Origin: Verrucomicrobiia bacterium DG1235
GTDB lineage: Bacteria; Verrucomicrobiota; Verrucomicrobiia; Opitutales; Opitutaceae
DNA: 64,000 bases
Assembly (NCBI GenBank): GCA_000155695.1
Contig: DS990592.1
Location: 5,399,282-5,463,281, forward strand
Direction: 5' to 3'
The notes beneath the pieces are model-generated. The model had not been told where the DNA came from. It did no database searches and was given only the letters and a program-made list of their open reading frames with translations. Made by a program: the position numbers and the translations under genes. Below are positions 1 through 64,000 of the stretch, piece after piece. Each line of letters opens with the position of its first letter. Positions within the stretch are counted from its first letter, which is position 1.

Positions 1-3000
1 TGAGTGGTGAGGAGTGAGGAGTGAGTTGCTCGAGATTTCACTCCTTTAAACTCACTACTCACTACTTTGTCGTCGAAGACGACAAGGGCGGTGCCTTTGC
101 CGCGGTGGAGGGCTTCTTTGAGGTGGCGGTTGATTTGGCCGATCGGAGAACGGCCGCTACCTGTTAGGGGCTTGAGGTCGGCGATGACGACTTCGATGTT
201 GTGCTCTTTGTAGCGGTCGAGTTTTTTGAAGTCGTCGGTGAAGATGAGCTTCCCGTCGACGCGCATCATCTCGTAGCCGTGGTCGGCGATCCAGTTGGCT
301 ATGGGCTGGTGGTGGCCTTTTCGGTTGCGGATGAGGGGAGCGAGGAGGAAGAGGTGCTTGGCTTTTTTGGCTTCGGGGGATGTGATTATTTTTTGGAGAC
401 GTTTTTGGATTTCTGTCTCGGTTTGGGAGATGAGGGGGGCGCCGGAGTCGGGGTTGTGCGGGATGCCGAGGCGGGAGTAGAGCAGGCGCAAGTATTGGGC
501 GACTTCGGTGATGGTGGCGACGGTGGACTTGCGGGAGCCGCGGGTGACGCGTTGCTCGATGGCGACGGTGGGCTGGATGCCGGTGAGCTGGTCGAGATCT
601 GGGCGGGGGAGCTGCTCGACGAATTGGCGGGCGTAGGGCGACATGGATTCCATGAAGCGGCGCTGGCCTTCTCCGAAGACGATGTCGAAGGCGAGGGTGG
701 ACTTGCCGGATCCGGAGGCTCCGGTGACTACGGTGAATTCGTAGTGGGGAATGGATACGGTGATATTTTTGAGGTTGTGGTGGCGGGCTCCTGTGACGGT
801 CAGAGCGGAGCTTTGCCCGTCGAGTGGTGAGGAGTGAGGAGTGAGTGGTGAGTTGGAGTTGTAGGAAGATTTGGCTTCGGCGGCGAGGAGGGTGGGATTT
901 GGGATCTCGGATTTGAGATTTGAGATTTGAGTTCGAGAGTCGAACTCCGGTTGGAGGTATTTGGCGGTTTCGGTGGTGGTTTGGGCGCAGGTTTCGGGGG
1001 TGCCTTGGAAGACGACTTGGCCGCCTTTGGCTCCGGCTTCGGGGCCCATCTCGATGAGCCAGTCGGCGGATTTGAGGACGTCGATGTTGTGCTCGATGAC
1101 GATGAGGCTGTGCCCGGAGTCGACGATCTTCTGGAGGACGGTGAGGAGTCTGCGGACGTCGTGCTTGTGGAGGCCGGTGGTGGGCTCGTCTAACAGGATC
1201 AGAGATCCTGTTGAGTTTTGAGTAGTGAGTGGTGAGTGGTGAGTTGAGTCGTTGACTCGCGTGGAGGAGGAGAGGTATTTGACGAGTTTGAGGCGTTGGG
1301 ATTCGCCGCCGGAGAGGGTGTTGAGGGGTTGGCCGGATTTTAGGTAGCCGAGGCCTACTTCTTCGAGGGCGGCGAGCTTGGAGTGGATTTTTGGATACGC
1401 TTCGAAGAGCTTGAGGAGTTGGTCGATGGTGAGGTCGAGGAGCTGGGAGATGTTGTAGCCTTCGTGAGTGATTTCGAGGAGCTCGGATTTGAAGCGTTTG
1501 CCGTCGCAATGGGGGCAGGGGACGTAGACGTCGGAGAGGAACTGCATCTCGATCTTTTCGTAGCCAAGACCTTTGCAGGGCTCGCAGCGTCCGTCGCCGG
1601 CGTTGAAGGAGAAGCTGGAGGCGGTGTATCCGTTTTCTACGGACTGGGGGAGTTTTCCGTAGAGGGTGCGGATGTGGTCCCAGGCTTCGACGAAGACGAC
1701 GGGATTTGAGCGTGGGGTGCGGGAGACGGGTGATTGGTCGACGAGGGTGATTTCCTCGAAGGGTAGGTCGGTGGTGAGGGAGGCGACGGAGGCGGGGTCT
1801 TCGGCGATGAGTCCGCGCTGGGCGATGAGGTTTTGGTAGAGGACGGCGTTGAGGAGGGTGGACTTGCCGGAGCCGGAGACGCCGGAGAGGCAGACGAAGC
1901 GTTGGAGGGGGATGGAGAGGCTGAGGTCTTGGATGTTGTGCTTGGATGCGGAGGTGATGTGGAGCCCACCTTCGCTCTTCGAGCTATGGCGGGTTCTCGC
2001 TTTGCTCGAAGTGCTAGTTGATCGCGACACAAGGTCGCTTCCCACGGATCGGGTTTGTGTGGGGACGGGGATTTGTTTTTTGCCGGAGAGGTATTGGCCG
2101 GTGATGGATTTTCTGGATTTTAGGAGCTGGGCTTGGGTGCCTTGGAAGACGAGGTGGCCGCCGGCGGCTCCGGGTTGGGGGCCTATCTCGATGACGTGGT
2201 CGGCAGCGCGGATCATGGCGTCGTCGTGCTCGACGAGGACGACGGTGTTGCCGGCATCTGTTAAGGTGCGGACGATGTGGATGAGGCGGTCGATGTCGCG
2301 GGCGTGCAGGCCGACGGAGGGTTCGTCGAGGACGAAGAGGGTGTCGACGAGGGAGGCGCCGAGGCAGGAGGTGAGGTTGACTCGTTCGACTTCGCCACCG
2401 GAGAGGGTGCGGGCTGAGCGGTTGAGGGTGAGGTAGCCGAGTCCGACGTGGTCGAGGTAGCGGAGGCGGGAGAGGATGGCGTCCGAGGCGATGGTGGCTT
2501 GGTGGTTGGGTGTTTCGTCGCGAAACTCCTCAAGTGTCGCTCCGCTCGGTAGTGGATTTTTTGCCCACGAATCGCTCGAATCTTCTCGAATGGGATTTCG
2601 GGCTTTTTGTGTTTGGGGTGCTTGGGTTTTGGGTTGGGAGGACTCGATGAGGTGGAGGAGTTGGTCGACGGGGAGTTGGTAGAGGTCGGGGAGGCGGTAG
2701 CCTTGCCACTTCCAGCAGAGGGAGTCGGGCTGGAGGCGGGTGCCTTGGCAGTCGGGGCATTTGACGTAGGCGCGGTAGCGGGAGAGGAAGATGCGGACGT
2801 GCATCTTGTAGGTGTTGCGCTCGAGCCAGTCGAAGAAGCCTTTGACGCCGTACCAGAGTCCGTCGGATTCGCTGCCGGGCGGGAGCTTGCGGTAGGCGGG
2901 CTCGCCGAGGATGACGTTGTCTTGCTGGCGTTGGGTGAGTTTGTTGAAGGGTTTTGTAGTGAAAATCTTGAGACGTTTGCAGGCGCGGACGAGGTCGTTT

Positions 3001-4004
3001 TTCGACTCGCCGTAGACTTGGCCTTCGAAGGGTTTGATGAGTCCGTCGGCGATGGATTTGTTGGTGTCGGGGATGGCGAGGCGGTAGTCGATCTCGATGA
3101 CGCGTCCGAAGCCGCGGCATTTGGGGCAGGCGCCGATGGGTGAGTTGAAGGAGAAGAGCGGCGGGCTGGCGGGTCGGTAGGTTTTTCCGCTGGTGGGGGA
3201 GTGGAGGCCGCGGGAGTGGCGGGCGAGGGTGTCGCCGTTTTTGTCGAGGAGGAGGAGCTGGCCTTGGCCGAATTCGAGGGCGGTTTCGGCGGCTTCGAGG
3301 AAGCGGGAGCGGTTTGTATTGAAAAGTTGGATACGGTCTTGGACAACGTGGAGGGTGGTGTTGTCTGCCCACGAATTGCACGAATCTTCACTAATCGTTT
3401 CGATTCTGTGCAGTTGTGGGGCTGAGGCTGATTTCGGGGTGGTTTGGTAGAGGCGGGAGTAGCCTTGGGCTTTGATGTTTTTGAGGATTTCGGGCCACGT
3501 TAACTTTTCGGGCTTGGTGACTTGGAAGGCGAGGGTGACGGTTTGCTTGGAGTAGGTGGCGAGGGATTTTTGCCAGATGGTGATTGGGTTGTCGTCGTGT
3601 ATTTGCTCGTTGGTGACGGGGTCGTAGAGGGCGGCAACGTGGGAGAACCAGACTTTGAAGAAGTCGGTGAGCTCGGTCATGGTGCCGACGGTGGAGCGGG
3701 AGGTTTTGATGGTGTTCTTCTGCTCGATGGCGATCGAGGGGCGCACGTTTTCGGCGGAATCGAGGTCGGGCTTTTCGAGCAGGTCGAGGAATTGGCGGGT
3801 GTAGGCAGAGAAGGTTTCGACGTAGCGGCGCTGGCCTTCGGCGTGGAGGGTGTCGAAGACGAGGGAGGACTTGCCGGCTCCGCTGAGGCCGGTGACGGCG
3901 ATGAATTTGCCGAGGGGGATATCGACGTCGATGTTCTTGAGGTTGTTTTGGCGCACGCCGCGGAGGCGGATGGCGGTGGGCTTGTTGGAAGCGGCGGTGG
4001 GCAT
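1..4004 (-). CDS. uvrA: UvrA excinuclease subunit A, tandem (two-unit, Chlamydia-type) form, 3' end outside window
   Basis: DNA damage-recognition ATPase of UvrABC nucleotide excision repair. The frame starts at ATG 4004 and stays open to the window edge, giving 1334 complete codons. Unit 1 begins with [16 protein letters not shown] and Walker A GLSGAGKS (about residues 39-46). It has UvrA zinc motifs (CPKC, CPDC), signature LSGGE near 534 and LDEPSVGLH. Its second ATPase half has P-loop GVSGSGKS near 708, zinc motifs CEPC and CPHC, LSGGES near 897 and [11 protein letters not shown] second UvrA unit then starts ([11 protein letters not shown]-loop GASGSGKS near 1095, [12 protein letters not shown]). 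A normal UvrA is about 950 residues; fused double UvrAs of about 1,800 are known in Chlamydia. Linkers and loops carry repeat-derived, low-complexity insertions (about residues 200, 460-485, 655-680, 916-931, 1020-1060, 1313 onward). The coding strand is C-rich and stop-poor in other frames, so many false ORFs overlie it. Confidence 0.93.
2..66. repeat. Heptad array pair in inverted orientation inside uvrA
   Basis: Plus-strand 7-nt units GAGTGGT, GAGGAGT, GAGGAGT, GAGTTGC run from 2 to 29. Further units of the same family in the opposite orientation (ACTCACT-type) follow at about 49-66. On the coding strand both read through in the uvrA frame; the stretch at 2-29 gives THSSLLTT-like residues. 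The array probably continues past the window edge. Confidence 0.7.
822..856. repeat. Five-copy heptad array (GAGTGGT family) in uvrA
   Basis: Units GAGTGGT, GAGGAGT, GAGGAGT, GAGTGGT, GAGTTGG are exactly adjacent. The array lies in the linker between UvrA unit 1 and unit 2 and encodes Ser/Pro/Leu/Thr/His-rich residues. It is the same family as the arrays at 2-29, 1213-1247 and 6263-6297. Confidence 0.8.
894..947. repeat. Six-copy heptad array (GAGATTT family) followed by a perfect hairpin, in uvrA
   Basis: Units GGGATTT, GGGATCT, CGGATTT, GAGATTT, GAGATTT, GAGTTCG span 894-935. The last unit is the left arm of a perfect hairpin: GAGTTCGA (929-936), loop GAG, TCGAACTC (940-947). The coding strand reads SNLKSQI-type peptide in the linker between the two UvrA units. 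Confidence 0.8.
1213..1258. repeat. Five-copy heptad array (GAGTGGT family) with adjacent hairpin, in uvrA
   Basis: Units GAGTTTT, GAGTAGT, GAGTGGT, GAGTGGT, GAGTTGA span 1213-1247. A small hairpin GAGTC-GTT-GACTC overlaps the end (1246-1258). The array interrupts an ATPase half between the signature helix (LVKYLSSS) and Walker B (LILLDEPT), where family members have only a few residues. Confidence 0.8.
1971..2046. repeat. Probable dispersed repeat insertion with inverted arms, in uvrA
   Basis: The stretch joining the two ATPase halves of unit 1 is unlike UvrA. It contains 8-nt inverted arms CTTCGAGC (1977-1984) and GCTCGAAG (2004-2011), then GATCGCGACACAAGGTCGCT at about 2020-2039. It encodes a Ser/Thr/Arg-rich segment ([20 protein letters not shown]). 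Only one copy is in this window, so its repeat nature is inferred from composition and inverted arms. Confidence 0.45.
2563..2593. repeat. 31-nt dispersed element, copy 1, inside uvrA
   Basis: Starts GCCCACGAATCGCTCGAATC and continues to 2593. It aligns without gaps to 3367-3397. Both copies are in the same uvrA reading frame and give related peptides (REDSSDSWA here, SEDSCNSWA there). Confidence 0.7.
2616..2637. repeat. Short heptad-like run (GGGTTTT family) in uvrA
   Basis: GGGTGCT, one spacer base, GGGTTTT and GGGTTGG. The coding strand gives [10 protein letters not shown]-like residues. It lies 23 nt from the 31-nt element at 2563-2593, forming one composite insertion in the first ATPase half. 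Confidence 0.55.
3367..3397. repeat. 31-nt dispersed element, copy 2, inside uvrA
   Basis: Starts GCCCACGAATTGCACGAATC. It is nearly identical to 2563-2593 and loosely similar to 52392-52423 in the gatC-gatA gap. It adds a peptide containing SEDSCNSWA to the UvrA insertion region near residues 203-213. Confidence 0.7.
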
Positions 4005-4225
4005 TTGGTGGAGTGAAGAGTGAAATTGGAAAAGTGAACTCGACGAGATGGGGGACCGTTTGATTGGTCAAGGTTTGAGGACTGTTTGCCGGACTTCCTT
4101 TTTGGGGTGGGGGTTGCTGTTGCGGGTCTGGGGCGAAGCCCGCGTCTTGCAAGGGAAGTGGGTAAGGGGAACGAGGGGAAGCGTATTTGGCTTCCCGTTT
4201 CGTTAAATTCTGAGGTTCGGGTGGC

Positions 4226-5227
4226 TTAGTGGCTGAGCACTATGCGGTAGCGGGCTTGGCCGCTTTCGAGGTGGGCGAGGGCTTCGTTGGCTTGGTCGAA
4301 TTTGAAGTGCTCGGTTACGGGCTCGATTTTGTGGAGGGCGGCGAATTCGATCATCTTGGCGATGGTGGCGGGGCTGCCGACGGGTGAGCCGGAGATTTGG
4401 CGTTGGGCCATGATGAGGGAGAAGGCTCCGATCTGGATGGGCTCTAGGGCGGCGCCGAGGAAGTGGAGGCGGCCTTTGGGCTTGAGGGTGTTGACGTAGC
4501 CGTTCCAGTCGAGTCCGACGTTGACGGTGGAGAGTATGAGGTCGAAGCGTCCGGCGGCGGCTTCGATTTCTGCGGCGTCGCGGGAGTTGAGGGTGTGGTG
4601 GGCGCCGAGCTTGAGGGCTTCTTGGCGTTTGGCTTCGGAGGTGGTGAAGGCGGTGACTTCGCAGCCCCATGCGTTGAGGAAGGCTAGGGCCATGTGCCCG
4701 AGGCCGCCGATGCCGATGACGGCGACTTTTGCGGTGGGGCTGACTTCGTACTGTATAAGGGGATTGAATACGGTGATACCTCCGCAGAAGAGGGGGCCTG
4801 CTTTGGCGGCGTCGATGGAGTCTGGCAGCGGGATGACGCTGAGGGCGCTGGCGCGGACTTTGTCGGCGAATCCGCCGTGGCGTCCGACGATGGTGCCGGC
4901 GGCGGCTTGGCAGAGGTTGTGGTCGCCGGAGAGGCAGCTTGGGCAGGTGGTGCAGTAGGACGAGTGCCAGCCGAGTCCGACGCGTTGGCCTGGGGCGAGG
5001 TTTTTGACGTCTGAGCCGATAGCACCGATGGTGCCGACGACTTCGTGTCCGGGGACGAAGGGATAGGTGGTCATGCCCCATTCGTTGTTGAGCATGCTGA
5101 GGTCGCTGTGGCAGATGCCGCAGTGTTCGACGTTGATCTCAACGTCGGTGGGCGCGAGTTCGCCGGGGTCGTATTCGAAGGGTTCGAGTTTTCCGCCGGG
5201 AGTGTGGGTTGCGTAGGCTTTTATCAT
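4226..5227 (-). CDS. Zinc-dependent NAD(P) alcohol dehydrogenase (YahK/cinnamyl-alcohol-dehydrogenase type)
   Basis: Medium-chain dehydrogenase that would interconvert alcohols and aldehydes with NAD(P)H in the cytoplasm. All metal sites are present: catalytic zinc ligands Cys39 (GICHSD), His61-Glu62 (PGHE) and Cys148 (LFCGG), and structural zinc cysteines 92, 95, 98 and 106. The Rossmann motif GIGGLG is at about 172-177. Length 333 aa is normal for the single-domain cytosolic subgroup, and motifs such as HCGICHSD and CGGIT place it nearest YahK-like aldehyde reductases; substrate cannot be read from sequence. It stands 222 bp from uvrA and 100 bp from the glycosyltransferase, so co-transcription is uncertain. 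Confidence 0.88.
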
Positions 5228-5328
5228 GGTCGTTTTTTTGTTGGCTGTTTTTGGTCTCTTCGAATGAAGTGGGTGGCTGTAGTTTTTCGGTGTTTGCTAC
5301 GGAATGGGTTGGTGGTCGGCTGCGTTTT

Positions 5329-6459
5329 TTATGTGTGCTTGATGGACTTTAGGAGGCGGGCGTAGGCGGCGGTCTGGGATTTTAGGGAGAAGTGTTTTCG
5401 GGCATATTCGCGCGCGGCGTGGGACATCTGGAGTCTTAGGTCGGGATTGGTGGCGAGTTTTTGGAGGGCGGCGAGGAATGAGGGCTCGTCGCGGTGTGGG
5501 ATGAGGGTGCCGGAGGTGCCGTGTCGGAAGGTTTCGGAGACGCCGTTGACGTCGTAGGCGATGACGGGGAGGCCGGACATTTGGGCTTCGACGAGGAAGT
5601 TTGGGAGGGATTCTTGGTCGGATGTGTGGAGGGCGATGTCGGCGTCGGCGTAGAGGCTGCGGGGATCTTTGAGGAGTCCGGGAAAGTGGATGCGCTCGGC
5701 GAGGCCGAGGCGGGCGGCTTCGGCTTGGCAGGCAGCGCGGGTGGGTCCGTCGCCGGCGAGAGTGAGCTTCCAGTCGATGTTGGCCGGAAGCTGGGAGCAG
5801 ATGCGGATGAGGCGGATCTGCTTTTTCTGAGGGCGGAACATGGAAACGCTCACGAAGTGAGCGTTTGGGTTTTGGGTTTTGGGTTCTGGGTTCTGGGTGG
5901 TGGAGTGAATTGTAGGAGCTGTGGGGATGTGGGTTTCGAAGTCGCGGATGCAGCCGTTGTAGATGACGGTGGATGTATTGGGGCGGTGGATACGGTAGTC
6001 GGAGGCGATGCGGCGGAGGGCTTCGTGGGAGTTGGCTACGATGTGGTCGGCGTGGCGGAGGGCGCGTCGGTAGAGGTAGGGGATGGGACGGCCGGTGCGG
6101 AAGGTGGCGAAGAGCTGGTAGGGGCGGTTTTTTGAGAAGGTGAGGAGTCCGGCGTGGCAGTTGGCCATGCGGCCCATGGGGAGGACGGCGTCGGGCTGGA
6201 GTTTTGCGATGAGGGCCTTGAGGCCGGGGGCGTACCAGTCGGTTTTTATGAAGCGCTGGTTTGAGTAGTGAGTAGTGAGTAGTGAGTGGTGAATGGTTTG
6301 AGGCGAGAAGGGAGATGGGGCGGGGTCGAGGGTGCCGCCGCGACGGAAGACGACGAGGTGGACGTCGACGCCGCTTTTGGCGAGGCCTTGGGCGATGGCG
6401 AGGGTTTGTTGCTCGGTGCCTCCGTTGCGGAGGTGGTCCTGTAGAATGATGAGTTTCAA
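5329..6459 (-). CDS. GT4-family glycosyltransferase with repeat-derived insertions
   Basis: GT-B fold transferase moving a sugar from a nucleotide donor, probably onto a cell-surface or lipid-linked glycan. The N-terminal LQDHLRNGGTEQQTLAIAQGL is typical of GT4 acceptor domains. The C-terminal half has SMFRPQKKQ, LAGDGPTR, the donor-site ESLPNFLVEAQMSGLPVIA segment with its EX7E glutamates, and GVSETFRHG. Two non-family segments are repeat-encoded: HHSLLTTHYS near residues 54-66 and TTQNPEPKTQNPN near 187-198. Removing them gives a normal-length GT4 protein (about 345 aa). The stop lies 102 bp before the dehydrogenase start. The upstream gfa stop is only 7 bp away, so these two are probably one operon. 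Specific substrate unknown. Confidence 0.85.
   Translation of the reverse strand: MKLIILQDHLRNGGTEQQTLAIAQGLAKSGVDVHLVVFRRGGTLDPAPSPFSPQTIHHSLLTTHYSNQRFIKTDWYAPGLKALIAKLQPDAVLPMGRMANCHAGLLTFSKNRPYQLFATFRTGRPIPYLYRRALRHADHIVANSHEALRRIASDYRIHRPNTSTVIYNGCIRDFETHIPTAPTIHSTTQNPEPKTQNPNAHFVSVSMFRPQKKQIRLIRICSQLPANIDWKLTLAGDGPTRAACQAEAARLGLAERIHFPGLLKDPRSLYADADIALHTSDQESLPNFLVEAQMSGLPVIAYDVNGVSETFRHGTSGTLIPHRDEPSFLAALQKLATNPDLRLQMSHAAREYARKHFSLKSQTAAYARLLKSIKHT
5847..5901. repeat. Hairpin plus five-copy heptad array (GGGTTTT family) in the glycosyltransferase gene
   Basis: A perfect hairpin CGCTCAC-GAA-GTGAGCG occupies 5847-5863. Four bases later come units GGGTTTT, GGGTTTT, GGGTTCT, GGGTTCT, GGGTGGT (5867-5901). 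The coding strand reads NPEPKTQNPN-type peptide between the two Rossmann domains of the GT-B fold. Confidence 0.8.
6263..6297. repeat. Five-copy heptad array (GAGTAGT family) in the glycosyltransferase gene
   Basis: Units GAGTAGT (three times), GAGTGGT, GAATGGT are exactly adjacent. The coding strand gives HHSLLTTHYS after the LVVFRRGGTLDP strand of the N-terminal domain. Same family as the arrays in uvrA. Confidence 0.8.
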
Positions 6460-6460
6460 A

Positions 6461-6481
6461 GGGGAATTAGGAATGAGGAAT
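6461..6481. repeat. Three-copy heptad array (GAGGAAT family) forming the 3' end of the GFA gene
   Basis: Units GGGGAAT, TAGGAAT, GAGGAAT. The TAA stop of the GFA-family gene (6467-6469) and its last few codons (KIPHS) lie in this array. Confidence 0.65.
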
Positions 6482-6856
6482 CTTGGGATTGCAGAGGGCG
6501 ACCCAGGGGAGCTTTTCCTCGGGGAAGACGTCGCGGTCGGGCGGGTAGGCTTCTGGGTGGTCGAGGGAGCCGGTGACGATGTCGACGTGGGTGGGGCGGT
6601 CGGGGTGGGTGTAGGTGAGGGAGGTGCCGCAGTCGGGACAGAAGGTACGGGTGGCGGAGGTCGGGGTTTGGTAGGCTTTTGGCGTGTCGGCGGTGTATTC
6701 GAAGTTTGAGGACTCGACGGTGATCCACGCGACGACTTGGGCGCCGATGGCTTTGCGGCAATTGTCGCAGTGGCAGTAGGCTCGGTAGAGGATGGGTGGC
6801 TTGGCTTGGTATTGGATTTTTCCGCAGTAGCAGCCGCCGGTGATGGATTCGCTCAT
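6467..6856 (-). CDS. GFA-family (glutathione-dependent formaldehyde-activating-like) zinc protein
   Basis: Small cytoplasmic protein of the GFA/CENP-V fold. The seven characteristic cysteines are all present: Cys9 and Cys11 (GGCYCG), Cys28, Cys30 and Cys33 (CHCDNC), Cys73 and Cys76 (CPDCG), which bind two zinc ions in family structures. The founding member was described as condensing formaldehyde with glutathione, but most homologues have no proven activity, so only the family is assigned. Length 129 aa is usual. The last five residues and stop are written in a heptad repeat, so the native C-terminus may have been replaced. The glycosyltransferase start follows 7 bp after the stop. Confidence 0.85.
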   Translation of the reverse strand: MSESITGGCYCGKIQYQAKPPILYRAYCHCDNCRKAIGAQVVAWITVESSNFEYTADTPKAYQTPTSATRTFCPDCGTSLTYTHPDRPTHVDIVTGSLDHPEAYPPDRDVFPEEKLPWVALCNPKIPHS

Positions 6857-6968
6857 GGAGTGAGAGTGAGGAGTGGCGGGAGCGGAGCAAGAATTTGTGT
6901 TTGTGGTTTTCTGGGCGTTTTTTTTCGCTCGCGTGGAACGGGGGCGTTGGGTGAGGGTTTTAGGAAAT

Positions 6969-7439
6969 ATGAGTCGTGAGGGTTCGGAAGGTTTGGCTTC
7001 GATTTTGAAGCGTTGGGCAGTGAGTGGTTTGGGCGTTTGGCTCGGCAGCTATTTCGTGGATGGCATCAGCTACGACGAGAATTCGACGCTGTTGATCGTG
7101 GTGCTGCTGCTCGGCTTGTTTACGGCGGTTTTGAAGCCTTTGCTGGTTTTGCTGGCCTTGCCGTTTGTGGTGCTGACGCTGGGGATTGGGGTGCTTTTCA
7201 TTAATGCGCTGCTGTATTTGCTGGTGGGCAATCTGGTGGACGGTTTTCACGTGGCTAGCTTTGGGGCCGCGTTTTTCGGGGCTTTGTTCGTGACCTTCAT
7301 GAATCTGATTTTCACAGGGTGGATTGGCGGGGCGCGGCGGAGCTCGTTTCGGGTGCGGGCGAATGGTTCGGCGGGCTCGAGGCGGAGCGAGCCTAAGCCG
7401 CGCAAGGTGAAGGCGAAGGACGACGTTATCGATATCTAG
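6969..7439 (+). CDS. Four-TM membrane protein, phage-holin-4 / YvlD family
   Basis: Small integral membrane protein of the family Pfam calls 'Mycobacterial 4 TMS phage holin', which is mostly chromosomal and of unknown role. Four hydrophobic helices are visible: WAVSGLGVWLGSYFV, then two around LLIVVLLLGLFTAVL and LLVLLALPFVVLTLG, and one across FGAAFFGALFVTFMNLIF. The family motif KPLLVLLALPF sits in the middle. A Lys/Arg-rich cytoplasmic tail ends the protein (156 aa). The ATG at 6969 is preferred over an upstream in-frame ATG because an AGGA lies 6 nt before it and the upstream part does not resemble the family. No phage genes are nearby. Confidence 0.8.
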   Translation: MSREGSEGLASILKRWAVSGLGVWLGSYFVDGISYDENSTLLIVVLLLGLFTAVLKPLLVLLALPFVVLTLGIGVLFINALLYLLVGNLVDGFHVASFGAAFFGALFVTFMNLIFTGWIGGARRSSFRVRANGSAGSRRSEPKPRKVKAKDDVIDI

Positions 7440-7537
7440 TTGCTTGCTGTCTTTTTGGCGTGGGCTTGGAGGCGATTGCGCTAGACACTTTTAGAGCTGG
7501 CGGGTATCCCGCTAGGCTTTCTTAATCCGGTTAAATT

Positions 7538-8932
7538 ATGGCTGACGAAAAATACGATTTGGTAGTAGTAGGCGGTGGCCCGGCGGGCTATGCGGCGGCA
7601 ATTCGAGCAGGACAGCTCGGCAAGAAGGTTGCCTGTATAGAGATGGATCGCGCGGGCGGCACGTGCCTGAACTGGGGTTGCATACCGAGCAAGGCTTTGC
7701 TGAAGAGCGCGGAATTGATCAATTCGATCAAGAAGTCGGAGGAGTTCGGCATCAAGGTCGGTTCGGTGGACTACGATTTTGCGAAGATCATCAAGCGCTC
7801 CCGTGGCGTGGCCGATCAGATGGCGAAGGGCATCGAGTTTTTGTTCAAGAAGAACAAGGTCGAGTACATTACGGGCAAGGCCCACGTGGACGACGCGAAG
7901 ACGGTTTCGGTCGTGGAAGGCTCGAGCAAGGGCAAGAAGCTGAAGACTGATCATATCCTAATCGCTACGGGTTGTCGGGCTCGCAAGCTGCCGTTTTTGC
8001 CGAATGACGATGAGCGGGTGATGACGTCTCGCGAGGCGTTGGTGATGAAGAAGCAGCCCAAGTCGGTAGCGATTATCGGCTCTGGCGCGATTGGCGTGGA
8101 GTTCGCGTATTTTCTTAATTCGTTTGGAACGGAGGTGACGATTCTCGAAGTGCTTCCGCAGCTGGTTCCGGTTGAGGACGAGGAGATTGCCCAGACTTTG
8201 GGTCGCGAGTTCAAGAAGCAGGGAATCAAGACTGAGCTCGGCGTGCAGGTGACTGCTGCTGAGTTGACCAAGTCTGGCGTGAAGCTTGTCTATTCGAAGA
8301 AGGGCAAGGATGTGACGCTGGAAGTCGACGTGGTTATCCAAGCGGTCGGCGTAGTAGCGTTTCTGGATGGGGCGGTGAATCCTGTACTGAACTTGAAGAC
8401 GGATCGCGACTATCTGGTCGTGGACGATCGCTACATGACGAACGTAGCTGGCGTCTATGCGGCGGGCGATATTATCGGTCCGCCTTGGCTGGCGCACGTG
8501 GCGACCTTTGAGGCGGTCCAGGCGGTGAATGGAATTTTCGGGGCGAGCAAGCCGCGTCGCGTGAAGAATTTCCCAGGCGCGACTTACTGTAATCCTCAGA
8601 TTGCCAGCACGGGCGTGACGGAGAAGAAGGCCAATGAGCTGAAGCTTGACTACAAGGTTGGCAAGTTCCCGTTTGTGGCTTCCGGGAAGGCGGTCGCTGG
8701 CGCTCATTCGGAGGGCTTCGTGAAGCTGATCAGCGACGCGAAGACGGGCGAGATCCTTGGGGCGCACATTATTGGCCGGGACGCGACTGAGCTCATTACG
8801 GAGTACTGCCTAGCGATGGAGATGGAAGGCACGATCGACGAGATTCATGGCACGATCCACGCGCATCCGACGATGAGCGAGGCGCTTGCCGAAGCGGCCG
8901 CCGACACGCACCAGGAGGCGATCCACATTTAG
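7538..8932 (+). CDS. lpdA: Dihydrolipoamide dehydrogenase (E3)
   Basis: Flavoprotein that reoxidises dihydrolipoamide of 2-oxoacid dehydrogenase complexes or the glycine cleavage system, passing electrons to NAD+. The FAD-binding GGGPAG is at 12-17, the redox-active disulfide Cys43-Cys48 in GGTCLNWGC, an NAD-binding GSGAIGVEFA near 180-190, and the interface pair His443/Glu448 in HPTMSEALAEA. At 464 aa it is full length and nothing is missing. No E1, E2 or glycine-cleavage gene is adjacent, so it is probably a stand-alone E3 shared by several complexes. A strong intrinsic terminator follows 13 bp after the stop. Confidence 0.95.
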   Translation: MADEKYDLVVVGGGPAGYAAAIRAGQLGKKVACIEMDRAGGTCLNWGCIPSKALLKSAELINSIKKSEEFGIKVGSVDYDFAKIIKRSRGVADQMAKGIEFLFKKNKVEYITGKAHVDDAKTVSVVEGSSKGKKLKTDHILIATGCRARKLPFLPNDDERVMTSREALVMKKQPKSVAIIGSGAIGVEFAYFLNSFGTEVTILEVLPQLVPVEDEEIAQTLGREFKKQGIKTELGVQVTAAELTKSGVKLVYSKKGKDVTLEVDVVIQAVGVVAFLDGAVNPVLNLKTDRDYLVVDDRYMTNVAGVYAAGDIIGPPWLAHVATFEAVQAVNGIFGASKPRRVKNFPGATYCNPQIASTGVTEKKANELKLDYKVGKFPFVASGKAVAGAHSEGFVKLISDAKTGEILGAHIIGRDATELITEYCLAMEMEGTIDEIHGTIHAHPTMSEALAEAAADTHQEAIHI

Positions 8933-8945
8933 ATTTCCTGATTTC

Positions 8946-8978
8946 GGAGCGGTTCTTTTGGGGCCGCTCCGTTTTTTT
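8946..8978 (+). terminator. Intrinsic terminator of lpdA
   Basis: Perfect 7-bp stem GGAGCGG / CCGCTCC (8946-8952 and 8964-8970) followed by a run of seven T. Confidence 0.85.
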
Positions 8979-9048
8979 GTTTTGGCTGTCGTTTTTCGCG
9001 CTCGACTTTAGGGTTGGGTGTTTGGGAAGGTGGCGTCGTTGGTTTAAT

Positions 9049-9123
9049 GCTCCTGTAGTTCAATGGATAGAACATTGGTCTCCGAAGCCGAGGATGTGGG
9101 TTCGATTCCCGCCGGGAGTACCA
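9049..9123 (+). tRNA. tRNA-Arg (anticodon CCG)
   Basis: Full cloverleaf: acceptor GCTCCTG paired with CGGGAGT (G-U at 1-72), D arm GTTC/GAAC, anticodon stem TTGGT/GCCGA with loop CTCCGAA giving anticodon CCG, T arm GTGGG-TTCGATT-CCCGC, discriminator A and an encoded CCA. Confidence 0.93.
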
Positions 9124-9273
9124 GCCGTCGTTTTTTGGCAAGCTTGAGGCGGGGAAGGGCGTTTTCGTTTTCTCGGTTGCAATTTTCTCATGGCGCGAAA
9201 CCTTGCTATCTTTTCATTGGTGCTTAAGTAATAGCGGTTTCCCCCGTAGTCAGCATCTGGAACTCAAATTTAG

Positions 9274-9732
9274 ATGGAAAAAGCCGCTATTGAAACGTCT
9301 GTGCCGGACCCGGTTAAGCAGTTCTCGATTTTCATGGAGAACAAGGTGGGGCGCTTGTCCGATATCTGTCGTTTGTTCGACGAGCACCAGATTCACATCT
9401 TGGCGTTGACGACCTTAGACACGACGGACTGCGCGATCACGCGAGTCGTGGTGGACGATCCTCAGCAGGCGAGAGAGCTGCTTTGGGAGCACAGCATAGC
9501 GTTTAGCGAGAGCGAGATTCTCGCCGTCGAGATATCTGGAGAGCATGATGTACATCGTGTATTGGCGTCGCTACTACAAACTGAGATCAATGTGCATTAC
9601 ATATATGCCTTTGTAAGTCGTCCGCATGGCAAGTCGGCGCTTGCGATGAATATCGAGGACATGGAGCTGGCGGTTCATATTTTGAATACGCACAGTCATC
9701 GGGTCCTCAGTCAGCGAGACATCTCGCGCTAG
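9274..9732 (+). CDS. Tandem ACT-domain protein
   Basis: Cytoplasmic protein of 152 aa made of two ACT-type ligand-binding modules and nothing else. The first (KQFSIFMENKVGRLSDICRLF ... ALTTLDTTDCAITRVVVDD) has the characteristic beta-alpha-beta-beta and the V-G-R-L turn that usually contacts amino acids. The second (AVEISGEHDVHRVLASLLQTEINVHYIYAF) matches the same fold. Such stand-alone proteins are thought to sense amino acids, but the ligand cannot be read here. The kinase-like gene starts 38 bp downstream, so the two are probably co-transcribed and may act together. Confidence 0.82.
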   Translation: MEKAAIETSVPDPVKQFSIFMENKVGRLSDICRLFDEHQIHILALTTLDTTDCAITRVVVDDPQQARELLWEHSIAFSESEILAVEISGEHDVHRVLASLLQTEINVHYIYAFVSRPHGKSALAMNIEDMELAVHILNTHSHRVLSQRDISR

Positions 9733-9770
9733 TCTTTTTCTTTCATTCTGTTCACCTATTTTGCCGACCT

Positions 9771-11009
9771 ATGAGCGACACCCCGCTGAAACCAACTGCT
9801 GCAACCGAGCCACCTAAGAAGACAGAAACCGCCGAACGCCACCAGGACTTGGAAATTAAGGATGCTCAGATCATCTTTAACTCGGTCTGGACGAGCTTAG
9901 AAGAGAAGTATGGTCGGACGCGTTTGCATTTTCCTCAGGAGCTCATTCTTTTGGGAGGAGCGCCTGGAGCCGGTAAGGGGACGAACACTCCGTTTATTCA
10001 AGAGGTCCGCGGACTAACCGCGGAACCTATCGTTGTCAGCTCCTTGCTGGATACGCCTGAGATGCGTCGCATCAAGGATTCAGGCGGCATGGTCGGAGAC
10101 CGGGAAGTGATCTCTATCTTGCTCGAGCGTTTGCTTCAGCCGGATTATCGAGATGGAGCGATTCTCGACGGATTTCCCCGTACGTTCGTGCAGGTGGAGT
10201 GTATGAAGATGCTGTATCATAAGATGCTGCAGCTTCGCGCGGAGTATTTTAATACTGAATACCGTTCGCATTTTCGCCAGCCGCTGATCCACATCATGAT
10301 GCTTTTCATCGATGAGAAGGAGAGTGTGTCGCGACAGCTCAAGCGTGGACGGGAGATTCAGGAATACAACGAAGAAGTCGAGCGCACTGGCATTGGCGAG
10401 CTCATGGAGACACGGCCTACGGACTTGGATCCGAAGGCAGCTCAGCGCCGTTATCGGGTCTTTAAGGAGGCGACTTACGATGCGTTGCAATCCTTGCGGG
10501 AAGTTTTCCACTACCACTTTATCAGCGCGCAGGGAGAGCTTCCCGAGGTGCGCCAGAACATCATCAAGGAGCTTCAGTACCAGAGCTCACTTGAACTGGA
10601 TCCACGTACCTTTGACTCGCTGCATCGCTTGCCGATCGCGAGCAAGATCGTGGAGCATGCCCGTCAGCAGCTTGTTCGTCGACTCGACCAGTACGAAATG
10701 GAGGAGACGGAGCTGTTTCACGGTATCATCGACTTCATCGAGGGGAAGATCATGCCGATCGTGCGGCGTCACGCTATCACGGGCGCGGCTCACATCAACA
10801 CGGAAGACCCGACTCTCGATACGCCTTCGGCGATGGCGATGCTGATCGATATTTTTTCGGAGCGGGGTTACCACGCCTCGGTCGATTTGCATAAGATCGA
10901 GATTCCGGAGGAGTTCGACGTAACGACGGGGCAGATCCGTTGCAGGACGAAGAAGGTGTGGCGTATTCTGATCCGTTTCAAGGGTTCGGAAATTCGGCGT
11001 GGTTCCTGA
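9771..11009 (+). CDS. Adenylate kinase-like nucleoside monophosphate kinase with C-terminal extension
   Basis: The central part is an NMP-kinase P-loop domain: GGAPGAGKGT at residues 62-71, a nucleotide-binding region with VVSSLLDTPEMR and GGMVGDREVISILLERL, and the adenylate kinase signature LDGFPRT at about 132-138, then a lid-like KRGREIQEYNEE segment and ARG-rich RRYRVFKE. This predicts phosphoryl transfer between ATP and a nucleoside monophosphate. It is much longer than adenylate kinase (412 versus about 215 aa): a 50-residue N-terminal stretch and roughly 150 C-terminal residues (HARQQLVRRLDQYEMEETE to the end) match no family I recognise. The upstream ACT protein is 38 bp away. True substrate unknown. 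Confidence 0.75.
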   Translation: MSDTPLKPTAATEPPKKTETAERHQDLEIKDAQIIFNSVWTSLEEKYGRTRLHFPQELILLGGAPGAGKGTNTPFIQEVRGLTAEPIVVSSLLDTPEMRRIKDSGGMVGDREVISILLERLLQPDYRDGAILDGFPRTFVQVECMKMLYHKMLQLRAEYFNTEYRSHFRQPLIHIMMLFIDEKESVSRQLKRGREIQEYNEEVERTGIGELMETRPTDLDPKAAQRRYRVFKEATYDALQSLREVFHYHFISAQGELPEVRQNIIKELQYQSSLELDPRTFDSLHRLPIASKIVEHARQQLVRRLDQYEMEETELFHGIIDFIEGKIMPIVRRHAITGAAHINTEDPTLDTPSAMAMLIDIFSERGYHASVDLHKIEIPEEFDVTTGQIRCRTKKVWRILIRFKGSEIRRGS

Positions 11010-11232
11010 TCTTGGGGCTTGATTGACTTGTACGTGGAAGTACTGACTCAATCTTCTAGGTAATGGGGAAAGACTTAACTTGCGTCACTTCCTAGATTTG
11101 CGTACTGAATTAGGATCAGCATGCCGTCGAGGCATCATCTCCCCTAACAGCATAATCCCGAATGGTTAGTGTTTCTAGCCAAAGCCAAGTTGTTTAAGCC
11201 GCTCCCCCCGCGTCTTGGCAGCCAATCCAAAA

Positions 11233-11877
11233 ATGTCTAAACAAAATCTGAAAGTAGTGGTTGCCGAGGACGAAACTTTGTTTCGCGACTTCCTAGTTAG
11301 AATCATACGTCAACGTTTCGGTTTCGAAATCATAGGTGAAGTCGCCACTGGCGAAGAGGCCTATCAATTGTGCGACGATCATCGGCCCGATCTGGTGATT
11401 TTGGATCTTCGACTGCCCGGCATAACTGGGCAGGAACTGGCCGAACGTCTAATCAACGAACAGCCGGAGGCGAAGATTCTGATCATCTCATCGGTTGAGG
11501 ATCCAAAGCGAATCGGATCTCTGCTGCAGATGGGCGTGACTGGCTTTTTGAACAAAAAGGAGGAGTTCTCGGTTTTCGAGCAGGCGATCGAGGCGGTAGC
11601 GAATGGCAATATCTTCGTGAAGGCTTCTGCTCAGACTCAGTCTGACTCGCCAGATGTGCTGGATCAGAAGGAGTTGCTTGAGACTTTGAGCGATCGTGAA
11701 AAGCAGATCGTGGTATTTGTAGCCTCGGGCATGACGAACAAGGAAATAGCCCAAAATCTTGGCCTTAGCATAAAGACGGTCGAGTCGCATCGGAGCAATA
11801 TTTCGAAGAAGCTGAAGATCTTCGATATTGCGGGCGTGACCCTTTTTGCAGTGCGCACGGGGCTTGTGACTTTGTAG
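11233..11877 (+). CDS. NarL/LuxR-type response regulator
   Basis: DNA-binding response regulator of 214 aa. The receiver domain has the acidic pair in VVAEDE, phosphoacceptor Asp58 (LVILDLRLPG), a conserved Ser (IISS) and Lys in FLNKKEEF. The C-terminal LuxR helix-turn-helix reads LSDREKQIVVFVASGMTNKEIAQ and LSIKTVESHRSNISKKL. Start chosen at ATG 11233; a TTG six codons earlier is also open. The histidine kinase gene begins 9 bp after the stop, so the two form an operon. Target promoters are not visible. The 220 bp upstream hold no gene. Confidence 0.9.
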   Translation: MSKQNLKVVVAEDETLFRDFLVRIIRQRFGFEIIGEVATGEEAYQLCDDHRPDLVILDLRLPGITGQELAERLINEQPEAKILIISSVEDPKRIGSLLQMGVTGFLNKKEEFSVFEQAIEAVANGNIFVKASAQTQSDSPDVLDQKELLETLSDREKQIVVFVASGMTNKEIAQNLGLSIKTVESHRSNISKKLKIFDIAGVTLFAVRTGLVTL

Positions 11878-11886
11878 GCGAGCTCC

Positions 11887-13833
11887 ATGACTAGCGGTAA
11901 AGAGGTGAAGTTTGTGGTCATTTTCGATTCGCAGTTGCGGGTTTTGAAAATGTGCAAGGAGCTTCAGCTTTTGCTCGGAGTGGAGGGATCCGCCGCCGAG
12001 CCGCTCGATTGGCAAAGTTTAGTTGTGGAGGATTCGCCAAAGTACATTCCTGACGAATCTGACAAGGTGCTTCGCAAGGTCGGCTATCTGAAGTGCGAGA
12101 GCGGCGAAATCCTCGAGGCCAGTTTCGCCTGCGAGAGATTCGGCCCAAACTCAGATCTGGTCTACGCTGAAATCGTAGTGACGCGTTCGGTTCCGGCGGC
12201 GGATTCCGCCGAGCAAGTGGATAGAGAATCGCTGGATTTTCTTACGACGGTGAGCCACGAGTTACGGGTCGCTCTCAATGGCGTTATCGGCTTTGCCAAT
12301 GTCTTGGGTGGCACGACTCTCGACTCGGATCAGCATGCGATATTGGATAAGCTTCAATCGTGCAATAACATGCTCAAGGGGCTTATCAACGACATCCTCG
12401 AGTATTCCAGAGTCGCCACTTCAAAAATCGACCTTCGAACTGAAACGGTGAGCATCGACTTTTTTGTGCGCGAGGTTGTGGGCTTGTTTCGCGAGCGCGC
12501 TCGCAAGAAGGGACTCGAATTGCGTCTCGAGATCGGATCGGATGCGAATGTGAGAGCCTTGCTGCCTCGGATGCGAATTACGCAGGTTTTAAGCAACTTG
12601 ATCGCAAATGCTATAAAGTTTACTGAGCATGGCTGGGTAACTGTCTTTGTCACTTGCAAGGATTCTTCACTGCGTATTGGTGTTCAGGATACGGGGCCAG
12701 GAGTTAGCGAAGGCGATGTTGACTCTATTTTTCGCCCGTTTTTTCAGCTAGGTGAACAGAGCAAGGCTCCAGAGGGGACGGGGCTTGGCTTGGCGATAAG
12801 CAAGGAGCTGGTGGAAAAGATGGGTGGCAATTTACAGCTGCATCATCCGGATGAAGGTGGTAGTTTATTTGAAATGGTATTGCCGCTTCGCGAGACTGGC
12901 GAATCAGAAGGAGGCTCTACCGAGGCAGGCTCTGTCTTGCTGGAAGAGCGAGGGCATAGGAGTGAGGAGAGAGCTGGAGAAGTAAAGCCTAAGCGGATCC
13001 TGATCGTAGAGGATAACCAGCTTAATGCGGACATCTTGGGGCATTTTCTGCAGGACTACGGCGCTGAATACGACCACGTGGATAATGGGCGGTCAGCGGT
13101 GGAAGTGTATGACGATAGCAAATACGATTTGATTCTCATGGACGTCATGCTTCCTGAGATGAATGGCTATGAGGCGACCGAAAAGATTCTCCAGCAGACA
13201 CGTCGCAAGCCGCCAGTTCCGATCGTGGGGGTGACGGCGAAAGTGTTCCGCCGCGATCAGGTTCGTTGCATCGAGGCTGGCATGGTTGAAGTCGTTCACA
13301 AGCCGGTGGACTTCAAGCGGCTTCGAGAGGTGCTAGATTTGTATTTGTATTCGAAAGTTGGTGATCGGTCGATTGAGATGGAGACGCCGATGTTTGCCGA
13401 TGAAGACGTGAAGGCGCTTTCTCTTGAGGATGAGAGTGACAATATCGTTAGTTTCGTTTCTGAAACGGGGCGTGATAGTCTGGATGCCGCGATTCTTGAG
13501 GCTTACATTGATCGCATGAAAACGGTTGATACCAGTCGTGGCGAAATCGTGGGTACGGCAGTTGGCATCGTTGACGCGGAGGTCGCTAGTCTGATCGATT
13601 CGATCGAGGGCGGCGATCGGAAGGATATCGGGATGCGAGCTCACTCGCTCAAGGGGGCGCTCGCTTTGCTGGGCGCTCGCAACATCCTGGATCTGGCGAA
13701 AGGCTTGGAGCTAATCGCTAGTGATGGACGCGCTCCGTTGAAAGCGGAGCACTGGAAGGACATGATCCAAGGTTCTTACACTGAGTTCAAAGCTCAGTTG
13801 GATAAGTATATGCAGACCACTATGGTAGAGTAA
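11887..13833 (+). CDS. Hybrid sensor histidine kinase (PAS-like, HisKA, HATPase, REC, HPt)
   Basis: Soluble hybrid kinase of 648 aa with no membrane segment or signal peptide. Domains in order: a PAS-like N-terminus (about 10-105), HisKA with phospho-His124 in VSHELRVALNG, HATPase_c with N box LSNLIANAIKF and G boxes DTGPGV and GTGLGLAIS, a receiver with Asp419 (LILMDVMLPEMNGYEA), and a C-terminal HPt with His586 (RAHSLKGAL). This gives a complete His-Asp-His relay in one chain, ready to pass phosphate to the regulator encoded 9 bp upstream. The lack of a membrane domain suggests a cytoplasmic signal; its identity is unknown. Confidence 0.9.
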   Translation: MTSGKEVKFVVIFDSQLRVLKMCKELQLLLGVEGSAAEPLDWQSLVVEDSPKYIPDESDKVLRKVGYLKCESGEILEASFACERFGPNSDLVYAEIVVTRSVPAADSAEQVDRESLDFLTTVSHELRVALNGVIGFANVLGGTTLDSDQHAILDKLQSCNNMLKGLINDILEYSRVATSKIDLRTETVSIDFFVREVVGLFRERARKKGLELRLEIGSDANVRALLPRMRITQVLSNLIANAIKFTEHGWVTVFVTCKDSSLRIGVQDTGPGVSEGDVDSIFRPFFQLGEQSKAPEGTGLGLAISKELVEKMGGNLQLHHPDEGGSLFEMVLPLRETGESEGGSTEAGSVLLEERGHRSEERAGEVKPKRILIVEDNQLNADILGHFLQDYGAEYDHVDNGRSAVEVYDDSKYDLILMDVMLPEMNGYEATEKILQQTRRKPPVPIVGVTAKVFRRDQVRCIEAGMVEVVHKPVDFKRLREVLDLYLYSKVGDRSIEMETPMFADEDVKALSLEDESDNIVSFVSETGRDSLDAAILEAYIDRMKTVDTSRGEIVGTAVGIVDAEVASLIDSIEGGDRKDIGMRAHSLKGALALLGARNILDLAKGLELIASDGRAPLKAEHWKDMIQGSYTEFKAQLDKYMQTTMVE

Positions 13834-13842
13834 GGCTGCTTG

Positions 13843-14469
13843 CTACTTTCGAGGCAGGTGGATGTGGGTGTTGTGCTCGATGTAGTGAGCGAGCGAGTTG
13901 AGTGTGGCTTGTTGTTCGTCGTTTTTGAGGCGGATTTCGCTCAAGGGCGTATTGAGAAGTGTCGCCGCATTGCGGCTGAGCGATTCGGGAAGCTTTCGAG
14001 CCCAGTCTTCGACGACGGGGTAGCCCTCGTCTCTGGCGAAAAGGTAGAGAGTTTTTAGCATTATGGATTGAGGAGGGAGTCCTTCGCTCAGGGAGTCATA
14101 GGCTTTCTGAGCGAGGTGAAAGGTATCTTCCTGATTTCCTTCGTGAAGCGGATTGGCGAGAAGTAGGCTCGATAGCCAGGACGCGGCTTGCAGCGATCGG
14201 TAGCTTTTTCCTATTCCGCTCCGTTTTTTGGATACGATGAAGTCGGTCAGGAACCCGTTGTTGGAGCTTTCTCCAGGCTTGTGGTCGATGTGAGCTTCGC
14301 CTTGATCGAAGAGATCGATCGAGAAGCTGCTCGTTTTCGCTCGATTTCGTTTCAGTAGGCTGAGCAACCCGATTTCGGGAGAGAGCAGGCGAACTTGGGT
14401 GAACTTTTCGCCAGTGGGGCTGAGCTTGAGAACGATAGCGTCGGCTACGATCAACTTCTCAGCCGGCAT
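13843..14469 (-). CDS. recO: DNA repair protein RecO (probable)
   Basis: Probable RecO, which helps load RecA onto SSB-coated DNA in the RecFOR pathway. The N-terminus (VADAIVLKLSPTGEKFTQVRLLSPEIGLLSLLKRNR) resembles the RecO OB-fold, and the helical C-terminal half and 208-aa length fit the family; no zinc cysteines are seen, as in many RecO proteins. Similarity is at the pattern level, so this call is moderate. Its start overlaps the end of the DUF502 gene by 11 nt, pointing to translational coupling. Its stop is only 9 bp from the convergent histidine kinase stop. Confidence 0.62.
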   Translation of the reverse strand: MPAEKLIVADAIVLKLSPTGEKFTQVRLLSPEIGLLSLLKRNRAKTSSFSIDLFDQGEAHIDHKPGESSNNGFLTDFIVSKKRSGIGKSYRSLQAASWLSSLLLANPLHEGNQEDTFHLAQKAYDSLSEGLPPQSIMLKTLYLFARDEGYPVVEDWARKLPESLSRNAATLLNTPLSEIRLKNDEQQATLNSLAHYIEHNTHIHLPRK

Positions 14470-15154
14470 CCTTTGGCTTGCCCTCGAATTTCTTGCTTTT
14501 GGTTTTGAACTCTAGGCTTTCTTTGACAGGTGGGTAGGGCGGGGCGACGGCCCCTCCGGAGATGATGAGCTTCATCCCTTGGCCCACTGTCATGTCTAGA
14601 ATGCGGATGTCCTCTTTTTTCATCATTACGAGGAAGCCGCTGGTCGGATTCGGAGTGGTCGGCACGAAGACGTTTTGCAGAAAGTCGTCGGTCTTGTGCT
14701 GGATCTCGCCCTTTCCGTCGCCGGTTAGGAATCCGAGAGCGTAGCAGTTTTCCTTGGGGAACTCGACGAGAACGACTTTTTGGAAGACGGCTCTATTTTG
14801 CGAACTGAACGTATCCACAATCTGTTTCACGGAGGTGTAGACCGTGTTGATGATGGGGACGTTGTTGAGAAAGCGTTCTCCGATCGAGAACATGTACTTG
14901 GCGATGAAGTAGCGGGAAAAGTAGCCCAGCAAGGTGATGCAGAGCAGCACGATTATGGTAGCTAGAATGTTCCAGACAGTGGAGAGGCTTTCCTTGGATA
15001 TCAGGTCTTCCGGGATGAAGAAAAGTTGCAGGAGGGGTTCTTTGACGCTTCCTCCCACCTTGACGACGAGCCAGTTGAAGACGAAGAGCGTGATGCCGAT
15101 CGGCGCGAGTAGGACGAGGCCGGAAAAGAAGGATTTGCGAAGTTTTGCGAACAT
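14459..15154 (-). CDS. DUF502 family membrane protein
   Basis: Inner-membrane protein of 231 aa in the DUF502 family. Two membrane segments are visible: FFSGLVLLAPIGITLFVFNWLVV near the N-terminus and WNILATIIVLLCITLLGYFS further on. Then comes a conserved soluble part with NVPIINTVYTSVKQIVDTFSSQNRAVFQKVVLVEFP, GFLTGDG, FVPTTPNPTSGFLVMM and the GGAV..P end that are typical of the family. Function is not established. Start at ATG 15154, matching the family; an in-frame ATG 111 bp upstream adds non-family sequence. Overlaps recO by 11 nt. Confidence 0.87.
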   Translation of the reverse strand: MFAKLRKSFFSGLVLLAPIGITLFVFNWLVVKVGGSVKEPLLQLFFIPEDLISKESLSTVWNILATIIVLLCITLLGYFSRYFIAKYMFSIGERFLNNVPIINTVYTSVKQIVDTFSSQNRAVFQKVVLVEFPKENCYALGFLTGDGKGEIQHKTDDFLQNVFVPTTPNPTSGFLVMMKKEDIRILDMTVGQGMKLIISGGAVAPPYPPVKESLEFKTKSKKFEGKPKDAG

Positions 15155-15213
15155 GGAGGCTAGGTTGCTTTCGGTAGGAGTGTTGTGGAATTGCAGACAA
15201 GGTACACGCCAAA

Positions 15214-17787
15214 ATGGATTTGGTTTCGCTTTTGAGAGAAGGATCGAAAAGCGTTGAGTGGCCACGGCAGGTTTTTCAAGGTGATCGGTTTATGAACTGG
15301 AAGGGAGCCAATCGCCTTTATTCACGGCATTCGCTAGAGCTTTGGGGTTCTCGTCTGGGCGAGGATTGGGAAGACGCGTTTTCGGCAGCTGCTCTTCGTC
15401 GCGGACGCAGGATCTATAAGAAGGGTGGGATTCGGGAGATCTCGCTCAATGACGCGGACGTCATCGTGAATTGCAAAATGGGCAGCTGGGAGAGCTATTC
15501 AGTCATCGAGTGGTCGGGTGAAAAGTTGAGCGTGCGTTTCTCGAGTCTCGACGAAGTCGAGGGGAACGCGATAGCGGTGGCGGGCTTGCTCGAAATCGAG
15601 GAGCTTCTCGCTGATGAGGATTTGTCGATGATCGCTGAGGAGGCGGATCTGTCGGAGTCAATTGACTCGGAGGGCGATGGAAAGGAGACCGAATCGAGCA
15701 TATGGGCTGAGCAGCGCGAGTCGCGAACCTTGCACCTGGTGTTGGATACGCATTTCAAGGGCTTGATTTGCGAGGCGTACTGGCTGGCACAGGATGGAAC
15801 GCGCACCTCGGCTTTGAGCAAGGAGGACGGCTCGCCTCGAGCGGGGAATTCCGAGGAGCGCGGGAAGCTGATCATGTTGGCTGCTCGGGCTCGCAAGTCG
15901 CACTTCGGCTATTCGCCCGAGTTTGGCGGCTACCTTTTGGAGAATTTGCGCGAGATCGTTTATTTCGTTCAAAGCGTGTGGCCGACGTGGAAGACTCGTT
16001 TTTCGACGGAAGAGCGAGAGAATGTGAAGCACATCCAAAAGGGGGTGACGAAGATCAAGCTCAAGCCGAAGGCCAGTCGGACGAAGTCTGGCGGGCTGGA
16101 TCTTCAATGGGTTTTTGACTCGGGGGCGCGGATACTTGACTCCGGTTTGGCGGATGAGCTTTTGGCCCGAGATGAAGAGCCGATGTTGGTGCCTGAGCTT
16201 GGAGTGGTGACGCTTTCCGAGGAGTCTCGCCTCGCTCTGAGCGCTTGGCGGGAAGTGGAGCCGGAAGCGGGAGGAGCTGGCCACCTGTACCAATTGTTTT
16301 CGCTTTTTGGCGAAGGGGAGGAGCAAGTGGAGCTTTCGGAGGAGCTAGGCGAATGGAAGGAAGGCTTGTTGAATCCTCAGGCCAGCGAAGACCTCAATGT
16401 CTTGCCTTGTCTGCGACCTTACCAGCGGCAGGGGGTGGAGTGGATGTCGCGTTTGCTGCGTCACGATTGTCATTGTTTGCTGGCTGACGAAATGGGCTTG
16501 GGAAAGACGGTTCAGGTTATCGCTTTGCTTCTTTCGGATCACAAGCCCGGGCAGAGGACCTTGGTGGTTTGTCCGGCGAGCGTGGTTCCGGTTTGGATTT
16601 CCGAGTTCGCCAAGTTTGCCCCCGGAATGACGATAGGGAGGTATGGGCGTAAGCTGGCCCGTGGAGCCGAGGAGCCGGATGTGCTTGTCATCAGCTATGC
16701 CTTGTTGAGAAATCGCATTGAGAAGATCGCCTGCGAGGAGTTCGAATACGCGGTCATCGACGAGGCGCAGTTTATAAAGAATCCGAAGTCGAAGGTTTCG
16801 CGGAGCTGTCGTCGCATCAAAGCGAAGCGTCGGATCGCGCTAACGGGCACGCCGATCGAGAACAAGCCTCTCGACATCTGGCCAGCCTTCCAATTTCTGA
16901 TGCCTGGCTTGCTTGGGTCGCAGGAGCAGTTCGAGAATTTGTTCGCGGCGAATCCGGGAGCGTTCAAGGCCAGGCTGCGGGCCCAGATCAAGCCGTTTAT
17001 GCTTCGGCGGAAGAAGGACGAGGTGGCTCTCGAGTTGCCGGAGAAGATGATCGTGGATCTGGAGTGTCCAATCACGCCGGTCCAGGCTCGGGAGTACAAA
17101 CGGATTTGCGAAGAGGGCTTGGCCCGTTTTGGGGATGACCTTGGCAGCGCGCTGCGGACGAACCGATTCGCGACGCTAAGCTTGCTTACGCGTCTGCGGC
17201 AGGTGAGCTGCGATCCGAATTTGCTGCCTTGGATGGAATCTTCGATCGAGGATAGCGGCAAGCTCATGGTGTTGCTGGAGAAGCTGATCGAAGTGCTTGG
17301 AACGGGGCACAAGGTCGTGATTTTCAGCCAGTTCGTCCGTTTCTTGAAACGCGCCCGGATCATGGTGGAAGAGTCTTTTCCAGAGCTGCCAATCTTCGAG
17401 CTCACGGGTTCGACCCACGATAGAGAGGCTCCGGTGCGGGAGTTTCAAAACACGGACCAGACCGCGGCGATGCTGGTCAGCTTGAAGGCGGCGAGCGTAG
17501 GGATAACGCTTCACACGGCGGACTATGTGTTCCTCTTGGATCCATGGTGGAACCCGGCGGTGGAGAGTCAGGCGATCGACCGCGTGCACCGCATCGGTCA
17601 GACGAACAATGTGTTTGTCTATCGCCTTCTCGCTCAGGGCACTATCGAGGAGAAGATCCACCATCTGCAGAAGGAGAAGCGCGACTTGTTTGATTCGATA
17701 GTGAACGACTCGAAGGCCGGTCCGGATCTGTTGGCGAGTGGGGTGAAGTCACTCCAGGGCTTGCTCGCTTTGGCGCAAAGCGGTTAG
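15214..17787 (+). CDS. SNF2-family DEAD/DEAH-box helicase/translocase
   Basis: Swi2/Snf2 ATPase that translocates on double-stranded DNA; bacterial members (RapA-like) are linked to transcription recycling or repair. The C-terminal half has all motifs: Walker A DEMGLGKT (about 425-432), DEAQ box VIDEAQF, motif III LTGTPIEN, motif V LKAASVGITLHTADYV and motif VI QAIDRVHRIGQ. The N-terminal ~380 residues begin like SWIM-type SNF2 proteins (LRRGRRIYKKGGIREI ... YSVIEW) but lack the CxC...CxH zinc residues. The start is uncertain: ATG 15292 has a good AAGGTGA 7 nt upstream and may be the true start, shortening the protein by 26 aa. Confidence 0.88.
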   Translation: MDLVSLLREGSKSVEWPRQVFQGDRFMNWKGANRLYSRHSLELWGSRLGEDWEDAFSAAALRRGRRIYKKGGIREISLNDADVIVNCKMGSWESYSVIEWSGEKLSVRFSSLDEVEGNAIAVAGLLEIEELLADEDLSMIAEEADLSESIDSEGDGKETESSIWAEQRESRTLHLVLDTHFKGLICEAYWLAQDGTRTSALSKEDGSPRAGNSEERGKLIMLAARARKSHFGYSPEFGGYLLENLREIVYFVQSVWPTWKTRFSTEERENVKHIQKGVTKIKLKPKASRTKSGGLDLQWVFDSGARILDSGLADELLARDEEPMLVPELGVVTLSEESRLALSAWREVEPEAGGAGHLYQLFSLFGEGEEQVELSEELGEWKEGLLNPQASEDLNVLPCLRPYQRQGVEWMSRLLRHDCHCLLADEMGLGKTVQVIALLLSDHKPGQRTLVVCPASVVPVWISEFAKFAPGMTIGRYGRKLARGAEEPDVLVISYALLRNRIEKIACEEFEYAVIDEAQFIKNPKSKVSRSCRRIKAKRRIALTGTPIENKPLDIWPAFQFLMPGLLGSQEQFENLFAANPGAFKARLRAQIKPFMLRRKKDEVALELPEKMIVDLECPITPVQAREYKRICEEGLARFGDDLGSALRTNRFATLSLLTRLRQVSCDPNLLPWMESSIEDSGKLMVLLEKLIEVLGTGHKVVIFSQFVRFLKRARIMVEESFPELPIFELTGSTHDREAPVREFQNTDQTAAMLVSLKAASVGITLHTADYVFLLDPWWNPAVESQAIDRVHRIGQTNNVFVYRLLAQGTIEEKIHHLQKEKRDLFDSIVNDSKAGPDLLASGVKSLQGLLALAQSG

Positions 17788-17960
17788 GGCGCTCATTCGC
17801 TTTTTAGAGTGAACCGCAGGCGTGGTCGATAGGCGATGATGAGAGAAATGAATATAGGGTATTTCTGCATATTTGGGGGAATCGATTCAGGATTGTCCTT
17901 TAAATGTCGTTCAAGTCTCGACCGTACTGACTAAAAAGAACCCCTCTCATCGAAGACACT

Positions 17961-18344
17961 ATGACTCAAGCTATCGCTCCTATTCTCGATTCAATCGGCC
18001 AACTTGAAATTAGGGTGGGGGACCTGGAAGAAGCGCGAGCGTTTTACGTAGATGCTTTGGGCGTGGAGATGGATTCGAGTTTCGGCCAGACGATGATGCT
18101 GCGATGCGGCGATCTTTCCATAATGGTGCAGGAGTCTACGACTCGCCCGATCGGTTGCCCCATATACTTCCGAGTCGACGGTCGCGTGCATGAAGTAGCG
18201 GAACACCTCAAGGCCAATGGGATTCATTTCAAGAGCGGACCAAGCTGCATCGTGGAAGAGTTTATGGGGAAGTCGTCTTGGCTGGGCTTTTTCGAAGACC
18301 CATGGGGCAATCCGTTAGGATTGATGGGCGATATGCCGGTTTAG
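17961..18344 (+). CDS. VOC (glyoxalase/bleomycin-resistance) superfamily protein
   Basis: Single-module VOC protein of 127 aa. The betaalphabetabetabeta start GQLEIRVGDLEEARAFYVDALGVEMD and the end LGFFEDPWGNPLGLM are characteristic, with the C-terminal Glu/Asp (FFEDPWGN) as a usual metal ligand region. Many such small proteins have no known substrate, so the reaction (glyoxalase, dioxygenase, epimerase or binding protein) cannot be named. It lies alone, 173 bp after the helicase gene and 85 bp before the carbonic anhydrase gene. The 173 bp upstream show no clear promoter or terminator. Confidence 0.85.
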   Translation: MTQAIAPILDSIGQLEIRVGDLEEARAFYVDALGVEMDSSFGQTMMLRCGDLSIMVQESTTRPIGCPIYFRVDGRVHEVAEHLKANGIHFKSGPSCIVEEFMGKSSWLGFFEDPWGNPLGLMGDMPV

Positions 18345-18429
18345 TCCTCGGTGCGAGGGAGGGCGTCTGAAAAATAGGCGCGATTAAGCTTCTCAATAAA
18401 GGCGAGTTATTCTAGCTGAGTGCCTTTAG

Positions 18430-19050
18430 ATGCCATCTAACAAAGATTCGAATCCCTTGCCTGCGTCCTTGAGGAAAGGGCACAAGCGCTTTTTGCGAAA
18501 TGACTATGCGAGCAATGAAGAGTTGTTCGCTCACCTTGCCGATGCGCAGGCTCCAAAGGTGATGTGGATCGGCTGCGCGGACTCCCGCGTGCCGCCCGAG
18601 AGAATTTTGGGAGCGGAGCCGGGTGAGCTTTTTATTCTTCGCAACGTGGCGAACATCGTGCCGCCCTTGGCGGCGGATGAGGCTTCGGTGGGTTCGGCCC
18701 TTCACTTTGCCGTTGAGCAGTTGAAGGTGAACCATCTCGTGGTTTGCGGCCATTCGGATTGCGGAGGCGTCAAAGCTCTGTCGCAACTCGGGAAGGCGCC
18801 GATGGATCGCATGCTGGCTTCATGGGTAGAGTACGCCGTTTCCGTTCTCGAGGATAACGAGGGCACCACCATGGAGTCTTTGACCAAGGCGAACGTGATC
18901 GCCCAGGCTGAGCGTTTGCTCGAGTATCCCTGCGTCCTTGCTGCGGCGTCTAGCGGCCAACTTTCGATTCACGCCTGCTACTACGATATCCGTTCCGGCA
19001 AGGTCGAGCAGTTCAATCCCGAGGATGGGGACTGGTCTCACATCGCGTAG
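18430..19050 (+). CDS. Beta-class carbonic anhydrase
   Basis: Zinc enzyme interconverting CO2 and bicarbonate in the cytoplasm, supplying bicarbonate for carboxylases such as acetyl-CoA carboxylase (accD is elsewhere in the window). Zinc ligands Cys49, His108 and Cys111 are in GCADSR and VCGHSDCGG, and the Asp51-Arg53 dyad that orients the catalytic water is intact. Family landmarks FILRNVANIVPP and ALHFAVEQLKV are present. Length 206 aa is normal. The convergent AraC-type regulator ends 19 bp downstream. Confidence 0.95.
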   Translation: MPSNKDSNPLPASLRKGHKRFLRNDYASNEELFAHLADAQAPKVMWIGCADSRVPPERILGAEPGELFILRNVANIVPPLAADEASVGSALHFAVEQLKVNHLVVCGHSDCGGVKALSQLGKAPMDRMLASWVEYAVSVLEDNEGTTMESLTKANVIAQAERLLEYPCVLAAASSGQLSIHACYYDIRSGKVEQFNPEDGDWSHIA

Positions 19051-19061
19051 ACTGCTGTGTC

Positions 19062-19096
19062 GCTAGCTGCTAGCTGTTAGCGGTCAGGCGGTAGCT
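19062..19096. repeat. Five-copy heptad array (GCTAGCT family) at the 3' end of the AraC-type gene
   Basis: Units GCTAGCT, GCTAGCT, GTTAGCG, GTCAGGC, GGTAGCT. The TAG stop of the regulator (19070-19072) and its final residues (YRLTANS) fall inside. On the coding strand these units contain an in-frame stop in the cycle, unlike the arrays inside uvrA. Confidence 0.7.
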
Positions 19097-20002
19097 GCTG
19101 GGCGACTCGCCAGAAACGCTTTTGAAGGCTCGGTTGAATTGGGCGATTGACTCGAATCCGCAGGCGAATGCGATTTCGCTGATCCGGTCGCTTGTTTCGC
19201 TGATTCGTTTTTTGGCGCTCTCCACTCGAGTCCGGGTGAGGTAGTCGACGAAGGTGTGGCCGGTTTCCTCTTTAAACACTTTGCTGAAGTGTCTGCAGCT
19301 GGCGCCTGCGACTTTCGATATTTCCGCCAAGGAGATCGCACGCTCGAAATTCTGGCGGATGTGGCGAATCGCTTTGGTGGCTGCAGGATTTCCAGTTTTT
19401 TCCGCCTTGCTGATTTGGAGGGCGTTCGCCGCGACTCCGAGGCTTTCGGCGAAGATTTCGAGCATTTTGAGGAAGCCCTGATAGGCTTCGCGTTCGAGGG
19501 ACACGCTGCGAAGGTAGGCCGTGCGGGCAGTTCGAGAATCGAGGTCGATGCCGCGTAGAATAAGTTCACTATGTGCGTGGTCGAAACTCGAGGCGTCGAG
19601 ATCTCCGATAGCGACTTGGCCTGTCTGCAGATAGGCGATGATGCGTCGGCCCATTTTTATGGGCACGAGCGAATCGTGGAGGCCGGCGAAGCAGCGTGTG
19701 GTACGGGCTTTGGCGCTGTTGCCCTTTTCGAGATCGGTCTGAGCGAGGAGGCAAGCGAGGCAGCCCTTGCGAGAGGTGGATACCAGGGCGCAGAAGGGAT
19801 TCTCTCGTTTGTGTCCGGTCGCTGGCATGCGAAACGTTCCGAGTGGACGTATGGTGAGCGGCAGGCCCGAGGCGGCGGTGAAGGAGCGCTCGTATTTGGC
19901 GAAGAGACGGGTCGCTCCGATGCGCTTGGCAAGTTCGCGACTTTCCTCGGGGCTCGCGTACTCGACGCTGCTCTTGACTCGTTTCGCTCTCTTTCTCGCC
20001 AT
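19070..20002 (-). CDS. AraC-family transcriptional regulator with PocR-type sensory domain
   Basis: Transcription factor of 310 aa. The N-terminal part matches the PocR ligand-binding domain: a spaced cysteine set (PFCALVSTSRKGCLACL ... TRCFAGLHDSLVPI) and IIAYLQTGQV. The C-terminal ~100 residues are an AraC double helix-turn-helix (AISLAEISKVAGASCRHFSKVFKEETG; then ISEIAFACGFESIAQFNRAFKSVSGESPSSYR). PocR domains sense small hydrocarbons or related ligands; this ligand is unknown. The last residues are encoded by a heptad repeat. It is convergent with the carbonic anhydrase gene and divergent from hpf, which starts 124 bp away. Confidence 0.88.
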   Translation of the reverse strand: MARKRAKRVKSSVEYASPEESRELAKRIGATRLFAKYERSFTAASGLPLTIRPLGTFRMPATGHKRENPFCALVSTSRKGCLACLLAQTDLEKGNSAKARTTRCFAGLHDSLVPIKMGRRIIAYLQTGQVAIGDLDASSFDHAHSELILRGIDLDSRTARTAYLRSVSLEREAYQGFLKMLEIFAESLGVAANALQISKAEKTGNPAATKAIRHIRQNFERAISLAEISKVAGASCRHFSKVFKEETGHTFVDYLTRTRVESAKKRISETSDRISEIAFACGFESIAQFNRAFKSVSGESPSSYRLTANS

Positions 20003-20125
20003 GCCTCCATCAATTGGCTCTTCTAATAAAGAGTCAATGGTATTTAAATAACTTTTAGCCGAATTTGCGTAGTAAACCGCCGGATCCGAGTAGGGGGATT
20101 ATCATTTTTGCGCGATAGTCTGTGC

Positions 20126-20506
20126 ATGAACCCTAAACGAAATGTCGAAATTGTCGGTCGCCACCTCGAATTGACCGAATCCTTGAAAGCGAAAGTTAAT
20201 GAAGTCGTCGAAAAGCTTTACGAGCATGACTCGGGGATCACCCGCATAAGGGTGGAGCTAGAAATGGAGCTTCATTCTAAAACGCATCAGAATGAATTTA
20301 TCGCCAAGGGCCATGTCGTGGATCGTCACGACCATTTCGACGCAAGCGCTTTGGGAGATGATCTGTATCAAGCAATCGGGTCGCTGGCTGAAAAATTGGA
20401 CCGGCTCATTCGAAATAAGAGCCGTCGCCGAGTGACTCAGCGTCGCAACCTTTCTCCGATAGAGCTAGACGCAGACGTGCCCAAGACGGGCACCAACGAC
20501 GTCTAG
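20126..20506 (+). CDS. hpf: Ribosome hibernation-promoting factor / sigma-54 modulation protein (short form)
   Basis: Binds the 30S decoding centre and idles ribosomes in stress or stationary phase. At 126 aa it is the short form: NVEIVGRHLELTESLKAKVNEVVEKL and FIAKGHVVDRHDHFDASALGDDLYQAIGSLAEKLDRLIRNKSRR fit the betaalphabetabetabetaalpha fold; the long-HPF C-terminal dimerisation domain is absent. ATG 20126 (MNPKRN) is chosen over a TTG six codons earlier. The hemN-like gene starts 30 bp downstream, so co-transcription is possible. Confidence 0.88.
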   Translation: MNPKRNVEIVGRHLELTESLKAKVNEVVEKLYEHDSGITRIRVELEMELHSKTHQNEFIAKGHVVDRHDHFDASALGDDLYQAIGSLAEKLDRLIRNKSRRRVTQRRNLSPIELDADVPKTGTNDV

Positions 20507-20536
20507 GACCCACGAAAAAAACGGAACTAAAGTATC

Positions 20537-21934
20537 ATGTCGTTAACGCCAACCAACACCTCGCGAGAAGAGCTCGGGCTAAGCGCCGAGCTTATTCGGA
20601 AATACAATCAGCCCGCCCCGCGCTACACTTCTTACCCGACAGCGTTGAAGTTCAGGACGGTTGAGGATCGTAGCAGTCGTTCGGCCTTGCTGGCGGATCT
20701 TGAGGACGCGGAGGGACCTTTGTCCCTCTACGTTCATGTTCCGTATTGTCGGAGTCTCTGCTGGTTTTGCGGCTGCGCGAAGATCATCTCGACGAATACG
20801 GCCCTGGCGGATCGCTATCTCGACTACCTGGCGATAGAGGTGCGGCGCTATGCCGAGCTGATTCGTTCGGGGCGAAAGGTGGTGCAGCTCCATTTTGGAG
20901 GGGGCACGCCGAATTTTCTGTCGCCATCGCAGATCAAGCGAATGGCGGGGATTTTGAGGGGATCGTTTGAAATCGACGAGAGCGCCGAGATCAGTGTCGA
21001 GCTGGATCCGCGCACGCTTTCGCGAGCTCAGGTTCTTGCGTTTACCGATTTGGGGGTGAATCGCGCTTCTATTGGTGTTCAGGATGTGAATACGAAAGTG
21101 CAGGAGGCGATTCACCGTATTCAGCCAACAGAGACGAACGAGAAAACGATTAGTTGGCTGCGAGAGGCGGGCATTGGATCGATCAATGTCGATTTGATCT
21201 ATGGACTGCCGCACCAGACGGAGGATGGCTTCAAGGAGACATTGGAGGAAGTGCTCGCGTACGATCCGGAGCGGCTTGCTGTTTTCTCTTATGCTCATGT
21301 GCCTTGGAGCAAGCCAGCGCAGAAGATTCTCGAACGATCGCCGCTCCCGTCCGCTGACTCGAAAATCGAAATCTTGATCCAGACGGTCGAGAAGCTAACG
21401 AGCTCTGGGTATACCCATGTCGGCATGGATCATTTCGCAAAGCACTCGGATCCTATGGTCAAAGCTCAAGAGGCGAAGACCTTGCAACGTAATTTTCAGG
21501 GCTACAGCCTTCATGCGAACGTTGATATTTGCGCGTTTGGCATGTCGGCTATCAGTCAGTCGCAAAACGCGTTTCGTCAGAACCATAAGGATTTGGATAC
21601 CTACTACCGAATGCTGGACGAGGGAAATATTCCGCTTGAGAAAGGCTATTTGTTAACACGGGACGATCAGATCCGTAGAGAGGTCATCATGCGCTTGATG
21701 TGCGATCTCGAATTGGACTTCGATGCCCGCGGCAAGGCGAACGGCATTGATTTCTCCGACTATTTTGGCGGGGAGGTCGAAAGCCTAAGGGCTCTCGAGC
21801 AGGACGGCCTGGTCGCGTTCACCGGAACGGGTCTGAAGGTTACGCCCTTGGGGCGCCTGCTCATTCGAAATGTCGCCTCGCGATTCGACGGGTATCTGGA
21901 CACCGCCGCGAAAGGTTTCTCGAAAGCGATTTAG
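20537..21934 (+). CDS. hemN: Oxygen-independent coproporphyrinogen III oxidase
   Basis: Radical-SAM enzyme that decarboxylates coproporphyrinogen III to protoporphyrinogen IX for haem synthesis without oxygen. The 4Fe-4S site is CRSLCWFC (Cys71, 75, 78) followed by the extra Cys80 seen in true HemN. PRYTSYPTA near the start, HFGGGTPNFL, SVELDPRTL, RASIGVQD and the C-terminal HemN domain (ISQSQNAFRQNHKDLDTYYRML) distinguish it from HemW. Length 465 aa is standard. Its last four bases overlap the convergent M48 peptidase gene. Confidence 0.94.
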   Translation: MSLTPTNTSREELGLSAELIRKYNQPAPRYTSYPTALKFRTVEDRSSRSALLADLEDAEGPLSLYVHVPYCRSLCWFCGCAKIISTNTALADRYLDYLAIEVRRYAELIRSGRKVVQLHFGGGTPNFLSPSQIKRMAGILRGSFEIDESAEISVELDPRTLSRAQVLAFTDLGVNRASIGVQDVNTKVQEAIHRIQPTETNEKTISWLREAGIGSINVDLIYGLPHQTEDGFKETLEEVLAYDPERLAVFSYAHVPWSKPAQKILERSPLPSADSKIEILIQTVEKLTSSGYTHVGMDHFAKHSDPMVKAQEAKTLQRNFQGYSLHANVDICAFGMSAISQSQNAFRQNHKDLDTYYRMLDEGNIPLEKGYLLTRDDQIRREVIMRLMCDLELDFDARGKANGIDFSDYFGGEVESLRALEQDGLVAFTGTGLKVTPLGRLLIRNVASRFDGYLDTAAKGFSKAI

Positions 21935-23427
21935 CGGATCTGCGCGGGTAACTTGATCAGTCGTCCGCGTTCGATGCGCTCGTCGAGATCCAGTTGATTC
22001 ATTATGGCCCAATCCTGAGCATCCGTTCCAGGTGGGAGTCGGCCTGGAAGGAGTTCTTTGAAGCTTGCAGATCGCTCGGCTGGGGTGATTGCGATGCGGT
22101 AGGGCTGGACGTTCAGGATCTGCGGGTTCGTGATTTTCTGAAAGGATCCGGGTATGCCGCGAATGAGTGATTGGAAATTCGAGAAGGTAGCTCCGTTTCC
22201 ATATCCCAAAAATGTGAATACATGAGAGTCATGCTGGACGAAGGTTGAGTGGATTTGCAGGCTCCCGTTTGCGGAAGTGACGCTGCCTTCCAGAATGTAG
22301 GCTGGGAGGCCGTTGACGTTTGTATCTTGAGCGTAGCTGGTTTCGAGAGAGAGCTTTTCCTTTAGCTTAAGGGCTGCTTCGAGCGGGCTGCTTTCATGGG
22401 CAAGCGTGAAGGCGACTAGGACTGTGCGGTTCGGATCAGTTAGATAGACTGCTCCGCTCTCGTTTTGCAGGGTCCAGCCTTGTGGCGTGTTAAATTGTAT
22501 GGCTAGGTCAGGGTGATAGAAACGACTTCCATCCGTGTATCCGTTTCGTGGATTTTCTCCGACGATGAGACCGTCCACCTTTTCGAAAAAGCGTTCGCGG
22601 CCGATGATAGGTTGACCATTTGACGTCGTGCGCCACTGAGCTGCCAACTCGCTGATTGTTTTTTCCCGTTCGCCTGGATCTGGGTGAGAGGACATCCAGG
22701 AGGGAATGCTTTGTCCTGACTTTTCGGATATGCGGTCGAGCGATCGGAAAAAGGCGCTGCCTTCCTCTGCCGCGTAGCCGGCTTTGGCTGCGTACTCCAC
22801 GCCATGAAGGTCTGACTCGCGTTCAGCGTCACGTCCGTATTTCAGAGAGACGAGCTGGAAGACGTCGCCGCTGAGGTTTATCATTTCACGGGCCAATTCC
22901 TTGTTTTCCGCGACGTGCTCGCCGATGACCGCTCCTGCGATAAGACCGATCTGTCCAATTTGCTGCTTGAGTGCTTGCTTGGAAGCGTGACGGGCTTCGA
23001 CATGAGTGATTTCGTGTCCAATCACGACAGCGAGCTGAGCTTCGTTCTCGAGATGGGCAAGCAATCCTCGCGTGACATAGACATAGCCGCCGGGCAGGGC
23101 GAAGGCGTTGACAACGGGAGAGTCGAGCAGGCGAAACGTGAACTCGGTGTTGCGATAGATTTCGGGGGCGGACTCGCTGCGGATGGCGCTGTGGGCGAGC
23201 AGGTCGTTTCCGAGTTCGCGAATGTAGGCGGCGAGTTGGTCGTCTTGGTAGAGCCCCATTTGCTTGACGATGCCGACGTCTGATTGGCGGCCGAGTTCGA
23301 GCTCCTTCTCCCAAGTGTATCCGTAGTAGGCGGTTTCGCCGGTGTAGAGGCTGGGCTCGGTGGCGCATCCGCCAAGAAGGATTGCTGCGGCGATCGGCAA
23401 GAATAGAGCGATGAGTCGAAGTGGCAT
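21931..23427 (-). CDS. M48-family metalloprotease lipoprotein (BepA/YfgC-like)
   Basis: Exported zinc protease likely acting in periplasmic or outer-membrane protein quality control. A signal peptide ends in lipobox LGGC (Cys21), so the protein should be lipid-anchored. The catalytic HEITH is at 138-142, with the third ligand region AERESDLHGVEYAAKAGY downstream, as in M48B proteases. The C-terminal ~100 residues end in a LysM-like stretch (YRIAITPAERSASFKELL ... LDERIERGRLIKL), common in this subgroup. 498 aa. Stop codons of this gene and hemN interlock over 4 nt, leaving no terminator between them. Confidence 0.9.
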   Translation of the reverse strand: MPLRLIALFLPIAAAILLGGCATEPSLYTGETAYYGYTWEKELELGRQSDVGIVKQMGLYQDDQLAAYIRELGNDLLAHSAIRSESAPEIYRNTEFTFRLLDSPVVNAFALPGGYVYVTRGLLAHLENEAQLAVVIGHEITHVEARHASKQALKQQIGQIGLIAGAVIGEHVAENKELAREMINLSGDVFQLVSLKYGRDAERESDLHGVEYAAKAGYAAEEGSAFFRSLDRISEKSGQSIPSWMSSHPDPGEREKTISELAAQWRTTSNGQPIIGRERFFEKVDGLIVGENPRNGYTDGSRFYHPDLAIQFNTPQGWTLQNESGAVYLTDPNRTVLVAFTLAHESSPLEAALKLKEKLSLETSYAQDTNVNGLPAYILEGSVTSANGSLQIHSTFVQHDSHVFTFLGYGNGATFSNFQSLIRGIPGSFQKITNPQILNVQPYRIAITPAERSASFKELLPGRLPPGTDAQDWAIMNQLDLDERIERGRLIKLPAQIR

Positions 23428-23576
23428 GGTTGGTCTAGGCTAAGATTAGGCAGCAATGATGCCGTGCAGGAAGGCGATTGGTCAAACGCGCTTGGAAGTC
23501 GCGGGTAATTTTTTGAGATTCTTAAATCAAAGGGTTGACAAGGGCGCGACAAAACGACTTTTTCCGACTCCATTCT

Positions 23577-23651
<75 letters not shown>

Positions 23652-23684
23652 TTTTTCAGCCTTTCGAGGTTGTCAGTTAAGTTC

Positions 23685-23710
23685 ATCCGCCCGTGGAAGG
23701 CGGATTTTTT
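23685..23710 (+). terminator. Intrinsic terminator after tRNA-Asn
   Basis: Perfect stem ATCCGCC / GGCGGAT (23685-23691 and 23699-23705) with a 7-nt loop and a T run. The rest of the 225-bp gap to rplY holds no recognisable gene. Confidence 0.8.
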
Positions 23711-23876
23711 GTGCTCAGGCAGCTGTTGTTAGAAAACGGCTCAACTGTAGCCCGTTTTGCTTTTGCCAGAATTTTCTGCGTTTTGAGCAAACTTTTGATT
23801 GATTTCCGAGGATGGCGACTTAGCGTTCGCTCCCTTTCACCCGGAGTACCGCTCCGCAGCAATCGATTTTCGTACC

Positions 23877-24431
23877 ATGAATACGCTCACAATCAACGCT
23901 TCCAACCGCGATCAGGCGGGATCTGCATCATCCGGCCGTCTCCGTGCCGAAGGCCGCGTGCCAGCTGTAGTATACGGCAAGAGCAAGGCGCCTCAAAACC
24001 TGTCGCTCGACGCTCGCGAACTTCGCATTCTCCTTCGCACGATCGGCAACAACACGCCAGTCGTGCAGCTCAAGGCCGACGATGGCGAGCCACGCACTTC
24101 CATCATTAAGGAAGTTCAGCGTCACCCGATCAAGGACTCCTACACTCACGTGGACTTCCAGGAAGTGGGCGCGGACGAGCTCATCGTTCTCGAGATTCCT
24201 GTTCACCCGATTGGCGAAGCTGACGGTGTCAAGAACGAGAGCGGAACGATCGAAACCGTATCGCACACGGTCAGCGTTCGCTGCCTTCCGAAGAACATTC
24301 CTGCTTCGATTGATGCAGATGTTAGCGCTCTCAAAGTTGGAGACAGTTTCCACGTGAGCCAGCTTCCTGAGATGGATGGCATCGAGTACTTGGACGCTCC
24401 CGAGCAGCCAGTCTTCGCCGTCGTCAAGTAG
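23877..24431 (+). CDS. rplY: 50S ribosomal protein bL25 (CTC form)
   Basis: Binds 5S rRNA in the large subunit. The N-terminal L25 domain (GRLRAEGRVPAVVYGKSK, TSIIKEVQRHPIKDSYTHVDFQEV) is followed by the TL5/CTC beta-domain (EIPVHPIGEADGVKNESGTIE ... RCLPKNIPASIDADVS), giving 184 aa. Start at ATG 23877 (MNTLTINASNRDQAGSASSG) because upstream in-frame sequence is not L25-like. pth follows 75 bp downstream, the common rplY-pth pairing. Confidence 0.94.
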   Translation: MNTLTINASNRDQAGSASSGRLRAEGRVPAVVYGKSKAPQNLSLDARELRILLRTIGNNTPVVQLKADDGEPRTSIIKEVQRHPIKDSYTHVDFQEVGADELIVLEIPVHPIGEADGVKNESGTIETVSHTVSVRCLPKNIPASIDADVSALKVGDSFHVSQLPEMDGIEYLDAPEQPVFAVVK

Positions 24432-24506
24432 ACCCTCTTAACCCTGGTGGACTGCCTGATATGGGTGGCCCACTTTTTTGTTCTTTCTAAAATTCTAGAA
24501 CGGCTC

Positions 24507-25112
24507 ATGAGCTACCGGATGATAGTCGGCCTCGGCAATCCCGGAAGCGAGTATGCCGAGACCCGCCACAATATCGGTTTTCGAGTGGTCGAGGCCCTTG
24601 CTGCGAAGCATGGCGCTGACGCTTGGAAAAAGGACCGGAAGCTGAAAGGGGAGATCGCCACGCTAAGTTCGTCGAAGCTTGGGAAGCAGATCCTCGTGAA
24701 GCCGACGACCTTTATGAACGAAAGTGGCGTCTGTGTGCAAAAGCTCTGCAGCTTCTATAAGATACCGCCTGAGGAGGTGATCGTAGTCTACGACGAGATC
24801 AACTTGTCGGTCGGAGAGGTGAAGCTAAGCATGAGTGGCAGCGCGGGAGGGCATAATGGCCTCGCTGATATTCTCGGTCGCATCGCGCCGCGTTTCGCTC
24901 GAATCCGGGTAGGAATCGGGGCGAAGCCAGATAAGGAAGTTCCGCTCGCGGATTATGTTCTAGGAAACTTTTCAAATGACGACGCGTCAGTCGTCGCCGC
25001 CTCGATGGATCGGTATGTGGAGAGCATTGAGCTCCTGCTGACTTTAGGTCCGGAACTGGCGATGAACCAAATCAATCGAAAAAGAAAAAACGATGACAGC
25101 AACAGCATCTAA
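24507..25112 (+). CDS. pth: Peptidyl-tRNA hydrolase
   Basis: Releases tRNA from stalled peptidyl-tRNA. Motifs: VGLGNPGSEYAETRHNIGF with the catalytic His (in TRHNIGF), KPTTFMNESG, VYDEINL with the catalytic Asp, and GGHNGLADI. 201 aa, full length with a Lys/Asp-rich end. ATG 24507 is chosen because it gives the standard MxxVGLGNPG N-terminus. Its 3' end overlaps rpsF by 20 nt, so translation is probably coupled. Confidence 0.95.
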   Translation: MSYRMIVGLGNPGSEYAETRHNIGFRVVEALAAKHGADAWKKDRKLKGEIATLSSSKLGKQILVKPTTFMNESGVCVQKLCSFYKIPPEEVIVVYDEINLSVGEVKLSMSGSAGGHNGLADILGRIAPRFARIRVGIGAKPDKEVPLADYVLGNFSNDDASVVAASMDRYVESIELLLTLGPELAMNQINRKRKNDDSNSI

Positions 25113-25389
25113 CTACAAAGCAACCTTCATACTCGACACTCGCGGTCGCGAAGAGTCTGTCGACGATCTCGTCGAAGGCCTCAAGGCGGAGCTCGCATCC
25201 GTCGGCGCTGAAGTAACGGCAGTCGAGAACATCGGCCGCCAGGACTTCGTCCGCACTCCTGACGTCAAGTACACGGCTGGCGTTTACGTACAGTACGACT
25301 TCACGGGCTCTCCTGAGACTCCGGCTGCCGTGCTCGAAAAACTCCGCTTGAACAAGTTGGTTTCGCACAAGATGATTCAAAAGGCGTAA
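25093..25389 (+). CDS. rpsF: 30S ribosomal protein bS6
   Basis: Small-subunit protein that binds next to bS18. The ferredoxin-like fold is visible: YKATFILDTRGREESVDDLVEGLKAELAS, ENIGRQDFVRTPDVKYTAGVYVQYDFTG, VLEKLRLNKLVSHKMI. 98 aa. It overlaps pth by 20 nt and is followed by ssb 39 bp later. The bS18 gene that usually sits between ssb and rplI is absent here. Confidence 0.92.
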   Translation: MTATASNYKATFILDTRGREESVDDLVEGLKAELASVGAEVTAVENIGRQDFVRTPDVKYTAGVYVQYDFTGSPETPAAVLEKLRLNKLVSHKMIQKA

Positions 25390-25428
25390 ATCGCGCCTCC
25401 TCTGAATCTTCTACCCCCGACTCGAACC

Positions 25429-25881
25429 ATGGCTAACTTCAACAGAGTAATTCTCCTCGGCAATCTCACTCGCGATCCAGAACTTCGCGTGACGCCCAAA
25501 GGCACGTCTGTGTGTCAGTTTGGCATGGCGGTTAACCGAGTCTATCGCTCCGGCGACGAGACGCAGGAGGAAACGACTTTTGTTGATCTAGAGGCATGGG
25601 GAAAGCAGGCCGAGATCATTTCCAAGTACGTCAACAAGGGGAATCCGCTCTTCGTGGAAGGTCGTCTTAAGTTCGATTCCTGGGAATCGAAGGAAGGCGA
25701 AAAGCGCAGCAAGCTGAAAGTCATCGTTGAAAACATGCAGCTTATGGGCAGTCGCGGCGACAATGCTGGCCAGCAAGGGTCCGGCAACTACGCCCCTGCT
25801 GAACGATCCAGCTCTCCATCCACTTCATCACCATCAGCTCCCGCTCCTAGCGGAGACATCGAAGAAGACGTCCCTTTCTGA
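25429..25881 (+). CDS. ssb: Single-stranded DNA-binding protein
   Basis: Coats single-stranded DNA in replication, recombination and repair. The OB-fold is clear: NRVILLGNLTRDPELRVTPKG, VCQFGMAVNRVY, FVDLEAWGKQAEIISKYVNKGNPLFVEGRLKFDSWE. A Gln/Gly/Ser/Pro-rich linker leads to the acidic tip EEDVPF used to recruit partner proteins. 150 aa. Sits in the rpsF-ssb-rplI-dnaB run. Confidence 0.95.
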   Translation: MANFNRVILLGNLTRDPELRVTPKGTSVCQFGMAVNRVYRSGDETQEETTFVDLEAWGKQAEIISKYVNKGNPLFVEGRLKFDSWESKEGEKRSKLKVIVENMQLMGSRGDNAGQQGSGNYAPAERSSSPSTSSPSAPAPSGDIEEDVPF

Positions 25882-25941
25882 TTCAAGGCAGCGTCATCAC
25901 ACCAAACCGAATTTTAGAACACACTTAACCACTCGCACATC

Positions 25942-26451
25942 ATGGCAACTAGCGAAGTACTACTCATCGAGGCCGTTCAAGGTCTCGGCGGCGAAGGCGA
26001 TCAAGTCACAGTAAAAGCGGGCTTTGCTCGTAATTTCCTCCTTCCAACAAAGAAGGCGATTCCGGTAAACCGCTCCAATCGCAAGCAGATCGAAGCTCTC
26101 AAGGACCGTCGCGCCAAGCGTGAGGTCAAGGAACTTGAAGACGCCAAGGTGCAGGCAGCCAAGCTGGGCGAAACCCAGATCGGCATCGCGGTGAAGACGG
26201 GTGAGGCGGGACGCATGTTTGGCGCCGTCACGACGATCCACATCCACGACAAGTTGCTCGAAGCCGGCTACGAGATCGATCGCAAGAAGATCCACCTCGA
26301 GCATCCGATCAAGGAACTTGGTCAGCATGTTTTCACCGTGAAGGTACACCCGGAAGTAGACGTCGAAATGAAGATCGATGTCGTTTCCGAGAATCCGATT
26401 GTCGAGCCAGAAGCTGAAGAGGCTGAAGGCGAAGCTTCTGACGCAGAGTAA
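25942..26451 (+). CDS. rplI: 50S ribosomal protein bL9
   Basis: Large-subunit protein near the L1 stalk. The N-terminal EVLLIEAVQGLGGEGDQVTVKAGFARNFLLPTKKAIP is the diagnostic L9 signature, followed by a long connecting helix and the C-terminal domain with GRMFGAVTTIHIHDKL and HVFTVKVHPEV. 169 aa with an acidic Glu/Ala-rich tail. dnaB starts 24 bp downstream. Confidence 0.95.
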   Translation: MATSEVLLIEAVQGLGGEGDQVTVKAGFARNFLLPTKKAIPVNRSNRKQIEALKDRRAKREVKELEDAKVQAAKLGETQIGIAVKTGEAGRMFGAVTTIHIHDKLLEAGYEIDRKKIHLEHPIKELGQHVFTVKVHPEVDVEMKIDVVSENPIVEPEAEEAEGEASDAE

Positions 26452-26475
26452 TCTTCAACGGCTTGACGATCCCGC

Positions 26476-27885
26476 ATGTCGAACAAGCCGTTTTCGGGGA
26501 GTCGATCCTCCGACAAAAAAATTAGCCCGTCGCCAATTTCGTTGGCCGGGCTCGCGCCTCCTCATAGTTTGGAGGCGGAGAAAGGCCTCCTTGCTGCATG
26601 TTTGCTGGACCCGGCTGAGATCATCTCTCGCTGTTTGGCTTCGAAACTGCCGCAGGAGGCTTTCTATCATCCGGCCCATCAGGTCGTCTATCAGACGTGC
26701 TGCGACTTGTTCGAAAACAAGTCGATGCTCGACGCCCAAGTGCTGGCGGAAGAGCTGCGCAGTCTAGGAAAGCTCGAGGAAGTGGGCGGCCTCGTTTACG
26801 TGGCGGATCTTACTTCGCATATCGAGACGACCGCTCACGCGAACTATTTTCTCGATAAGGTTCGCGAGCATTACACGAAGCGTCGCCTGATTGCTAGCGC
26901 CTCTCGCAGTATCGAACGTTGCTACACTGCGGACGACAGCGGTATCGAGTCCTTGGTAGACGAGATTGAAAAGGAGATTTACGCGATCTCCGACGCGCAG
27001 GTCGCTGACACCTCCCATCCGATACGCGAATCCGTGGGCGAGGCGGTTAGTCTCATCAAAAAGATGCTCGAAGGTCGCGGCGAGTTGAGCGGCGTTTCCA
27101 CGGGCTACAGGGATCTCGACAAGATGCTGCACGGTTTGCACCCGACGGAAATGATCGTTCTGGCGGCGAGACCATCGATGGGAAAGACTAGTTTGGCTGT
27201 AAATATCGCGGAGGCAATTTCGATGCCTCGCGATGGCAAGCAGGCTCAGGCCGGTTCCTTGATATTCAGTTTGGAAATGGGTGCCGAGCAGTTGGCGATG
27301 CGTTTGCTCACCGGTCGAGCTCGGGTCAGTTCGCAGCGATTGAGGGAAGGGTTCGTGAACAAGGACGAGCAGGAGCGCCTGGCTGCCGCTGCGATCGAAC
27401 TGAAGCAGGCTCCGATATGGATCGACGATGCGTCATCGGTTACGATCAACCAGCTTCGAGCCAAGGCCCGACGAGTCTTCGCTCGAAACAAGAACATGGG
27501 CCTAATCGTGATCGATTATCTTCAGCTCCTCTCTGGTACAGATCCGCGAATTCAGCGCGAGCAGCAGATTTCTGAAATATCTCGCGGTATTAAAGGCCTC
27601 GCGAAGGAACTCAAAGTTCCGGTCATTGTACTAAGTCAGCTAAATCGTGACTCAGAAAAAGAAAAACGTCAGCCCAAGCTCTCCGACCTGCGCGAATCGG
27701 GCTCTATCGAGCAAGATGCTGACGTCGTTCTGCTTTTGGCTCGACCGAAAGACGCGACTGACGATTTTTCCGTTGCAGCTGATAAGGCAGACCTAATCAT
27801 CGCCAAGCAACGTAGTGGCCCCGTCGGCGAAATTAAGCTCAACTTCATTAGAGACATAACCCGTTTTGAAGATTACACAGAATAG
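26476..27885 (+). CDS. dnaB: Replicative DNA helicase DnaB
   Basis: Hexameric 5'-3' helicase of the replication fork. The N-terminal domain (APPHSLEAEKGLLAACLLDPAEI) binds primase; the RecA-like C-terminal domain carries Walker A ARPSMGKTSLAVNIA, Walker B GLIVIDYLQLL and the arginine-finger region DLRESGSIEQDADVVLLLARP. 469 aa with no intein. The 3' end overlaps the TTG start of bamA by 20 nt, linking replication and envelope genes in one transcript. Confidence 0.96.
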   Translation: MSNKPFSGSRSSDKKISPSPISLAGLAPPHSLEAEKGLLAACLLDPAEIISRCLASKLPQEAFYHPAHQVVYQTCCDLFENKSMLDAQVLAEELRSLGKLEEVGGLVYVADLTSHIETTAHANYFLDKVREHYTKRRLIASASRSIERCYTADDSGIESLVDEIEKEIYAISDAQVADTSHPIRESVGEAVSLIKKMLEGRGELSGVSTGYRDLDKMLHGLHPTEMIVLAARPSMGKTSLAVNIAEAISMPRDGKQAQAGSLIFSLEMGAEQLAMRLLTGRARVSSQRLREGFVNKDEQERLAAAAIELKQAPIWIDDASSVTINQLRAKARRVFARNKNMGLIVIDYLQLLSGTDPRIQREQQISEISRGIKGLAKELKVPVIVLSQLNRDSEKEKRQPKLSDLRESGSIEQDADVVLLLARPKDATDDFSVAADKADLIIAKQRSGPVGEIKLNFIRDITRFEDYTE

Positions 27886-30331
27886 CCTTATCCGCTTTGC
27901 GCGCGCCTCCCTCGCGCTTGTTTTGGTCCCGCTTGGCCTGCTTTCGCTTTCCGCCCAGGAAGAGGGGGAGCCAGATCCGCCCACGATCAATAAGCTAATC
28001 ATCAACTTTACCGGACTCTCGAACGTAAACGAGGAGGTCGCCCGGGCGAATATGTCGATTCGAGAAGGCGAGCTTTACGATCCGGTGGCGGTCGATCGAG
28101 ACATTCGTTCTCTGTATCGGTCCAATCTTTTCGAATACATCGAGGCTCGCATCGCTCCCGTGGGAGAGAACGCGATCGACGTCATATTCGACATCCGCCC
28201 GAAGTTCCGCATTTCAGCGATTATCTACGAAGGCAACGAGCGGCTCAGTAACAACAAGCTGAAGCGAGAAACTCCGATCGTGGTTAATCAGGTTTTGAAT
28301 GAACCGCGCGTTAAGTCATCCGCTGAGGATTTGCAGGAGCTGTACCTTAAGAAGGGCTTTTCGCAAGCTCGGGTAGACTATCAGATCGACCGCAGTCCGG
28401 TCACGGGATTTGCCACGGTCACGTTCCAGATTCGAGAAGGACGTAAATTCAAGATTGGGGGCATCAACTTCGTGGGAAATGATAGCGTGAAGCGTCGCAA
28501 GCTCAAGAAGGCGATGGAAACTAAGAAGTGGGGATTCCTTTCGGTACTGACCGGTGGCGGACGCTTTGATCGCGACAAGTTTGAAGACGACCTCGAATCC
28601 TTGAAAGACGTTTACAGAGAAGAAGGGTTTCTCGATATTGATATCGATCCCGCGAAAGTGCAGTTTTCCTACCCGTCGGACAATCGCATGCGTATCGATA
28701 TCAACGTGGGCGAGGGCAAGCAGTACAAAGTCGGCAATGTCGAGTTCGTAGGGAATGAGACTTATGAGGATTCGGTCCTTCGTTTGATGCTTCGCGTGCT
28801 TCCCGGCTCAATCTACCGTCCTGAGAAAATCGACGAAGACGTCGAGCGTCTCGAGGACTTTTATGGACAATTTGGATACATGGAAACTCGAGTCCGTATG
28901 GTTCGCGTGCCTAATGTTGAGTCGGGTGACATCGACATCCAGTACGTTGTCTACGAGAGCGAAAAGTATCAGGTCGAGTCCATTGACATCGAGGGCAATA
29001 CCAAGACGAAGAGCGTGGTGGTTCTGCGTGAACTCGCCCTTACTCCCGGCAGCACATTCGACAGCGTTCGCATGGAAGCCAGTCGTATGCGTTTGGACAA
29101 TACACGCTATTTCGAAGACACGAACGTAACGCCTCAGTCCACGAACGTTCCGGGTCGCAAGGACCTCCGAGTAACTTTCCGCGAAGGTCGTACGGGTAAC
29201 TTTTCTTTTGGAGCCGGTTTCAGTTCCCTTGAAAAGGGAGTCTTCTTCATCGAACTGACTCAGTCGAATTTCGACATTTTCAATTGGCGCGGAGCCTTCC
29301 AGGGCGACGGACAGAAGTTTCGTTTGAAAGCTCAGATTGGCGGCCGTTCCTCGTCGCTCGTCCTCGCTTTCGAGGAGCCGTGGCTTTTCGAGAGGCGATT
29401 GGCTCTCGGTTTTCAGGTATTCAATCAGGAAACTAACTACGACAATCAGCTCTATAACTCCGTTCAGCAAGGCTTCGATATTTCTCTAAGAAAGCGTCTC
29501 ATAGAGCTGATCGAAGGTCGCCTCTCTTATTCACTGACGGAGCAGGATTTCAATTCCTACGAGGACGCGAGCACTCAGCAGAGGCTTCAAGCGAGTATCG
29601 GTATCACCTCTCGCGTGAATTTGCTCCTGCTGCGTGACAATCGCGATCGCCTGATCAATTCCCACAGAGGCATGCGACTGGAGCTCGACCTTTCTTACGC
29701 CGGCGATGCATTGGGAGGAGACTTTGACTTCTACAAGATCGAGACGCGCAACGCGTTCTATTTGCCCCTGTCCGAGAAATTTACCCAAACCGTGGAGTTC
29801 CTAGTGCGAGCGGGTATAGTTGACGAGACCAACGACGGTTCGATTGTGCCATGGGAGGAACGATTCTTCCTGGGGGGACCGAACACGCTACGCGGCTTCG
29901 AATACCGTGACGTCAGCCCGAAAGAGGGAGGTTTCATCGTAGCAAACGAAGTTGGCAATCCGCCTTATCCTATTGGAGGCAAGACTTACGGCATGTTGGG
30001 CGTAGAGTACTCCTTTGGCATAACAGAGGATTTCCGCTTGGCAGCTTTCTACGATGGTGGATTCGTCAATAAGGCGGCGGGTGACTTCAGCTTGGATCGC
30101 GAAAAAATGTTCATTTTCAATGAAGGACAGTACCCGACCGGAAATCCAATTTACACCGGGCAAAACCGCTCGGGTTGGAATGACAACTACGGCTTTGGTA
30201 TTCGTATGTCCATGATGGGTACGCCGCTGCGTCTTGATTACGCTCTACCGATCTCTACCGATGGCACTGTTCCGAATGGCGGCAACGACAACGGCGGACA
30301 ATTCAACTTTACTTTTGGGGGAAGATTCTAA
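27866..30331 (+). CDS. bamA: Outer membrane protein assembly factor BamA
   Basis: Central subunit of the BAM complex that inserts beta-barrel proteins into the outer membrane. A signal peptide (hydrophobic ASLALVLVPLGLLSLSAQ) precedes five POTRA repeats, recognisable by IREGE, IYEGNERLSNNKLKRE, INFVGNDSVKRRKLKKAM, VEFVGNETYEDSVLR and IDIEGNTKTKSVVVLRE. The C-terminal half is a 16-strand barrel with the loop-6 LRGFEYRDV motif, ending in the Phe-terminated strand FNFTFGGRF. Start is TTG 27866, the only start that includes the signal peptide, 20 nt inside dnaB. 821 aa. Confidence 0.95.
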   Translation: MKITQNSLIRFARASLALVLVPLGLLSLSAQEEGEPDPPTINKLIINFTGLSNVNEEVARANMSIREGELYDPVAVDRDIRSLYRSNLFEYIEARIAPVGENAIDVIFDIRPKFRISAIIYEGNERLSNNKLKRETPIVVNQVLNEPRVKSSAEDLQELYLKKGFSQARVDYQIDRSPVTGFATVTFQIREGRKFKIGGINFVGNDSVKRRKLKKAMETKKWGFLSVLTGGGRFDRDKFEDDLESLKDVYREEGFLDIDIDPAKVQFSYPSDNRMRIDINVGEGKQYKVGNVEFVGNETYEDSVLRLMLRVLPGSIYRPEKIDEDVERLEDFYGQFGYMETRVRMVRVPNVESGDIDIQYVVYESEKYQVESIDIEGNTKTKSVVVLRELALTPGSTFDSVRMEASRMRLDNTRYFEDTNVTPQSTNVPGRKDLRVTFREGRTGNFSFGAGFSSLEKGVFFIELTQSNFDIFNWRGAFQGDGQKFRLKAQIGGRSSSLVLAFEEPWLFERRLALGFQVFNQETNYDNQLYNSVQQGFDISLRKRLIELIEGRLSYSLTEQDFNSYEDASTQQRLQASIGITSRVNLLLLRDNRDRLINSHRGMRLELDLSYAGDALGGDFDFYKIETRNAFYLPLSEKFTQTVEFLVRAGIVDETNDGSIVPWEERFFLGGPNTLRGFEYRDVSPKEGGFIVANEVGNPPYPIGGKTYGMLGVEYSFGITEDFRLAAFYDGGFVNKAAGDFSLDREKMFIFNEGQYPTGNPIYTGQNRSGWNDNYGFGIRMSMMGTPLRLDYALPISTDGTVPNGGNDNGGQFNFTFGGRF

Positions 30332-30364
30332 TCTCTCTCACACAACGATAAACTCCTATTCTAA

Positions 30365-30967
30365 ATGAAACGTTTTAACACCCTCCTCGCTACCCTCAGT
30401 GCCATTTTCATGGCCGTAACAAGCCTTCAGGCTGCAGAAAACGACGTGATTGTCACCGTGATGGTGGATGATGCGCTCGGCAGCTACTACAAGGTACAGG
30501 ACTTCCTGGCCGAGATGGAGAAGAGCGAAGAAGAAGCCCGTAAGAAGGCGGCCGAAATCGAAGCCGAAGGCACAGCCCTCGTCGAGCAGTTCCAAGAGTT
30601 GCGCGAGCAGGCGAACAGCGACATCCTGATGGAAGAGGCCAAGCAGGAAGCGACTCAGGACGCTCAGGCGAAGATGCAGGAAATCCAGGCTAAGGAACAG
30701 GAGCTCCGTCAGTTCGTCGGCAACACCCGCCAACAGTTCGCGAGCCGTCGCCAGCAGCAGTTGAACCTTTTCTACCAGGAAATCGCGGAAGTGATCGCTG
30801 AGATCGCAGCTGAGCGAAAGGCGACTCTCGTGATCGACATCACGGCTCGCGCAGGCGATGGCCGCGCTCCCGTGCTCTACACCGATGGTTCTTATGACAT
30901 CACGCCAGTTGTGATCGAGCGAATCAACGTAGACGCTCCGGTTGCTGAAGAAGCCCCTGCTGAGTAA
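30365..30967 (+). CDS. skp: Periplasmic chaperone OmpH/Skp
   Basis: Holds unfolded outer-membrane proteins in the periplasm on the way to BamA. Signal peptide ends around SLQAAEN; then a short core strand set (VIVTVMVDDALGSYYKVQDFLAEM), long charged coiled-coil helices rich in Glu/Ala/Gln/Lys (about 45-150), and a closing strand VLYTDGSYDITPVVIERIN. 200 aa, slightly longer than E. coli Skp because of an acidic end. Starts 33 bp after bamA. Followed by an intrinsic terminator. Confidence 0.88.
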   Translation: MKRFNTLLATLSAIFMAVTSLQAAENDVIVTVMVDDALGSYYKVQDFLAEMEKSEEEARKKAAEIEAEGTALVEQFQELREQANSDILMEEAKQEATQDAQAKMQEIQAKEQELRQFVGNTRQQFASRRQQQLNLFYQEIAEVIAEIAAERKATLVIDITARAGDGRAPVLYTDGSYDITPVVIERINVDAPVAEEAPAE

Positions 30968-30995
30968 GCGGATACTTGATACTCGAACAAATTTT

Positions 30996-31024
30996 AGCCC
31001 TGCCGGTGTTGGCGGGGCTTTTTT
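30996..31024 (+). terminator. Intrinsic terminator between skp and lpxD
   Basis: Stem AGCCCTGCC / GGCGGGGCT (one T-G pair) with a short loop and a T run. It would separate bamA-skp from lpxD, at least partly. Confidence 0.75.
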
Positions 31025-31095
31025 GTTGCTCTCGTGGATTGATTCCAGATCGCAAGGCTTGCATTCTCTCAACGAATTTTCTCATCGCCAATCGC

Positions 31096-32136
31096 ATGGA
31101 TATCTCACTTTCACTGAATGCCGTACTGGATCGCATCGATTATTCTTCGTTTGAAGGAGAGTTGGGTGTGAGAAACATAACGGGTGTCGCTTCCCTAAAT
31201 GAAGCAAAGCAGGGCGATGCTACGTTCGTGGCTTCCTCAAAGTATATCCAGGAGTTAAAAGAGAGTAGGGCTTCGTTGATTGTGGTGAGCAAGGATCTCG
31301 AAGTGTCTCCGAAGTCAGGACAACTCATTTTGCGAGTCGATAATCCGTCTATCGAGATCGCCAAGCTTTGCGAATTGATCTCTCAAAAGATGTGGAATCG
31401 GCCAGATCCCGGTGTTCATCGTCTTGCCGACATCCATCCTTCAGCCCGTATTGATGAAAGCGCTACAATTGAAGCGTTTGCGACGATTGGTGAAGGAGCT
31501 ATCGTCGGGCCCGGATGCGTTGTGGGCACAGGTTCAGCCATCGGTCCCGCTTGCCAATTGGGAGAAGGCTGCCACCTGTCCTCGAATGTTACTTTGGAGC
31601 GAGATACAATAGTTGGAAAACGTGTTCGAATCCACGCCGGCGTTGTTCTCGGATCGGATGGATTCGGCTACGAATTCGAGAATGGGCGTCATCGGAAGAT
31701 CCCTCAGATCGGATTGGTCAATGTGGGCGATGATGTTGAAATCGGTGCCAACACGACCATTGACCGAGGACGTTTCGGACCGACGCGGATCGGGGAGGGG
31801 AGCAAGATCGATAATCTCGTGCAGATAGGTCACAACGTGGCAGTCGGCAAGCATTGCATTCTATGCGCGCAGGTTGGCATAGCGGGGAGCACGAAGCTGG
31901 GAGATTACGTTGTGATGGGAGGTCGAGCTGGAGCGTCGGGACATATCGAAATTGGCGGCGGAGCGCAGCTGTCTGGCCAGTGCGTGGCGTATTCTGATCT
32001 CGAGGGAGGAGCAAAGTACGGCGGCGCTCCGGCAATTCCACTGGTTGCCTATCAGCGCATCACTGTAATAACGCGACGTTTGCCCGAGCTCTTCAAACGG
32101 CTGACTCGGCTCGAATCCCAATTACTTGGCGAATAG
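31096..32136 (+). CDS. lpxD: UDP-3-O-(acyl)glucosamine N-acyltransferase LpxD
   Basis: Third step of lipid A synthesis: adds the N-linked hydroxyacyl chain to UDP-3-O-acylglucosamine from acyl-ACP. The N-terminal uridine-binding domain (ITGVASLNEAKQGDATFVASSKYIQEL) leads to a left-handed beta-helix of hexapeptide repeats (IDESATIEAFATIGEGAIVGPG and so on), with the catalytic His region IDNLVQIGHNVAVGKHC and DGFGYEFENGRHRKIPQ. Start at ATG 31096; 40 upstream in-frame codons include the terminator and are excluded. 346 aa. Confidence 0.94.
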   Translation: MDISLSLNAVLDRIDYSSFEGELGVRNITGVASLNEAKQGDATFVASSKYIQELKESRASLIVVSKDLEVSPKSGQLILRVDNPSIEIAKLCELISQKMWNRPDPGVHRLADIHPSARIDESATIEAFATIGEGAIVGPGCVVGTGSAIGPACQLGEGCHLSSNVTLERDTIVGKRVRIHAGVVLGSDGFGYEFENGRHRKIPQIGLVNVGDDVEIGANTTIDRGRFGPTRIGEGSKIDNLVQIGHNVAVGKHCILCAQVGIAGSTKLGDYVVMGGRAGASGHIEIGGGAQLSGQCVAYSDLEGGAKYGGAPAIPLVAYQRITVITRRLPELFKRLTRLESQLLGE

Positions 32137-32224
32137 CTCATTTAGTCCTGTGCAATCTGCGCGCTTTTGCTACAAAACCTCTTCCTCCTAACACAGCGAC
32201 GATCACTACATCCACGCCCTCCTC

Positions 32225-33172
32225 ATGCGAGCTAACAACCTCAAAATAATCTCCGGAAATTCGAACCGCAAACTAGCGGAAGACATCTGCAAGTTTATCG
32301 GAGTTGAGCTAACCGATGCTACTGTAACGAGTTTTCCAGATGGAGAATCTTTCGTTAAGATCAACGAGAACGTGCGTGGACAGGACGTCTTTCTTATCCA
32401 GTCCAGCTGTCCTCCGGTAAACAACAATTTGGTCGAGCTTCTGATCATGATCGACGCGGCTCGTCGCGCGTCGGCCAAGCGTATCACCGCGGTGATTCCT
32501 TTCTACGGCTACGCTCGTCAAGACCGAAAGGATCAGCCGCGTGTACCGATTACGGCCAAGCTAGTGGCGAATTTGCTGACGTCTGCGGGAGCCAATCGCG
32601 TCGTGGCGGTTGATTTGCACGCCGGGCAGATCCAGGGTTTTTTCGATATTCCGGTGGATCACCTCTTGGCTTTTCCGGTTCTCTACGAGTACATCGCGAA
32701 GAAGGATTTGAAGAATTTGGTCGTCATGGCTCCGGACGTGGGTGGGGTGAAGATGGCTGACGCCTACGCTCGCATGCTGAAGAGCGGGTTGGGCTTCGTG
32801 GCTAAGAAACGCCACAGCGCGACGCAGGTGGAAGCGACCAGTATCGTTGGCGATGTGAAGGACTGCGATGTGCTTCTGATCGATGACATGACCGAAACGG
32901 CTGGCACGCTTTGCGCGGCGGCTCGGCTGATAAAAAAACAGGGAGCTCGTAAAATCCTCGCCGCGGTTACGCACGCGAATTTGCAGGAAATGGCCTACGA
33001 GCGTTTGAAGGACGGTCCTATTGACGAGGTCATCGTCACTGACACGATTCCCGTGGATCCGAAGGGGCTGCCGATCAAGGTGCTCAGCGTTGCGCCTTTG
33101 TTGGGTGAGGCGATTCTTCGCATCAACAATAACGAAAGCGTTACGAGTCTTTTCAGAGTTAAGGGCTTCTAA
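32225..33172 (+). CDS. prs: Ribose-phosphate pyrophosphokinase
   Basis: Makes PRPP from ribose 5-phosphate and ATP for nucleotide, histidine and tryptophan synthesis. Motifs: IISGNSNRKLAEDIC, FPDGESFVKI, the ATP loop FYGYARQDRK, the catalytic flexible loop region PDVGGVKMADAYA, and the PRPP-binding DVLLIDDMTETAGT. 315 aa, full length, class I. It stands alone between lpxD and the HtrA gene. Confidence 0.96.
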   Translation: MRANNLKIISGNSNRKLAEDICKFIGVELTDATVTSFPDGESFVKINENVRGQDVFLIQSSCPPVNNNLVELLIMIDAARRASAKRITAVIPFYGYARQDRKDQPRVPITAKLVANLLTSAGANRVVAVDLHAGQIQGFFDIPVDHLLAFPVLYEYIAKKDLKNLVVMAPDVGGVKMADAYARMLKSGLGFVAKKRHSATQVEATSIVGDVKDCDVLLIDDMTETAGTLCAAARLIKKQGARKILAAVTHANLQEMAYERLKDGPIDEVIVTDTIPVDPKGLPIKVLSVAPLLGEAILRINNNESVTSLFRVKGF

Positions 33173-33248
33173 AGCAATTGCTTGGAAATCGCCATTTTCC
33201 GTCTTAGAGTTGGAAACTTTCATCGTTCAACTCTGTCGGAAATTCACT

Positions 33249-34682
33249 ATGGCTAATCTCAAGCATTCAATTACTTGTCTCGGTCTCTTCCTGTTTGCCT
33301 TGGCTCCCTTGGCGCAGGCGCAAAAGGATGTAAACGTAGCGGATCTCGTCGTGATCGACGGCTCGCCTCTCGATCGCTCGCTTAATGGCGGAGTTGTTAG
33401 CTACGCGGAATCTCTGAAGGACGCGAGACCGGCGGTGGTCAGCGTCTATGCGAAGTCGCTCGGGAATTCCTACAGTCGCGAGGAGTTGCTCATGCAGCAG
33501 CTTTTTGGTATCACGCCTCGCCGCCGCCAAGTTCCGCAAATGGGTCTCGGGTCGGGAGTAATCGTATCCGGAAATGGATACATTTTGACGAATAATCATG
33601 TCATACGGCAGGCGGATGAAATCAAGGTCCAGCTCGACAATCAGAAGATTTACGACGCGAAGTTGATCGGCACGGATCCGAGCACGGATATTGCAGTAAT
33701 AAAAATCGAAGAGGATGAGCTTCCTTACATCAAGCTATCGAATAGTGATTTACTTGAAATTGGAGATGTTGTTTTCGCGATTGGGAATCCATTAGGTGTC
33801 GGCAAGACCGTGACGATGGGAATTGTATCCGCTACAAAACGACAGGAGATGGGTGTGATCGATGGGGGATTTGAGAATTTCATCCAGACCGACGCTCCAA
33901 TTAACTCTGGTAATTCCGGTGGAGCTCTGGTCGATACGAAAGGCCGTTTGATAGGGATCAACACTCTGATCCAGACCGATGGCGCATCAACGGGAAACAT
34001 CGGCATTGGTTTCGCTGTGCCGGTGAATCTGGCTTACTCGGTTATGACTGATCTCATTGAGACTGGTACTGTTTCTCGCGGTTTTCTGGGAGTCGGGATT
34101 GAAGGTCTCGATGAAGATAAGGCTGAGTACTTTGGTATCGATAGTTTGAAGGGAGCCTTGGTGAATCAGGTGAATCCGAATACGCCGGCGGACGAGGCTG
34201 GTATTCGGGCTGGCGACGTAATCGTGAAAGTCGATGGAGCGGAAGTTGATTCACCGAGCGATTTGCGCGTTAGAATCGCCGCTCGCAAGCCGGGTGATTC
34301 GGTGATGATCGAGATCGTTCGCGACAAGGAGCGCGAGGCAATTGAAGTTGTGCTAGCTGAGCGCGGCAGAGACGGTCGCATCATTTCCAGAAACGCGCCA
34401 GCGACTGGGTTCTTGCGCGGCGTGACGGTACAGAGTCTGAGTGATGACTTACGCGAAGAGTTTGAAATCGATGAATCGGTCGAAGGTGTTCTCATTACCG
34501 AGGTCGACGCCAATAGCCCCTATGTGCAGATGCTTCCGGTCGGTATGGTAATCCAGAAGGTCAATGGCAAGAAGGTGACCGATGTTGGTTCGGCAGCTGC
34601 AGCCTTGAATCAGAACGGCAAGAATATGCTACTCGTAACTTACCGTGGCGTCTATCGTTGGATCGGGGTGGAAATCGAGTAG
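33249..34682 (+). CDS. htrA: Periplasmic serine protease HtrA/DegP family
   Basis: Envelope stress protease/chaperone. Signal peptide ends AQA-QK (about residue 25). The trypsin-like domain has the full triad: His117 (NNHVIR), Asp147 (STDIAVIK) and Ser223 (GNSGGALV). Two PDZ domains follow: the first with RGFLGVGIEGLDEDKAEYFGI and TPADEAGIRAGDVIVKVDG, the second, shorter, with GVTVQSLSDDLREEFEI ... VNGKKVTDVGS. 477 aa. Start at ATG 33249; the longer open frame overlaps prs and lacks a signal peptide. A strong terminator follows. Confidence 0.94.
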   Translation: MANLKHSITCLGLFLFALAPLAQAQKDVNVADLVVIDGSPLDRSLNGGVVSYAESLKDARPAVVSVYAKSLGNSYSREELLMQQLFGITPRRRQVPQMGLGSGVIVSGNGYILTNNHVIRQADEIKVQLDNQKIYDAKLIGTDPSTDIAVIKIEEDELPYIKLSNSDLLEIGDVVFAIGNPLGVGKTVTMGIVSATKRQEMGVIDGGFENFIQTDAPINSGNSGGALVDTKGRLIGINTLIQTDGASTGNIGIGFAVPVNLAYSVMTDLIETGTVSRGFLGVGIEGLDEDKAEYFGIDSLKGALVNQVNPNTPADEAGIRAGDVIVKVDGAEVDSPSDLRVRIAARKPGDSVMIEIVRDKEREAIEVVLAERGRDGRIISRNAPATGFLRGVTVQSLSDDLREEFEIDESVEGVLITEVDANSPYVQMLPVGMVIQKVNGKKVTDVGSAAAALNQNGKNMLLVTYRGVYRWIGVEIE

Positions 34683-34720
34683 ACTACCATAGCAAGCAAC
34701 GAGTTCTTTTTAAAAACAAA

Positions 34721-34754
34721 GAAGATGCAGGCTGGATCGCCTGCATCTTCTTTT
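34721..34754. terminator. Bidirectional intrinsic terminator
   Basis: Perfect 12-bp stem GAAGATGCAGGC / GCCTGCATCTTC (34721-34732, 34739-34750), a T run on the plus side and an A-rich stretch on the other. It serves htrA and the convergent small gene. Confidence 0.9.
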
Positions 34755-34783
34755 CTGTCATGGGCACGAGCGCGAGCTCGTTT

Positions 34784-35173
34784 CTATGTATTTGAAATTG
34801 AGATACTTGGGTTAGCTGCTGTTCGACCATCGGGCGCTACCGCTGCAGCGGCTTCAATATCCTTTTTCTTTTCCGAAACACCGGGCTCTACGTTTTCTTT
34901 GAGACGGGCCATCATCAGGTCTGGCTTCGGCTTGAAGGCGTCTGAGTTAGCGAGTGGATTGGAAGAGATGTATTTCGCCAGGTTTTTAGCGGCTAGCTTT
35001 TTGGCGATTGTAGTGGCGCTGCGTTCGACCGATAGATTTTCGAATGGTTCTGCGGTCGCGGGCGCCTCTGCAAAGATCGGCTCGGGCAATATCGGAGTCG
35101 CTTCGTCTGCGAGCGCGCTGCTGATCGGCGCGAGGAGAAGAGCGGAGCAAAAGAGTAGGTTGTTTCGTTTCAT
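34784..35173 (-). CDS. Small exported protein of unknown function
   Basis: 129 aa. A clear signal peptide (KRNNLLFCSALLLAPISSALA-D) predicts export. The mature part is Ala/Pro/Glu-rich with a short basic-amphipathic section (SATTIAKKLAAKNLAKYIS) and no cysteines. No family recognised. It reads convergently toward the bidirectional terminator, and the DUF5069-like gene ends 63 bp upstream, so the two could share a transcript. Composition suggests a small periplasmic or surface protein; nothing more can be said. Confidence 0.6.
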   Translation of the reverse strand: MKRNNLLFCSALLLAPISSALADEATPILPEPIFAEAPATAEPFENLSVERSATTIAKKLAAKNLAKYISSNPLANSDAFKPKPDLMMARLKENVEPGVSEKKKDIEAAAAVAPDGRTAANPSISISNT

Positions 35174-35236
35174 GATACTGTCTAGTACCCGATTTAATGG
35201 AAGCGGTTACTTAAAATTTCGCTCCGTTTATCGAGT

Positions 35237-35770
35237 TTAACTTTTTACAATCGGACTTCTGCTTTTGACGAAGTCTATGATTGCTTGATGGTTGTCCATG
35301 TTTGCCCAAACGAGTCGGAGGAACTCAGCCGGGTGTATGTCATGGGTTTGAAGAAAATTTCTGTCTCCACCGCAGCAATACATGATTTCCTCGCAGAGCT
35401 CGCCCTTGAGCTTGCCGATCGCTTTTTGAATGATGCGTGGCAGCCACTCGATGCCGTCGACGGCTTCTGGCTTCGGTGGCAGGGCGGCGGCTTCGATGCG
35501 GTGTTCGGAGGTGTTGCTTTTTTGGATGTGAAGGAAGTAGTCGCGGCGTACTTGCTCGATGGATTGGGCGATTTCGTAGGATGGCTCGCCTCCGTGGACT
35601 TGATCTTCCCCGTAGTCGAAGAAGTCTTGGACGCGCCAGCCGTTTTCCGCGATGAACGCTAGCTCGTTCGCGTCGAACCATGAGCTTTTGTCCATGTTTC
35701 CGGAGCGGTAGAGTTCTACGGACTTGGCGTAGAGTTTTTTGAAGCTGTCTTGGTAGGTGTAGTGTCTCAT
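35237..35770 (-). CDS. DUF5069-like protein of unknown function
   Basis: 177 aa from ATG 35770 (MRHYTYQDSF). The C-terminal part IEWLPRIIQKAIGKLKGELCEEIMYCCGGDRNFLQTHDIHPAEFLRLVWANMDNHQAIIDFV has the pattern of DUF5069 (LPR.I.KA...L.GE...Y.C..D..FL...GI....L...V), a family I associate with Verrucomicrobiota and relatives. No catalytic motif is evident. The frame stays open upstream to ATG 35890, but that extra 40-residue stretch looks repeat-derived rather than family sequence, so the shorter start is preferred. Soluble; role unknown. Confidence 0.55.
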   Translation of the reverse strand: MRHYTYQDSFKKLYAKSVELYRSGNMDKSSWFDANELAFIAENGWRVQDFFDYGEDQVHGGEPSYEIAQSIEQVRRDYFLHIQKSNTSEHRIEAAALPPKPEAVDGIEWLPRIIQKAIGKLKGELCEEIMYCCGGDRNFLQTHDIHPAEFLRLVWANMDNHQAIIDFVKSRSPIVKS

Positions 35771-36160
35771 GCCTTGAGAGTACGAATGATACTCTGTCGC
35801 GACTTCAAGGTCGAAGTTGAGCGCGTTTGTGCAGAGGATACGCCGCAGCGCATCCGTCTCGTTTAAAGAAAACGCGGAATTTGGGCGCATCGCCGTTTTT
35901 GCAGGGATGCCGCTCTTGTTTCCAATATGAACTACCGGGCAACTCGATACCTGTGGGCAGGCAATTCGTTACCTGCCGGCCATGCGAAATCGACCGAATC
36001 ACGGATTTCTCTAAGCGGAAAACAAGGCTCTTGAACTGGAGATTCCCTGGAAAAGGGCGCAATCCAATGTCTAACGTTAGACATTGGATTGCGCAGAATC
36101 TTGCTGGGAGCGGGCTTGAGGGCGCGTGGGGGCCGCGGGTGGGAGGGAGCGGAGGGTTTG
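35771..36160. other. 390-bp intergenic region with palindromes
   Basis: No convincing gene. Holds a GGCAGG/CCTGCC inverted repeat near 35956-35980, a segment near 35900 that resembles dispersed repeats, and the perfect 38-nt palindrome listed separately. Both flanking genes run on the minus strand. Confidence 0.5.
36057..36094. repeat. Perfect 38-nt palindrome
   Basis: The left half GCGCAATCCAATGTCTAAC is followed directly by its exact reverse complement, with no loop. It ends 66 nt downstream of the rnr stop and has no T run on either side, so it does not look like a terminator. Could be a cruciform, a dimeric-protein site or a dispersed repeat. Confidence 0.9.
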
Positions 36161-38746
36161 TTACCGGTTCCGTTTACGTGGCGGGGCGGCTGGGGGAGTG
36201 GGATTCTTGGCCGGGCGTTTTTTCTTCGGCTTGGCGCTGGCGGCGGAGCGGGCGGGCTTGGTTGGCTTGCCTTTGTCGGAGGTTGCTCGGGAAGGTTTCG
36301 CTTTACGCGCTTTTCCGCCTGCTGGTTTCGCTTTGCCTTGCTTGCGGGCGGGTCGTTTCGAGCCGCGCTTTGGTGTTTTTCCGTTTTGAGAGGATGGGCT
36401 TGGTTTCGCCGGTGAAACCTCGGCGGCTTCAGTGGGCATGATGGTGGGCTTGGGATTGTTTGGGTCCTGCTTATCGCAGAGCCTGAAATCCACCTGTCGC
36501 TTGAATCGGTCAACCTTGTGGACTTCGACTTGGATCATTTGGCCGAGGGAGTAGGCGTTTTTCTTCCGGCGGCCGATAAGGGCGGTACCGCTCGCGTTTA
36601 GCCTGTAAAGGTCGTCGCGTAGGGCGGAAATGTGGACCATGCCGAAGGCGTTGGATTCCTTGAGCTCGATGAACATCCCGTGGTTGCGCACTTCGGTGAT
36701 GATGGCGTCGAAGGCGGTCTTCTTTTTCTTGTCCAGCTCGCGTTCGAAGAATTCGAGCAGTTTCACCTTGATCGATTCTCGTTCGGCTTCGACGGAGTTG
36801 ACCTCGGTTTGGCTGAGGTGGTCGGCGACCGATGAGGCTTTGGAGGCGTTGTAGCGAAGGGTGGATTCGTTGAGAGCGGGCTCGCCGCGCACTTTGACGA
36901 GGAAGTGGTTGAAGACGCGGTGCGTGACTAGATCACTGTATCGGCGGATTGGAGACGTGAAGTGCAGGTAGTCGTTTTTGCAGAGCCCGTAGTGGCCGTC
37001 GGGGGTGGATTTGTAGCAGGCTTTTTTGAGGGATCGAAGAACCTGGGTGCGGAGGAGTCGACTTTGCGGGTGCGCCGAAAGCGTTTCGAGCAGCTTGTTG
37101 AGATCTTTGCGGTTGTTGAGGTCACTGGTTTCGATTCCCCAGGTCGCCATGTATTCGCGCAGGTCGTTGAGCCGCTCTTCGTCTGGATCTTCGTGAACGC
37201 GGTAGATGCAGGGGAGGCGATTTCGCTTCATCTCCTTGGCGACGCATTCGTTGGCGAGCAGCATGTATTCTTCGATGAGCTGATGGCTCTCGTCGTTGAC
37301 TATTTTCTCGAGGCGGTCGGCGTAGCCCTTTTCGTCGACGAAGATTTTGGTCTCCTCCATGTCGAGGTTGAGGCTGCCGTGCTTGAAGCGGGCGGCGCGA
37401 AGTTTGGAGGCGATGCTCCAGAGTTCGCGGATACCTTTCTGCAGCTTGCCCAGCTCGGCGTCCGAAAGCGTATTGAGGGCGCGTCCGGTGGAGCCTGTTT
37501 GGTGAGCTGGCGGAAGCTTGAGGTCTCGGGCGGCCTGCAGGTCGTTTTCCTTGAGCAGCGTGTAGGCTTGCTTGTAGGTGAGGCGCTTGTTGCTGCGGAT
37601 AACGGTGTTGGCGTAGTCGACTTCGACGATGTCGCCCTTCTTGTTGAAGGTGACGAATACGGACTTCGTTAATCGATCCTCGTCTTCGACCAGACTGCAG
37701 ATCCCGTTTGAGAGGGAGCGTGGCAGCATGGGGATGACGATGCCGACGAGGTAGGTCGAGTTGCCGCGGTTGAAGGCTTCGGTGTCGAGCTTGGTGCCAC
37801 CGCGGACGTAGGCGGCGACGTCGGCGATATGGATGCCTACTCTGACGTGCTTGTCGTCTGGATACTCGAGAGAGATGGCGTCGTCGAAGTCCTTGGCGTC
37901 GTCCGGATCGATGGTGAAGGTGAAGGCTTTTCTCAGATCTCGCCGCCCGATGAGCTGTTTCTCCGTTACCTTTGAGGGAACGGATTCCGCCTCTTTCATG
38001 ACTTCGGGCGGGAATTCGGGGTCGAGGTTGTACTTGTGTAGGACCCCCATGAGCTCCGCTTGGGGCTCGTGGGTTTTTCCGAGGTTGGCGATGAGCTCGC
38101 CTTCTGGGTTGACGTGGCGTTGCTCCCATTCGTGGAGTTTTACGACGACTTTGCTGCCTACGGTGGGGAGCGGGTCGAGGCGGGACTCTTCGGGGGGCGG
38201 CACGTAGATGTCGTGGATGATGCGTGGATCGTCCGGAGCGACATAGTGAAAGAAGCGGGTTTTGCAGAGCGTGCCGACCATGGTTTCGCGGGCTCGCTTC
38301 TGGATGCGGATGACGCGACCGAAGGGGCCGGTTGGCTGGTAGGCGCTTGCTTGTTTGCGGCCTCGTTTCCAGACGGGTTCGTTGGGAGGGGCGTCGGCCA
38401 GGCGCACGACGACCTTATCGTCGTGCATGGCGACGCTGGTGTCCTCGGCGGCGATCTCGATGGCCTTTGGTTTCGGTTCTCCAGCCTTCGCGTCGGGGAT
38501 GAGGATGGCGGAGCCTTTCTGGCGGAATTTGATGGTGCCGGTGACGAGATCTACATCTTTCGGGATGCAGAAGGAGTCTCCTTTGATGCGAATGATGTCC
38601 CCTTTGGAGAGGAGAAGCCGCATTTCGTAGTCTAGATTTCGGCGTTCCTTTTTGCCGAGTCCAAGTTCTGAGGCGATGCCTGACTTGTCGAGCGGAGCGT
38701 AGTCCGCTTGTTGCATGAGGGCGATGATTCGTTCCCTAAGTTTCAT
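36161..38746 (-). CDS. rnr: Ribonuclease R
   Basis: 3'-5' exoribonuclease that degrades structured RNA, mRNA decay fragments and faulty rRNA. Domains in order: N-terminal winged helix (LRERIIALMQQADYAPLDKSGIASEL), cold-shock domains, the RNB catalytic domain with the metal-binding Asp cluster DPDDAKDFDDAI and GIHIADVAAYV, HFTSPIRRYSDLVTHR, and an S1 domain (GMFIELKESNAFGMVHIS). The last ~95 residues are a Lys/Ala/Pro/Arg-rich disordered tail longer than in E. coli RNase R, probably RNA- or ribosome-binding. 861 aa. Divergent from glgA. Confidence 0.95.
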   Translation of the reverse strand: MKLRERIIALMQQADYAPLDKSGIASELGLGKKERRNLDYEMRLLLSKGDIIRIKGDSFCIPKDVDLVTGTIKFRQKGSAILIPDAKAGEPKPKAIEIAAEDTSVAMHDDKVVVRLADAPPNEPVWKRGRKQASAYQPTGPFGRVIRIQKRARETMVGTLCKTRFFHYVAPDDPRIIHDIYVPPPEESRLDPLPTVGSKVVVKLHEWEQRHVNPEGELIANLGKTHEPQAELMGVLHKYNLDPEFPPEVMKEAESVPSKVTEKQLIGRRDLRKAFTFTIDPDDAKDFDDAISLEYPDDKHVRVGIHIADVAAYVRGGTKLDTEAFNRGNSTYLVGIVIPMLPRSLSNGICSLVEDEDRLTKSVFVTFNKKGDIVEVDYANTVIRSNKRLTYKQAYTLLKENDLQAARDLKLPPAHQTGSTGRALNTLSDAELGKLQKGIRELWSIASKLRAARFKHGSLNLDMEETKIFVDEKGYADRLEKIVNDESHQLIEEYMLLANECVAKEMKRNRLPCIYRVHEDPDEERLNDLREYMATWGIETSDLNNRKDLNKLLETLSAHPQSRLLRTQVLRSLKKACYKSTPDGHYGLCKNDYLHFTSPIRRYSDLVTHRVFNHFLVKVRGEPALNESTLRYNASKASSVADHLSQTEVNSVEAERESIKVKLLEFFERELDKKKKTAFDAIITEVRNHGMFIELKESNAFGMVHISALRDDLYRLNASGTALIGRRKKNAYSLGQMIQVEVHKVDRFKRQVDFRLCDKQDPNNPKPTIMPTEAAEVSPAKPSPSSQNGKTPKRGSKRPARKQGKAKPAGGKARKAKPSRATSDKGKPTKPARSAASAKPKKKRPAKNPTPPAAPPRKRNR

Positions 38747-38832
38747 TTATAGCGTATTTGGCCGATTATTGGCCTTCGGGCGTTCAGTTTGTTATTGGAT
38801 TCGCGCCCCGTATCCCTAGATCAGAGAGATCT

Positions 38833-40272
38833 ATGAAAATAGTTCATGCAGCAAGCGAGATGTTTCCCTTTGTGAAAACAGGGGGCTTGGCAGACGTCTG
38901 CGGTTCCCTCTTCAAGTCGCTGGCCGGGGTTGGTCACGAGGTTTCGTTCTTTCTCCCGGGCTATCGAAAGATAATCGATTCAAAGGAGTTTGAGAACGCT
39001 AAGTTAAAGGTGGTGCTGCAAGTTGAGCTAGGCGAGCAATTTCTTAGAGGCGAGGTTTGGGCGATCTCGCTAGGCAAGCGACAAACGCTTTATGTGATTC
39101 GCCGCGACGAGTTTTACGACCGGGCGAATTTGTATGGTACGCGTCAGCGTGACTACGACGACAACGACAGCCGCTTCATCTACTTCAGCAAGGCGGTGGT
39201 GCAGGCGATGCGCCTGCTCGGCATCAAGGCGGATATCTTGCACTGTCACGATTGGCAGACGGGCTTGCTTCCGCTGTTTTTGCGGATGACCGAGCAGGAG
39301 ACGGGCAAGTCGCTCGCGTTGAAGACATTTTTCTCCATCCATAATCTCGCGTTCCAAGGCCTCTATCCGCGGGCTTCTTTCAAGCTCACGAACCTGCCCT
39401 TGGAGTTCAATGGCCTCGACGGACTAGAGTTCTACGAACAGATCAGCTTGATCAAGGGAGGCATCTTTTTCGCGGATAAGATCATGACGGTGAGTCCGAA
39501 CTATGCTCGTGAGATTTTGACCTCCGAGTTTGGCTGCGGTCTTGAGGGAGCTCTCAAGGTGCGCGAGGAGGATTTGGTCGGGATCGCGAACGGAATTGAC
39601 ACGGAAATCTGGAATCCTCGTAAGGACCCGTATTTGCTCAACCATTACGGATCATCGGATTTGTCCGGGAAAAAGCTTTGTCAGGAGGCGCTTCTTAAAA
39701 AGGTCGGTCTGAAAAAGGGGGACGGTCCGGTTTACGGAATGATCGCGCGCCTCACCGAGCAGAAGGGCTTGGACCTTTTGCTCAAGCGATTGAATTTCTT
39801 CGTGAAAAACGACTGCCGCCTTGTGGTGCTCGGCAAGGGTGATCCGACTTACGAGAAGGCGCTCAAGCGCTGGGCGAAGACGCACCCTGAGCATATCGCG
39901 GTTTGTATCGTTCTCGACGAGGAGATGTCGCATTCCGTGGAAGCCGGTTCTGACTTTTTCATTATGCCTTCGATTTTCGAGCCGTGCGGGCTGAACCAGA
40001 TGTACAGCCAACGCTATGGCACGCTCCCATTGGTGTCGGGCGTGGGCGGACTTAAGGATACGGTGATCGATATCGTGAGCGATCCGGATAATGGAACGGG
40101 CGTGGTCTTCGAGCCGAATGACGCTGGTTTCAGCGAAGGGCTAAAGGCTTCGCTTGAGCTTTTCGCCGATAAGAAGGCGATGGAAAAGGCGATCAAGCGG
40201 GCGATGAGCCGCGACTTTTCCTGGAAACGGGTTACGGCTGAGTACGAGGCGCTTTACCAAGACTCGATCTAA
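38833..40272 (+). CDS. glgA: Glycogen (starch) synthase, ADP-glucose type
   Basis: GT5 enzyme that extends alpha-1,4-glucan from ADP-glucose. Diagnostic N-terminal KTGGLADVCGSL (substrate loop), HCHDWQTGLLPL, FFSIHNLAFQG, TVSPNYAREI, and the C-terminal donor site FEPCGLNQMYSQRYGTLPLVSGVGGLKDTV. 479 aa from ATG 38833, which gives the standard MKIVHAASEMFPFVKTGG start. No other glycogen gene is adjacent. An intrinsic terminator follows. Confidence 0.95.
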   Translation: MKIVHAASEMFPFVKTGGLADVCGSLFKSLAGVGHEVSFFLPGYRKIIDSKEFENAKLKVVLQVELGEQFLRGEVWAISLGKRQTLYVIRRDEFYDRANLYGTRQRDYDDNDSRFIYFSKAVVQAMRLLGIKADILHCHDWQTGLLPLFLRMTEQETGKSLALKTFFSIHNLAFQGLYPRASFKLTNLPLEFNGLDGLEFYEQISLIKGGIFFADKIMTVSPNYAREILTSEFGCGLEGALKVREEDLVGIANGIDTEIWNPRKDPYLLNHYGSSDLSGKKLCQEALLKKVGLKKGDGPVYGMIARLTEQKGLDLLLKRLNFFVKNDCRLVVLGKGDPTYEKALKRWAKTHPEHIAVCIVLDEEMSHSVEAGSDFFIMPSIFEPCGLNQMYSQRYGTLPLVSGVGGLKDTVIDIVSDPDNGTGVVFEPNDAGFSEGLKASLELFADKKAMEKAIKRAMSRDFSWKRVTAEYEALYQDSI

Positions 40273-40308
40273 GCGGCACGTTTTTTGGAGTAGTTCGTAA
40301 CTGGTTAC

Positions 40309-40344
40309 AAAACAAGGGCTTGTTCGGTGGATAAGCCTTGTTTT
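40309..40344 (+). terminator. Intrinsic terminator of glgA
   Basis: Stem AAAACAAG-G-GCTT / AAGC-CTTGTTTT (one bulged G) at 40309-40321 and 40333-40344, ending in T. The A run on the left arm could make it work in both directions. Confidence 0.7.
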
Positions 40345-40373
40345 AAAGCGCCGCTCCGTCGCATGATTCCGGA

Positions 40374-41792
40374 ATGTCTGATGCATCTCCGGTTATCGTT
40401 TGGTTTCGGCGTGATCTGCGTCTTGCGGATAATCCAGCTTTATCCGAGGCGTTGGCTTCGGGCGAGCCGGTCCTTCCTGTCTATGTTTTCGATGAGGAGG
40501 GGGAGGGCGATTCGCCGGATGGCGCAGCGAGCAAGTGGTGGCTGCATCATTCGCTGGCGTCACTTGACGAAAGCTTGAAGGGGCTCGGCTCTAGGCTTGT
40601 CTTGCTGCGAGGTTCCTCGAAATCCGCGCTGGTCGAGCTTTGTCGAGAGATGGGCGCTAGGGCTGTTTTTTGGAATCGTCGCTACGAGCCAGCTGTGGTG
40701 GAGCGGGATACGGAGATTAAGAAGTCTTTGGTTGATTGTGGGGTGCAAGCGCGGAGCTTCAATGGTTCGCTCATGCAATCGCCGTTAAGCGTGGCCAACA
40801 AGTCCGGCACTCCCTTCAAAGTGTTCACTCCATTTTGGAAGCATATCCAGAATTTGAGTACACGGACTCCGTTGGCGAAGCCCGATGCGTTGACGACTCC
40901 AAAGTCTTTGCCGAAAGGCGAATCGCTGGAGAGCTTCGAACTGTTGCCAAGGCTTTCGTGGGCGGATGGATTTAACGAGGAGTGGATTCCTGGAGAGAAG
41001 GGAGCAGAGAAAGCTTTGTCCTTGTTTGCCAAAGGGGGAGCAGCGAAATATGCGAAGGATCGTGATACGCCCTCGGTGCGCGGCGTTTCTCGTTTGTCTC
41101 CGCATCTGCATTTCGGAGAGATTTCTCCGAACCAGATATGGCACGCTCTTGATCGCAAGAAGCACGAGCCGTATCTGCGTCAAATCGCGTGGCGAGAATT
41201 CGCTCATCATCTTTTGTTCCATTTTAAGGATACGCCGAGTGAACCGTTAAGGCCTGAGTTTGCCGCATTTCCATGGACGCGAAATCCGGGATGGCTGAAA
41301 GCGTGGCAGACGGGGCAAACAGGCTATCCGATTGTCGATGCGGGAATGCGTGAACTTTGGCAAACTGGTTGGATGCATAATCGAGTGCGCATGATCGCCT
41401 CCTCGTTTCTGGTGAAGCATTTGCTGCAGCCGTGGCAGGATGGGGCGGCTTGGTTTTGGGATACTCTGGTCGATGCGGATTTGGCCAACAACACCATGGG
41501 GTGGCAGTGGGTAGCTGGCTGCGGAGCGGATGCGGCTCCGTATTTTCGTATTTTTAATCCCATTACGCAGGGTGAGCGTTTCGATGGCGATGGGACTTAT
41601 ACGAGGCGGTGGATGCCGGAGTTGGCTAGACTTCCCAACAAGTATCTTTTCAAGCCTTGGGAAGCTCCGGCAGCTCTGCTCGAGAAGGCGGGAGTGGATC
41701 TCGGCGGAAATTATCCAATGCCGATCGTCGATCACGGAAAGGCGAGAAAGGCAGCTTTGGATGCGTATGCGGAAATGAGGGATGCACGCTAA
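40374..41792 (+). CDS. phr: Deoxyribodipyrimidine photolyase (cryptochrome/photolyase family)
   Basis: Light-driven, FAD-containing repair of UV pyrimidine dimers. The N-terminal photolyase domain starts VIVWFRRDLRLADNPALSEA; the FAD domain has TPSVRGVSRLSPHLHFGEISPNQIW, WREFAHHLLFHF, TGYPIVDAGMRELWQTGWMHNRVRMI, FLVKHLL and DADLANNTMGWQWVAGCGADAAPYFRIFNP, the Trp-rich electron-transfer and FAD-contact segments. 472 aa, class I CPD type most likely. The SRPBCC/epimerase fusion gene starts 31 bp downstream, a common partner of photolyase genes. Confidence 0.93.
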   Translation: MSDASPVIVWFRRDLRLADNPALSEALASGEPVLPVYVFDEEGEGDSPDGAASKWWLHHSLASLDESLKGLGSRLVLLRGSSKSALVELCREMGARAVFWNRRYEPAVVERDTEIKKSLVDCGVQARSFNGSLMQSPLSVANKSGTPFKVFTPFWKHIQNLSTRTPLAKPDALTTPKSLPKGESLESFELLPRLSWADGFNEEWIPGEKGAEKALSLFAKGGAAKYAKDRDTPSVRGVSRLSPHLHFGEISPNQIWHALDRKKHEPYLRQIAWREFAHHLLFHFKDTPSEPLRPEFAAFPWTRNPGWLKAWQTGQTGYPIVDAGMRELWQTGWMHNRVRMIASSFLVKHLLQPWQDGAAWFWDTLVDADLANNTMGWQWVAGCGADAAPYFRIFNPITQGERFDGDGTYTRRWMPELARLPNKYLFKPWEAPAALLEKAGVDLGGNYPMPIVDHGKARKAALDAYAEMRDAR

Positions 41793-41823
41793 TTGTATGT
41801 TCGAACGTCTTATCCGGTAGAGA

Positions 41824-43185
41824 ATGAAATTCGAGAAACGCAGTGAAATCCAGGCTTCGGCTCGGGAGCTATTCGAGTGGCATGGGCGTCCGGGAGCGTT
41901 TGCTCGATTGACGCCGCCGTGGCAAACAGTGGAGGTGCTTCGCGAGGATGCGGGACTAGCGACAGGCAAGCGTATCGAGCTTAAACTCGGCACACCGCTT
42001 GGAAAACGCGTTTGGAAGGCTCGGCACACGTCGTGTGTTGAAGGTCAGGAATTTACGGATACGCAGGATCAGGGGCCGTTTAAGTCGTGGACGCACCGGC
42101 ATGAATTTGCTCAGTGGGGAGAGTCTTCGGCCGAGTTAATCGATCAGATTGATTTCGAGCTGCCGTTTGGCTCGTTGGGCGAGGCGTTGGGATCCTCGTT
42201 TGTAGAGCGTCAGCTCGAGAAGAGTTTCGAGTACCGGCATTGGATTACGAAAAAGGATTTGGAGCTGAAGGCGGCCTTGCCGCATTTTCGTCCGATGAAA
42301 ATTGCCATTACCGGAGGTAGTGGATTTCTGGGTACGCAGCTGAGTGCTCTGTTGAACTCTCAGGGACATGAGGTCTTTGTTGTGACGCGAAGCAAGCGAC
42401 GGGAGAGTGATATCCGATGGGATCCACATAAGGGAGAAATCGAGCTGTCTCGTATGGAGGGGCTCGATGCGGTGATTCATCTTGCGGGCGAGAGTTTGAC
42501 CTCCGGTCGATGGAACGAGGAGCGGAAGCGTAGGCTGTGGTCCAGCCGCGTGGATTCGACTGCGTTTTTGGCGGACGTGTTTCTGCGGCTTGAAAAGCCG
42601 CCAGGCGTTTTTTTGAGCGGTTCCGGGATTGGATTTTACGGAAGTGAGACGGAGACGGTTTTTGCCGAAGGATCGCGTCGCGGCGAGGGGTTTCTGGCTG
42701 AGCTTTGCGAGGCGTGGGAAGCGGCAGCTTTGCGGGTTGAGTCTTTGGGCGCTCGCGTGTGTTTGCTGCGGACTGGGGTGGTGATCGATCCAAGGGGCGG
42801 AGCCTTGCAGCAGATGTTGCCAGCGTTTCGCTTGGGCCTGGGCGGTCCTCTGGGGGATGGAAAGCAATGGTTTCCCTGGATCGGTCTGGAAGACTGGATG
42901 GGAGCGGTGAATTGGCTGTTGTTTTGTGAAGAGGTTTCCGGTCCGGTGAATCTGGTCGCTCCCGAGGCATTGCGACAAAGACAGTTTGCGAAGATTCTTG
43001 GGCGTCGATTGGGGCGCCCGGCGGTTTTGCCCGCTCCGAGATGGGCGATTCGTTTGGCCCTGGGCGAGATGGGTGATCAAGCTTTGCTGAGCAGCATTCG
43101 GGCAGAGCCGAAGGTTCTTGAAGATTCGGGCTATCGGTTTGCGGTGCCGCGTCTGGAGGAAGCTTTTGAGCGGGTTTTATCGTAA
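41824..43185 (+). CDS. Fusion of SRPBCC domain with TIGR01777-family NAD(P)-dependent epimerase
   Basis: 453 aa with two parts. Residues 1-155 form an SRPBCC (START-like ligand-binding) domain: FEKRSEIQASARELFEWHGRPGAFARLTPPW ... FKSWTHRHEFAQ. From Met158 an extended SDR of the TIGR01777/YfcH family begins: MKIAITGGSGFLGTQLSALL, AVIHLAGESLTSGRWNEERK, SGSGIGFYGS, with a C-terminal DUF1731-like end (LGRPAVLPAPRWAIRLALGEMGD). Substrate unknown; TIGR01777 proteins recur next to photolyase genes, as here, but the reason is not established. Start at ATG 41824. Confidence 0.88.
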   Translation: MKFEKRSEIQASARELFEWHGRPGAFARLTPPWQTVEVLREDAGLATGKRIELKLGTPLGKRVWKARHTSCVEGQEFTDTQDQGPFKSWTHRHEFAQWGESSAELIDQIDFELPFGSLGEALGSSFVERQLEKSFEYRHWITKKDLELKAALPHFRPMKIAITGGSGFLGTQLSALLNSQGHEVFVVTRSKRRESDIRWDPHKGEIELSRMEGLDAVIHLAGESLTSGRWNEERKRRLWSSRVDSTAFLADVFLRLEKPPGVFLSGSGIGFYGSETETVFAEGSRRGEGFLAELCEAWEAAALRVESLGARVCLLRTGVVIDPRGGALQQMLPAFRLGLGGPLGDGKQWFPWIGLEDWMGAVNWLLFCEEVSGPVNLVAPEALRQRQFAKILGRRLGRPAVLPAPRWAIRLALGEMGDQALLSSIRAEPKVLEDSGYRFAVPRLEEAFERVLS

Positions 43186-43242
43186 TCAGCAATCGACGAA
43201 GCGCTTCTAAACGTATAGCCTAAACGCCCATTTTTAGTAATC

Positions 43243-43273
43243 TTGACTAACTAGAGTAAGAAACCCATATAAA
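43243..43273 (+). promoter_or_regulatory. Candidate promoter of cysK
   Basis: TTGACT (43243-43248) and TATAAA (43268-43273) with a 19-bp spacer, slightly long. Transcription from it would start only a few bases before the cysK ATG at 43282, implying a nearly leaderless mRNA. Confidence 0.3.
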
Positions 43274-43281
43274 GCGTCACC

Positions 43282-44238
43282 ATGGCTAAATTATTTGCTA
43301 ACATTACAGAAGCGATCGGCGATACCCCGCTGATCAAGCTAAACCGCCTTACCGAAGGCCTTGCTGCTGACATCTATGTCAAATGTGAATTTTTCAATCC
43401 TCTCTCCAGCGTAAAGGATCGTATTGGCAAGGCCATGATCGAAGCTGCGGAGCGTGATGGTAAGTTGAATGCCGATTCCATCATTATTGAGCCAACTTCT
43501 GGCAACACCGGTATCGCGCTCGCCTTTATCGCGGCGGCCAAGGGATATCGTCTGATCCTCACTATGCCCGAGACAATGTCCATGGAGCGACGCGTTCTTT
43601 TGAGAATGCTTGGCGCGGAGCTGGTTTTGACTCCCGGTCCGAAAGGCATGCCCGGCGCGATCGCTCGGGCCACTGAGCTCGTGGCGGAGTATGGCGAAAA
43701 CGCTTTCATGCCGCAGCAGTTTGAGAATCCCGCGAATCCTCAGGTTCATCGTGAAACCACCGCAGAGGAAATTTGGGAAGCGACCGGCGGCAGGATCGAC
43801 GCGTTTGTGGCGGGAGTTGGTACTGGCGGTACGATCACTGGCGTTTCGGAGGTGATCAAGAGCCGCAAGGATTTGTTCACGGTCGCGGTCGAGCCGACCA
43901 ACAGTCCGGTGATTTCCGGCGGAAGCCCGGGGCCGCACAAGATTCAGGGAATCGGCGCAGGCTTCATCCCGAAGAATTGCAACAAGGACATCATCGACGA
44001 TGTGATTACGGTTGAGAACGAGGACGCGTTCGCGACGGCTCAAGATATGGCTCAGAAGGAAGGTCTCAGTGTTGGCATCTCCTCTGGAGCGAATGTCTGG
44101 GCGGCGATCCAGCTTGCCAAGCGCCCGGAGATGGCCGGCAAGACGATCGTGACGGTGGCTTGCTCTGCTGGCGAACGCTACATCAGCACTCCCTTGGGCG
44201 AAAAGGCCCGAGCGGAAGTAGCAACTGCGACTGCATAA
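43282..44238 (+). CDS. cysK: Cysteine synthase (O-acetylserine sulfhydrylase)
   Basis: PLP enzyme making cysteine from O-acetylserine and sulfide. PLP lysine Lys45 in SSVKDRIG; the substrate loop [13 protein letters not shown]; phosphate-binding [10 protein letters not shown]; and the C-terminal [12 protein letters not shown]. 318 aa, standard CysK length, with no regulatory extension. The ending is followed by a terminator that overlaps the region before comF. Confidence 0.95.
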
Positions 44239-44267
44239 GGCGTTTGAGCTGAGCGATTGATTTTCGG

Positions 44268-44304
44268 GCGGGCTTTCTGTTGAGTACAGGAAGTCCGCTT
44301 TTTT
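44268..44304 (+). terminator. Intrinsic terminator of cysK
   Basis: Stem GCGGGCTTTCTG / CAGGAAGTCCGC (two wobble pairs) with a T run, ending only 4 nt before the TTG start proposed for comF. Confidence 0.8.
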
Positions 44305-44307
44305 GTT

Positions 44308-45045
44308 TTGAAACTGCCCCGTCTCTTAGCTCGATCTCTTGATTTGTCTTTGGAAACCGTTTTTCCGAGCCAGTGCGTTAGTTGCGGCGGTTTGGTAGAG
44401 GGATCGCGGTATGGGAGCATTTGTCCGGAATGCTCGCTGCGGCTGCAGCTCATAGCGGATCCGAAGTGCCTGACCTGCGGCTTTCCGTTTTTTGGGGAGA
44501 CCGAGTCGCACACGCATTGCATGCATTGCGAACATTTGAAGCCGGAGTTCGGGCAAGGGTGGTCGATCGCTCTTTTTCGCGGTCCCCTGAGAGAGTTGAT
44601 TTATTCGCTGAAGTACCAAGCTGGTCTTTGGGCATTGAGAGACATTAGGCGTTTGGCGAAGACGGCTCTCGGTTTGGAGGAGTACGTGTCCGGCTCGGTT
44701 TTGGTGCCGGTGCCTTTGCATCCGCGCAAGCTGCGGGAAAGAGGGTACAATCAGAGCGACCTGATTGTGCGAGAGCTAGTTGAGCTGTTTCCGGAATGTT
44801 CGCGAAACGAGGTTTTGCGGCGGGCTTTGGACACGGTTTCCCAGACGCAATTCAATCGGAGCGAGAGGGTTCGGAACCTCAAAAATGCCTTTTCTTTGCG
44901 CCAAAACCGTGCCATAGACCCGGCCCAACGCTATATTATTGTAGATGACGTCTTCACCACAGGTTCAACTGTCAACGCGTGCGCCGCAGCCTTGCGGCGC
45001 TCGGGAGCTCGGCAAATAGACGTTCTTACCGTAGGGCACGGATAG
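44308..45045 (+). CDS. comF: ComF family phosphoribosyltransferase-like protein
   Basis: Homologue of ComF/GntX, linked in other bacteria to DNA uptake. The N-terminal zinc-finger region has [21 protein letters not shown] and HCMHC cysteine pairs; the C-terminal part is a PRT fold with [21 protein letters not shown] and the PRPP-loop [18 protein letters not shown]. 245 aa. The start is TTG 44308, just after the cysK terminator T run; no better start is visible. accD starts 47 bp downstream. Confidence 0.86.
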
Positions 45046-45092
45046 GCCCGTTCTGGCATTTCGACCTGTTTCAAAACCACTGCTTACACATC

Positions 45093-45953
45093 ATGGCGCT
45101 TTTCCAAAAACCGAAGTACTCGACCGTAGTCGTTAAGAAAAAAGACATTCCGCAGGGCATGTGGAAGAAGTGTCCCGTCTCGGGCGAGATTATCTATAAC
45201 AAGGAGCTCGAGCAGAACCAGAATGTCGTGGCCAAGAGCGGCTACCATTTCCCGATTACCGCTCGGAAGCGGATTCATCACTTGCTCGACGAAGGGAGCT
45301 TTGCGGAGATGGACAAGGGACTCACGCCCGGCGACCCGCTCGAGTTCGTGGATTCGCAGCCTTATCCGGAGCGTCTGGCGCGCAGCCAAAAGAAGACGGG
45401 CGAGCTGGACTCGATCGTGAGCGGGCTTGGCAAGATTCACGGCATTCCCGTATCGCTCGCGGTTTTTGACTTTCAGTTTAGCGGGGGCTCGCTCGGTTCG
45501 GTGGCTGGCGAAAAGATCACTCGAGCGATCGAGGTGGCCCTTGAGAAGAAGATACCGTGCATCGTGATTTCCGCTTCCGGCGGAGCTCGCATGCAGGAGG
45601 GCATACTCAGCCTGATGCAGATGGCGAAAACCAGCGCGGCTCTCGGCCGGCTGGCCGAAGCGAAGGTACCGTTCATATCCATATTGACTGACCCAACTGC
45701 GGGCGGGGTGACGGCCAGTTTTGCGACGCTTGGCGACGTGATTCTCGCCGAGCCGGGCGCTCGGATATGTTTCGCTGGCGCTCGCGTGATTAAGGAGACG
45801 ACCAACGAGGAGTTGCCGGACGGCTTTCAGTCGGCCGAGTTTCTCTTCCAGCGTGGTTTGATTGACCAAATCGTACCGCGCACGGAGATGCGCGTTCGTC
45901 TTCGGGATATCCTCTCTGCGATTTACACGAAGAAGGAACCGCAGACTGCCTAG
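45093..45953 (+). CDS. accD: Acetyl-CoA carboxylase carboxyltransferase subunit beta
   Basis: Carboxyltransferase half-subunit that makes malonyl-CoA for fatty acid synthesis together with AccA. The crotonase-like core is intact: [63 protein letters not shown]. The usual N-terminal four-cysteine zinc ribbon is degraded: only Cys remains in KKCPVSGE, and the other positions read Ser, Ala and Ser ([12 protein letters not shown]). ATG 45093 gives 286 aa, a normal length. folC starts 14 bp downstream, giving a comF-accD-folC run. Confidence 0.93.
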
Positions 45954-45967
45954 GAGTCCTCGTTCTA

Positions 45968-47269
45968 GTGGTTGACTTATCGTCCTACGAGGTTGCCCGC
46001 GACTGGCTCTATTCGCTGAAGAATCGCGGCTCTAAGTACGGCATCGACCGTATGGAGCGATTCGCGGAGGCGCTGGGCCATCCGCAAAAGGCTTACCCCT
46101 GTATTCATGTGGCGGGTACGAATGGCAAGGGTTCGACCTGCGCCATGCTTGAGCGGATTTTTCGGGATCAGGGCTTTCGCGCGGGGTTGTCGACGTCACC
46201 GCATCTGGTGAGGCAGGGGGAGCGGATTCAGGTGAATCGGAGGATCCTAAGCGAGGAGCAGATCTTTCGCTACGTGAAGGAGCTTCAGCCCTTTGCGGAG
46301 CAGATCGCTCGCGAGGATCCGGAGCTGCATCCGAGCTTTTTCGAATTCATGACCGCGATGGCGTTCATGCATTTCGCCCGCGAGAAGGTTGATATCGCTC
46401 TGGTGGAAGTCGGTCTCGGCGGGCGACTCGACGCGACGAACGTCTTGATGCCGGAGGTGAGCGTGATCACCTCAATCGCGCTCGATCATTGCGAGATATT
46501 GGGCGATACGGTTGCTGCGATCGCGGGCGAGAAGGCCGGAATCATCAAACCTGGCGTGCCGGTAGTGGTTGGCTTGCTCGAGCCTGAGGCGATGGAAGTG
46601 GTGCGTCGAATCTGCAAGGAACGAGCTTGCGAGCTGCATTGTGTTGCGGATCGCTTTGGCGAGGATTTGGCGAAATTTCCTCAGACGAATCTTCATGGCA
46701 GCTATCAGCGAATCAATGCGGCGATCGCTCTGATGGTGGTGGATCTGGTCGCTGAACGGTTTTCTCTCGATCGGGAGGCGGCGAGTCGAAGCCTGCTCGA
46801 TGTCGCCTGGCCGGGGCGCTGGGAGGAGCGAGAGCTAAAGGGGCGAAAAATCGTTTTCGACGTATCGCACAATCCGGAGGGCGCTCGTTGGCTGGACGAG
46901 AGTTTGGCGGACTTGGTGAAGCGTTGCGGGGCGAAGGCGGACTTGGTGATGGGCGTGATGGGGGCGTATCGAGCTGTAGCTTTGGTGCCAGTGGCCGCGA
47001 GATGGGCGAATAGTCTGACCTTCGTGAAGCCGTCTCAGGACCGGGCCTGCAGTTTCGAGGAGCTGAGAAGTTTCGTACCCGGCGGGTTTGCGGGTGAGGT
47101 ATTGGAGTCCTCGGTGGCGGAGCTGTTTCCCGAAAAAGGCGTTTGCGCTTTGGATCTGGCGACAGATCGACCTCTGGTGATCAGCGGCTCGATTTACCTG
47201 ATAGGCGAGGTCTGGGATCGATTTTACGAGGAAAGTCCGTTGGGGCAGGGGGCATTACAGGACTTTTAA
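45968..47269 (+). CDS. folC: Folylpolyglutamate synthase / dihydrofolate synthase
   Basis: Mur-ligase-type enzyme adding glutamate to dihydropteroate and folates. N-terminal P-loop VAGTNGKGSTCAMLERI, TSPHLVRQGERIQVN, the EVGLGGRLDATN motif, ITSIALDHCEILGDTVAAIAGEKAGIIKPG, and the C-terminal KIVFDVSHNPEGARWL. 433 aa from GTG 45968. accD-folC adjacency is common in bacteria and fits a shared transcript. Confidence 0.94.
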   Translation: MVDLSSYEVARDWLYSLKNRGSKYGIDRMERFAEALGHPQKAYPCIHVAGTNGKGSTCAMLERIFRDQGFRAGLSTSPHLVRQGERIQVNRRILSEEQIFRYVKELQPFAEQIAREDPELHPSFFEFMTAMAFMHFAREKVDIALVEVGLGGRLDATNVLMPEVSVITSIALDHCEILGDTVAAIAGEKAGIIKPGVPVVVGLLEPEAMEVVRRICKERACELHCVADRFGEDLAKFPQTNLHGSYQRINAAIALMVVDLVAERFSLDREAASRSLLDVAWPGRWEERELKGRKIVFDVSHNPEGARWLDESLADLVKRCGAKADLVMGVMGAYRAVALVPVAARWANSLTFVKPSQDRACSFEELRSFVPGGFAGEVLESSVAELFPEKGVCALDLATDRPLVISGSIYLIGEVWDRFYEESPLGQGALQDF

Positions 47270-47312
47270 GGGGCCGTGGTCGCAGTAGTTCCCACTTTTT
47301 CCGAAAACATAG

Positions 47313-47318
47313 TTGACA
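47313..47318 (+). promoter_or_regulatory. Candidate -35 box upstream of the tRNA-Lys/tRNA-Thr pair
   Basis: A consensus TTGACA 41 nt before tRNA-Lys. A TTGACA is also found 37 nt before tRNA-Asn (23535-23540). No good TATAAT lies 16-18 nt downstream of either, so these are partial promoter calls. Confidence 0.3.
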
Positions 47319-47358
47319 CAAGGTGCCTAAATTAGATTTTCGGGGCCTTCCATTTGAC

Positions 47359-47434
<76 letters not shown>

Positions 47435-47481
47435 AATAGTTTAAAGTTTAGCGGAGCCGATCCGTTTAGTAAAATCACCAC

Positions 47482-47557
47482 GCCGGTGTAGCTCAATTGG
47501 TAGAGCAACTGATTTGTAATCAGTAGGTTGCGGGTTCGAGTCCCATCACCGGCTCCA
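47482..47557 (+). tRNA. tRNA-Thr (anticodon TGT)
   Basis: Acceptor GCCGGTG / CACCGGC, D arm GCTC/GAGC, anticodon loop TTTGTAA (TGT), T arm GCGGG-TTCGAGT-CCCAT region, discriminator T, encoded CCA. 47 nt after tRNA-Lys, probably one transcript. Confidence 0.95.
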
Positions 47558-47566
47558 TTTTTAAGG

Positions 47567-47598
47567 AAAACCGCCAGTCTCCGGATCGGCGGTTTTTT
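47567..47598 (+). terminator. Intrinsic terminator after tRNA-Thr
   Basis: Stem AAAACCGCC / GGCGGTTTT (47567-47575, 47588-47596) with six T. The 133 bp from here to rpmI hold no gene and must contain the rpmI promoter or leader. Confidence 0.85.
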
Positions 47599-47731
47599 CG
47601 CGTTTTGAAAAAGGGGATATCAGAGAGTTGCGATGCTCTCAGGAAAGGGAGGTAGGGCGGGACGAAAATTGCGTTCTTTCCCCTTTACACGTGGGAGGTT
47701 TTGTATCTTTGTCATCGATTCCTTCAAAGTC

Positions 47732-47926
47732 ATGCAAAAGACCAAGAAATCTATCGCAAAACGCTTCAAGCTCACCGGCAACGGTAAGCTCCGTCGTCGT
47801 TCTCCTGGCCAGCGTCACCATCTGCACCAGAAGACAACGAAGCAGAAGCGCAACCTCAACAAGGACAAATCCGTTTCCGCGGGACGTCAGGCCGACCTAA
47901 TTCGCGGCTTGCCTCACGGTCTCTAA
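47732..47926 (+). CDS. rpmI: 50S ribosomal protein bL35
   Basis: Small basic protein of 64 aa: KTKKSIAKRFKLTGNGKLRRR and GQRHHLHQKTTKQKRNL match bL35, ending near LPHGL. Start at ATG 47732. Usually preceded by infC, which is absent here; the next gene is rplT, as expected. Confidence 0.92.
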   Translation: MQKTKKSIAKRFKLTGNGKLRRRSPGQRHHLHQKTTKQKRNLNKDKSVSAGRQADLIRGLPHGL

Positions 47927-48012
47927 GTCTCTGTTACGACGACAATTATTTCGCTCAGGTAAATTCTTATCAAGGCGACCTGACGAAATCCAATACTAGA
48001 AAGTTATAAAAC

Positions 48013-48384
48013 ATGCCTAGAGCAACAAACGCACCCGCATACAACAAGCGTCGCAAGAAGATGCTGAAGCAGGCCAAAGGCCACTTCGGCAACAAGTCTC
48101 GCTTGTACAAGTACGCAAAAGAATCGGTAGCCCACGCGCTGCAGTACGCATACCGTGACCGCCGCAACAAGAAGCGCACCTGGCGCGCTCTTTGGATCGT
48201 CCGCATCAACGCCGCTTGCCGCGCTGAGGAAATGAGCTACAGCCGATTTACCGAAGGCCTCAAGGCTGCGGAAATCGTTCTCGATCGCAAGATCCTCGCC
48301 GACATCGCTGTCAACGATCCTATCGCGTTCAAGGGATTGGTCGAAAAGGCCAAGGAAGCCCTGAAGGCTAAGGCGTCAGCGTAA
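48013..48384 (+). CDS. rplT: 50S ribosomal protein bL20
   Basis: Early-assembly large-subunit protein, 123 aa. Signature [38 protein letters not shown] and [23 protein letters not shown]. In many bacteria bL20 represses its own rpmI-rplT mRNA; no obvious leader structure was recognised here. A strong terminator follows. Confidence 0.95.
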
Positions 48385-48454
48385 GTCACGAAGCGAAAGC
48401 GTTTTTCCGAAGCTCGCAAAAAGAGCTCGGACATCACATTTTTCCTTTCACTAG

Positions 48455-48489
48455 AAGGAGTTCGAGTATCTGCTCGGACTCCTTTTTTT
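48455..48489 (+). terminator. Intrinsic terminator after rplT
   Basis: Stem AAGGAGTTCGAG / CTCGGACTCCTT (one G-T pair) with a 6-nt loop and seven T. Separates the ribosomal genes from pheS. Confidence 0.88.
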
Positions 48490-48559
48490 ATTTCCAAATT
48501 TCCCGAATCTAAATCGGCGGTTAATGAACCCGCCAAGGCACTAGAACCCCTCCCTTCCC

Positions 48560-49600
48560 ATGGAAGAAGAACTCAAGAATATCGTAGCATCCGCTAAGCA
48601 AAAGATCACCGCTGTCACGAGCCGAGCCGGTTTCGAGGCAATCAAGGCGGAGATCACGGGTCCCAACGGCGCTCTCACGAAAGTGATGAAAAACATGGGG
48701 GCGATTCCCAAGGAGGATCGCCCGACATTTGGCAAGCTGATCAACCAGGCCAAGACGCAGATCCAAGGATTCTACGATGACGTGTTTTCCGCGATCGAGC
48801 AGGCGGAGCTTGCGGCAAGAATCGGCCCAGCGATTGATCCTTCGCTTCCATCGCCCAATGCGGCGCTCGGTAGCCAGCATCCGCTTACCAAGGTGCGCGA
48901 AGAGATTTGCAGTATCTTCAAGCAGATAGGCTTTACCGTGACGGAGGGTACGGAAGTCGAGACTGAGTACTACTGTTTCGACGCGCTTAATACGCCGGCT
49001 GATCATCCGGCTCGCGATTTGCAAGATACGTTTTACCTGCCGGATGACGCTCAATTTGGGAACGTATCCAAAAAATCAGACGAGCGTTACTTGCTACGGA
49101 CGCATACTTCTTCGGTGCAGATCCGCACGATGCTCAAGGAGAAGCCGCCCCTGCGTATCATTTCGCCAGGTCGCTGCTTCCGTCGCGATACGGTCGATGC
49201 GACGCACAGCGCGAATTTCCACCAAATCGAAGGACTCTACATCGACGAGGATGTAACGGTTCGCGATTTGAAGGCCGTGCTCGACTATTTCTTCGAGCGA
49301 TTGTTGGGGAAGGGAACGAAGACGCGCTTCCGTCCGCATTTTTTCCCGTATACGGAGCCGAGTTTCGAGGTTGATTTCTCTTCCAGCCATTTGGCCAAGC
49401 TCGGCAGCGAGTGGGTCGAGATAGCGGGTTGCGGCATGGTGGAGCCTGCGGTTTTCGATTCGGTTGGCTATGATCCAGAAAAGTATTCCGGTTTCGCCTT
49501 CGGTATGGGAATTGAGCGCATCGCTATGATTCTCTACGGGATCGATGACATCCGTTACTTCTACCAGAACGATGCTCGCTTCCTGTCGCAGTTCGCATAA
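48560..49600 (+). CDS. pheS: Phenylalanyl-tRNA synthetase alpha subunit
   Basis: Catalytic subunit of the alpha2beta2 class II synthetase. N-terminal coiled coil, then HPLTKVREEICSIFKQIGF, DALNTPADHPARDLQDTFYL, motif 2 RIISPGRCFRRDTVDATHSANFHQIEGLYID, PSFEVDF, and motif 3 GFAFGMGIERIAMILYGIDDIRYFY. 346 aa. pheT follows 37 bp later. Confidence 0.96.
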   Translation: MEEELKNIVASAKQKITAVTSRAGFEAIKAEITGPNGALTKVMKNMGAIPKEDRPTFGKLINQAKTQIQGFYDDVFSAIEQAELAARIGPAIDPSLPSPNAALGSQHPLTKVREEICSIFKQIGFTVTEGTEVETEYYCFDALNTPADHPARDLQDTFYLPDDAQFGNVSKKSDERYLLRTHTSSVQIRTMLKEKPPLRIISPGRCFRRDTVDATHSANFHQIEGLYIDEDVTVRDLKAVLDYFFERLLGKGTKTRFRPHFFPYTEPSFEVDFSSSHLAKLGSEWVEIAGCGMVEPAVFDSVGYDPEKYSGFAFGMGIERIAMILYGIDDIRYFYQNDARFLSQFA

Positions 49601-49637
49601 CCGCCCCTGTATCCAAAATTTCTAACAATATTCTACC

Positions 49638-52076
49638 GTGAAAGTATCTCTCAAGTGGCTTAAGCGTTACGTAGACCTCGACGAGTCTCCCAAGGAGCTC
49701 GCTGCCTCTCTCACTCTCCTCGGTTTCGAGGTGGATGATATGGAGACCACTGGTGTGCCTCCTCTCGAAAACGTCGTTGTTGGCGAAGTCCTGCAGCGCG
49801 ATCAGCATCCCGATGCGGACAAGCTCGGCGTTTGCCGTGTCGATTGCGGTTCGGAGATCGGCGAAAAGTCGATCGTGTGCGGAGCCAGCAACTACAAGGT
49901 CGGCGACCGCGTGCCGGTTGCGCTTCCTGGCGCCGAACTGCCCGGCGGTTTTAAGATTAAGAAGTCCAAACTGCGTGGCGTGCCTTCCGATGGGATGATG
50001 TGCTCGGGCAAGGAGATTGGGGCTGGCGATGATCACGCGGGTTTGCTGATTCTCGATAAGGCTCCAGCTACAGGCACTCCAATCAATCAAGTCCTGACGG
50101 ATAGCGATACTGTCTTTAATCTGGAGGTAACGCCGAATCGTCCGGATTGTTTGTCGCACATTGGTATCGCTCGAGAGCTAGCGGCTTGGTATCGCCGAGA
50201 CGTTCGGTATCCGGATGTTAATGACGTCCCAGCGGAAAGCAATCGCGCGAAAGGCGAAGGTATTTTCGATAGTGTCACCGTTGAAGCTAGCGAGGACTGC
50301 CCGCTCTATATAGCAAGTGTGATCAAGGGCGTAAAGGTGGGTCCGAGTCCGCAGTGGCTGAAGGAATCGCTTTCGGCGATCGGATTGCGTCCAATCAACA
50401 ATGTGGTCGACGTAACGAACTTCGTGATGCACGAGTGCGGAAATCCAATGCACGCTTTCGACGCTCGAGATATTGCGGGTGGCAAGATTTGCGTTCGCAA
50501 TGCCGGCGAAGGAGAGGTGATGACGACTCTCGATGGCGAAGAGCGAAAGTTGTCCAATCGTATGGTGGTAATCGCCGATGACGATAAGGCTCTCGCGGTG
50601 GCCGGCGTTATGGGTGGGCAGAATTCCGAGGTTAAGGACGATACGACAGATCTTGTTTTGGAAGTCGCCTACTTTAAGCCAAGTACGATACGTTGGGTAT
50701 CCAAGAAGCTGGGACTTTCGACCGATAGTTCCTATCGTTTCGAGCGTGGGGTGGATCCGCTCTCGCTTCGTTACGCGACTGAGCGAGCAGTCTCTCTTAT
50801 CCTAGAAACGGCTGGAGGCGCGCTTTGTTCCAACGGAATGACTGCAGGCAAGGAGCCGGTTTCGCAGACGGATGTTGAAATAACTCCTGATTGGATACGA
50901 AAGAAGAGTGGTTTCGAAATTACCGATGCGGAAATTCGCGAAGCTCTGGAACTGCTCGATATGAGCATTTCGGTTGGCAACGATGACGTATGGACAGTTT
51001 CGATACCGAGCTATCGTGGCGATCTTTACCGTCCGGTTGATCTCCTCGAGGAGGTGTTGCGCATCTTTGGAACCGATAAGATACCCGGTGGGCAAGTGAG
51101 AGCTACGACGACGACTGCGAGCGATAGCCCGATCACTGAGTTTGTCCGAAAGTCATCGGCGTTTCTGGTAGGACAGAATTTCTCTGAAAGCGTCACCTAC
51201 ACCTTGCGATCCGCTGAAGAGCAAACGCTTTGGGCGAGCCATGTTTCTGCCGATGAGCTCGCTCTTCTCAACCCGATCAGCGAAGACCAGACGCAGCTGC
51301 GTCATAGCTTGCTTCCGGGCATGCTAGAAGTTCTCCACCTGAATCAGTCCCGTAAGACAGGCGCCTATCGCTTTTTCGAAACGGGGCGGATTTTCCAAGA
51401 GCTGAATGGCAAGATCGTGGAAATGGTGGCGGTCGCATTTCTCGAATGCAACGGGGCTACGGGTCGTACCTGGAAGGAAAAGGGCTACGATGATTTCTAC
51501 ACTGCGAAGCAGCGCGTGAAGACGATTGCGAGCTACGCTGGAATCGATTTGTCGAAGTTCAAGACTCGTCCGGTTGAGGAGAATGTGAGCGCTTGGCAGG
51601 AAGGGCATAGCTCTGCGTATGAAGAGCCGAAAGCCGGATTTTTTGCGCGAATGGGACTTATGAATCTATCGCGTATCAAGGAAATGGATATCCAAGGCGA
51701 AGTGTTGGCCGGGATTTTCTGCTATTTGCCCGAACGATTGCGAGAGCCGAAGCGTATCAAGTTTAAGCCATTCAGTCTTTTCCCCGCTTCGAGTCGAGAT
51801 CTCGCATTGGTCGTGGATAAGAACGAGCAGGCAGAAGAGGTGGTTCGCGCTATTGGCAAGATCGCTACCAAGGCGAGCAAGGGCTTTGACGTCGAAAACG
51901 TATCCGTGTTCGACGTTTACGAAGGTGTCGGTGTTCCCGGTGACAAGAAGAGCATCGCGGTATCGATGACTTTTAGGGCGCTCGATCGGACCTTGAAGGA
52001 CAAGGAAGTGAACTCCGCCTTTGACGAAATCCAGAAGCAAGTGCGCGAGAAGTCGCCGTACGGCATTCGCGATTAA
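49638..52076 (+). CDS. pheT: Phenylalanyl-tRNA synthetase beta subunit
   Basis: Beta subunit with editing and anticodon-binding parts. N-terminal LKWLKRYVDLDESPKELA, a tRNA-binding EMAP-like domain (VVVGEVLQRDQHPDADKLGVCRVDCG), VTPNRPDCLSHIGIARELAA, B3/B4 editing domain, B5 domain, and the C-terminal FDX-ACB anticodon domain (FKPFSLFPASSRDLALVVD). 812 aa from GTG 49638. gatC starts 17 bp downstream. Confidence 0.96.
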   Translation: MKVSLKWLKRYVDLDESPKELAASLTLLGFEVDDMETTGVPPLENVVVGEVLQRDQHPDADKLGVCRVDCGSEIGEKSIVCGASNYKVGDRVPVALPGAELPGGFKIKKSKLRGVPSDGMMCSGKEIGAGDDHAGLLILDKAPATGTPINQVLTDSDTVFNLEVTPNRPDCLSHIGIARELAAWYRRDVRYPDVNDVPAESNRAKGEGIFDSVTVEASEDCPLYIASVIKGVKVGPSPQWLKESLSAIGLRPINNVVDVTNFVMHECGNPMHAFDARDIAGGKICVRNAGEGEVMTTLDGEERKLSNRMVVIADDDKALAVAGVMGGQNSEVKDDTTDLVLEVAYFKPSTIRWVSKKLGLSTDSSYRFERGVDPLSLRYATERAVSLILETAGGALCSNGMTAGKEPVSQTDVEITPDWIRKKSGFEITDAEIREALELLDMSISVGNDDVWTVSIPSYRGDLYRPVDLLEEVLRIFGTDKIPGGQVRATTTTASDSPITEFVRKSSAFLVGQNFSESVTYTLRSAEEQTLWASHVSADELALLNPISEDQTQLRHSLLPGMLEVLHLNQSRKTGAYRFFETGRIFQELNGKIVEMVAVAFLECNGATGRTWKEKGYDDFYTAKQRVKTIASYAGIDLSKFKTRPVEENVSAWQEGHSSAYEEPKAGFFARMGLMNLSRIKEMDIQGEVLAGIFCYLPERLREPKRIKFKPFSLFPASSRDLALVVDKNEQAEEVVRAIGKIATKASKGFDVENVSVFDVYEGVGVPGDKKSIAVSMTFRALDRTLKDKEVNSAFDEIQKQVREKSPYGIRD

Positions 52077-52093
52077 TTTCAGCAGTTTGTCCT

Positions 52094-52384
52094 ATGTCTG
52101 AAGAAAAGCATATCGATATCGATTACACTGCGAAGTTAGCGCGTATCAACCTGACTGATGCCGAAAAGGAAAAACTTTCGAGTCAGCTCGATTCAATCAT
52201 TGGATACGTCGAGAAACTCGAAGAGTTGGATACGTCTGGAGTTGAGCCGACGGCTCATCCGCATCCTGTCTACAATGTTTGGCAGGAAGACGTGGTTGCG
52301 AGTGAGTTGTCGATCGAGGAGGCATTGAAGAATGCCCCTGCTCAGCGAGATAACATGATCGTAGTGCCCAAGGTGGTTGATTGA
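52094..52384 (+). CDS. gatC: Asp/Glu-tRNA amidotransferase subunit C
   Basis: Small stabilising subunit of GatCAB. IDYTAKLARINLTDAEKEKLSSQLDSIIGYVEKLEELDTSGVEPTAHP is the standard GatC pattern. 96 aa. Heads the gatCAB operon, which makes Gln-tRNA(Gln) and/or Asn-tRNA(Asn) by transamidation, implying reliance on indirect charging for at least one of them. Confidence 0.94.
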   Translation: MSEEKHIDIDYTAKLARINLTDAEKEKLSSQLDSIIGYVEKLEELDTSGVEPTAHPHPVYNVWQEDVVASELSIEEALKNAPAQRDNMIVVPKVVD

Positions 52385-52391
52385 TTTTTTT

Positions 52392-52423
52392 AACCACGAA
52401 AATCGTTAAGATTAGCGAATAAT
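52392..52423. repeat. Possible degenerate copy of the 31-nt dispersed element
   Basis: AACCACGAAAATCGTTAAGA and onward, in the 42-nt gatC-gatA gap. It keeps the ACGAA...AGATT/AGCGAAT pattern of the uvrA copies but only loosely, so the relation is uncertain. Confidence 0.3.
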
Positions 52424-52426
52424 ACT

Positions 52427-53899
52427 GTGTCGGAAGAACTTCACTACAAGTCGGCTAGCGAGCTCTCGGAGTTGCTAGGGAAGAAAGAACTATCGGCGGT
52501 CGAGCTTATGAAAGCGACGATTGCTCGAACGAAGGCAGTGGAAGACAAGGTCGCTGCTTTTAATTCCTACGACGAGGCGGATGCTCTCAAGCAGGCGGAA
52601 GCGTCGGACGCGCGTAGAGCGGCGGGTGAGGCGCTTGGTCCGCTGGATGGGATTCCGGTAGGGATTAAGGACAATCTGGCTGTCAATGGGCAGCCGCTGA
52701 CTTGCTCTAGCAAGATGTTGGAGAAGTTCGTTTCTCCCTATGATGCGACTTGTATCGAAAAACTGAAGACGGAGGGGGCGGTACTTTGGGGGCGCTTGAA
52801 TCTAGATGAATTTGCGATGGGCTCGTCAACGGAGAACTCTGCGTTCAAGACCACCTCGAATCCTTGGAATCTAGAATGTATTCCAGGAGGCAGTTCGGGC
52901 GGTTCGGCCGCTGCGACTGCGGCTGGGCAGGCAGCGATGACTCTCGGTAGCGATACCGGTGGATCGATTCGTCAGCCGGCGTCGCATTGTGGCGTGGTAG
53001 GCGTGAAGCCGACTTATGGCCGTGTTTCGCGTTATGGTTTGGCGGCGTTCGCGTCTTCCTTGGATCAGATCGGTCCGGTAACTCGCAACGTTAAAGATGC
53101 CGCTTTGCTCCTGCAGGCGATTTCTGGTCATGACGAGCGTGATTCGACTTCGTATAGGATTTCCGAGCCGAATTTTCTAGCGTCAATGGAGAAGCAGCGT
53201 GGCCGTAAATGGACGCTTGGATTGCCAAAGGAGTACTTTGCGAATGCTGCGAGTACGCCGGCGATGGAGCCGGTATTGAAGGCGATAGAATTTTATAGGA
53301 GTCTAGGCTGCGAGGTTAAGGAAGTTTCTCTTCCGCATACGGATTACGCGGTGGCGACGTATTACATTATCGCGACTGCTGAGGCGTCTTCGAATTTGGC
53401 TCGCTACGATGGTATCCGCTATACGCATCGCGCTGAGAAATTCGATACGAAAGACTCCGTTGATATTTACTGTCAGTCGCGAGCGGAAGGCTTTGGCGAG
53501 GAGGTGAAGCGTCGCGTGATCCTCGGCACTTATGTGCTTAGCAGCGGCTACTACGATGCGTACTACTTGAAAGCTCAAAAGGTTCGCACTTTGATACGTC
53601 AGGATTTCGAGAAAGCGTTTGAGGAGGTCGACGCTTTGCTGACGCCGACTTCGCCGACCCCTGCTTTCAAGAAGGGGGAGAAGTCGAGCGATCCGCTTTC
53701 TATGTACCTAAGCGACATTTATACGATTTCCGCGAATCTGGCGGGCATACCTGGGATGTCGTTGCCGTGCGGATACAGTGACGGTCTCCCGGTTGGGCTA
53801 CAAATTCTTGGCAAGCCTTTTCAGGAAGATGAAATGCTCTCGATCGCGAATGAGTTCGAGGCGGCTCATGGTTTTAAGGATCAACACCCAAGCCTCTAG
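52427..53899 (+). CDS. gatA: Asp/Glu-tRNA amidotransferase subunit A
   Basis: Amidase subunit that releases ammonia from glutamine. The Ser-cisSer-Lys triad region is intact: [12 protein letters not shown] (Lys) and the Gly/Ser-rich [35 protein letters not shown] (Ser pair). Later [26 protein letters not shown] is conserved. 490 aa from GTG 52427. gatB follows 8 bp later. Confidence 0.96.
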
Positions 53900-53907
53900 T
53901 TTTTAAG

Positions 53908-55356
53908 ATGGAATACGAAGCAGTAATTGGTCTGGAAGTTCACGTTCAGATAAAGGCGGAATCCAAGATTTTCTCGCGCGTTCGCGCGGGCTACGGGCAT
54001 GAGCCGAACAAGTTGGTCGATCCCGTTGTGATGGGCTTGCCTGGAGCCTTGCCAGTGATGAACAAGGCGGCGCTTGATGGGATCATCAAGGCGGGTCTTG
54101 CCCTTAATTGTACGATTCCTGAAACCTGCAAATGGGACCGTAAGAATTACTTTTATCCGGATAGTCCGAACAACTATCAGATAACTCAGTACGACCAGCC
54201 GATCTGTGATGGCGGCTATGTCGAGATTGAGTTGCCGGGCGATACGCGCGCGGTGATGGGAGAGCATAAGAAGATCGCTCTGACTCGTATCCACCTGGAG
54301 AACGACGTGGGGAAACTAAACCACTTTGCGGAGGATAGCCTTGTTGACTATAATCGCGCTTTCACGTCCTTGATGGAGATCGTGAGTGAGCCGGATATGC
54401 ATTCCGGCGAAGAGGCTTTCGCCTTTCTGACGGCGATTCGTCAAACGATGATCTATTGCGGCATCTCCGACTGCGATATGGAAAAGGGCCAGATGCGGGC
54501 CGACGCCAATATTTCGGTGAGGCCGGTGGGACAGAAGGAGCTCGGGCAGAAGATAGAGCTCAAGAATCTTAACAGCATCACTGGTGTAAAGAATGGCATC
54601 GAATACGAGATCAAGCGCCAGACGCGTGAGCTCAAAAAGGGAAATCCGATCACTCAGGCCACCTGGCGTTGGAATGCGAATCTCGGGCAAACTGAGATGA
54701 TGCGCGAAAAGGAAGACGCCCATGATTATCGTTACTTCCCGGATCCCGATTTGATGCCGGTGAAGATTGACGAGGATTGGAAATCGCGTCTTTTTGCGGA
54801 GATACCAGAGCTTCCTTGGAATAAGCAGCGTCGCTTCATGGAAGAGTATGAGTTGCCATACTCTATCACTTCGGTGCTGGTGCCGGATCGATTGTTGAGC
54901 GAGTGGTTCGAGGCAGCCGCTAAGCAGGCTCCGAAGCTGGCTCAGTCTGTTGGGAATTTGGTCGCCAATGATCTTCTTCGCGAATTGAGCGAAGCGGGGC
55001 AGGCACTGGTTGATTGTAAGATAACTCCGGATACATTGCTAGGTCTTGTGAAAGTTGTCGAAAAGGGGACAATACCCAAGAACGTGGCGAACAAGGACGT
55101 TTTTCCTGAGATGTTCAAGACCGGCGAAACTGCGGAAGAGGTGATCGAACGCAAAGGACTCAAGGCAGATTTTGACGAAGGGCAGGTGAAAGTCTGGTGT
55201 CAGGAAGCGATCGATGAGAACCCGAAGCCGGTTCAGAATTACAAGGATGGAAACGAGAAGGCATTGAATGCTTTGCTCGGTCCTGTGATGAAGAAGAGTC
55301 GCGGCAAGGCTAATCCGCAGGTAGTGAATAAACTGATACGGGAGTTATTGTCTTAA
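53908..55356 (+). CDS. gatB: Asp/Glu-tRNA amidotransferase subunit B
   Basis: Kinase and tRNA-binding subunit of GatCAB. YEAVIGLEVHVQI at the start, YFYPDSPNNYQITQYDQPICDGG, RIHLENDVGKLNH, MRADANISVRP, KNLNSITGVKNGIEYEIKRQ and EDAHDYRYFPDPDLMPV are all standard; the C-terminal YqeY-like domain ends GKANPQVVNKLIRELL. 482 aa. Last gene of the operon. Confidence 0.96.
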   Translation: MEYEAVIGLEVHVQIKAESKIFSRVRAGYGHEPNKLVDPVVMGLPGALPVMNKAALDGIIKAGLALNCTIPETCKWDRKNYFYPDSPNNYQITQYDQPICDGGYVEIELPGDTRAVMGEHKKIALTRIHLENDVGKLNHFAEDSLVDYNRAFTSLMEIVSEPDMHSGEEAFAFLTAIRQTMIYCGISDCDMEKGQMRADANISVRPVGQKELGQKIELKNLNSITGVKNGIEYEIKRQTRELKKGNPITQATWRWNANLGQTEMMREKEDAHDYRYFPDPDLMPVKIDEDWKSRLFAEIPELPWNKQRRFMEEYELPYSITSVLVPDRLLSEWFEAAAKQAPKLAQSVGNLVANDLLRELSEAGQALVDCKITPDTLLGLVKVVEKGTIPKNVANKDVFPEMFKTGETAEEVIERKGLKADFDEGQVKVWCQEAIDENPKPVQNYKDGNEKALNALLGPVMKKSRGKANPQVVNKLIRELLS

Positions 55357-55377
55357 CTCCTATTTTTGAATAGCAAA

Positions 55378-55407
55378 AAGCCAACCACCTCGATAGGGGG
55401 TTGGCTT
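55378..55407 (-). terminator. Hairpin terminator between gatB and a convergent small gene
   Basis: Stem AAGCCAACC / GGTTGGCTT (55378-55386, 55399-55407). The A run before it becomes a T run on the minus strand, so it fits the small minus-strand gene best and may also stop gatB transcripts. Confidence 0.6.
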
Positions 55408-55435
55408 GTAGATTCGACGCAGGTTGTGGCAAATT

Positions 55436-55672
55436 TTAAATCTGCGCTTTAGAACGTCTACTCGCAATCACTGTGGCCATAGCGAGCGCACCGCAGACTC
55501 CGTACATTGAGGGAGTGAAATCGATGTTTGGGCTGATGGAGGCCTTTGATTCCATTGCTTGCACAGTAGGCAAGGCAGATTGATGATCAGGATTTAATTC
55601 ATCATTGGAGATGTCAGCGCATACAATCGTAGCCGTAATCAGGCAGGCAGTTGTGATGAGGAGAGGTTTCAT
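55436..55672 (-). CDS. Small exported protein with C-terminal membrane segment and basic end
   Basis: 78 aa: a signal peptide (KPLLITTACLITATIVCA), a short polar middle, then a hydrophobic stretch MYGVCGALAMATVIA followed by SRRSKAQI. Hydrophobic segment plus an Arg/Lys end resembles sorting tails of the PEP-CTERM/exosortase kind, but a clear PEP motif is missing (PSMYG is the closest). No enzyme or binding motif. Lies alone between gatB and the pilin-type cluster. The 200 bp upstream show no other gene. Confidence 0.5.
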   Translation of the reverse strand: MKPLLITTACLITATIVCADISNDELNPDHQSALPTVQAMESKASISPNIDFTPSMYGVCGALAMATVIASRRSKAQI

Positions 55673-55873
55673 TGCGTTGTTGAGTGGATGCTACTACAAC
55701 AACGGCTCGTTTGTGCGGCTTCAATCCTTAGACTGGTCTGCTCATGCGAATCCGAACTTGGATGAACATCCACTCATCCAATCCCTTATGGGCAGGAATC
55801 GCTTAACCTTAGCGTGATCCAATAATTAACAAATTAACTGAGTTTTTTCTAATTAGTGCTAAAGGAATGGGTT

Positions 55874-56521
55874 TCACTTTAAACTCATTTCACTGATCAG
55901 CTGCTCTGAGGAGCTCCAATTTTGATCGATAGAGTCCTTGGTGCCACTCATGGTGATCACCAGAAGTCGGTCGCCGACCTTTGCGAAGATCTCTCGACGT
56001 TTGATGGTCATGTTTGCTGTGACTTGTTCGTAGGCGATCTGTCTGAATGTTTGTCCAAACACATAGGGCGTGGCGGGGGATTCGATATTCGAGTTTTCGA
56101 AGACGATCTCGATGCCTGGTTTATCGATCATTAGGCCCGCTTTGTAGCTTTCCCATGATTGATCGGATAGGTCTTCTAGAAACTCCCCTTGATTGAAGAT
56201 GGAGAGTCCGATGGAAACTCCAGGGATTCGCTCGTCGGAGAGCTCTCCCGAGTATCGAGGTGAACTCGATTTCCGGATTTTGAGGCTCTTCCGCTTCGAT
56301 AGCTCGAAGGACAGCTTATCCAATTGAAGCAGAAGCATGGGCACGCTGATCCCGTCAAAGGTCGTTCGGTATTCCATAGCCCCGAGTGCGGGGCGAGGCG
56401 TTTGTGGCCAATGAATGGGGACGATGTCCGATTCTTCCGTTTGCAAAACTGTCTGTCTCGGGTCCGCCGCCATGGAAGTGGCGGCGGCAAGCAGGAGAGC
56501 TATGAGTGCCTTGAGTTTCAT
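55874..56521 (-). CDS. Exported protein of unknown function
   Basis: 215 aa. The signal peptide KLKALIALLLAAATSMA-AD predicts export to the periplasm or beyond. The mature part is mixed alpha/beta with no cysteine and ends in a section (FGQTFRQIAYEQVTANMTIKRREIFAKVGDRLLVITMSGTKD) that resembles small lipoprotein-like or stress-type periplasmic domains only vaguely. No family assigned. It starts 52 bp after the end of the PilX-like gene on the same strand, so it may belong to the same transcript. Confidence 0.6.
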   Translation of the reverse strand: MKLKALIALLLAAATSMAADPRQTVLQTEESDIVPIHWPQTPRPALGAMEYRTTFDGISVPMLLLQLDKLSFELSKRKSLKIRKSSSPRYSGELSDERIPGVSIGLSIFNQGEFLEDLSDQSWESYKAGLMIDKPGIEIVFENSNIESPATPYVFGQTFRQIAYEQVTANMTIKRREIFAKVGDRLLVITMSGTKDSIDQNWSSSEQLISEMSLK

Positions 56522-56572
56522 TTGCTGGTTTGGCTGTATGCGCGTGCGCTGAGTCGGAGCGGATTGAGCTCG

Positions 56573-58900
56573 CTACCAGCGCCACCACCACCATTTTTTC
56601 TTCTTCTTATTGTCGTGCCCGTTGTCGTCGGGATCTGGATCGGTTGAAGTGTCGGGCTCTGGATCGACTACTGGATCTGGTTCCGGATCTGGTTCCGGAT
56701 CTGTATTTGGATCCGGTTCAGGATCAGTGGTCGGCTCTGGCTCTGGATCAGGTTCTGGCTCTGGATCTGTGGTTGGCTCCGGATTCGGCTCAGGTTCCGG
56801 ATCTGGAGTGACGACGCTGCCAGACCAGGGAAGGCCAGCGATGGAGCTCGCGTATTCGCTTTCCGTTAAATTTGTGTAGTTGATTCTACGATACGTTCTG
56901 AGAAGAGGAGTGCCTGGAGGGTAGGTGCCGTTGAGGAAGAGCTCGCTGAACCCCCACTTACGACCGGGAGGGCCGTAGTAGTCGATACGCCACGCGCTGT
57001 CATCTGTCTCGCTTTCGTAGAGGCAGACGAGAGATCCGCGAATGTAGAGATCTTGATTGGACCAACTCTCGAGGAAGCGTGGAAAGTTGTGCACGCCACC
57101 GCTACTGCGCCCATTATTGTCCGCGTTGCTCGGGATGAGGCCCGATACGATTGCGGCTGCGACTTCGGTGGTTGAGGCTTGGGGCGATTTGGTCGTGACC
57201 GAGTCGTTCCAACTGTTTGAGAGTATTGTCACGCTGTCTCCGTAGAGCGCTACGGGTACTTCGCCGACCTCTGGAACGATGGAGCTGTTTTCGCTAGTCC
57301 AGGTGTCGTGTACGGTTCCGTCCGCGTTGAAGTGTCCCTTCACGTAGAGGGCGTTGTTTGTTGCGAAGGTCATGCCTGGATCTACGCCGCGGCTGGGGAT
57401 GCCTTGTCCTGTGCGATCGGTTTCGCCACCCCACAAGCGTACTCCGGAGTAGTGTAGCCTCTCCTTGTCCGTGGTGCTGGTAGAGCTTGTCTTGGTCTCG
57501 AAGTACACGATTCCATTCCACTCGGTTGATGGACTGAATGTAGCTGAGAGGTATTCAGTGGAGTCTTCCTCGGGCATTTCGCCTGGCTCAAAGTGAGGTT
57601 TGATGTATCCATTCTCTGCATCGTAGTCGGGTGTTTCGATCAGCTGTTTCAGCTTTCCGACATTGAATTCGAGGATGTCGATATACTGGTAGCGACGGTG
57701 GTCGTACATCGCGTTTGGCTTGATTTCGTAAAGGTAGTCAGTGCCGGCGCCTTCTAGGTCAGAAAGGTCGTATTCGGTGCCATCGATATCGAATGCCTTT
57801 ACGTCGCCCGTCTGGACGTCCCATGTGAAATAGAGGCCGGCTTTGTTAGAGAGTTTTTGATCTTCGACTTCTTCGTTGTAGTCGGGATCTGAGGAGGGAA
57901 GCGGCGGTTCGATGAGAGCGTGGCCAGAATTGACTGGATCGTAAGCTGAGGTCGTTGGATCGTCTGGTTCGTAGTCTGGGAAGGCGACAGGCTGATAGAC
58001 TTCGACGCCGTGCTCCTGGGTGAGCAGGTTTCCGTTCCAACGATTTGCGGCGTAGATACGCCAATCGCTGTAGTCGGAATCCATATACGAGCTTCCGTCT
58101 TTCATTGAGACTAGGTTGCCGGCTCGGTTCTTGAATTTCACGTGACCGGTTTGCAGAGACTCATTGCCGGAGCCCTGAGCTGAACTGACATCTGTACCCC
58201 AGCCGTAGAACATGTCTTGAGCGGTGGAGACAGGGTAAAAGAAGTCTACACCGGAAATTGCTTGTAGATAGAGGTCGCCGTTTGTGTGGACGGGACCGTG
58301 GATTTCCATCTTCGGACCGGGAGAGACTTCGAGGTCGAGGTTGTAGAAAATGGCGTGAGCGAAGAGCGGAGCATCGCGAACCTGCATCTTCTGGGTCACG
58401 TAGCTGGTAATGTCGGGACCGCCGCGAGGATCTTGCACGGTGGCTTTCGCGAAGAGCGCGATTTGGCGGGCGTAGACTTTTTGTCCGCGAAGGGGGTCGA
58501 ACTCGTTAGCTGGGTCAGCTGGGTCGATATAGGTTAGTTCCGTCGGTTCCGCTTCGATGACGCCGCCTACGATTTGAGAGTTCTGGTGGTCGACGTGCGA
58601 GCCGAAGAGGTCGGTGGATGGCATCGAAAGGGCATCGGCGGAATCGGGGGAGAGAGCCGATTCGGAGAAGTTGGTGCGATTTTCGAATTTGTGCCGAAGC
58701 TGAGCGAAGCCGTATTCGACGACGGCTTCGGAGGCGTTTTTGGCGATCAATCTCAGCTCGTGGCGAGTGTTGACCTTTCGTTCCGTGAGCGAGTGGCTAA
58801 GCACTGCTCCGAGCACGATCGCAAGGGAGGTCGAAATAACGAAGACCGCCATCATGACGCTGCCTCGCTTGTCGCTGAATTTCTTAGATGATGTTCTCAT
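56573..58900 (-). CDS. PilX-like pilus assembly protein with DPEP repeats and Lys5-Trp4 tail
   Basis: 775 aa. The N-terminus SVMMAVFVISTSLAIVLGAVLSHSLTERKVN gives one transmembrane helix like PilX/pseudopilin-associated proteins of type IV pilus or type II secretion systems, though without a clear prepilin cleavage glycine. The large exported part has the KMEIHGPVHTNGDLYL motif seen in verrucomicrobial pilus-type proteins. After about residue 690 come roughly 70 residues of Asp-Pro-Glu-Pro-type repeats, then the end NKKKKKWWWWRW. It is the last of three genes (58905, 59527), starting 4 bp after the previous one. Role in adhesion or secretion is inference. Confidence 0.7.
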   Translation of the reverse strand: MRTSSKKFSDKRGSVMMAVFVISTSLAIVLGAVLSHSLTERKVNTRHELRLIAKNASEAVVEYGFAQLRHKFENRTNFSESALSPDSADALSMPSTDLFGSHVDHQNSQIVGGVIEAEPTELTYIDPADPANEFDPLRGQKVYARQIALFAKATVQDPRGGPDITSYVTQKMQVRDAPLFAHAIFYNLDLEVSPGPKMEIHGPVHTNGDLYLQAISGVDFFYPVSTAQDMFYGWGTDVSSAQGSGNESLQTGHVKFKNRAGNLVSMKDGSSYMDSDYSDWRIYAANRWNGNLLTQEHGVEVYQPVAFPDYEPDDPTTSAYDPVNSGHALIEPPLPSSDPDYNEEVEDQKLSNKAGLYFTWDVQTGDVKAFDIDGTEYDLSDLEGAGTDYLYEIKPNAMYDHRRYQYIDILEFNVGKLKQLIETPDYDAENGYIKPHFEPGEMPEEDSTEYLSATFSPSTEWNGIVYFETKTSSTSTTDKERLHYSGVRLWGGETDRTGQGIPSRGVDPGMTFATNNALYVKGHFNADGTVHDTWTSENSSIVPEVGEVPVALYGDSVTILSNSWNDSVTTKSPQASTTEVAAAIVSGLIPSNADNNGRSSGGVHNFPRFLESWSNQDLYIRGSLVCLYESETDDSAWRIDYYGPPGRKWGFSELFLNGTYPPGTPLLRTYRRINYTNLTESEYASSIAGLPWSGSVVTPDPEPEPNPEPTTDPEPEPDPEPEPTTDPEPDPNTDPEPDPEPDPVVDPEPDTSTDPDPDDNGHDNKKKKKWWWWRW
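56640..56810. repeat. Degenerate tandem repeat encoding Asp-Pro-Glu-Pro units
   Basis: Repeats of GGATCTGGTTCC-like units on the plus strand. The encoded strand gives DPEPEPDPEP, TTDPEP and similar blocks, a rigid acidic spacer before the charged Trp-rich tail. Confidence 0.8.
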
Positions 58901-58904
58901 AGGC

Positions 58905-59522
58905 TTACCCTCTTGGTGAGACTGTGAAGTTATAGGTATTGGTGGCTCGTTTGAGATTGCTGCCTTGATGGAGAATCTCTCCCTGGATCGTTATGCTTCG
59001 GTTGAAAAAGTTGTAGAAGAGTCGTCCGTCGCTGAGGCCTTTCGAGAGCTCGATGATTTCTTCGTGCGTTCCGTTCGTGCTGGCTGCTGGCAATAGGTCG
59101 GCGAGTAGCTCGTCTTGGGGAGTGTTGTAGCTTATCGCGAACTTTCGCACCGGTCCTTCGGTGTCTTCCGTGGCTGAGCGGTAGAATCCGATAACGGCAG
59201 TGTAGAGCGAGGGGTTGTCGTCGTCCACGAAGGCCAGCACGAGGAAGTCGCCGGATCCGCCGTCGTCGATGACGGTGCGGTCTGTGAAGGATTTGTAGAT
59301 GACGAAAAAGTTTGAGTAGGTGGCGAAGTCGCTAAGTTCGCTGGTGAACTTTCGAATGTCGCGGTTCACGAGCAGCTTGCCTTCGTTGTAGGCAGTGAAG
59401 TTCGCGCTTGAGATGAGGAAGCTCATCACGGCTCCCATAACGACACCGAAGACCACGGTGGTGACCATGACTTCGACAAGGGTGAATGCTTTCTTTCGTG
59501 CGGCTGTAACTGTTTTTCTCAT
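58905..59522 (-). CDS. Prepilin-type (type IV pilin-like) protein
   Basis: 205 aa from ATG 59522 (MRKTVTAARKKA). The class III signal AFTLVEVMVTTVVFGVVMGAVMSFLIS is a prepilin cleavage and membrane motif, with Ala rather than Gly at -1, and the conserved Glu5. The rest is an unassigned beta-rich pilin head, nearest PilW-like minor pseudopilins in layout. An upstream ATG adds 17 residues that precede the motif oddly, so the shorter start is preferred; it lies 4 bp after the preceding gene's stop. Confidence 0.8.
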   Translation of the reverse strand: MRKTVTAARKKAFTLVEVMVTTVVFGVVMGAVMSFLISSANFTAYNEGKLLVNRDIRKFTSELSDFATYSNFFVIYKSFTDRTVIDDGGSGDFLVLAFVDDDNPSLYTAVIGFYRSATEDTEGPVRKFAISYNTPQDELLADLLPAASTNGTHEEIIELSKGLSDGRLFYNFFNRSITIQGEILHQGSNLKRATNTYNFTVSPRG

Positions 59523-59526
59523 ACGC

Positions 59527-60081
59527 CTAGAAAGTTGGGATTCGGGATCGGATGGAGTAGAGCGTGTTGCCAATCGGAACGTCGCTTCCCGTGGTGTTGT
59601 CTATGTATCCCCAGCGGAGAATAATTCTGCGGGCTTCGCCCACGCCGTTGGCCTCGTCAGTGATGTCTTCGACGTAGACGACAAATTCGATGTCGAGATC
59701 GTCTTGGGCGTTGTCCGGCGTATTGTTTATGTCGATACTGCGCGTGTTGACGAGGTCTGAGGATGAGTCGCCAGCTTCGGGATCAGAGGGAAGAGGGGAG
59801 ATGTTGAGAAAATCGGGAGTACCTTGGCTCATTAGCTCCGGAATGGTAGAGCCATCGAGGAGATTGAACTCCATATTCTTGATTTGCTCGATGTAGCCTT
59901 GGGCGACGGTCGTGGCGGTGGCGACGTAGATGGATCCCTCGGTCATTTTCCGAGCCTGGAGCAGGCCGGTAAGGACTCCGATGCCTGTAATTGTCAGAAT
60001 TACGGACGCGACCATGACTTCCACGAGCGTGAACGCGGATTTTCGATTCAAGGATTTGGGGTTTTCGGCAGTTTTTTTCAT
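59527..60081 (-). CDS. Prepilin-type (PilV-like) protein
   Basis: 184 aa from ATG 60081 (MKKTAENPKSLNRKSAFTLVEVMVASVILTIT). Prepilin motif AFTLVEVMVASV, again Ala at -1 and the conserved Glu5; the N-terminal helix and TTVAQGYIEQIKNMEF pattern fit PilV/minor pseudopilins. First gene of the three-gene cluster, so probably co-processed and co-assembled with the two genes downstream. No PilD peptidase, ATPase or secretin is in the window. The 262 bp to metG hold no other gene. Confidence 0.8.
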   Translation of the reverse strand: MKKTAENPKSLNRKSAFTLVEVMVASVILTITGIGVLTGLLQARKMTEGSIYVATATTVAQGYIEQIKNMEFNLLDGSTIPELMSQGTPDFLNISPLPSDPEAGDSSSDLVNTRSIDINNTPDNAQDDLDIEFVVYVEDITDEANGVGEARRIILRWGYIDNTTGSDVPIGNTLYSIRSRIPTF

Positions 60082-60343
60082 CCAGTTTTGGCTGATTAAG
60101 TATTTATCGGTAAAATTGATCGAAATTTTGGACTGATCCTTGAAATGGCGTATTTGCGTAAAAACTGATGAATGAAACTCCTCAGGCCGTGGCTTTTGTT
60201 GGTGGTCAGGACTCAGTGAGTTCATGTGAAATTTTCGCTTCTCCCCTAAGTGAATTGCCTTCGTGGTTCGCTTTGCCCCGTTTTCTTATTTGGGTTGCGA
60301 CTGCTATTGGCGGCGATTATGCCCTACCGTTTATTTTGAACCG

Positions 60344-61882
60344 ATGAAGTCCTTTTACATCACTACCGCTATCGACTACGCGAACGGCTCCCCGCACCTC
60401 GGGCACGCCTACGAAAAGGTGCTGACCGACGTGGTCGCCCGCTTCCGCCGCCTGATGGGGGACGAGGTCTATTTTCTCACTGGAATCGATGAGCACGGGC
60501 AGAAGGTGCAGCAGTCTGCGGCCAAGCGCGGCATCGAGCCGATCGAGCTATGCGACGAGGCTGCGGGGCAGTTTCAGGAGCTTTGCGAGAGCCTTGAGAT
60601 CTCCAATGACGATTTCATCCGCACGACTGAGACACGCCATAAGGACGTGGTGCGGAGCATTCTGCAGGATCTCTTTGATCGTGGTGAGATTTACAAAGCG
60701 GAGTACAAGGGCTTCTACAGCGCTCGCGCCGAGCAGTTTCTTCAAGAAAAGGACATGGTCGACGGAAAGTGGCCGGAGATCTTCGGCGAAGTGAACGAAA
60801 TCACGGAGAGCAACTATTTCTTCAAGCTCAGCAAGTACCAGGATTGGCTCGTCGAGCACATCAAGACGCACGAGGATTTCATCTTCCCGCGTTTCCGCGC
60901 GAAGCAGGTTCTCGAATTTCTCAAGGAGCCAATAAACGATCTTTGTATTTCTCGTCCGAAGGAACGCCTCGAATGGGGTATTCCGCTTCCGTTTGACGAG
61001 GAATACGTGACCTACGTTTGGTTCGATGCGTTGGTGAACTACATCAGCGCGATCGGCTACGGCACTCCGGATTTCGAGAAGTATTGGCCCGTCAACTACC
61101 ACGTAATTGGGAAGGACATTCTTGTTCCGCCGCATGCGGTCTATTGGCCAATCATGCTCAAGGCCATTGGCATTGAAATTCCGTCCAGTTTGCTGGTGCA
61201 CGGGTGGTGGTCGATCAACGGCGAGAAGATGTCCAAGAGCACGGGCAACTTCATCGAGCCAAGCGAGTTCGTGAAGGAGTACAGCGTGGATGCTTTGCGC
61301 TATTTTCTGATACGCGAAATGAGCGTGGGACAGGACAGCGACTTTTCGGACGAGCTCTTCACGAATCGCTACAATAGCGACCTCGCCAACGATCTTGGCA
61401 ATTTGCTCAATCGTGTCCTCACGATGACGCCGCGCTACTGTGGAGAGACTTTTCCCGCTCGCACGGTAAGCGAAGGTCCCGAGGAGGAACTTGAGGCTGC
61501 GTGGGCGGAGACCGAGAAAAAGGTGGTCGAGCTCTATGAGGAATTCCAGTTTCACAAGGGGCTAGAGCTTACGTTTAACTTCATACGTCAGATCAATCGT
61601 TATGCCGAGCAGCGTTCGCCGTGGCGGCTAGCCAAATCAGAGGATCCTAAAGATAAGGAAATCGTTGCGACTTCGTTGTCGCTGATGGCCGAGGCCCTGC
61701 GCAGGGCAGTGGGCTTGCTTGAGCCTGTCATGCCAGCGACCACTACTCGCGTGTATGAGCTTCTCGGATACGATGGATCGGCTTCTTGGCTCGAGCGGAT
61801 TCAGGCTTCCGATGCTCTGACTGGCGCGAAGGTAGGAGAGAAAGTCATTCTTTTTCCTAAGCCCCAGCAAGAGAAGAAGTAG
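60344..61882 (+). CDS. metG: Methionyl-tRNA synthetase (no C-terminal dimerisation domain)
   Basis: Class I synthetase charging initiator and elongator tRNA-Met. HIGH-type motif SPHLGHAYEK near residue 20 and GEKMSKSTGNF (KMSKS), with WFDALVNYISAIGYG and the anticodon domain (LEAAWAETEKKVVELYEEFQF). In the connective-peptide knuckle the zinc cysteines are replaced: GFYSARAEQFLQEKDMVDGKWPEIFGEVNEITESNYFF has no cysteine, a form known for the metal-free class. 512 aa, full for a MetRS without the C-terminal domain. Start at ATG 60344. Confidence 0.95.
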   Translation: MKSFYITTAIDYANGSPHLGHAYEKVLTDVVARFRRLMGDEVYFLTGIDEHGQKVQQSAAKRGIEPIELCDEAAGQFQELCESLEISNDDFIRTTETRHKDVVRSILQDLFDRGEIYKAEYKGFYSARAEQFLQEKDMVDGKWPEIFGEVNEITESNYFFKLSKYQDWLVEHIKTHEDFIFPRFRAKQVLEFLKEPINDLCISRPKERLEWGIPLPFDEEYVTYVWFDALVNYISAIGYGTPDFEKYWPVNYHVIGKDILVPPHAVYWPIMLKAIGIEIPSSLLVHGWWSINGEKMSKSTGNFIEPSEFVKEYSVDALRYFLIREMSVGQDSDFSDELFTNRYNSDLANDLGNLLNRVLTMTPRYCGETFPARTVSEGPEEELEAAWAETEKKVVELYEEFQFHKGLELTFNFIRQINRYAEQRSPWRLAKSEDPKDKEIVATSLSLMAEALRRAVGLLEPVMPATTTRVYELLGYDGSASWLERIQASDALTGAKVGEKVILFPKPQQEKK

Positions 61883-61897
61883 GGACTGCTCGAAACG

Positions 61898-63322
61898 GTG
61901 GATACCATTCAGTTAGACCCAACGCAGGCCAAGAGCTACGAAGCTCTCTATGCCTTCTTGCAAGGGTGTCAGTTCAAGGCGGTAGAGAAGGGACGCGCTC
62001 AATTGGTGAGTATCGCGGCGGCCTCTTCCGCTCTTGATCCTTTGGCTGTTTTGGAATCGATCTACGAGGACCGTCAGCAGCATTTCTATGTGGAGCGTAA
62101 GCGCGACGATGTTGCGATCGCTGGGGCGGAGAATGCTATCAGCTACTCTCCTGAAAGCTGTACCCGTTTCAAATCGGTCAGGGATTGGATTGAAGACACA
62201 CTAGACAACACCATTGCGGTAGGTGACCCGAATCTGCCGTTTTTTGGTCCTACCTTTTTTTGCGGTTTCAGCTTTTTCGAAAAGGTAGACGAGGATGCTT
62301 CGTTTCCTGCGTCTACGGTTTTCGTGCCACGTTGGCAGGTGGCAGTGACCGGAGGACGTTGCGTGGCGATTGCCAATGCGACTATTGCCGATGGCGATGA
62401 CGTGGAGGCAGTTGCCAAGCGTATCTGGAACGCGAATACGAAGTTTAGAACATTCGACTATTCGGACGAAGAAGAACGATCCAAGCGGGAGCGTTTAAAG
62501 GTTCTTGAGACGACGGAATGTGGCGGGGATTCCGTTTTTAAGGAATCTGTCGCGGCCGCATTGGAAAGGATTTCGGCGGGCGAATTCGAGAAGATCGTTC
62601 TAGCTCGAGCTCTTGATTTGAGGGCGGATCAATCGTTTCATCCGCTTGAGATTCTGAACACGCTTCGCGAGCGTTATGAAGATTGCTATGCGTTCTCGAT
62701 AGCCAACGGAAAGGGGCAGAGCTTCATCGGGGCGAGCCCGGAGCGGCTTGTATCCGTGTCAAAAGGACGAGTGAACGTGGACGTGCTGGCTGGCACTGCT
62801 TCTCGAGGGAAGACCGCATCGGAAGATGCTCGGCTCGGTGCAGGCTTGCTTGAGAGCGAGAAGGATCGTCGAGAGCATCAAATCGTCTATGAGTCGGTTT
62901 GCCGCCGCTTGAGTGATTTGGGCCTGATCGTAAAAGGAGAGTGTTTGCCTTCATTGAAAAAACTACAGAATGTGCAGCATCTCTTCGTTGATGTTGAGGC
63001 GGAATTGGTGAACGGTATCCATCTTCTCGATATGGTCACTGCTCTGCATCCTACGCCAGCAGTTGGAGGGACTCCACGTGAAGCGGCGGTGCCGCGTATT
63101 CGCGAGCTTGAGCGATTTGATCGCGGACTGTATGCGGGGCCGATTGGATGGATCAATGCCAAGGGAGAGGGAGAGTTTTTGGTAGGCATCCGCTCTGCGC
63201 TAGTAGATGGGGAAAAGGCTCGTCTGTATGCGGGAGTTGGCATCGTCGAGGGATCCGTTCCAGAGCGAGAGTACGTTGAAACGAACTTGAAGTTTCAGGC
63301 TCTTAAAGAGAATTTGCTTTGA
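61898..63322 (+). CDS. menF: Isochorismate synthase (menaquinone pathway)
   Basis: Converts chorismate to isochorismate, first committed step of menaquinone synthesis. Chorismate-binding core: [120 protein letters not shown], all with the usual catalytic positions. Context decides between MenF and EntC-type paralogues: menD starts 1 bp after its stop. 474 aa from GTG 61898. Confidence 0.9.
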
Positions 63323-63323
63323 T

Positions 63324-64000
63324 ATGCCGTACAATTGGGCAAATGCGAACGAGCTTTGGGCGGACGTGCTGGTCGAGACGCTGCGTCGCAAGGGCGTCGA
63401 CTATGCGATCACTTGTCCGGGGTCGAGGAGTTCGCCTCTGACATTTGCCTTCGCCCGAAATGAGGCGATCGAGGCAATTCCGATTCTTGATGAGCGTTCC
63501 GCCGCGTTTTTCGCTCTGGGCTTGGCGAAGCGGACGGGAAAGCCGGTGGCCTTGGTATGCACCTCCGGTTCGGCGGTGGCCAATTTTTTCCCAGCGATTG
63601 TAGAAGCCAGTGAAAGTGGCGCTCCCATAATTGTTTTGACTGCGGATCGTCCACCGGAGCTTCGCGATTGTTCTGCAGGGCAGACGATTGACCAGGTGAA
63701 GTTTTTTGGTGGATACGTTCGCAAACAAGTTGAGCTGGCGGTACCTGAGGCGTCTGTGGCGATGCTGAGGTATTTGCGGCAGGCAGTTTCGCACTGCACG
63801 AATCTGGCGATTGCGCCGGATCGTGGACCTGTGCACTTGAATGTACCTTTTCGCGATCCGCTCATACCAGTGGCGGTCGATGGTTTTGCGTCTCCGTTTG
63901 ACGAGGAGAGCTACGAGGCGTTTTTTGCGCACTTGGAGTCGACCGATAGCTTGCCTTTGATTCAGGCGCAGCTTCCGAAGACTCTTTTGAAAGTAGAGCG
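63324..64000 (+). CDS. menD: MenD (SEPHCHC synthase), 3' end outside window
   Basis: Thiamine-diphosphate enzyme that joins isochorismate and 2-oxoglutarate. The visible 225 codons cover the N-terminal ThDP-binding (PYR) domain: [73 protein letters not shown] and [25 protein letters not shown] with the catalytic Glu in DERSA. ATG 63324 begins 1 bp after the menF stop, so translation is coupled. The PP domain lies beyond the window edge. Confidence 0.93.

What the first reader, a model, noticed from the sequence alone, without database searches (positions are those of the whole stretch)
822..6297. Stop-free heptanucleotide arrays inserted inside two neighbouring genes
Seen: tandem 7-nt arrays (usually five copies) at 822-856, 894-935, 1213-1247 (uvrA) and 5867-5901, 6263-6297 (glycosyltransferase), plus shorter ones. 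Because 7 is coprime to 3, such an array reads the same seven-residue cycle in every frame: ACCACTC gives TTHHSPL, AAAACCC gives KTQNPKP, AAATCTC gives KSQISNL. A stop-free unit therefore cannot end the gene in any frame and produces the same peptide. This is a simple reason why these arrays could settle inside genes; several different unit families do it here, so the property, not one sequence, is shared.
Basis: partly seen in the sequence, partly recalled or inferred. Interest (0 to 1): 0.82.

Follow-up and report, generated by a model that had tools for sequence, protein, structure and literature searches.

The report
Replication-oriented 7-letter DNA repeat arrays
A marine bacterium's chromosome is sprinkled with short arrays of repeated 7-letter DNA units that nearly always point the way the DNA is copied, and the ones found inside genes were in genes facing the copying machinery, where they can add extra loops to proteins without breaking them.

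Summary
The arrays are real. Period 7 is the only clearly enriched short tandem period in 1.18 Mb sampled from the same genome, and orthologues show the uvrA and glycosyltransferase segments are insertions at variable sites. The stronger pattern is replication polarity. In 99 samples of 20 kb, 48 of 49 arrays of score >=12 carry the G-rich strand (TGAGTRG, TGAATTA, TGAAGKA, TGGGTTY) on the leading strand, 1 is undecidable, 0 reversed. At score >=10, isolated units predict about 18 reversed of 76; none clearly is. Weaker matches and one short window array are sometimes reversed. Lagging-strand genes read mostly stop-free units; 7 of 7 sampled in-gene arrays are in such genes, as are uvrA and the glycosyltransferase. 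The TGAGTRG family has 209 pattern hits here, none in seven congeners, and often shares a TGAATT end. I favour fork-polar dispersal plus slippage, filtered by stop codons.

The parts
7..25 (+). heptad array (TGAGGAG/TGAGTGG) in uvrA; G-rich strand is + (leading)
50..66 (-). short heptad array of 2.4 copies in the opposite orientation, the one reversed piece of score >=10 in the window; complementary by eye to 7-25 (not folded)
   Evidence: direct reading
827..853 (+). heptad array TGAGGAG/TGAGTGG in uvrA, reads [10 protein letters not shown] on the gene strand
893..931 (+). heptad array TGGGATT then TGAGATT in uvrA, reads [14 protein letters not shown] on the gene strand
1211..1244 (+). heptad array TGAGTAG/TGAGTGG in uvrA, between the ABC signature region and the Walker B segment (motif names recalled); reads [13 protein letters not shown]
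5864..5898 (+). heptad array TGGGTTT/TGGGTTC in the glycosyltransferase, reads TTQNPEPKTQNPN
6262..6297 (+). heptad array TGAGTAG/TGAGTGG in the glycosyltransferase, reads HHSLLTTHYSN
6463..6481 (+). weak GGAATTA/GGAATGA heptad trace (score 9) just upstream of the glycosyltransferase start
2558..2594 (+). second dispersed repeat (TTTTTGCCCACGAATCGCTCGAAT...) inside uvrA, within a segment absent from the eight orthologues; leading-strand oriented 24:0 in the samples
3362..3395 (+). second copy of the CACGAAT repeat inside uvrA
1995..2039 (.). third kind of in-frame insertion in uvrA (around SSKARTR), similar peptide in L062
1..4004 (-). uvrA (long UvrA), lagging-strand gene, start at 4004, runs off the window
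5329..6459 (-). glycosyltransferase group 1, lagging-strand gene

Best explanation
The arrays belong to a genome-wide population of 7-nt tandem repeats that are made and spread with fixed polarity to the replication fork: the G-rich, C-poor strand (mostly TGRRNNN) is the leading-strand sequence, i.e. the lagging-strand template. I infer that the pyrimidine-rich nascent lagging strand slips by 7 nt to lengthen an array, and that such strands occasionally anneal to another exposed lagging template and are copied in, which keeps polarity on both replichores and spreads one family within one species. Selection then filters: on leading-strand genes most units put a stop in every frame, on lagging-strand genes most read through, so in-gene copies survive in lagging-strand genes at loops that tolerate extra residues (uvrA, glycosyltransferase). 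Shown: period 7, polarity, expansion in this genome, partly shared ends, insertion sites, lagging-gene restriction in the sample. Inferred: the slippage and annealing steps, and the reading of GC skew as replication direction.
For: Polarity: 49 arrays (score >=12) in 99 samples (1.98 Mb): 48 clear, 1 undecided, 0 reversed; score >=10: 74 of 76 clear, 2 undecided, 0 reversed, against about 18-19 reversed expected from isolated single units (log10 P about -9.5 if loci are independent). By family on the main contig: TGAGKRG 39 of 39 loci in the fetched DNA (four of them copies of one 159-bp tandem segment) and all main-contig rows among the 100 rows listed; GAATTNN 38 of 38 rows; TGGGWTY 17 of 17 rows; TGAAGNN 22 of 22 own rows. 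GC skew changes sign near 0.83 and 3.85 Mb. Arrays are 1.5% C on the leading strand against 19.6% in intergenic DNA. In-gene arrays: 7 of 7 in lagging genes although leading and lagging coding DNA are 44% and 42%; 7 of 7 arrays of score >=12 in L061-L069 lie in uvrA or the glycosyltransferase (5 of 9 relatives) and have the same sense, in genes with negative local skew. Spread: TGAGKRGTGAGKRGTGAG has 209 hits here, none in 7 congeners, 1 hit in the other 30 relatives. Shared 3' end TGAATT within 21 nt in 14 of 41 arrays against 17 of 1065 isolated units. Other genomes of the order: 34 arrays agree with local skew, 4 disagree, 6 undecided (the overlapping loci of G116 counted twice).
Against: Base skew explains much of the polarity: other-period tandem duplications of score >=10 are 77 polar to 11 reversed over periods 5, 6, 8, 9, 10, 11 and 13. 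Period-7 matches of score 8-9 are 28 polar, 8 reversed, 8 neutral, no better than other periods. Arrays concentrate in the highest-skew regions (rho 0.50; 37 of 49 in the top skew quartile, the region on a quartile boundary being counted in both), and so does the window (skew 0.38 in its first 8 kb, 0.04-0.17 after). The window has one reversed short array, 50-66. Polarity is leaky elsewhere: in G112, 17 of 21 listed loci fit one switch point, and spot skew does not place the switch there. The backward-read control of TGAGKRG also hits in this genome, 64 against 289 (partly the same arrays, by inference). One of the 99 samples (L161, 3 arrays) was taken off my grid after one search had shown hits there. 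No intermediate has been seen and no empty site of a very close strain was available. Loci are not independent if they arose by copying.
Confidence: 0.55

Rival explanations
1. Plain local slippage: ordinary replication slippage amplifies pre-existing 7-nt motifs, and the strong GC skew of this genome makes most seeds G-rich on the leading strand. No dispersal and no special mechanism.
For: Other-period duplications are polar too, 77:11; array density follows skew; units differ between families; a link between heptamers and polymerase slippage was proposed earlier (reference 33 of PMC4692102, passage; I recall it as Mrazek 2007).
Against: Seeds are only 75-77% polar on average, so about 18 of 76 arrays should be reversed and none clearly is; AATTATG and AATTAGG seeds are only about 2:1 yet 38 of 38 GAATTNN rows are polar; one family has 209 hits here and none in seven congeners; array ends share TGAATT more than isolated units do.
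Confidence: 0.25
2. A single-strand (Y1/HUH, IS200/IS605 or RAYT type) transposase moves the repeats into the lagging-strand template, which would set their orientation.
For: Two Y1_Tnp genes in this genome; such elements are described as targeting the lagging-strand template (PMC6006769, start of abstract seen in the listing); a non-heptad dispersed repeat is polar as well, 24:0.
Against: No heptad array of score >=10 in the readable part of the 3.3-kb loci around either gene (one locus is not fully readable); no hairpin seen by eye in the units, which REP-type substrates need (recalled); variable copy number is not typical of a transposon (recalled).
Confidence: 0.1
3. The arrays are kept by selection as polar chromosome-organising motifs (KOPS- or AIMS-like).
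For: Strong leading-strand orientation.
Against: No increase towards the terminus: array number against distance from the inferred origin rho -0.09, p 0.38; the TGAGTRG family is nearly absent from congeners; arrays rather than single motifs.
Confidence: 0.04
4. One reading: arrays settle in genes because a stop-free heptad is safe in every frame.
For: The arithmetic is right and in-gene arrays are stop-free on the gene strand.
Against: 33 of 49 arrays are intergenic and 25 of those 33 are equally stop-free on the lagging strand; orientation, not unit choice, separates host from non-host genes.
Confidence: 0.06

Closest known systems
TAACTGA direct repeats of Beggiatoaceae, Cyanobacteria and Bacteroidetes (MacGregor 2015, PMC4679880; abstract, two sections and passages seen)
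   Same: 7-nt tandem repeats, mostly intergenic; one orientation stops in all frames, the other reads one 7-residue cycle (LSVISYQ) and is found in genes; horizontal spread suspected
   Different: One unit sequence; the words leading and lagging do not occur in its text, so no replication polarity is reported; here several C-poor units with near-complete polarity
GGGNATC / GGGGAYT heptamer repeats of Xanthomonas and Nostoc (Rehm 2015, PMC4692102; abstract, introduction and passages seen)
   Same: G-rich 7-nt arrays of 2-26 units, mostly intergenic, dispersed
   Different: Explicitly no leading/lagging preference in the two Xanthomonas genomes; here a strong preference
Heptanucleotide elements of Geobacter metallireducens (PMC2700814, passages seen)
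   Same: [quoted passage not shown]
   Different: GC-rich element of 49 copies; polarity not described in the passages seen
Tandem repeats of Borg elements (PMC9879509, passages seen)
   Same: [quoted passage not shown] make new protein segments
   Different: Perfect repeats; almost all genes on one strand of each replichore, so replication and coding polarity cannot be told apart
Tandem heptanucleotides of Calothrix (mentioned in PMC4692102; the name STRR recalled) and Rickettsia palindromic elements (recalled)
   Same: Dispersed small repeats; the latter sit in frame inside protein genes
   Different: Not compared by sequence here; Rickettsia elements are palindromic and longer (recalled)

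Membership tests
Bacterial heptanucleotide tandem repeats (STRR / GGGNATC / TAACTGA kind) | Tandem 7-nt units, 2 to tens of copies, dispersed at many loci | tested here: met
Bacterial heptanucleotide tandem repeats (STRR / GGGNATC / TAACTGA kind) | Mostly intergenic | tested here: met
   33 of 49 intergenic, 9 at gene edges, 7 inside, with my own codon-usage gene calls
Bacterial heptanucleotide tandem repeats (STRR / GGGNATC / TAACTGA kind) | No replication-strand preference (as reported for Xanthomonas; not defining for the whole kind) | tested here: not met
   48 of 49 polar, 1 undecided
Phase-variation contingency repeats | Copy number varies between cells or strains and switches gene expression | not testable with these tools
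   one genome per species, no reads
IS200/IS605 or REP-RAYT elements | Y1 transposase gene next to the repeats | tested here: inconclusive
   two Y1_Tnp genes present, no heptad array in the readable part of their 3.3-kb loci; a transposase could act from a distance
IS200/IS605 or REP-RAYT elements | Hairpin plus tetranucleotide ends | not tested
   units not folded
Reverse-transcriptase-made repeats | Reverse transcriptase in the genome | tested here: not met
   no RVT_1 match at E <= 0.001 in a 96% complete genome; divergent RTs could be missed
KOPS / AIMS polar motifs | Leading-strand skew rising towards the terminus | tested here: not met
   rho -0.09 with distance from the inferred origin
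Rickettsia palindromic elements (in-gene selfish repeats) | In-frame insertion at tolerant sites of protein genes | tested here: met
   works like, not filed as a member
Rickettsia palindromic elements (in-gene selfish repeats) | Palindromic element of a shared sequence family | not tested
   no sequence comparison made

The most novel reading that the evidence does not exclude
Small dispersed repeats of this lineage, heptad arrays and the CACGAAT element alike, spread by a transposase-free process at the replication fork in which lagging-strand single strands anneal to other lagging-strand templates. Orientation is thereby locked to replication, and lagging-strand genes become the reservoir where new protein loops are born.
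Probability: 0.25. Interest if true: 0.8.

Novelty: new variant of a known kind. Interest (0 to 1): 0.58.

Why it matters
Heptamer repeats have been noted in several bacteria without an agreed mechanism. A near-complete lock to replication direction, beyond what base skew predicts, points at the fork as the place where they are made or moved, and gives a simple rule for which genes can gain repeat-coded loops. It also makes the mechanism testable in a laboratory strain by flipping a reporter relative to the origin.

Tried and rejected
Frame-neutrality as the cause: tested by stop class against location, not supported, though 7 in-gene arrays are few. Chance: one shuffled copy gives 0 period-7 arrays. 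Ordinary composition: tested with other periods and with isolated seeds; it explains most but not all of the polarity. My first composition null (54% of random heptads G>C against 26% G<C) was too lenient and is replaced. Transcription rather than replication: intergenic arrays lie in all four flanking-gene arrangements and keep replication polarity, although they favour gaps between two head-on genes over gaps between two co-directional ones (19 to 3, p 0.0009); I have no firm reason for that. KOPS-like function, RT and Y1 transposase: see the membership rows. A dispersed motif with core ATCGCGTGACAAGC is 8:0 exact but 18:8 with two mismatches, so not counted as polar. Rows dropped: three of four copies of a 159-bp tandem segment and one array with an N flank were left out of the end statistics (45 to 41); most overlapping duplicate loci and all own-genome loci were left out, but the overlapping pair of G116 stayed in. 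Congeners: no heptad array of score >=12 in about 0.19 Mb from five congeners; for two further congeners only contigs under 5 kb had been fetched and these were skipped. Unit specificity outside this genome: for TGAAGNN the backward-read control pattern was hit more often (41 hits in 6 genomes) than the pattern itself (7 hits in 4 genomes besides G000), so that unit is not special elsewhere; for GAATTNN the pattern prevails, 144 hits to 13 outside G000. L069 dropped out of the UvrA alignment because my start extension cut it short. Gene calls come from my own simple codon-usage caller, not checked against an annotation. Of the 99 samples, 59 are evenly spaced, 39 lie on the half-way grid (not all its points), and one (L161) is off the grid, in a place where one search had shown hits; it holds 3 of the 49 arrays, all polar.
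Full report
What is there. The window lies on a 5.5-Mb contig of a 5.78-Mb genome whose nearest named relatives, by the glycosyltransferase, are Pelagicoccus species (Verrucomicrobiota, Opitutales; 70-72% identity to three of them). The named arrays are present. They lie in uvrA (start 4004, minus strand, open for 1334 codons to the window edge) and in a group 1 glycosyltransferase (5329-6459, minus strand). Read on the other strand, the TGAGTGG and TGAGATT units hold a stop in their cycle, while the TGGGTTT unit is stop-free on both strands.

Insertions. Against nine glycosyltransferase and eight UvrA orthologues the five named arrays fall at sites whose length and sequence vary between species. 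At the uvrA site of 1211-1244, L064 has its own heptad array (PTQNPKPRTQN), while L061, L062, L063 and L068 carry segments in which no period-7 array was found. At the uvrA segment 2514-2612, where the window holds a CACGAAT repeat, L065 has a heptad array instead (KTHNSQLTPH). In the glycosyltransferase, L063 shares LLTTHY with the window at the first site; at the second, L062, L063 and L064 have related NPEP, KTRNP and QNPRP peptides, of which only that of L062 passes as an array; L065-L069 are shorter there. So the second glycosyltransferase site was probably already hit in the ancestor of the Pelagicoccus group (inference), while the uvrA sites turn over. uvrA also holds two CACGAAT repeats (2558-2594 and 3362-3395) and a further small insertion at 1995-2039.

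Genome-wide count. In 59 evenly spaced 20-kb samples (1.18 Mb) period 7 stands alone: 28 arrays of score >=12 against 0-4 for each of periods 4-6 and 8-13; 14 and 21 are multiples of 7 (18 and 16), 15 gives 6, and one shuffled copy gives 0 for period 7. With 40 more samples (1.98 Mb in all, 34% of the genome; one of the 40 was off the grid, in a place with known hits) there are 49 arrays: 33 between genes, 9 across a gene edge, 7 inside genes, using a codon-usage gene caller I wrote (1502 genes, 86% coverage, 51% on the leading strand).

Polarity. GC skew of the samples changes sign near 0.83 and 3.85 Mb, which I take as terminus and origin. Arrays of score >=12 have their G-rich strand on the leading strand in 48 of 49 cases, 1 is undecided by G minus C, 0 reversed. 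Pattern searches over the whole genome agree for four families on the main contig: TGAGKRG (main-contig rows among the 100 listed of 289 hits, 39 of 39 fetched loci), GAATTNN (38 of 38 rows), TGGGWTY (17 of 17 rows), TGAAGNN (22 of 22 own rows). On the leading strand the arrays are 43% G, 29% A, 27% T and 1.5% C, while intergenic DNA there is 19.6% C.

How much of this is base skew? A good deal. Tandem duplications of other periods with score >=10 are 77 polar to 11 reversed (sum over seven periods); period-7 matches of score 8-9 are 28 polar, 8 reversed and 8 neutral, like the other periods; and arrays prefer regions of high skew (rho 0.50; the first 8 kb of the window has skew 0.38, the rest 0.04-0.17). 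The fair test compares each array with isolated single copies of its own unit: these are only 75-77% polar, so 18-19 of 76 arrays of score >=10 should be reversed; 74 are clearly polar, 2 unclear, 0 clearly reversed (log10 P about -9.5 if loci are independent). Independence is doubtful because families spread. The window, outside these samples, has 8 matches of score >=10: 6 polar, 1 reversed (50-66) and 1 unclear (19062-19081). In other genomes of the order the tendency holds but leaks: 34 arrays agree with the local skew of their locus of at most 3 kb, 4 disagree, 6 are undecided (the G116 arrays counted twice); in G112, on one contig of 3.99 Mb, 17 of 21 listed loci fit one switch point, while spot skew values do not place the switch there.

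What polarity means for genes. TGAGTRG on a gene strand contains a stop codon in its cycle, hence a stop in each frame; its complement CYACTCA does not. With the G-rich strand on the leading strand, a lagging-strand gene reads the mostly stop-free strand. All 7 in-gene arrays of the samples are in lagging-strand genes although leading and lagging coding DNA are about equal (44% and 42%; binomial p 0.007); 4 of the 7 units are stop-free on both strands, so for those the stop filter alone does not explain the side. uvrA and the glycosyltransferase are lagging-strand genes too, and the 7 arrays found inside the same two genes in 5 of 9 relatives have the same sense. Five leading-strand genes end inside an array whose unit stops on that strand. 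AATTATG and AATTAGG units carry stops on both strands; none of the sampled ones lies inside a called gene, and four sit at gene edges. The stop filter is partly true by construction, since ORF calling cannot put a stop inside a gene; the non-trivial part is that orientation follows replication.

Spread. The pattern TGAGKRGTGAGKRGTGAG has 209 hits here and none in seven congeners; among the other 30 relatives one genome has a single hit. GAATTNN (four units) occurs in 16 of 132 genomes of the order, own included, with most hits in G000, G031, G111 and G112; TGAAGNN in 5 of 132, where its backward-read control hits other genomes more often than it does. TGAGTRG arrays often end in the same way: TGAATT follows directly in 10 of 41 arrays and within 21 nt in 14 of 41, against 17 of 1065 isolated units. 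Together this suggests that arrays are copied from place to place, on top of slippage that changes copy number (2 to 15 full units).

Mechanism. The leading-strand sequence is also the sequence of the lagging-strand template, the strand exposed at the fork. Slippage of a pyrimidine-rich nascent lagging strand, and its occasional annealing to another lagging template, would give growth by whole units, spread, and orientation fixed to the fork on both replichores. This is inference. A Y1 transposase working on the same strand is possible (two genes) but nothing found ties it to the heptads; no RVT_1 gene was found.

Known or new. Heptamer repeats, and the observation that one orientation stops in every frame and the other reads one heptapeptide, are in print (PMC4679880, two sections read). 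G-rich heptamers of Xanthomonas were reported to show no leading or lagging preference (PMC4692102, passage). My paper searches showed no title or abstract start reporting replication-locked heptad arrays; each lists only the top hits, and the library lacks most subscription papers, so this is no proof of novelty. I rate it a new variant of a known kind.

Noticed in passing
L014, offsets 897-10815 read on its reverse strand (G000:C6 near 1.11 Mb): Ten copies of a ~70-bp motif (core CGCGGAGCGCTGGCCGGAGTTGTATGGGCTGACTGG) spaced 0.4-3.3 kb, all one way, two more in L031; resembles integron attC cassettes (label recalled).
   Followed up: no
window 2558-2594 and 3362-3395; 24 places in the samples: Dispersed repeat TTTTTGCCCACGAAT followed by further CACGAAT-like units, also leading-strand oriented (24:0 with up to 2 mismatches), not a heptad and not C-poor.
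   Followed up: partly
L007:12129, L038:3475, L049:13997 and others (offsets on the leading-strand reading): Palindromic element GCGCAATCCAATGTCTAACGTTAGACATTGGATTGCGC and near copies at seven sampled places, MITE-like.
   Followed up: no
G000:C6:2738275-2738765: Four tandem ~159-bp copies, each with a two-unit TGAGGAG array; the flanks look like tRNA gene sequence by eye, no tRNA search was run.
   Followed up: no
whole genome: Very strong GC skew (mostly about 0.2, up to 0.36 per 20 kb) with only 51% of called genes on the leading strand.
   Followed up: partly
sampled intergenic regions: Intergenic arrays are commoner between two head-on genes than between two co-directional genes (19 against 3; intergenic lengths 75 and 72 kb).
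   Followed up: partly
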